Part shown: positions 1 to 21,986 of the stretch, one piece after another
Layout: every line of letters begins with the position of its first letter
How positions within the stretch are numbered: the stretch's first letter is position 1
Virus record (IMG/VR): IMGVR_UViG_3300042520_000071
Coordinates: 1 to 21,986 of that record
DNA: 21,986 bases
From: a virus
Direction: 5' to 3' (one strand)
Notes under the pieces: model-generated
Seen by the model: the letters and a program-made list of their open reading frames with translations, nothing else
What the model was told of the DNA's origin: nothing
Database searches by the model: none
Position numbers and translations under genes: made by a program

Positions 1-22
1 GGTCGTTTTATAAGGAATCATT

Positions 23-673
23 ATGAGCATCATACTTCAAGGAAGTACTTCAGGTAGCGTTACATTACAAGAACCAGCCGTTGCTGGTACTACTGTATTA
101 GACTTACCAGCCACAAGCGGAAATGTTGTTGTAGATTCAGCTACTCAAACGCTTACAAATAAAACTTTAACAAGCCCAACAATTGGCGGAACTCCTACAG
201 GTGTAGGTGTTTTAACTAGAGGAACTGTTGTTACAGCAAGCGGAACTTCTGTTGACTTTACTAGTATTCCTAGCTGGGTAAAACGAGTTAGCGTTGTTTA
301 TTCAGGTTTAAGCACAAATGGAAGTAGTGCTTTATTAATTCAATTGGGTGATTCAGGTGGAATTGAAACAACTGGCTATATAAGCACTTCAGTTACTACT
401 GATAGCACAGGTGGTACTGCTGGTACGAGCTCAACAAGTGGTTTTGTAATATGGCAAGATAGTGCAAGTTACGCAACTCAAGGAATAGCAACAATTATTA
501 ATATTACAGGAAATAACTGGGTGCTTTCTCAAGCTGGTAGATTGCTTTCTACGAATGTTACTACTAGCGGTGGCGATAAAACACTTTCAGCAACTCTTGA
601 CCGAGTCCGCATCACCACAGTAAACGGCACAGACACTTTTGATGCTGGTTCAATCAACATTCTTTACGAGTAA
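23..673 (+). CDS. Tail fibre-type structural protein (216 aa)
   Basis: Probable fibre or appendage protein on the virion surface. Residues about 38-60 carry the SATQTLTNKTLTSPTIGG pattern seen in many phage fibres. The Ser/Thr/Gly-rich C-terminal part (about 66-216) contains FTSIPSWVKRVSVVY and ends in DTFDAGSINILYE, a recurrent C-terminal pattern in fibres of aquatic phages. No signal peptide, membrane segment or catalytic motif is visible. The start is supported by AAGGA at 12-16, six bases upstream. A 58-aa gene starts four bases after the stop. The 22 bases before the start hold only the possible last codons and TAA of a preceding gene, too little to annotate. The fibre class is fairly sure; its exact place on the particle and its ligand are unknown. 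Confidence 0.75.
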   Translation: MSIILQGSTSGSVTLQEPAVAGTTVLDLPATSGNVVVDSATQTLTNKTLTSPTIGGTPTGVGVLTRGTVVTASGTSVDFTSIPSWVKRVSVVYSGLSTNGSSALLIQLGDSGGIETTGYISTSVTTDSTGGTAGTSSTSGFVIWQDSASYATQGIATIINITGNNWVLSQAGRLLSTNVTTSGGDKTLSATLDRVRITTVNGTDTFDAGSINILYE

Positions 674-676
674 ATC

Positions 677-853
677 ATGGACAGAATAGAAATGAATGTG
701 ATTACTGGTGAGCGTAAGGTAGTTGAACTAACTGCTGAGGAAGTAGTACAGGCACAAGCCCAGTACGCAGCGTGGTTAGCAGCACAGCCAACCAAAGAAG
801 AACAGATTGCTAAACTGCAAGAGCAGATTGACGCATTAAAAGGAGTGTCATAA
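677..853 (+). CDS. Small fibre-associated protein, candidate assembly chaperone (58 aa)
   Basis: A complete 58-codon ORF from ATG at 677 to TAA at 851-853. It begins MDRIEMNVITGERKVVELTA and ends in a charged heptad-like helix, EEQIAKLQEQIDALKGVS. A short N-terminal strand region followed by a helical tail of the EEQIAxLQ type is common in small phage proteins encoded beside fibres, some of them annotated as tail fibre assembly proteins (family knowledge). The stop overlaps the next ATG (TAATG at 851-855), so translation is probably coupled. The position between two fibre genes supports a partner or chaperone role, which is inference. I cannot assign it to a named family with certainty. Confidence 0.65.
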   Translation: MDRIEMNVITGERKVVELTAEEVVQAQAQYAAWLAAQPTKEEQIAKLQEQIDALKGVS

Positions 854-1308
854 TGGCTGTCACACTAAATGCGAGTACAACCACAGGGCTGGTTCAGAGT
901 GCTGATACAAGTGGAATTATTACTCTACAGAACAATGGCACAAACGCAGTAACTGTTGATAGCGGTAATCTTCAATTTAATTCAGGCTATGGCTCAGTAG
1001 CTACTGCATACGGATGTCGTGCATGGGTTAACTTTAATGGTACTGGTACTGTAGCTATTCGTGCAAGTGGTAATGTAAGTTCTATTACTGATAATGGTAC
1101 TGGTAATTACACGGTTAATTTTACAAATGCTATGCCTGATGCAAATTATGCAGCCAGTTATTCTGCTGCAAGACCATCGTATACTGCATCCGATATTACT
1201 TTGGCTATTACTGCTGCTCCAACAACTTCAGCATTACAAATTACTACAATGAATGGTGCAGGAACGGCTCAAGACAACTTAATTGTGTCTGTTTCAGTAT
1301 TCCGCTAA
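853..1308 (+). CDS. Fibre or appendage structural protein (151 aa)
   Basis: Probable virion surface protein. The N-terminal half is Ser/Thr/Gly/Asn-rich (MAVTLNASTTTGLVQSADTS). From about residue 55 it carries the pattern CRAWVNFNGTGTVAIRASGN followed by NGTGNYTVNFTNAMPDANYA, a recurrent C-terminal domain of fibre proteins in many environmental phages. The beta-rich composition without hydrophobic segments fits a trimeric tip domain. The start is backed by a strong AAGGAG at 840-845 with a seven-base spacer, and the ATG overlaps the stop of the preceding small gene. It may be a separate fibre or a detached tip of the preceding one; the sequence does not decide. Confidence 0.75.
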   Translation: MAVTLNASTTTGLVQSADTSGIITLQNNGTNAVTVDSGNLQFNSGYGSVATAYGCRAWVNFNGTGTVAIRASGNVSSITDNGTGNYTVNFTNAMPDANYAASYSAARPSYTASDITLAITAAPTTSALQITTMNGAGTAQDNLIVSVSVFR

Positions 1309-1320
1309 TCAGGAGAAATT

Positions 1321-1518
1321 ATGAACCAACGAATTATTTACCCTAATGACAATGGTGGTGTAGCAATCTTGATACCAACTCCTGAGTATTTGGTTGACCA
1401 CACAATTGAAGAATTAGCGGCTAAAGATGTGCCAGCTGGTAAGCCATTTAAGATTGTAGATGTTGCCGACATCCCTACAGATCGCACATTCCGTAACGCA
1501 TGGGAGTATCAAGAATGA
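1321..1518 (+). CDS. Small conserved fibre-locus protein (65 aa)
   Basis: Begins MNQRIIYPNDNGGVAILIPT, continues with EELAAKDVPAGKPFKIVD and ends DIPTDRTFRNAWEYQE. Short proteins of this pattern (RIIYPNDNGGVAI, then AAKDVPAG, then DRTFRNAWE) recur next to tail fibre genes in phages and prophages; their biochemical role is not established to my knowledge. No membrane segment or catalytic motif is visible. The start has a clear AGGAG at 1311-1315, five bases upstream. The stop overlaps the next start (ATGA at 1515-1518), which suggests translational coupling with the 73-aa gene. A fibre assembly or stabilising role is inferred from position only. Confidence 0.7.
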   Translation: MNQRIIYPNDNGGVAILIPTPEYLVDHTIEELAAKDVPAGKPFKIVDVADIPTDRTFRNAWEYQE

Positions 1519-1736
1519 TTACGATTAACTTTGACAAAGCCAAAGCGATTACTAAAGACCGCCTAAGAGCAGAGCGTACACCTTTATTGCAAGCCCAAGA
1601 TGTAGCGTTTCAGAGAGCATTAGAGTCAGGTGCAGACACCACAGCAATCGTAGCTGAGAAACAACGGCTAAGAGATATTACCCAACTAGCTGACCAAGCA
1701 ACTACGCTTGAGCAGTTAAAACAAATAGAGGTTTAA
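1515..1736 (+). CDS. Small helical fibre-locus protein (73 aa)
   Basis: Begins MITINFDKAKAITKDRLRAE and is almost wholly helical and charged, ending TTLEQLKQIEV. Small proteins of the pattern KAxxIxKDxLRxxRxPLLxxxDVxFxRAxExG recur beside phage fibres, and I regard this as a member of that unnamed class. An upstream in-frame ATG at 1500 exists, but the start at 1515 is preferred because it forms an ATGA overlap with the preceding stop and leaves the MITINFDKAKA opening. The role is probably as a partner or chaperone of the fibre proteins on either side (inference from context). The next gene begins two bases after the stop. Confidence 0.65.
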   Translation: MITINFDKAKAITKDRLRAERTPLLQAQDVAFQRALESGADTTAIVAEKQRLRDITQLADQATTLEQLKQIEV

Positions 1737-1737
1737 T

Positions 1738-2856
1738 ATGCCAATCACTATAGACGGCACAAACGGAATAACGCAAGCCGACCAATTTAACTCCGATAGT
1801 ACCTTTGGATTCAAGAATCGCATCATAAATGGTGCAATGGTTATTGACCAAAGAAACGCTGGTGCTAGTGTTACTCCTACTGCTTCTGCTTATACTTTAG
1901 ACAGATGGAAAGCAGTTTTAGATGTTACTTCTAAGTTTAGTGTTCAACAAAATGCTGGTGCTGTAACACCCCCTACAGGATTTAAAAACTATCTAGGGGT
2001 AACTTCACTTTCTGCTTATACAGTAGGGACTAACGAATCATTTTATTTACAACAGCCCATAGAAGGGTTCAATACATCAGATTTAGATTTTGGAACTGCT
2101 AATGCAAAGACAGTAACTTTATCGTTTTGGGTTCGTAGTTCATTAACTGGCACTTTTGGTGGTTCTATTTGGAATAGTGCTGTTAATAGACTATATCCAT
2201 TTACTTATACAATCTCAGCCGCTAACACTTGGGAATATGAAACAATAACCATTACTGGCGATATAACTGGCACTTGGATAGGTGCAACTAATGGTGTTGG
2301 TTTATTTCTAAACATTCTTCTAGGTGCTGGCTCAGGAGTAAGTGGAACTGCTAATGCTTGGGGTACTGGTACATCTTATTTCCCTACAGGTGCAACATCA
2401 GTAGTCGGCACAAACGGAGCAACTTTCTACATCACAGGAGTTCAGCTAGAGGTAGGCTCTACAGCTACTAGCTTTGATTACAGACCTTACGGTACAGAAC
2501 TGCAGCTTTGCCAACGTTATTATTACAAAGCGGTTACAGGAACTTTATTTAACCAATTAGCGTTTTGTAATGTTAGAACTACAACATCACACTATGCTTT
2601 CTTACAAATGCCAGTAACTTTAAGGGCTAATCCATCTTCTGTTGATTACAGCACTATTGGAATTATTGCCGCTTGGGGTGCTGCTGTAACAGGATTAAAT
2701 AGTTTAACTTTGGCTGATGCGGCTTACGGTGCTGGTCAAACTCAAGTTCTTTTAGATGCAGTAACTTCAAGTGGTGTTGGAACTGTTGGTCAAGTATCAA
2801 TGTTACTAGGCAACAACTTTGCAACTGGTTATGTTGCTTTAAATGCGGAACTTTAA
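1738..2856 (+). CDS. Fibre/appendage protein with jelly-roll-like domain (372 aa)
   Basis: Probable receptor-binding appendage. The N-terminus MPITIDGTNGITQADQFNSD is followed at about residues 24-45 by FKNRIINGAMVIDQRNAG, a signature of many phage appendage proteins. Residues about 120-250 are beta-rich (VTLSFWVRSS, TWEYETITITGDITGTW, FYITGVQLEVGSTATSFDYR), like carbohydrate-binding jelly-roll modules. After ELQLCQRYYYK comes a variable C-terminal domain of about 110 residues that probably contacts the receptor. GAGG lies about six bases upstream of the start. The stop is one base before the next ATG. The assignment as a surface appendage is confident; sugar binding is inference from fold-like pattern. 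Confidence 0.75.
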   Translation: MPITIDGTNGITQADQFNSDSTFGFKNRIINGAMVIDQRNAGASVTPTASAYTLDRWKAVLDVTSKFSVQQNAGAVTPPTGFKNYLGVTSLSAYTVGTNESFYLQQPIEGFNTSDLDFGTANAKTVTLSFWVRSSLTGTFGGSIWNSAVNRLYPFTYTISAANTWEYETITITGDITGTWIGATNGVGLFLNILLGAGSGVSGTANAWGTGTSYFPTGATSVVGTNGATFYITGVQLEVGSTATSFDYRPYGTELQLCQRYYYKAVTGTLFNQLAFCNVRTTTSHYAFLQMPVTLRANPSSVDYSTIGIIAAWGAAVTGLNSLTLADAAYGAGQTQVLLDAVTSSGVGTVGQVSMLLGNNFATGYVALNAEL

Positions 2857-2857
2857 T

Positions 2858-3028
2858 ATGTATAAAGAAATTATCCAAGATAGTCCTTATGGCAAACCTT
2901 CTAAATTTATCATTCGTGATAATGGTGATGGTTCTTTTACATCATTCTTAGCACAAGAAGATAACGAATTTTATAAAGCCTACCTAAAATGGCTTGAAGA
3001 AGGTAACACCCCAGAGGCTGCTGAGTAA
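2858..3028 (+). CDS. Small fibre-locus protein (56 aa)
   Basis: A 56-codon ORF beginning MYKEIIQDSPYGKPSKFIIR, with an acidic C-terminal helix (FYKAYLKWLEEGNTPEAAE). An in-frame ATG at 2843 lies inside the preceding gene; 2858 is preferred because it follows the preceding stop by one base and has GCGGA upstream. The central IIRDNGDGSFTSF followed by a helix resembles other small phage proteins that follow fibre genes. The stop overlaps the start of the repeat protein (TAATG at 3026-3030). The function is unknown; an assembly or partner role for the 372-aa protein is inferred from the repeated 'large fibre gene plus small gene' layout here. Confidence 0.6.
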   Translation: MYKEIIQDSPYGKPSKFIIRDNGDGSFTSFLAQEDNEFYKAYLKWLEEGNTPEAAE

Positions 3029-3732
3029 TGTTTGCAGAATCACCGTATGCAGGGTCGCCATTTGCTTCGCTAGGTGTTGCTGCTGACGTATCTATAACGG
3101 TAGTAGGTGTTTCTGCGGTAGGGGTAGTAGGCACAGTTGATGTCGTAACAGACCAAAATATTGATGTAACAGGCGTAAATGCCGTAGGTCAGGTAGGGAC
3201 TGTAAGTGTTGTTGCTGAAGCTAATGTAGCGTTAACGGGTATTAATACCCCTTGCCTAGTTGGTAATGTAGACGTTAAAGCCGATGCGGTCGTTGACCTG
3301 ACTGGGGTGTACGCTGTAGGGCGTATAGGTAACGTAACTGTACAGGCTGGTGCAGAAATAACAGTTACTGGGGTTTATGCGGTAGGGCGCCTTGGAAACG
3401 TAACGGTTACAGGTAACGTTGTAGTTAATTTGACGGGCGTTAAGGCAGTAGGCAGAATAGGCAACGTAGAGATTTCTGGCGGTGCAACAGTATTTGTTAC
3501 TGGCACCCAAGCAATAGGTCGGATCGGCAATGTCACGGTATTTGGTAATGCTACGGTAAACGTGACAGGCGTCAAGGCTGTTGTTAAACTTAAGGTCGTA
3601 AACGTTTGGGGTGACATTAACACAGATCAGACTCCAAATTGGCAAGATATTAACCCAGTGCAGGTATCGGCATGGAGCGAAATTACCCCTAGCCAAACAC
3701 CAAACTGGACTGATGTATTAGTACCAAATTAA
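3028..3732 (+). CDS. 22-residue-repeat virion appendage protein (234 aa)
   Basis: A structural protein built almost entirely of repeats. After a short leader (MFAESPYAGSPFASLG), residues 23-176 form seven consecutive 22-residue units, with a partial eighth to residue 185. The consensus is roughly VxVTGVxAVGRIGNVTV followed by five variable residues. The units are regular beta-strand/turn patterns, which fits a beta-solenoid or intertwined fibre shaft (inference). The tail (about 194-230) has a second motif, QTPNWQDI and QTPNWTDV in the spaced pattern W-x2-I...PNW-x2-I. No membrane or catalytic motif is visible. One copy of the same 22-residue unit ends the 113-aa protein at 10321-10662. The start overlaps the previous stop. 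Confidence 0.7.
   Translation: MFAESPYAGSPFASLGVAADVSITVVGVSAVGVVGTVDVVTDQNIDVTGVNAVGQVGTVSVVAEANVALTGINTPCLVGNVDVKADAVVDLTGVYAVGRIGNVTVQAGAEITVTGVYAVGRLGNVTVTGNVVVNLTGVKAVGRIGNVEISGGATVFVTGTQAIGRIGNVTVFGNATVNVTGVKAVVKLKVVNVWGDINTDQTPNWQDINPVQVSAWSEITPSQTPNWTDVLVPN
3094..3582 (+). repeat. Tandem 66-bp coding repeats (22-residue units)
   Basis: Seven full 66-base units and one partial unit, in frame, encode the TGVxAVGRIGNVTV repeat. The DNA copies have diverged at synonymous and some amino-acid positions while the length stays exactly 22 codons, so the array looks old and held by protein structure rather than freshly expanded. Confidence 0.85.
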
Positions 3733-3741
3733 GGATAAATT

Positions 3742-5715
3742 ATGGCAAGCACATTCTCACCAACCCTAAGACTTGAGCTAATTGGCGATGGCGACCAGTC
3801 AGGTATCTGGGGTCAGACTACCAATACCAATCTAGGAACTCTACTAGAACAGTCTATTACAGGCGTAGTGTCTATTACTATGACCGATGCCAACTACACG
3901 CTAACTAGTTTTAACGGCGTATCCGATGAAGCCCGTAACGCTGTTTTGGTGGTAGGTGGTACAAATGCTGCAGTGCGGGATATTATTACCCCACTAGTTG
4001 AAAAACTCTATGTGGTCAGGAATAATACTTCTGGTGGATTCGCCGTCAATATTCGTGCATCTAGCGGGTCTTCTGTGTCTGTACCCAATGGCGCAACCGT
4101 CTGGGTTTACTGTGATGGCACTAACTTTAACGTGGTTGGTACTGAGTCTGTAGGTAACTTTGCGGTCAACGGCAATCTATCTGTTACAGGTAACACCAAC
4201 GCAGTTGCTGCAACTTACACAGGCAACGTAGCGGCTCTTAATATCTCAACTGCAAACGTCACCGCTACAGGCGCTGGCACTTTTACTAACAACGTATCGG
4301 CAGCAAACTTTACTGGTGCGGGTTTAACCATAACCAGCATTAACGCATCTAACATCTCGGCGGGAACCATAGCAAATGCCCGTACAACTGCGGCTTCGGC
4401 AAACGGTGCTTCAACCATCGTAGCTAGGGATTCTAACGGTTCTTTTGCTGGTAACGTTGGAACTTTCGTTTCTATATCTGGTGCGGTATCAGGCAACGGT
4501 GCTGGCTTAACGGATATTAATGCAAGCAATATATCCAGCGGAACCATCTCAAACGCCAGAACTACTGCCGCTTCTGCTAATGGGGCTTCCACAATAGTAG
4601 CCAGAGACGCTAATGGTAGTTTCGCTGCTAATGTGGTTACTGCTACTACTGGAACTTTCACTTCTATTTCTGGTAATGGTGTTGCATTAACCGCTATTAA
4701 TGCCTCAAATATATCGAGCGGAACCATAGCAAATGCCCGTACAACTGCGGCTTCGGCAAACGGTGCTTCAACCATCGTAGCTAGGGATTCTAACGGTTCT
4801 TTCGCCGCTAACGTAGGAACTTTTACGACTATATCTGGTAACGGGGTTGCTCTTACAGCAATTAATGCTTCTAACATAAGCTCTGGCACGGTAGCCACAG
4901 CTCGTATATCGGGGTCGTATACAGGTATTACAGGTGTCGGCACATTAGTTGCAGGTACATGGAACGCAACCACAATCGCTGTAGCTAATGGTGGTACAGG
5001 TGTTACTTCATCAACTGGTAGTGGAAACGTTGTATTAAGCGCAAGCCCAACATTTACAGGTATCCCATCAGGTCCAACAGCGGCTCCAGGGACAAATACA
5101 ACTCAACTAGCAACCACAGCTTTTGTGACTGCCGCAACAGGCACTCTTGGCACAATGTCAACCCAGAACGCCAATGCCGTAGCTATTACGGGCGGGACAA
5201 TAACAGGCATTACAGATTTAACCGTAGCTGATGGCGGCACAGGGGCTTCTACATTTACTGCAAATAGCGTTGTTTTAGGTAATGGCACTTCTGCTTTAAA
5301 CGCTAACATGGTAGCTCCTGGCACGTCAGGCAACGTCTTAACTTCTAATGGTACCACTTGGACTTCAACAGCTGCAGCTGCGCCTACGGTAATTACACAA
5401 CAGGGCTATGCTATGGATACCACCCATTCAATTTCAGTGTCAGGCACAAATAGACCTATTTTATTAACCCTTAGTTTTTCTAGTCTGAATAATGCATTAG
5501 CTACAATTTCAGGAACTTTTCAATGGGGTTTAGGATCTTTAACAGAAACCTATACATTCTTTTCTAACGTAAGCGTTAACTTTCAGGTAGCTCCTTCTGG
5601 AACAATAACAGTTTATTTAACACCGACAACCGCTACAACTCTTCAATTTAGAGCAGATACTACAGGAGGTGGTTTTGTATTTAGAAACTTTTTTGCATCA
5701 GCAATACAGTTGTAA
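3742..5715 (+). CDS. Long tail fibre protein (657 aa)
   Basis: The largest fibre in the window. The N-terminal domain (about 1-135: MASTFSPTLRLELIGDGDQS, GIWGQTTNTNLGTLLEQSI) is the conserved virion-attachment type of many environmental phage fibres. The shaft (about 140-400) has repeats around INASNISSGTIANARTTAAS and STIVARDSNGSFA. Then come GGTGVTSSTGSGNVVLSASP and PTAAPGTNTTQLATTAFV, patterns shared with side-tail-fibre proteins. The last about 110 residues, after APTVITQQGYAMDT, are a beta-rich tip and the probable receptor contact. AAGGA at 3731-3735 gives a six-base spacer. It is followed by the longest non-coding gap seen here, so it closes the fibre module. Confidence 0.85.
   Translation: MASTFSPTLRLELIGDGDQSGIWGQTTNTNLGTLLEQSITGVVSITMTDANYTLTSFNGVSDEARNAVLVVGGTNAAVRDIITPLVEKLYVVRNNTSGGFAVNIRASSGSSVSVPNGATVWVYCDGTNFNVVGTESVGNFAVNGNLSVTGNTNAVAATYTGNVAALNISTANVTATGAGTFTNNVSAANFTGAGLTITSINASNISAGTIANARTTAASANGASTIVARDSNGSFAGNVGTFVSISGAVSGNGAGLTDINASNISSGTISNARTTAASANGASTIVARDANGSFAANVVTATTGTFTSISGNGVALTAINASNISSGTIANARTTAASANGASTIVARDSNGSFAANVGTFTTISGNGVALTAINASNISSGTVATARISGSYTGITGVGTLVAGTWNATTIAVANGGTGVTSSTGSGNVVLSASPTFTGIPSGPTAAPGTNTTQLATTAFVTAATGTLGTMSTQNANAVAITGGTITGITDLTVADGGTGASTFTANSVVLGNGTSALNANMVAPGTSGNVLTSNGTTWTSTAAAAPTVITQQGYAMDTTHSISVSGTNRPILLTLSFSSLNNALATISGTFQWGLGSLTETYTFFSNVSVNFQVAPSGTITVYLTPTTATTLQFRADTTGGGFVFRNFFASAIQL
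4363..4445 (+). repeat. 83-bp perfect direct repeat, copy 1, in fibre shaft
   Basis: Bases 4363-4445 are identical to 4720-4802 (offset 357 bases, 119 codons, so in frame). They encode the IANARTTAAS...RDSNGS segment of the shaft. The copy lying between them encodes nearly the same protein with many synonymous differences. Confidence 0.85.
4720..4802 (+). repeat. 83-bp perfect direct repeat, copy 2, in fibre shaft
   Basis: Identical to 4363-4445. It sits in the third shaft repeat of the 657-aa fibre. A recent conversion or duplication event between the first and third repeats is the simplest explanation. Confidence 0.85.
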
Positions 5716-5759
5716 TGAGTTTTAAAGTACCCTAAAGTATAAGGTGCAAATAGTGAATC
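5716..5759 (+). promoter_or_regulatory. Intergenic gap with paired TAAAGTA motifs (possible promoter or operator)
   Basis: This 44-base AT-rich gap is one of only two gaps over 40 bases, and it divides the fibre module from the zinc-ribbon/lysis genes. It holds TAAAGTA at 5722-5728 and again at 5733-5739, one helical turn apart (11 bases), and a TATAAG at 5738-5743 that could be a -10 element. The only -35-like hexamer nearby (TTGTAA at 5710-5715) is 22 bases away, too far for a standard sigma-70 promoter. No terminator hairpin with a U-tract is seen. Function is uncertain. Confidence 0.2.
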
Positions 5760-5823
5760 ATGTCAGACGAACTGGGTTTATCGGCTGGTGCCAAGGGGAT
5801 CAGCGAAGGAATTAAAACGGGCA
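5760..5823 (+). repeat. 64-bp perfect direct repeat, copy 1
   Basis: Identical to 6093-6156. The match starts at the A of each ATG; the bases before it and after it differ. The offset is 333 bases (111 codons). Confidence 0.9.
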
Positions 5824-5855
5824 TGCCACAGCAACCAGCACAACCACAGGTTTAA
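5760..5855 (+). pseudogene. Truncated copy of the 150-aa gene start (31-codon ORF)
   Basis: The first 64 bases, starting exactly at the ATG, are identical to the start of the gene at 6093. They encode MSDELGLSAGAKGISEGIK plus two residues. The copy then diverges into MPQQPAQPQV and a stop. It is probably a remnant of a duplication or recombination event, although the ORF is intact and could yield a 31-residue peptide. No good Shine-Dalgarno lies at the usual distance (AAGG about 15 bases upstream), which argues against strong expression. The stop TAA at 5853-5855 overlaps the ribosome binding site of the next gene. Confidence 0.5.
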
Positions 5856-5864
5856 GGAGAGGAA

Positions 5865-6074
5865 ATGATTAAAGAAATTCAAGACTCAATCGAAGACGGC
5901 GAATTTAAGCCACGCCATACTATTGAAATTTACTGCCCTAATTGTGGGTACGACGTTTCTGAGGCTGAGTTAGCTGCCAAGATGTGCAGTGATTGTGGGC
6001 ATAGCCTTGAAGAACCAGAGCAACACGTAGCTATCGTGGTTGCCAATATGTCGTTTGGTGGTTCTACTCTTTGA
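5865..6074 (+). CDS. Small zinc-ribbon protein (69 aa)
   Basis: Contains two CxxC knuckles, CPNCG (C24, C27) and CSDCG (C41, C44), separated by 13 residues. This is the layout of a zinc ribbon that binds one zinc ion. The N-terminal part is acidic (IQDSIEDGEF) and the C-terminal tail (QHVAIVVANMSFGGSTL) is hydrophobic. Zinc ribbons of this size can bind nucleic acid or protein partners; nothing here shows which. The start has the strongest Shine-Dalgarno in the window (AAGGAGAGG at 5854-5862). The gene is bracketed by the two copies of the 64-base repeat, which suggests that it arrived with, or was trapped by, the rearrangement. It could be a regulator of the lysis genes or a small virion-associated factor. 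Confidence 0.75.
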   Translation: MIKEIQDSIEDGEFKPRHTIEIYCPNCGYDVSEAELAAKMCSDCGHSLEEPEQHVAIVVANMSFGGSTL

Positions 6075-6092
6075 GGCAAAGAACAGTGAGAT

Positions 6093-6156
6093 ATGTCAGA
6101 CGAACTGGGTTTATCGGCTGGTGCCAAGGGGATCAGCGAAGGAATTAAAACGGGCA
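6093..6156 (+). repeat. 64-bp perfect direct repeat, copy 2
   Basis: Identical to 5760-5823. It forms the first 21 codons of the full-length coiled-coil membrane protein. Confidence 0.9.
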
Positions 6157-6545
6157 GGGAAGCTGGTCGGGAGATTGGCAAGAACATTGAAGAAGTACAG
6201 AAGGAAGCAGTAGATGTAGCAAAAGAACGGGCAAATGCAAGAATCCGTGAGCGCAGGGAAGCAGAGTTAAAGAAGGAACGGGCGATATTTAAAGCCCTTG
6301 AGGAGTACAAACACCGTAAACAAATCACGGATGAGGAGTACAAACTAAGGGTAGATTTTGTTAAGAAGTACGGTACTAAAGAGTGGCAGAAGCTAATAGA
6401 CATCAAGACCGAGATTGAACGGCTTGAGAAGGAAGACAGAAAATACTTTGATGCCGAGTTATCAAAGGTTAAATGGGTGCAGTTTTGGTGCTTTTTGGCT
6501 GCAGGCTGGATTGCTTATTTTATTGTATGGGGTGGTAAAAAGTGA
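6093..6545 (+). CDS. Coiled-coil protein with C-terminal membrane anchor (150 aa)
   Basis: Residues about 1-35 are Gly-rich (GAKGISEGIKTGREAGREIG). Residues about 33-125 are a highly charged helical, probably coiled-coil, region (EAELKKERAIFKALEEYKHR). Residues about 128-146 (VQFWCFLAAGWIAYFIVWG) form one membrane helix ending in GGKK. The layout is that of a tail-anchored inner-membrane protein. It heads the run of overlapping genes that includes holin and lysozyme, so a part in lysis timing is plausible but not shown. Its start is duplicated 333 bases upstream. The stop TGA overlaps the GTG start of the next gene. No spanin lipobox or catalytic motif is visible. Confidence 0.7.
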   Translation: MSDELGLSAGAKGISEGIKTGREAGREIGKNIEEVQKEAVDVAKERANARIRERREAELKKERAIFKALEEYKHRKQITDEEYKLRVDFVKKYGTKEWQKLIDIKTEIERLEKEDRKYFDAELSKVKWVQFWCFLAAGWIAYFIVWGGKK

Positions 6546-7150
6546 TAAAAAAACCAGACGATGCCTTATCTAAAGTACTGGCGTATGTAGACTCCCCATT
6601 TAAGCTGTTTGCAGTTATTTTGATGGCGGTGTTGGCGTTTGGCGGTTATATTATTTATGACAATCAGGAACTAATTGTTGGCACTTATAAAGAGAGTCAG
6701 AAGCTACCTAGTATTGTTGAAGATAGAGTAGATGATGCTGCAGTTCATTTATTTAAAACGACTGATGCAACTGTAGTAGCAATATTTAAAGTAAATCCTT
6801 TGTTTGACACTAGAGTACAGTATCGTGCCTATACAAAGACTGGTCGGGATAAAACGAATGATGGGCTAGATGTAGGGTTGTTTACTTCTAATCAAGCAAA
6901 TAACCAAGATGTAGTATCTTTAATGGCTGGTAATGTACCTTGCGGTGAATACAAAGCGGCACAATCAGAAATTGGGCTTTGGTATATTGAAAAAGGGATG
7001 ACCTTTGGATGTAGAATTAGTGTACCGCCAGACCCCAGTAGGTTTGTAGGGCAGATTACCGTTGGTTGGGATAAACCCCCAGCCAATTTAGAGCAAACTA
7101 AAGCAATGCTTTTTATTGCTGCAACCATGTTATCAAGGAGTAAGAAATAA
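6542..7150 (+). CDS. Membrane-anchored protein with GAF-like extracytoplasmic domain (202 aa)
   Basis: Starts with GTG, overlapping the previous stop (GTGA at 6542-6545). Residues about 20-38 (FKLFAVILMAVLAFGGYII) form one N-terminal membrane helix. The remaining about 160 residues would lie in the periplasm if the basic N-terminus stays inside. The domain alternates strands and helices (DATVVAIFKVNPLF, VQYRAYTKTG, EIGLWYIEKGMTFGCRI, RFVGQITVGWDKP), which resembles a GAF-type sensor fold (inference by eye). C134 and C157 could form a disulfide. T4 holin T also has one helix and a periplasmic regulatory domain, but no sequence kinship is claimed. It lies directly before the holin gene, with a TAATG overlap at 7148-7152. 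Confidence 0.6.
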   Translation: MIKKPDDALSKVLAYVDSPFKLFAVILMAVLAFGGYIIYDNQELIVGTYKESQKLPSIVEDRVDDAAVHLFKTTDATVVAIFKVNPLFDTRVQYRAYTKTGRDKTNDGLDVGLFTSNQANNQDVVSLMAGNVPCGEYKAAQSEIGLWYIEKGMTFGCRISVPPDPSRFVGQITVGWDKPPANLEQTKAMLFIAATMLSRSKK

Positions 7151-7635
7151 TGTTTACCCTAATATCTACAGCGCTGTCCTTCCTCATGGGGGGTCTGCCT
7201 AAACTACTGGACTTCTTCCAAGACAAGGCAGATAAAAAGCACGAATTAGAACTAGCCAAGATGCAAACGGAGAGAGAACTCCAGATGCTAGAGAGAGGTT
7301 ATATAGCCCAAGCCCGTATCGAAGAGATCAGGACAGAACAAGTCCAGATGGAGACTCAAGCCCAAGAACGCACCGCCATGTACAACCACGATATAGAAAT
7401 CGGTAAAGGTGCAAGCCAATGGATCATTAACCTACGAGCCTCTGTACGCCCTGTCGTAACCTACCTATTTGTTTTCCTATTAATCATTGTAGATGTAGCG
7501 TCTATCTGGTGGGCATGGTCTAGCGGTGTAGCGTTTGCCGAGGCTATTCCAATGGTGTTTGATGCAGATGAGATGCAGATTTTGGCGTCCATTATTGCTT
7601 TCTGGTTCGGGACTCAGGCATTTAGTAAGAAATGA
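7150..7635 (+). CDS. GTA-type three-helix holin (161 aa)
   Basis: Matches the layout of the GTA_holin_3TM family. There is an N-terminal hydrophobic helix (about 2-20), a long charged helical linker (about 25-90: DKKHELELAKMQTERELQML), a second helix beginning with the typical ASVRPVVTYLFVF pattern (about 97-122) and a third helix near the C-terminus (about 142-158: MQILASIIAFWFGTQAFSKK). Holins form inner-membrane lesions that let endolysin reach the cell wall at a set time. The gene overlaps the lysozyme gene by ATGA at 7632-7635, the classical holin-endolysin pair. Confidence in the family is good. Whether a neighbouring membrane protein acts as antiholin is open. Confidence 0.85.
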   Translation: MFTLISTALSFLMGGLPKLLDFFQDKADKKHELELAKMQTERELQMLERGYIAQARIEEIRTEQVQMETQAQERTAMYNHDIEIGKGASQWIINLRASVRPVVTYLFVFLLIIVDVASIWWAWSSGVAFAEAIPMVFDADEMQILASIIAFWFGTQAFSKK

Positions 7636-8108
7636 AAGTAAGTGATAAAGCAATCAAAATGATTAAACACCACGAGGGTGTCCGTCAACGTCCATATCGC
7701 TGTCCCGCAAAATTGTGGACGATTGGTGTTGGGCATGTACTCTACCCACGGCAAGGTGCTTTAAAGATAGACGAGCGGGATGCCTACCCACTGGAGTACA
7801 AAGATGACCGTACCTTTTCGATGGAGGAAGTAGATGACATTCTTAGAGACGATCTTAATCGCTTTGAGCGAGGTGTTGAACGCTACTGTCCCGTTAAGCT
7901 CACTCAAGGTCAGTTCGATGCTCTTATATCTTTTAGCTTCAATATTGGTCTGGGAGCATTACAGCGCAGCACCCTCCGTCAAAAGGTTCTTCGGGGCGAA
8001 ATGGAAGGGGCGGCAGAAGAGTTCTTGAAATATACGCTGGCTGGCGGTAAAGTACTGAAAGGCTTAGTTACTCGTAGAAACGACGAACGAGCATTGTTCT
8101 TATCTTAG
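7632..8108 (+). CDS. GH24 lysozyme (endolysin, N-acetylmuramidase) (158 aa)
   Basis: Cleaves the beta-1,4 bond between N-acetylmuramic acid and N-acetylglucosamine in peptidoglycan. The catalytic signature E-8aa-(D/C)-5aa-T is present as E15 (in KHHEGVR), C24 (in PYRCPAK) and T30 (in LWTIGVGH). The nucleophile position is Cys rather than the Asp of T4 lysozyme, as in several phage muramidases. FDALISFSFNIGLGALQRST (about 96-115) and the C-terminal GLVTRRNDERALF are further family hallmarks. The length is typical and there is no signal peptide or SAR helix, so release depends on the holin encoded just upstream. The start overlaps the holin stop by ATGA. Confidence 0.95.
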   Translation: MKVSDKAIKMIKHHEGVRQRPYRCPAKLWTIGVGHVLYPRQGALKIDERDAYPLEYKDDRTFSMEEVDDILRDDLNRFERGVERYCPVKLTQGQFDALISFSFNIGLGALQRSTLRQKVLRGEMEGAAEEFLKYTLAGGKVLKGLVTRRNDERALFLS

Positions 8109-8119
8109 GGTAAACCCGT

Positions 8120-10321
8120 ATGCCATTACAAAAATTACAATTTAGGCCAGGTGTTAACAGAGAAAGTACTGACTACTCCAATGAGGGCGGTTGGTATGCC
8201 TGTGACAAGGTACGTTTTCGTTCTGGTTTTCCTGAAAAAATTGGTGGTTGGATTCGGCTATCTAATGAAACCTTTTTAGGTATTGCTCGTGCGCTGTGGA
8301 ACTGGGCTACTTTAAACGGTGCCAATTTACTGGGTGTTGGTACTAATCTTAAATACTATATTGAGCAAGGTGGTGACTATAACGATGTAACCCCAATTCG
8401 AGTTACTTTTACGGCAAATTCATCTCCAAACACAGTGAACTGCATTGCTACTACAAACGGTTCAAACGTTGTAACTGTAACTTTAACTGGTTACGGAGGT
8501 CTAACAAATGACTTTGTTACTGTAACGGGCGCTAACGCAATTGGATCAATTACTGCCGCAGATTTAAATCAAGAACACCAGATTACCTATATTGATACAA
8601 CCCAATTTAGTTTTACCGTAGCAAATGTAGCAAACTCTACTGGCTCTGGTGGTGGAAACACGATTACTATGGCGTTCCAAATACAAACGGGACTAGATGT
8701 TTTTATTCAGGGTACTGGCTGGGGTGCAGGCACATGGCCTACTTATATCCAAACTTCACTTACTGACCCATTTGCTTGTACAAGTCCTGGCACTAGCGTA
8801 ACTGTAACTCAGACTGCCCACGGTCTTTCTAACGGCAATTCGGTTTACTTTAACAGCATATCTGGTAACGTTTGCGGTATAGCGTCTACCCCATTTATTA
8901 AAGCGCTGCCAATTACTGTAGTGAACGCCAATGCTTATACCTTTTCAACGGTTATTGGTGGTAATACATACACTACTTCTAATAATGGCCCAACTGGTGG
9001 AACCGTTGTTGTTTCTACTCCTGTTGCTCCTGTACGGGGTTGGGGCGCTGCGGCGGATGTAGGTATTGGTCAGCAGTTACGCCTTTGGACAAATGATAAC
9101 TTTGGTGAAGACCTTCTTATTGCTCCTCGTGGTGGCGCTATTTATTATTGGGATGCCACTACAGGTATTAGCGTACGGGCACTTTTACTTAATACCGCAT
9201 CAACTAACGCAGGCTTTGCAGGGCAATTTGTACCCAACACAACCAATCAAATTATTGGTTCCTCAATTCAGCGTTTTGCTATTTGTTTTGGGGCTAACCC
9301 ATATGACCCTACTAATGCTAATACAACCTTTGATCCTCTTTTAGTACGTTGGTCAGACCAAGAAAACCCATTTGACTGGGTTCCAGCAGCTACTAACCAG
9401 TCAGGCGAATTCCGTCTCAATATTGGTTCTTTCATTATGTGTGCGGAATCTACACGTCAGGAGATTCTAGTTTGGTCTGATGCCGCTATTTATTCTATGC
9501 AGTATTTAGGACCGCCCTACGTCTGGGGCTTTCAGTTATTACAAGACAACATTTCTGTAATGGGGCCTAACGCTACTATTACTATTAACAACGTGACTTA
9601 TTGGATGGGCGTGGATAAATTCTTCTCATACACAGGTCGTGTAGAAACACTGCCGTGCACTCTGTGGAAATACGTATTTGAAGATATTAATATTGACCAA
9701 TCGTTTCAAGTATTTGCTGGTTCAAATGAACGGTACAGTGAAGTCTGGTGGTTCTACTGCTCAGAAAATAGCAATCAGATTGATAAGTACGTAATTTACA
9801 ACTACCTTGAGCGGGTTTGGTCGTATGGCACCATGAGTCGTACTGCATGGCTTGATTCCCCATTACGGCAATACCCGATGGCTGCGTACCCCGAAGGCAA
9901 TAAAATTTTGTTTCACGAAGCCAACGTAGATGACGTATCAGGGTTAACTCCAATACCGATTGAGGCGTTTATTCAGTCTTCGGATTTTGACATTGGTGAT
10001 GGACATAACTTTGGTTTTGTATGGCGCATCCTGCCAGACATTACGTTTAACGGCTCTAATGTAAATGAACCCAAGGTAGTAATGACCGTTCGCCCACGCA
10101 GAAACTCTGGTGCTCCTTACGGAATAGCGGATTCGCCCGATGTGCAAAGCGATCAAAACTATACAGGTCAACGCAATTATGACGTGCAGTTATTTGATGG
10201 ACAGGTATATACCAGACTTCGTGGACGCCAAATGGCATTTAGGATTACGTCTACCGACTTAGGCGTAGCTTGGCAGTTAGGTAGCCCACGGATTGATATA
10301 CGCAATGACGGAAGACGTTAA
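8120..10321 (+). CDS. Large tail/neck virion structural protein (733 aa)
   Basis: The opening MPLQKLQFRPGVNRESTDYS, NEGGWYACDKVRFRSGFPEK belongs to a structural protein type found in many podovirus-like environmental phages, occupying the place of a tail tubular or stabilisation protein. That functional analogy is inference. Two related beta modules are inserted in the first half: about 105-185 (NVVTVTLTGYGGLTNDFVTV to SFTVANVANSTGSGGG) and about 218-300 (TSVTVTQTAHGLSNGNSVYF to NAYTFSTVIGG). The second half (about 305-733) is rich in W/Y and beta strands (ENPFDWVPAATNQSGEFRLN). The start has only a weak TAGGG upstream, overlapping the lysozyme stop. The stop overlaps the next ATG (TAATG). 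Confidence 0.75.
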   Translation: MPLQKLQFRPGVNRESTDYSNEGGWYACDKVRFRSGFPEKIGGWIRLSNETFLGIARALWNWATLNGANLLGVGTNLKYYIEQGGDYNDVTPIRVTFTANSSPNTVNCIATTNGSNVVTVTLTGYGGLTNDFVTVTGANAIGSITAADLNQEHQITYIDTTQFSFTVANVANSTGSGGGNTITMAFQIQTGLDVFIQGTGWGAGTWPTYIQTSLTDPFACTSPGTSVTVTQTAHGLSNGNSVYFNSISGNVCGIASTPFIKALPITVVNANAYTFSTVIGGNTYTTSNNGPTGGTVVVSTPVAPVRGWGAAADVGIGQQLRLWTNDNFGEDLLIAPRGGAIYYWDATTGISVRALLLNTASTNAGFAGQFVPNTTNQIIGSSIQRFAICFGANPYDPTNANTTFDPLLVRWSDQENPFDWVPAATNQSGEFRLNIGSFIMCAESTRQEILVWSDAAIYSMQYLGPPYVWGFQLLQDNISVMGPNATITINNVTYWMGVDKFFSYTGRVETLPCTLWKYVFEDINIDQSFQVFAGSNERYSEVWWFYCSENSNQIDKYVIYNYLERVWSYGTMSRTAWLDSPLRQYPMAAYPEGNKILFHEANVDDVSGLTPIPIEAFIQSSDFDIGDGHNFGFVWRILPDITFNGSNVNEPKVVMTVRPRRNSGAPYGIADSPDVQSDQNYTGQRNYDVQLFDGQVYTRLRGRQMAFRITSTDLGVAWQLGSPRIDIRNDGRR

Positions 10322-10662
10322 TGGCTGTTACCCCACTCCGTCCTTCTAAAGCACCTAATTTATTAATTGCGCCTACAGAATATCAACAGCGCTACATAGA
10401 TCAACTTAATAACGCCTTACGCTTGTATTTCAATCAAATTGACAACTTTACTCAAAACGTAACAGTGCCCGCTTCAGGTACCACGGCAAATAGACCCACG
10501 GAAAATTTACAGGTTGGACAGTATTACTTTGATACAAGCCTTGGGTATCCAATCTATTGGAATGGTTCAGATTGGGTAAATGCCCTTGGAGAGCCTTTGA
10601 TTTTCTTAACAGGCGTAAAAACAATAGGAAGAGTTGGTACTGTAACGGTTACAACTGTCTGA
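10321..10662 (+). CDS. Small virion protein with one 22-residue-type repeat (113 aa)
   Basis: Three parts are visible. Residues about 15-50 form a helix (TEYQQRYIDQLNNALRLYFN), residues about 55-90 a compact module (ANRPTENLQVGQYYFDTS, YPIYWNGSDWVNALG), and residues 94-110 (IFLTGVKTIGRVGTVTV) match the repeat unit of the 234-aa appendage protein. The middle module is common in phage fibre and tail proteins where a short label or attachment region is needed. The gene is translationally coupled to the 733-aa structural gene. A linking role between the tail and the repeat-bearing appendage is inferred from the shared motif and is not proven. Confidence 0.7.
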   Translation: MAVTPLRPSKAPNLLIAPTEYQQRYIDQLNNALRLYFNQIDNFTQNVTVPASGTTANRPTENLQVGQYYFDTSLGYPIYWNGSDWVNALGEPLIFLTGVKTIGRVGTVTVTTV

Positions 10663-10666
10663 CAAC

Positions 10667-10708
10667 ATGATAAACTTCAATCAATTCAACCCCGTGAGGT
10701 TCTTATGA
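10667..10708 (+). CDS. Possible 13-residue leader peptide
   Basis: ATG at 10667 opens a 13-codon ORF (MINFNQFNPVRFL) whose TGA overlaps the ATG of the 568-aa gene (ATGA at 10705-10708). It fills almost the whole 42-base gap and contains that gene's ribosome binding site. No clear Shine-Dalgarno lies upstream of the mini-ORF. It may be a coupling leader or chance. Confidence 0.25.
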   Translation: MINFNQFNPVRFL

Positions 10709-12411
10709 GCCATGCAGCAGCCCAACATTTAGCCTCCTATGGTCGTGGGGGTGACACCGAATTAGTCCATATGACTAAGGGTGAGATAAAAGGTCTTCAG
10801 GCTTTAGCTTTGGCGCACGGTGGTTCGCTCACAATTAACCCCAATACAGGTTTAGCAGAAGCGGGTTTCTTAAAAAGGCTTCTCCCTACATTAGCAGGTG
10901 CAGCCCTTGCGGCTACTGGCGTAGGTGCACCTATGGCGGCTTTGCTGGTTGGTGGTGGTTATGGTTTAGCCACGGGTAGTATTACTAAAGGTCTTATGGC
11001 TGGTTTAGGTGCTTTTGGGGGTGCTGGGTTAACTAGCAGTCTAGGGGCTTTAGGTGGAGAAGCTTTAGCAACTCAAGGGGGTGACGCTGCTTTAAATGCG
11101 TTTAACGAAACTCAACGACAAGCAGTTACATCAGGACTAGATGCAGCAACTTATACAGATCCTTTTTTAGGTTCAGTGCCGTCTGTGCCACCTCCTAGTG
11201 GTATTGAGTCAGCTCAAAATTACTTAAACGTACAAAATTTTCCTAAATTAACTCCAGAAACTTTACAGCAATATCAAAGTGCATTAAATGCCCCTGGCGC
11301 CGTTCCTACTGATGTTATTAGTGCCGCTGGTAGAGCTCAAGGTGCTATGGGGGCTACTACAACAGGTAATATAAGTAGAGGTATAGGAGAAGTATTTAGT
11401 AGCCCAAGCGCTGCTGGTTCGTTTGTTAAAGACAACGCTCTTACACTAGGTGGTGCACTTTTACCCGCCCTAACACAAGATCAAAAGCCACCTGCTGGTT
11501 ATACCGAGGATGAGTACGATAGGTATCTAAAAGGCTTCCGTATGAGCCCCAACTACCAAGCTTACGAGGCTCCAAGACCAAACCCATACTATCAAGCTCA
11601 ATATGCAGCCGAAGGCGGTATTATGCAATTACAAGGTGGTGGTGGTCCTGTAGAGCGTATGTCTATGATGAACACGGCTATGAACCCCCAAGGTGGTATG
11701 TACCCCCAGGGTATGATTGATAAGACCCAGTATGCCACCCCTACCCAGCGCCCAGTAAGTGCTGAATTAATGACGGAAACCCCCGCCTATGAGCGCTCTA
11801 GCCCAATGCTAATGGCAGCTGGTGGTATTGCTCGGTATAAAAGTAAGGGTCAGGTTAATGTGTTACAAGATTATATAAACCGACAAGAGCAACAACAAAT
11901 GAGTCATTTACCAGAAGGCGTTAGCATTCCCCGCACTGGTATTTTTAGAGATACTGACGTAGATACAGCAAGAAAAGATGCGCTGACTGCCGCTATGATT
12001 CGTTTAGGCAAAGCTGGTAAAGGTGCTGGTATTAAGCCTATAGCTCTCCCTAAGACTGCTATTAAGGGTCTAGGCGATATAAGCGGTATTTCTAAAGACA
12101 CTACCGAAGCCGCTGCTGGTGGCACTATGCGTTACAACCTAGGAGGTTATTCCGATGGTGGAAGAATGCTTAAAGGACCTGGGGATGGTATGTCTGATTC
12201 TATCCCTGCTTCTATTTCTGGAAAACAACCAGCACGGTTGGCTGATGGAGAGTTTGTTGTCCCGGCTGATGTTGTATCGCATTTAGGTAATGGCTCTACG
12301 GATGCTGGTGCTAAGAAGTTATACGGCATGATGGACAGAATTCGCAAAGCTCGTACTGGTAAAAAGAAACAAGCTCCTGCAGTTAAAACTGCTAGATATA
12401 TGCCCGCATGA
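10705..12411 (+). CDS. Glycine-rich internal virion protein (568 aa)
   Basis: Probable inner-virion/ejection protein. The N-terminus (SYGRGGDTELVHMTKGEIKG) is a pattern of this phage group. Residues about 57-120 are a hydrophobic, Gly/Ala-rich stretch (LPTLAGAALAATGVGAPMAA) suited to membrane insertion. The middle is disordered and rich in Pro, Gln and Tyr. Motifs of the form AxGG-I/T recur at about 303-307, 372-378 and 470-477. The last about 80 residues (GPGDGMSDSIPA, KQPARLADGEFVVPADVVSH, GAKKLYGMMDRIRKARTGKK) form a conserved C-terminal block ending in a basic tail. The start has GAGG at 10696-10699 with a five-base spacer. The stop overlaps the GNAT start by ATGA. Confidence 0.7.
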   Translation: MSHAAAQHLASYGRGGDTELVHMTKGEIKGLQALALAHGGSLTINPNTGLAEAGFLKRLLPTLAGAALAATGVGAPMAALLVGGGYGLATGSITKGLMAGLGAFGGAGLTSSLGALGGEALATQGGDAALNAFNETQRQAVTSGLDAATYTDPFLGSVPSVPPPSGIESAQNYLNVQNFPKLTPETLQQYQSALNAPGAVPTDVISAAGRAQGAMGATTTGNISRGIGEVFSSPSAAGSFVKDNALTLGGALLPALTQDQKPPAGYTEDEYDRYLKGFRMSPNYQAYEAPRPNPYYQAQYAAEGGIMQLQGGGGPVERMSMMNTAMNPQGGMYPQGMIDKTQYATPTQRPVSAELMTETPAYERSSPMLMAAGGIARYKSKGQVNVLQDYINRQEQQQMSHLPEGVSIPRTGIFRDTDVDTARKDALTAAMIRLGKAGKGAGIKPIALPKTAIKGLGDISGISKDTTEAAAGGTMRYNLGGYSDGGRMLKGPGDGMSDSIPASISGKQPARLADGEFVVPADVVSHLGNGSTDAGAKKLYGMMDRIRKARTGKKKQAPAVKTARYMPA

Positions 12412-12860
12412 CAACACTTGTATATGAAGACGTCAATGGGCTTGACTTTATACCAGAGTTTGAAAAATTATTTCCTGAGCATTATGATGAGTTATGTGTA
12501 ACAAAAGATTATCCTGCTAATCCAAACTACGATGCCTATAGGCAAATGGGGGAAGCAGGTTTATTAAGAACTATTATTTGTAGGGCGGATGGTGAATTAA
12601 TTGGATATATTATTTTTTACATCCAACCTCATTTACACTACAAAAATTGTTTGACGGCTTTTGAAGATTTATATTTTGTTAAAAAAGAATACAGAAAAGG
12701 TCGAGTAGGAATTAGGTTGTTTCAGTACGCTGAACAAGTTTTAAAAGAACGTGGAGTAAATAGGATTGTAATGCACACTAAAGTACATTTAGACAATTCT
12801 AAATTGTTTGAGTATTTAGGGTACAAACATACAGATAAAATATTTACTAAGATGTTGTAA
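12408..12860 (+). CDS. GNAT-family N-acetyltransferase (150 aa)
   Basis: Expected to transfer an acetyl group from acetyl-CoA to an amine on a protein or small molecule. The GNAT core is visible: strand 4 (AFEDLYFVKKEY), motif A (YRKGRVGIRLFQYAEQVLKE, about 95-114), then VNRIVMHTKV and motif B (NSKLFEYLGYKHTDKIFTKM). In motif A the usual Q/R-x-x-G-x-G/A is modified to R-K-G-R-V-G, a variant seen in phage-encoded members. The gene is visibly richer in A+T than its neighbours, which suggests separate acquisition. It sits inside the internal virion gene run, coupled by ATGA to the 568-aa gene, so the target may be a virion protein or a host protein met after injection. The target is unknown. Confidence 0.85.
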   Translation: MTTLVYEDVNGLDFIPEFEKLFPEHYDELCVTKDYPANPNYDAYRQMGEAGLLRTIICRADGELIGYIIFYIQPHLHYKNCLTAFEDLYFVKKEYRKGRVGIRLFQYAEQVLKERGVNRIVMHTKVHLDNSKLFEYLGYKHTDKIFTKML

Positions 12861-12869
12861 GGGAAAATT

Positions 12870-15800
12870 ATGAATTATTCACGCCGCCAGTTATATGCCC
12901 TAGGGGAACCCCTAGGAGATTCCGTTACCGTTAAAAAAGTTGGCGGTGGACGCATTTATGGCGGAGGTGGTGGCGGTGGCGGTGGACCCCAACAGTCAAC
13001 TACTTACAATACTAATCTCCCTGAGTATGCAAAACCGTACGTAACCACAATGCTGGGTGCTACCCAGAAACAATTATTTGAAGGCACTCCAACTGCAGAG
13101 GGTGGTTATGACATTACTGGGTTTAGAGGATATAAACCCTATAGTACTGATGTAAATAACTACTTTGCGGGCTTTAGCCCAATGCAACAACAAGCTCAAC
13201 AAGCTACTGGGCAGTTGCAAGTTCCAGGTCAATTTGGTCAAGCTTCTGGTTTAGCTGGTGCTGCTGGTATGGGCGCATTAAGCGCTGCGCAAGGAGCTGG
13301 AGCTTTAGGATCTGAAGCCCTTGGTTATGGTGCAACAGGGCAAATGTACGGCGGCATGGGTGCCCAACAAGCATTACAAAGAGCACAGCAAACTGGAAGA
13401 CAAGCTGGAATGTATGGCGGTATGGGTGCTGGCTATGGCGCTCAAGCTGCAGGAATGGCTCCAACTGCACAAGCCTATGGTCAACAAGCCGCTGACATCG
13501 GTATGGGTGGTCTTGGTTACGGCGCTCTTGGTTCTGGGTATGGCGCTGGCGCTGCTGGTTTAGCTCCCGTTGCTCAGACTTATGGTCAAGCAATGGCTGA
13601 TATTGGTGCCGCTGGTGGGGCTGGAGCAGGGGCCTTAGCAGGTGATGTGGCTCGTCAAGCTATGCGGTATGGTCAGCAAGGGGCTACGGCGGGTCGTCTT
13701 GGTTTACGGGCTGGCGAAGAAATGGGGGCAATTGGTTCTCAAGGTTTAGGGTATGGCGCTATGGGCGCTGGCTATGGTGGTCGTGGTGCTATGGCTGCTG
13801 AACAAGGTTTTGGTGCTGGCGAACAATTTGCCCGTCAAGCTACTGATCCGTATGCAACTCAAGCATATATGTCGCCTTACATGCAAAATGTAGTGGACTA
13901 TCAAAAATCTCAAGCATTGCGTGATTTTAATATTGGCCGAGGAATGCGTGGTGCCCAAGCTGTTGGTAAAGGCGCCTTTGGTGGTAGTCGTCAAGCTATT
14001 GTAGAAGCTGAAGCAGAACGTGCGTTAGGTAGCCAACTGCAAGGTATTGCTGCTACTGGATCACAAAAAGCATTTGAAGATGCCCAACGCCAACAACAGT
14101 TTGGGGCTAACCTAGGTTTACAAGGTTTACAGGCAGGATACGGCGGTCTTGGTTTAGGTATGCAAGGAGTTGGTCAAGGTTTAGCTGGTCTTGGTACTGC
14201 TATGCAAGGTCAACAGGGTCGTTTAGCTGGTCTGTCGGCATATCAACAAGGACTACAAGGTGCACAAGCTGGCTTAGGTCAAGCATTAGGTGCTGGTCAA
14301 TTAGGTCTATCAGGAACACAGCAGGCTTTGGCTGGGCAACAGGGTGCGCTATCATCTTTGGGTCAAGCGGGTCAACTTTATGGACTTGGTATGCAAGGTG
14401 CTGGTGTTGGATTATCAGGTCTTGGCACGGCTCTTCAAGGACAACAAGCCCGTATGGCTGGTTTAGGTCAAGCTGGTCAGTTTCTTGGACAAGGTATGCA
14501 AGGCGCAGGATATGGACTTCAAGGTGTGGGAGCTCAACAAGCTGCGGGTCAATTAGGGTTAGCAGGAACCGCACAGGGTATGCAAGGAGCACAAGCAGGT
14601 ATGCAAGGTGTTCAAGGGGCTATTGGTGCGGGGCAGTATGGGCTATCTGGTTTAGGTCAGGCTACACAGGCGGCTGGTGCTTTAGGTCAGTTAGGCGGTC
14701 AACAGCTTGGTGCACAAAGAGACATTATTGGTATGCAATCCCAAATGGGTAAAGAGCAACAAGCCCTTGAGCAAGCTAAGATTAATCAAGCTATTCAAGA
14801 CTACGCTACACAACAGCAGTACCCACTTATGCAGCTTGGCTTTATGTCAAACATGTTGCGTGGTCTACCCATGCAAGCAACTACTACGCAGTCTTATCAA
14901 GCTCAACCTTCAACGCTTAATCAAGGTCTTGGCGTTTTGGCTGGTGCGGCTGGTGCTAGACAAGCTGGTTTGTTTGCAGAGGGGGGAACTATCAGAGGCT
15001 TAGCCGCTGGTGGCGTTGCAGGCTACGCTAATAGAGGGATGGTTCAGGCTAATCCAGATAGCTCAGTAGTTCGTGGCATTCGTTCCAAATTAGAAATGAT
15101 GGGAGCTGACGAGTTAGCACGTGTTGCGCAAACTAGTCCTAGCGAAGAAATTCGTGCTATGGCAATACAGATACTACAAGAGCAAAAAATTAGAGAGCAA
15201 GCTGAAGCACAAGCCCAACAGTCTATTGCACAAGATCAACAACGTGGTCTACCCACTCCTGTTACGGAACGAGCTGGTCTACCTGCCGCACCTGCTGGGT
15301 CTATGGATATGCTAAATGCTGCCAGTGGTGGCATTGTAGCTTTTGCTGGTCCCGGTGGTAGCCAAGTAGACTTAGATGAGGACGAAGCAGATCGCCTACA
15401 AAAAGAATTTACTGCTCGTCAAAGATACGCAGAGTTTTTTAAACAACAGCGTGAAGATGCTGGTGTAGGTGTACCTAAAGCAAGTCTTGCTAATCTTTAC
15501 GCTAAACAACAGGCTGATTTAGCAGAAGATAGAAAACGTAAAGCCGGATATGACTTATTAAACTTTGGTCTTGAATTAGGCACTCAACCCGGTGGTTTAC
15601 TTCAAGCAGGGCTTCAAGCAGGAAAACGTGCATTGCCAGGAATGATTGCTCGTGAAGATACTCTTAGAGGGCGTGAAAGTGACATTGCTAAAGGTATGGC
15701 TGAAGTTGCTGAAGGTGAGCGCCTAATGAAGCTAGGTGATATTACTGGTGGCAATGCAATGTTTGAGAAAGCCGAAGATCGCTTTAGCAAAGAAAGAGTT

Positions 15801-16229
15801 GCAGGTACAAGAGCTTCTATAGCGGATAAAGCAGAAAACCATGCAAGAGCCTTTCTAGCAAACGCAAGAGCTAACAACGACAATAGACCTGAAGAAATTA
15901 TTCTTCTTGAGGGTAGAAATGACTACTTAACTAAAATGCAGCAAGCACAAATGGCACGTGTGGGCGTTGCAGGAGAACAAGTAGCTACTACTAAAGAAAC
16001 GCAGGCTGATAAAGAAATTAGAGAAAACAAAGATATTAGAGAGTGGCGTAGAGAACAGCGTCAATATAAAGCAGATGCGCCAGAACGTGCGGCGTTACAA
16101 CAAAAAATTGATGCCGAAAAAGAAAAGATTCGTACTAGATATGCAACAAAGGGTACAACTCCTGCTCCAAGTAAAGATAGCGCTGGAAAACCTGCTTTGC
16201 CCCCAGGATTTAAACCAGATAAAACTTAA
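12870..16229 (+). CDS. Gly/Gln/Ala-repeat internal virion protein (1119 aa)
   Basis: Probable ejection/internal virion protein. The N-terminus (SRRQLYALGEPLGDSVTVKK) is followed by nine glycines (31-39) and QQSTTYNTNLPEYAKPYVTT. Residues about 106-315 and 414-615 are low-complexity Gly/Gln/Ala-rich helical repeats (such as GLAGLGTAMQGQQGRLAGLS). They flank a conserved block (about 319-413: DPYATQAYMSPYMQNVVDYQ, GKGAFGGSRQAIVEAEAERA). After AKINQAIQDYATQQQYPLMQ (about 632-651) come AxGG-type motifs (about 703-719 and 818-825). A charged helical C-terminal third (about 845-1119) ends the protein. AAGGGA at 12859-12864 gives a five-base spacer. A palindrome lies in codons 10-16. Confidence 0.7.
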   Translation: MNYSRRQLYALGEPLGDSVTVKKVGGGRIYGGGGGGGGGPQQSTTYNTNLPEYAKPYVTTMLGATQKQLFEGTPTAEGGYDITGFRGYKPYSTDVNNYFAGFSPMQQQAQQATGQLQVPGQFGQASGLAGAAGMGALSAAQGAGALGSEALGYGATGQMYGGMGAQQALQRAQQTGRQAGMYGGMGAGYGAQAAGMAPTAQAYGQQAADIGMGGLGYGALGSGYGAGAAGLAPVAQTYGQAMADIGAAGGAGAGALAGDVARQAMRYGQQGATAGRLGLRAGEEMGAIGSQGLGYGAMGAGYGGRGAMAAEQGFGAGEQFARQATDPYATQAYMSPYMQNVVDYQKSQALRDFNIGRGMRGAQAVGKGAFGGSRQAIVEAEAERALGSQLQGIAATGSQKAFEDAQRQQQFGANLGLQGLQAGYGGLGLGMQGVGQGLAGLGTAMQGQQGRLAGLSAYQQGLQGAQAGLGQALGAGQLGLSGTQQALAGQQGALSSLGQAGQLYGLGMQGAGVGLSGLGTALQGQQARMAGLGQAGQFLGQGMQGAGYGLQGVGAQQAAGQLGLAGTAQGMQGAQAGMQGVQGAIGAGQYGLSGLGQATQAAGALGQLGGQQLGAQRDIIGMQSQMGKEQQALEQAKINQAIQDYATQQQYPLMQLGFMSNMLRGLPMQATTTQSYQAQPSTLNQGLGVLAGAAGARQAGLFAEGGTIRGLAAGGVAGYANRGMVQANPDSSVVRGIRSKLEMMGADELARVAQTSPSEEIRAMAIQILQEQKIREQAEAQAQQSIAQDQQRGLPTPVTERAGLPAAPAGSMDMLNAASGGIVAFAGPGGSQVDLDEDEADRLQKEFTARQRYAEFFKQQREDAGVGVPKASLANLYAKQQADLAEDRKRKAGYDLLNFGLELGTQPGGLLQAGLQAGKRALPGMIAREDTLRGRESDIAKGMAEVAEGERLMKLGDITGGNAMFEKAEDRFSKERVAGTRASIADKAENHARAFLANARANNDNRPEEIILLEGRNDYLTKMQQAQMARVGVAGEQVATTKETQADKEIRENKDIREWRREQRQYKADAPERAALQQKIDAEKEKIRTRYATKGTTPAPSKDSAGKPALPPGFKPDKT
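12899..12916 (+). other. Perfect inverted repeat near the gene start (possible mRNA hairpin)
   Basis: CCTAGGGG at 12899-12906 and CCCCTAGG at 12909-12916 are exact reverse complements around AA. In RNA this gives a 7-bp GC-rich stem with a four-base loop, 27-44 bases after the AUG of the 1119-aa gene. No U-tract follows, so it is not an intrinsic terminator. It could slow ribosomes or be chance. Confidence 0.5.
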
Positions 16230-16237
16230 ATATAACT

Positions 16238-19200
16238 ATGGCTTATGAAAGCGCTACTAACCCCAATACAGGGGAAAAGTTATTTCTTGTTGATAACAAG
16301 TGGGTACCACCTAGCGAAACAGCAACCAATCCTGAAACTGGACAACGTGCGTTTTTAATTAATAATGAATGGCAAGTTCTTGATGTGCCTAAAGCTGCTC
16401 CTAAAGCCGCCCCTACAGTAGCACCAGCAACAGAAGTTGCACCCATAATTAGTCCAGAAGAACAAACGGGAGTAGCGCCCCCTACCCCTGAACTTGTTGC
16501 TCCTACAGTTGCAGCACAACCTAAACCTCCATCTGAACTTGCTATGGGGCGTGAGTTTATAGAAAAAGGCATACCCTCTGGTGTCATTGGTGTTAAATCC
16601 ATGGCTACTGGAGTCAACCTTCTTAAAGATGCCAACTTTGTTGGTAGTGCAATTAAAAACCTTGATGTGTACAAACAGATTGATGAAGGAAAGATAACTT
16701 CTCTTGCTGATGCTGAAGGTCTTGGGCTACCAAAAGACCAAGTAAGAATGTATCTAGCTGCTAAATCTCCCGAAGCAAGGGAGCAAATGAAACAAAACCA
16801 GCAAGGCATCATTGACAAGCGCCAAGGATTTGTACAGGAGTCATTAGCTTTATTTAAACAATATCAAGCTGAGGCTGAAAAAGTTAAGGGTGTAACTCCT
16901 GACATTACAGATGTAAGTACGGTTAAAGACTTTGGGAACTGGCTTGCTTTTAACGTAGGTTCTGGCGTTGTGCAGCTTGCGCCTATTATGTTAGCCGCAG
17001 TAACTACAGGTACTCCAGGTGCACTGGCTCTTGGCACAGCCATGGGTGTAGGGGAAACCGTTGGTAATCGACTTGAGTTTATTCAAAACAAAGTTAAAGA
17101 TTTGCCTCCTGAACAGCAAGCAAATGAAATAGAAAAATACATTAGAGATACTTCTGACACTACAGTAGCAATTGGTTTAGCGTCTGGTGCGCTAGATATG
17201 TTTGGTCCTGTAGGTTCTATTCTACGTGCTAGAGCAGGTAAAGAAGGTGTTAAGTACCTTACTAAAAAAGAAGGACTAAAAGCAGGTATTAAAGGAGCGC
17301 CTAGAGACATTGTTGAAGAGGGTCTTACTGGTGGTGCGCAAGAAGCCGTTCAAATTGGTGGTAAACGTGTTTTAGGCGAGCAAACAGGGGACGTATTTTC
17401 AGAAGAAAACATTAAGGCAGTTATTAATGCCGCCGCTGCTGAGGCTGCTGGAGGTCTTGGTGGTACTACAATTAGTACAGGTTTGAAAGTAGCTCAAGGA
17501 CAATCTGAGATCTACAAAAAACGTGCGGCTGATAATGAGTACAAAGACGCCATGGCAACAGTGCTTGCAGATAAAGGGTTTAGCTTTGCACCGCCCGAAG
17601 TCCGGCAAGAGATTGAACAAGAGGCTACTAAATCTATTCTTGACTCTACCAAAGAGAATCTAGGTAATGTTGTTGATTCAATCAAAGAAAGAATAGCTCA
17701 ATTTGTTACACCTAAAACACCAGAGGCAGATGAATTTACAGCCTTGGTTACTCGTTATCGTGATTCAGGACTAACCTATGACGAAGCTTTAAACCAAGCT
17801 AAACAAGACTTTGTGGAGGCGGGACGTGGAGATCAATCAATTATCGGTGGAGCAGATCAACGAGGCATTTCTGTGCCTGGCAAACCAATCGAAACCGACA
17901 CGGGAGTTACTGACACTACCGGAGGAGACCTGGCAACAACTGGCACGACTACTACTACTGTTGGAGGCGGAGAAGGAACTGAACTCAGTGCATTAACACC
18001 TGCACAAGTTAGAAATCAAGCAAATACAGAAGCCCTTAATATATTTAATGTTCCTAAAACAGAAAATCCAGATGGAACTATTGCTTATGGTTTTGCTACA
18101 CCCGCAGTTCAAAAACAAATAAAAGCTTATTCTCTTGGTGCTTATGATGCCGCCCAAGGGTTTGATGGGGCTAAGTTTGCAGCAGACATGAAAGGCAAAG
18201 AAAAGAAAGCCTATGAAGACGGCTTTGCTTTTGGGCAACAAACAATTACGCTTAGTGTTCCAACTACTCTAGCCACTCCAACTGCTCCAACTGCTCCAAC
18301 TGCTCCAACTGCTCCAACTGCTCCAACTGCTCCAACTGCTTCAACTGCTCCAACTGCTCCAACTGCTCCAACTGCTCCAACTGCTCCAACTGCTCCAACT
18401 GCTTCAACTGCTCCAACTGCTCCAACTGCTCCAACCACTCTAACTACCCCAGTTACCCGTGGCAAACCTCGTGGTCGACCAAAAGCAGCCCTTACGGAAG
18501 CAGAAGCTGCTGCTAAAACTGCAGAACGTAGAGCTCAACAAGCCGCTGGTAAACAGGTTATACGCACTGCCGAGAAGTTACAGAAGATTAGTCAAGAGCA
18601 GTTTGATCCAACCAAGTTTGAAACTATAGAAGACCTTACTGAAGGTGAGAGAGACTTTAATGAGCGTCGTCGCCAAGCCCTAGAGGATGCGTATGCTCTA
18701 GCTGTTCAAGGTTCTACTAAAGAGAATAAAGCTGGCACTATTGGTCAGGCTATCCTAGATACCGCTACTCCACAGGAGCGTCAACTAGCTAAAGAACGCT
18801 ATGAACTACGTAGCAAGACTGCTCGCTCTGAGCTTTTAGAAGCTACAGATGGCAATGAGAACACTGTGTATACAGGTTTTAAAACCGCAGCTAATGCACT
18901 ATCTTGGCTAACTAAAAACGGTAACGTTTTTGAGCGCACTCTGGCTAGACGTTTGATGCCGTTTGTCCGCACGATGCGAGTTGTAATTGTCCGTTCTCCT
19001 GCGGATTTACCTAGCAACTATTTACGTTCGCAGTTTGAAGGCGCTGCTGGTATGTACTCCGAGGGGGTTATTTACCTAGCTGAAGACGGTGGCTTAAACA
19101 ATACTGTATTCCTACATGAGGCTTTACACGGTGCAACCATTGACCGTATTAACAAATATTTAGACGATGTAGAAGCAGGGCGTCAACCTGAAGAGTCTTT

Positions 19201-21986
19201 AGCTGAAGCCGTAGAACAACTTAATGCGGTTATGAAGAGTGCTGGCAGAATGTACACCGCACTACAAGCATTAGGTAAAACAGATGCTCGTGTAGACGCC
19301 TTAGCTAGAGCTAACGCATTTACTGATATTAAAGAATTTATAGCTTATGGTATGTCTAATCCAGCAATGCAAGAGTTTCTTTTGCAGTCTCCAGGGCAGA
19401 TAGTTGGAATTCAATCAACCATAATTGACAGGTTATTTACCCCGTTTGTGCAAGCCATTCGCAAGATGTTCAATATGGCGGAGAACTACGACTCAGCAAT
19501 GCAGGACCTTATTATCGTTACGGATAAGCTGTTATCTGCTAAGTTTACTCAACCCAAGGTTACTAGATCTGAAGCAGCGTTGGCTAAGAAACAAAATAAG
19601 AACATTGATACTGATCTAGAAAAGTTACGTTTATCTAAGTCGTCCACCGAGACCGAAAAGCTTGTTGGTGACATGATAAAGAACCATGGCTTTCAAGGTT
19701 TCTTAGATTTGCTAGAAGCAAGACGGGATGCATTAGGTAATGACTTTATTGCCAAACTAATATACAACCTACCCACATCAGATATTGTGCGTTGGGTAGG
19801 CGATGAGATACCAGCATTAGTTTCAACCGATCAAATGATGCAAGAAGTATCAGCCATGCGTATGAGGCTGATGACTGCCGTAGCTAAAAAAGCCGAAGCT
19901 CTAGCTAAGTTTACTAGCAAGAATGGTTCTGAAGCATTAAGTGATGCAATGCATTTGGCTCGTTTAAAGAAAGTTAGCCCTGCTAAATATCCTAATGCTA
20001 CAGAGTATGCAAAGAATGACCCCTTAGTCAAAAAATACGAAGCCATAATTGCTGACCCCAATACAGATCCTACTAAGCTACCCGCATTTAAAGGTCAGCT
20101 TACCCAACGTATTAACCAGATTAATGCCGTATACGATAAATGGGATGCCCTAGGTAAGCAAAAAGGTGGGCATGATATGTACAAAATGGTCCAAGAGTAT
20201 TACCAGGACATGTACAACTTAACCCGCAGACTCTTAGATGACCAGATTAACCAACTACCTATAGACGCTGCAGATAAAGCCAAGCTACTTAAGTCAGTGC
20301 GCATGATGCACGAGCGTAGCGTATCTAACAAAGAACCCGAAACCATAATTTTAGAAGATGGCACCGAGTCTATAGAAGCAACGTTTACGTCTTTGCCCGA
20401 AGACTACTTCCCATTTACCCGCCGTGGTCAATACTATTTAAACGTACAAGGACCAAAAGGACGGGAGTTCTATCTGTTTGAAAGCGGTGTAGATCGCAAT
20501 GCTTTTAAAGCCAAACGTGCCCGTGAATTGGGTGTAGATAAGAACGATAACAAAATCTTTAGTCAGGGTGATGACATCCGTGCCTTACGTGGCGCATTCC
20601 AAGGCGATAGCCAGATGCTCAAAGAAATGTTTGAGGCTATTGACGGAGCAGACACATCTAAACTAGCCCCAGGTAACGTAAATGCTTTTACGGAAGACTT
20701 AAAAGACCAGCTGTATCAAGTGTATTTGATGAGCATGCCTGAGCGTAGTTTCCGTAAACAGTTCTTACACGCTGAGAAAATTACTGGTTTTAGCTCTGAC
20801 ATTCTGCGTAACTTAAAAGATTCAGGTACTAAATACTCCAATCAGCTAGCTAAACTTAAGTACGGTAGCGCTTTGCGCAATGAAATACAACGTGCACGAG
20901 ATACTCTTGAAGGCATGCCATCTAATGAGCGGGGGCGCCTTGAGATATTTATAAACGAAATAGCTGCACGGGCTGAAGATGAGATTAATCCTCCTGAAGA
21001 TAGCCCTTGGGTTAATAAAATTAATCAGATTTCGTACTTAATGCTTCTAACCAGTGCTGCTACTGCTGCTGTGCAAATGCTAGCTGTGCCTAATATGGTT
21101 ATGCCAACCCTTAACGACCAGTATGGGTACGGTAAATCTGCTGCCAAACTTACTAAGTACATGGCATTGTGGAAGTCTATTGGTATTACTAATGTAGACC
21201 CAGATACTGGAGAAACTACTTATACAGCACCGTCTTTTGTATCGTCTGACATTGCACGTAGTAATGAAAACCTACGTCGTGCGTATCAATACGCTATAGA
21301 CAAGTACAACATGTTTAGCCTGACTAATACTTCGGTGTTAACAGGTGCAAACAAAACTCCTACTGCCGTTGGCGAAAGTGTGCTTCGTCGTACTGGGCAA
21401 ACAACATATCGCCTTATTACTGCTTTGTTAAATGGCTCTGAGCGTATTAGCCGTGAGATTACCTTTGGTATGAGTTTTGAGTTAGAGTTTGAAAAGACTG
21501 GTAACTTTGAAGAAGCAGTACAAAAAGCAGTTATAAATACTCAAGAACTACTAGGTCGATACGATGCACCACAGCGCCCCCGTAGCTGGCGTAATGCTGT
21601 AGGTAAAACAGTTTTACAATTTAAAACTTACTCCGCATTTATGAGTTCATGGTTTTTACGTAATGGTTACGCTGTTATTAATAAAGGATTGCTAGATGCT
21701 GAAGGTCGTTCAGCCGCACACAAACTAAGTCAAGTTATTTTAATGGGTGCCATATTCCACGGTTTAGTTGGGTCTCCTCTTTACGGCGTAATTACTAGTC
21801 TCATTAATTTATATGACTATCTCTTTGGCGATGAAGATGAGATGCGTAAACGCAGGCTTAATAACCCATTAACTGTATACGACTCAGATATGCGTTTCCG
21901 TTATGAGTTTTTACGAGATACTTTTGGGCATATTCCATTTCCTGGATTAGACGGAAGGGATCATAGCCTTAACGAAGTATTAGAGA
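16238..21986 (+). CDS. Giant polyvalent ejection protein with HExxH metallopeptidase motif (partial, at least 1916 aa)
   Basis: The frame is open from ATG at 16238 to the window edge, so the 3' end is missing. Order of parts: two 23-residue repeats (TNPNTGEKLFLVDNKW and TNPETGQRAFLINNEW, 7-45); a Pro/Ala-rich linker (about 50-100); hydrophobic Gly/Ala helices (about 233-275, 310-330 and 394-416) suited to membrane entry; 17 Pro-Thr-Ala triplets (681-731, two with Ser for Pro); an AT-hook-like KPRGRPK (743-749); and a zinc metallopeptidase motif LHEALHG (H960, E961, H964) with E1033 in KEFIAYG as possible third ligand. Long helical regions follow, and hydrophobic segments at about 1600-1626 and 1834-1865. 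Size, position and multidomain layout fit phage polyvalent proteins injected with DNA. No clear Shine-Dalgarno is seen. Peptidase activity is inferred from the motif only. Confidence 0.8.
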   Translation, partial: MAYESATNPNTGEKLFLVDNKWVPPSETATNPETGQRAFLINNEWQVLDVPKAAPKAAPTVAPATEVAPIISPEEQTGVAPPTPELVAPTVAAQPKPPSELAMGREFIEKGIPSGVIGVKSMATGVNLLKDANFVGSAIKNLDVYKQIDEGKITSLADAEGLGLPKDQVRMYLAAKSPEAREQMKQNQQGIIDKRQGFVQESLALFKQYQAEAEKVKGVTPDITDVSTVKDFGNWLAFNVGSGVVQLAPIMLAAVTTGTPGALALGTAMGVGETVGNRLEFIQNKVKDLPPEQQANEIEKYIRDTSDTTVAIGLASGALDMFGPVGSILRARAGKEGVKYLTKKEGLKAGIKGAPRDIVEEGLTGGAQEAVQIGGKRVLGEQTGDVFSEENIKAVINAAAAEAAGGLGGTTISTGLKVAQGQSEIYKKRAADNEYKDAMATVLADKGFSFAPPEVRQEIEQEATKSILDSTKENLGNVVDSIKERIAQFVTPKTPEADEFTALVTRYRDSGLTYDEALNQAKQDFVEAGRGDQSIIGGADQRGISVPGKPIETDTGVTDTTGGDLATTGTTTTTVGGGEGTELSALTPAQVRNQANTEALNIFNVPKTENPDGTIAYGFATPAVQKQIKAYSLGAYDAAQGFDGAKFAADMKGKEKKAYEDGFAFGQQTITLSVPTTLATPTAPTAPTAPTAPTAPTAPTASTAPTAPTAPTAPTAPTAPTASTAPTAPTAPTTLTTPVTRGKPRGRPKAALTEAEAAAKTAERRAQQAAGKQVIRTAEKLQKISQEQFDPTKFETIEDLTEGERDFNERRRQALEDAYALAVQGSTKENKAGTIGQAILDTATPQERQLAKERYELRSKTARSELLEATDGNENTVYTGFKTAANALSWLTKNGNVFERTLARRLMPFVRTMRVVIVRSPADLPSNYLRSQFEGAAGMYSEGVIYLAEDGGLNNTVFLHEALHGATIDRINKYLDDVEAGRQPEESLAEAVEQLNAVMKSAGRMYTALQALGKTDARVDALARANAFTDIKEFIAYGMSNPAMQEFLLQSPGQIVGIQSTIIDRLFTPFVQAIRKMFNMAENYDSAMQDLIIVTDKLLSAKFTQPKVTRSEAALAKKQNKNIDTDLEKLRLSKSSTETEKLVGDMIKNHGFQGFLDLLEARRDALGNDFIAKLIYNLPTSDIVRWVGDEIPALVSTDQMMQEVSAMRMRLMTAVAKKAEALAKFTSKNGSEALSDAMHLARLKKVSPAKYPNATEYAKNDPLVKKYEAIIADPNTDPTKLPAFKGQLTQRINQINAVYDKWDALGKQKGGHDMYKMVQEYYQDMYNLTRRLLDDQINQLPIDAADKAKLLKSVRMMHERSVSNKEPETIILEDGTESIEATFTSLPEDYFPFTRRGQYYLNVQGPKGREFYLFESGVDRNAFKAKRARELGVDKNDNKIFSQGDDIRALRGAFQGDSQMLKEMFEAIDGADTSKLAPGNVNAFTEDLKDQLYQVYLMSMPERSFRKQFLHAEKITGFSSDILRNLKDSGTKYSNQLAKLKYGSALRNEIQRARDTLEGMPSNERGRLEIFINEIAARAEDEINPPEDSPWVNKINQISYLMLLTSAATAAVQMLAVPNMVMPTLNDQYGYGKSAAKLTKYMALWKSIGITNVDPDTGETTYTAPSFVSSDIARSNENLRRAYQYAIDKYNMFSLTNTSVLTGANKTPTAVGESVLRRTGQTTYRLITALLNGSERISREITFGMSFELEFEKTGNFEEAVQKAVINTQELLGRYDAPQRPRSWRNAVGKTVLQFKTYSAFMSSWFLRNGYAVINKGLLDAEGRSAAHKLSQVILMGAIFHGLVGSPLYGVITSLINLYDYLFGDEDEMRKRRLNNPLTVYDSDMRFRYEFLRDTFGHIPFPGLDGRDHSLNEVLE
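18278..18430 (+). repeat. 9-bp minisatellite encoding a Pro-Thr-Ala linker (17 units)
   Basis: Seventeen in-frame units of CCAACTGCT, 153 bases with almost no other variation. Units 8 (18341) and 15 (18404) start TCA instead of CCA. These two variant units are 63 bases apart, so the array shows a seven-unit higher-order period from duplication of a block. It encodes residues 681-731 of the giant protein. Such arrays change length by slippage. Confidence 0.95.

What the first reader, a model, noticed from the sequence alone, without database searches (positions are those of the whole stretch)
16238..21986. Giant ejection protein carries an HExxH metallopeptidase site
The reading frame runs unbroken for at least 1916 codons and ends only at the window edge. 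Residues 957-965 (VFLHEALHG) give an HExxH zinc-binding helix, with E1033 in a following KEFIAYG helix as a possible third ligand. T7-type ejection proteins carry a lytic transglycosylase for wall penetration. Here the only enzyme-like motif seen is a peptidase, which could cut peptidoglycan cross-links, host defence proteins or the virion proteins themselves.
Basis: partly seen in the sequence, partly recalled or inferred. Interest (0 to 1): 0.65.

Follow-up and report, generated by a model that had tools for sequence, protein, structure and literature searches.

The report
Metallopeptidase domain in giant ejection protein
A giant phage protein that is probably injected into the host with the DNA really does carry a complete zinc-peptidase site, but it is the same metallopeptidase domain already described in the giant injected RNA polymerase of phage N4 and in other 'polyvalent' phage proteins, found here in an uncultured phage lineage with a different arrangement of domains.

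Summary
One ORF opens at 16238 and runs 1916 codons to the contig edge; a 93%-identical relative has the complete gene (1984 aa; by alignment about 229 residues are missing here). HExxH is at 960-964 and E1033 lies in KEFIAYG. Both are invariant: E in 84/84 relatives found by an HExxH pattern, HExxH in 79/79 found without it, and both in 15/15 distant isolate-phage hits. An AlphaFold2 model (pLDDT 87.5) puts HExxH on one helix and E1033 on a later one; its best structural match is the C1 domain of N4 virion RNA polymerase (Z 8.8), then anthrax lethal factor and PPEP. The domain alone hits PHROG 2206 (virion RNA polymerase) at E 1.9e-18. This is the zincin-like MPTase of phage polyvalent proteins, predicted in 2017. 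The rest of the protein carries LPD39 and PLxRFG regions whose model resembles T7 gp16 (suggestive only); no transglycosylase was found. A new member of a known kind. Most likely it cuts the giant protein itself, or host proteins, after ejection; peptidoglycan is an unlikely substrate. New details: the family spans podovirus lineages, and the conserved MPTase-body unit carries swapped modules.

The parts
16238..21986 (+). giant ejection/polyvalent protein ORF, 1916 codons, truncated at the window edge (complete length about 2,145 aa by comparison with L004)
18800..19594 (+). zincin-like metallopeptidase (MPTase) domain, residues 855-1119 (modelled fragment)
   Evidence: AF2 pLDDT 87.5; N4 vRNAP C1 Z 8.8; PHROG 2206 E 1.9e-18; hhalign
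19115..19129 (+). HEALH (HExxH) residues 960-964, two predicted zinc ligands and the catalytic Glu
19331..19351 (+). KEFIAYG residues 1032-1038; E1033 predicted third ligand
18278..18457 (+). TAP-rich low-complexity linker (about residues 681-740)
   Evidence: sequence
18458..18484 (+). RGKPRGRPK AT-hook-like element about 217 residues before H960
   Evidence: 32 of 50 relatives have such a core, 2.4 expected
19751..20293 (+). LPD39-like region (residues 1172-1352)
   Evidence: Pfam PF18858 E 2.7e-5, 24.4 bits, just below the cut-off of 27; relatives L005 and L085 pass
20402..21841 (+). PLxRFG / DarB-like C-terminal region (residues 1389-1868); model of 1140-1916 resembles the T7 gp16 body
   Evidence: NCBIfam NF032893 180 bits, cut-off 100; PHROGs
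12870..16229 (+). adjacent 1119-aa ORF, position of a gp15-type ejection protein; no profile match
8120..10321 (+). virion structural protein (phrog_3287), upstream of the large-ORF cluster
7632..8108 (+). phage lysozyme (endolysin), a separate muralytic gene
   Evidence: Pfam PF00959 E 4.4e-38

Best explanation
Residues about 855-1119 are a zinc-dependent endopeptidase domain, the zincin-like MPTase of phage polyvalent proteins, homologous to domain C1 of N4 virion RNA polymerase. H960, H964 and E1033 bind the metal and E961 activates water. It sits just before a large helical C-terminal body (LPD39 + PLxRFG) that is probably the part packaged in the capsid and ejected like T7 gp16. Shown here: homology, motif invariance, fold class, domain order. 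Inferred: packaging and ejection, zinc binding, catalysis. Most likely mechanism (about 0.5, against about 0.3 for host targets): after ejection and refolding in the host, the peptidase cuts the giant chain itself at linkers, separating the variable N-terminal module from the ejection body.
For: Catalytic residues are the only common core: in 13 divergent proteins the six invariant columns are H, E, H, T, E, Q. E is kept in 84/84 relatives chosen by HExxH, HExxH in 79/79 chosen without it (one more is cut by its contig edge), both in 15/15 phage hits found by plain tblastn. Homology to the N4-type domain: PHROG 2206 E 1.9e-18, hhalign 98% with LUZ7 vRNAP and 99% with a phiKMV-type internal virion protein. 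Fold: N4 vRNAP 2124-2351 Z 8.8, then M34 metallopeptidases. Virion context: solved internal virion protein 9sfn_G E 2.7e-23 from the environmental profile alone. Modularity: MPTase and body align in 54-58 of 62 full-length relatives, residues 1-660 in at most 27; ART-PolyVal directly before the MPTase in L037. Autoprocessing was proposed for this family on other grounds (PMC5512222).
Against: No cleavage site or substrate was identified. N4 vRNAP, with the same domain, is packaged unprocessed (PMC5512222), and the N4 cryo-EM preprint reports no degradation and no peptidase activity. No metal or geometry was measured. Foldseek alone gave no PDB match below E 0.001. Packaging of this particular protein is not shown.
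Confidence: 0.65

Rival explanations
1. The MPTase is itself an effector: after ejection it cuts specific host proteins (defence or regulatory).
For: Nearest cellular folds are M34 endopeptidases that cut proteins in trans; the domain sits among effector-type modules such as ART in relatives; proposed as an alternative in PMC5512222.
Against: Near-universal presence in ejection/vRNAP proteins across hosts suggests a general step rather than one host target; no target known.
Confidence: 0.3
2. The peptidase processes the giant protein or other virion proteins before or during packaging.
For: P1 DdrB is processed before packaging and has a C-terminal MPTase (PMC5512222).
Against: N4 vRNAP is packaged full-length with the same domain (PMC5512222).
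Confidence: 0.12
3. The peptidase cuts peptidoglycan cross-links and replaces the missing transglycosylase.
For: No SLT domain found in this protein, whereas relatives L007 and L008 have SLT plus the MPTase.
Against: SLT and MPTase coexist in L007 (L008 SLT just below cut-off), and phiKMV has the lysozyme in the neighbouring gp36, so the MPTase is no substitute; known peptidoglycan metallopeptidases use other folds (M15, M23; general knowledge); the same domain lies in vRNAP, whose work is in the cytoplasm.
Confidence: 0.04
4. The HExxH site holds a metal but does not cut peptides (for example an alpha-ketoglutarate HExxH oxygenase) or is only structural.
For: 8s5f, an alphaKG-HExxH domain, is a weak fold match (Z 3.3); the N4 preprint cites such enzymes for the motif.
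Against: M34 peptidases match better (Z up to 5.9); the general-base Glu of HExxH is invariant.
Confidence: 0.07

Closest known systems
N4 virion RNA polymerase gp50, domain C1 (MPTase; PDB 9PNR/9PNT residues 2124-2375) and PHROG 2206
   Same: Same domain by sequence profile (E 1.9e-18) and fold (Z 8.8); HExxH plus Glu; giant ejected protein
   Different: No RNA polymerase module detected here; the region after the domain shows no detectable relation to the corresponding region of N4-like vRNAPs
phiKMV gp37 / internal virion proteins of PHROG 342 (PDB 9sfn_G)
   Same: Same HExxH domain followed by a large C-terminal body; virion core protein
   Different: 1337 aa against about 2,145; C-terminal bodies share only a short colinear motif by profile comparison
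Polyvalent proteins with MPTase, LPD39, ART (Iyer et al. 2017, PMC5512222)
   Same: MPTase, LPD39 and, in a relative, ART-PolyVal in one chain; phage-type
   Different: Lineage from environmental contigs, with AT-hook-like element and, in some relatives, GHKL ATPase plus second HExxH insert
M34 peptidases (anthrax lethal factor, PPEP-1/3)
   Same: Fold of the peptidase core (Z 4.2-5.9)
   Different: 70-85 residues from first His to the predicted third-ligand Glu in this family; no sequence relation detected

Membership tests
Zincin-like MPTase of polyvalent proteins | HExxH on the first conserved C-terminal helix | tested here: met
   model helix 101-125 holds HExxH at 106-110; invariant
Zincin-like MPTase of polyvalent proteins | Glu on a following helix as third ligand | tested here: met
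   E1033 in helix 177-186 of the model; invariant in all relatives; metal geometry itself not measured
Zincin-like MPTase of polyvalent proteins | three-stranded sheet with a preceding helix | tested here: met
   strands 60-64, 84-87, 90-94 after helices 30-40 and 43-56
Zincin-like MPTase of polyvalent proteins | embedded in a large multi-domain phage protein with LPDs | tested here: met
   LPD39-like and PLxRFG regions; ART-PolyVal in L037; LPD39 in the window itself is just below Pfam's cut-off
Zincin-like MPTase of polyvalent proteins | zinc binding and proteolysis | not testable with these tools
   needs biochemistry
N4-type virion RNA polymerase | single-subunit RNA polymerase module before the MPTase | tested here: not met
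   no RNAP profile match in the whole protein or its pieces; so the domain is homologous but the protein is not filed as a vRNAP
T7 gp16-type ejection protein | N-terminal lytic transglycosylase | tested here: not met
   no SLT in P0001 or its pieces; not essential in the wider family, as phiKMV has its lysozyme in gp36
T7 gp16-type ejection protein | C-terminal helical body fold | tested here: inconclusive
   top rows T7 and E1004 core proteins and PhiM1 TEP, Z 5.3-6.3 on a helical model; weak profile link
T7 gp16-type ejection protein | packaged in the capsid and ejected | not testable with these tools
   only by homology: 9sfn_G, phiKMV gp37
PLxRFG domain protein (NF032893) | score above NCBI's cut-off | tested here: met
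   180 bits, cut-off 100
Peptidase family M34 | M34 fold and sequence signature | tested here: inconclusive
   fold Z 4.2-5.9; no sequence match to M34 chains in the PDB search

The most novel reading that the evidence does not exclude
The conserved MPTase plus ejection body is a general self-cleaving delivery chassis in short-tailed phages: a fixed C-terminal unit ejects, refolds and releases interchangeable modules (ADP-ribosyltransferase, GHKL ATPase with a second metallopeptidase, AT-hook DNA-binding segments), in the manner of polymorphic toxins, and the siphophage DarB/PLxRFG C-termini are the same gp16-like ejection body.
Probability: 0.2. Interest if true: 0.65.

Novelty: new member of a known kind. 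Interest (0 to 1): 0.35.

Why it matters
It shows that the N4-type metallopeptidase domain is shared, with intact catalytic residues, by ejection proteins of at least three podovirus groups (Schitoviridae vRNAP, phiKMV- and pradovirus-type internal virion proteins, and this uncultured lineage with a 60-kb relative). Such conservation argues for a common proteolytic step at infection; no demonstration of one was found in the papers searched. It can be tested in laboratory phages such as N4 or phiKMV by changing one residue.

Tried and rejected
Pfam and PDB sequence searches with the whole protein gave only chance or low-complexity matches, the PDB ones mostly to the TAP repeat, and the whole-protein PHROG scan missed the vRNAP family that the domain alone hits, perhaps because of the repeat. 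Plasmids: no match. Genome contigs: no relative, so no prophage or host. Profile comparison of the C-terminal body with the corresponding region of N4-like vRNAPs (LUZ7, MIF8): nothing. With phiKMV-type bodies: only a short colinear motif. Foldseek alone against PDB: no E below 0.001. A tree of the domain puts the environmental clade together (98/98) but its deep order is unresolved and has long branches. Hydropathy: only marginal hydrophobic stretches at 237-255 and 1833-1852, no case for membrane helices. No cleavage site was found or searched for systematically. Papers describing peptidase activity of such a domain in an ejection protein: none found in the library; non-open papers are not covered.

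Full report
What is there. The ORF starts at 16238 and stays open for 1916 codons to the edge of the record, which is itself the whole IMG/VR entry. Relative L004 has the complete gene, 1984 aa, of which residues 564-1755 match window residues 726-1916 at 87% identity; about 229 C-terminal residues are missing from the window. Shuffled sequence of the same composition gives an HExxH in 0.3% of trials.

Is the site real? Three samples were taken with different biases. (a) 13 proteins from environmental and isolate phages, 12 of them 19-92% identical to the window domain: the only invariant columns are H960, E961, H964, T967, E1033 and Q1045. (b) A scan of 2.9 million viral contigs with a pattern that holds HExxH but not E1033: all 84 relatives keep the Glu of xEFxxYG. 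(c) A scan with patterns from the downstream half only: all 79 relatives with enough upstream sequence keep HExxH; the eightieth is cut by its contig edge. In addition, 15 isolate-phage places picked from plain tblastn lists, spanning Schitoviridae and Autographiviridae, all keep both.

What fold? AlphaFold2 with 60 sequences gives pLDDT 87.5 and pTM 0.82; HExxH lies inside helix 101-125 and E1033 (model 179) in helix 177-186, after a sheet of three short strands. The tools give no coordinates, so the metal geometry was not measured. The closest solved structure is N4 vRNAP gp50 residues 2124-2351 (Z 8.8, rmsd 4.2, 180 aligned), then anthrax lethal factor (Z up to 5.9) and the Pro-Pro endopeptidases PPEP-1 and PPEP-3 (Z 4.2-4.8), which are zinc endopeptidases; an alphaKG-HExxH oxygenase is far weaker at Z 3.3. 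Foldseek on its own was not significant against PDB, but against viral models it finds a phiKMV-type internal core protein and a vRNAP at E 3e-7 and 1e-6. Sequence agrees independently: the domain alone hits PHROG 2206, virion RNA polymerase, at E 1.9e-18 over model positions 1989-2261; hhalign gives 98% to LUZ7 vRNAP and 99% to a phiKMV-type protein; the environmental profile hits the solved internal virion protein 9sfn_G at E 2.7e-23.

What protein? After the MPTase come an LPD39-like region (window 24.4 bits, cut-off 27; passes in L005 and L085) and a PLxRFG region (NF032893, 180 bits, cut-off 100) shared with DarB-like proteins of other phages with genomes around 60 kb. A model of residues 1140-1916 (pLDDT 76.8, pTM 0.72) has T7 gp16 (9jyy, 7eyb), phage E1004 core protein and the PhiM1 tetrameric ejection protein among its top five structural rows, Z 5.3-6.3. 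That is suggestive for an ejection-protein body, not proof; Z of this size is common for helical models. No transglycosylase or RNA polymerase was found anywhere in the protein. Genome context of the 60-kb relative: TerL, portal, major head protein, then the large structural cluster, with helicase and DNA polymerase on the other strand.

Architecture. Among 62 full-length relatives the MPTase and body align in 54-58, while residues 1-660 align in at most 27. Relatives carry an ADP-ribosyltransferase (ART-PolyVal, E 2e-13) immediately before the MPTase (L037), or a GHKL-type ATPase with a second HExxH before or after it (L006, L048, L085; the ATPase matches are below Pfam's cut-offs). An AT-hook-like GRP core precedes the MPTase in 32 of 50 relatives against 2.4 expected, mostly 215-257 residues before the first His.

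How it most likely works. The domain is a metallopeptidase of the polyvalent-protein MPTase class. Iyer et al. 2017 (PMC5512222) described this class, placed N4 vRNAP residues 2130-2448 in it, described the HExxH plus helix-2 Glu site, and proposed autoprocessing before packaging, in the head or in the host, or attack on host proteins. The N4 structure preprint (PMC12633501) confirms a separate C1 domain with a conserved HExxH; the passages found give no function for it. Because N4 vRNAP is packaged uncut, I favour cleavage after ejection: the chain refolds in the host and the peptidase separates the variable N-terminal module from the ejection body. Attack on host proteins is the main rival. 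Peptidoglycan is unlikely: L007 has both SLT and this domain, phiKMV keeps its lysozyme in gp36 next to gp37, and the same domain sits in a cytoplasmic RNA polymerase.

Verdict. A correct and well-read observation. The domain and its proposed role are already described for N4 vRNAP and polyvalent proteins; this is a new member in an uncultured phage lineage, with useful evidence that the catalytic residues are under strict constraint across podovirus groups.

Noticed in passing
window 18458-18484 and 32 of 50 relatives: AT-hook-like RGKPRGRPK about 217 residues before the HExxH; similar cores at similar offsets in most relatives, 2.4 expected by shuffling.
   Followed up: partly
L006 residues about 1150-1760, L048 about 1000-1640, L085; also L060, L077, L086, L087, L089, L090: Second HExxH (HELAH/HEMAH type) about 750-850 residues after the first (before it in L048); where scanned (L006, L048, L085) it goes with a GHKL/HATPase-like domain (below Pfam cut-offs): a possible ATPase-peptidase module inside an ejected protein.
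   Followed up: partly
L037 residues 986-1092 of the giant ORF: ART-PolyVal ADP-ribosyltransferase directly before the metallopeptidase.
   Followed up: partly
window 12408-12860: GNAT acetyltransferase gene between the structural genes; Rhizobium phage RHph_TM29 also has an N-acyltransferase gene upstream of its giant ORFs.
   Followed up: no
window 3028-3732 and 10321-10662: Repeated VTGVxAVGRIGNVTV-like motifs in a 234-aa protein, with a single similar ending (VKTIGRVGTVTV) in a 113-aa protein 7 kb away.
   Followed up: no
L183 (Vibrio phage phi 1) and L190 (PG11): Second HExxH about 235 residues after the first in these vRNAPs.
   Followed up: no
window 16238-21986 relatives: No relative of the domain's downstream half in genomes of 84,980 prokaryote species, so the lineage may be lytic and its host is unknown.
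   Followed up: no
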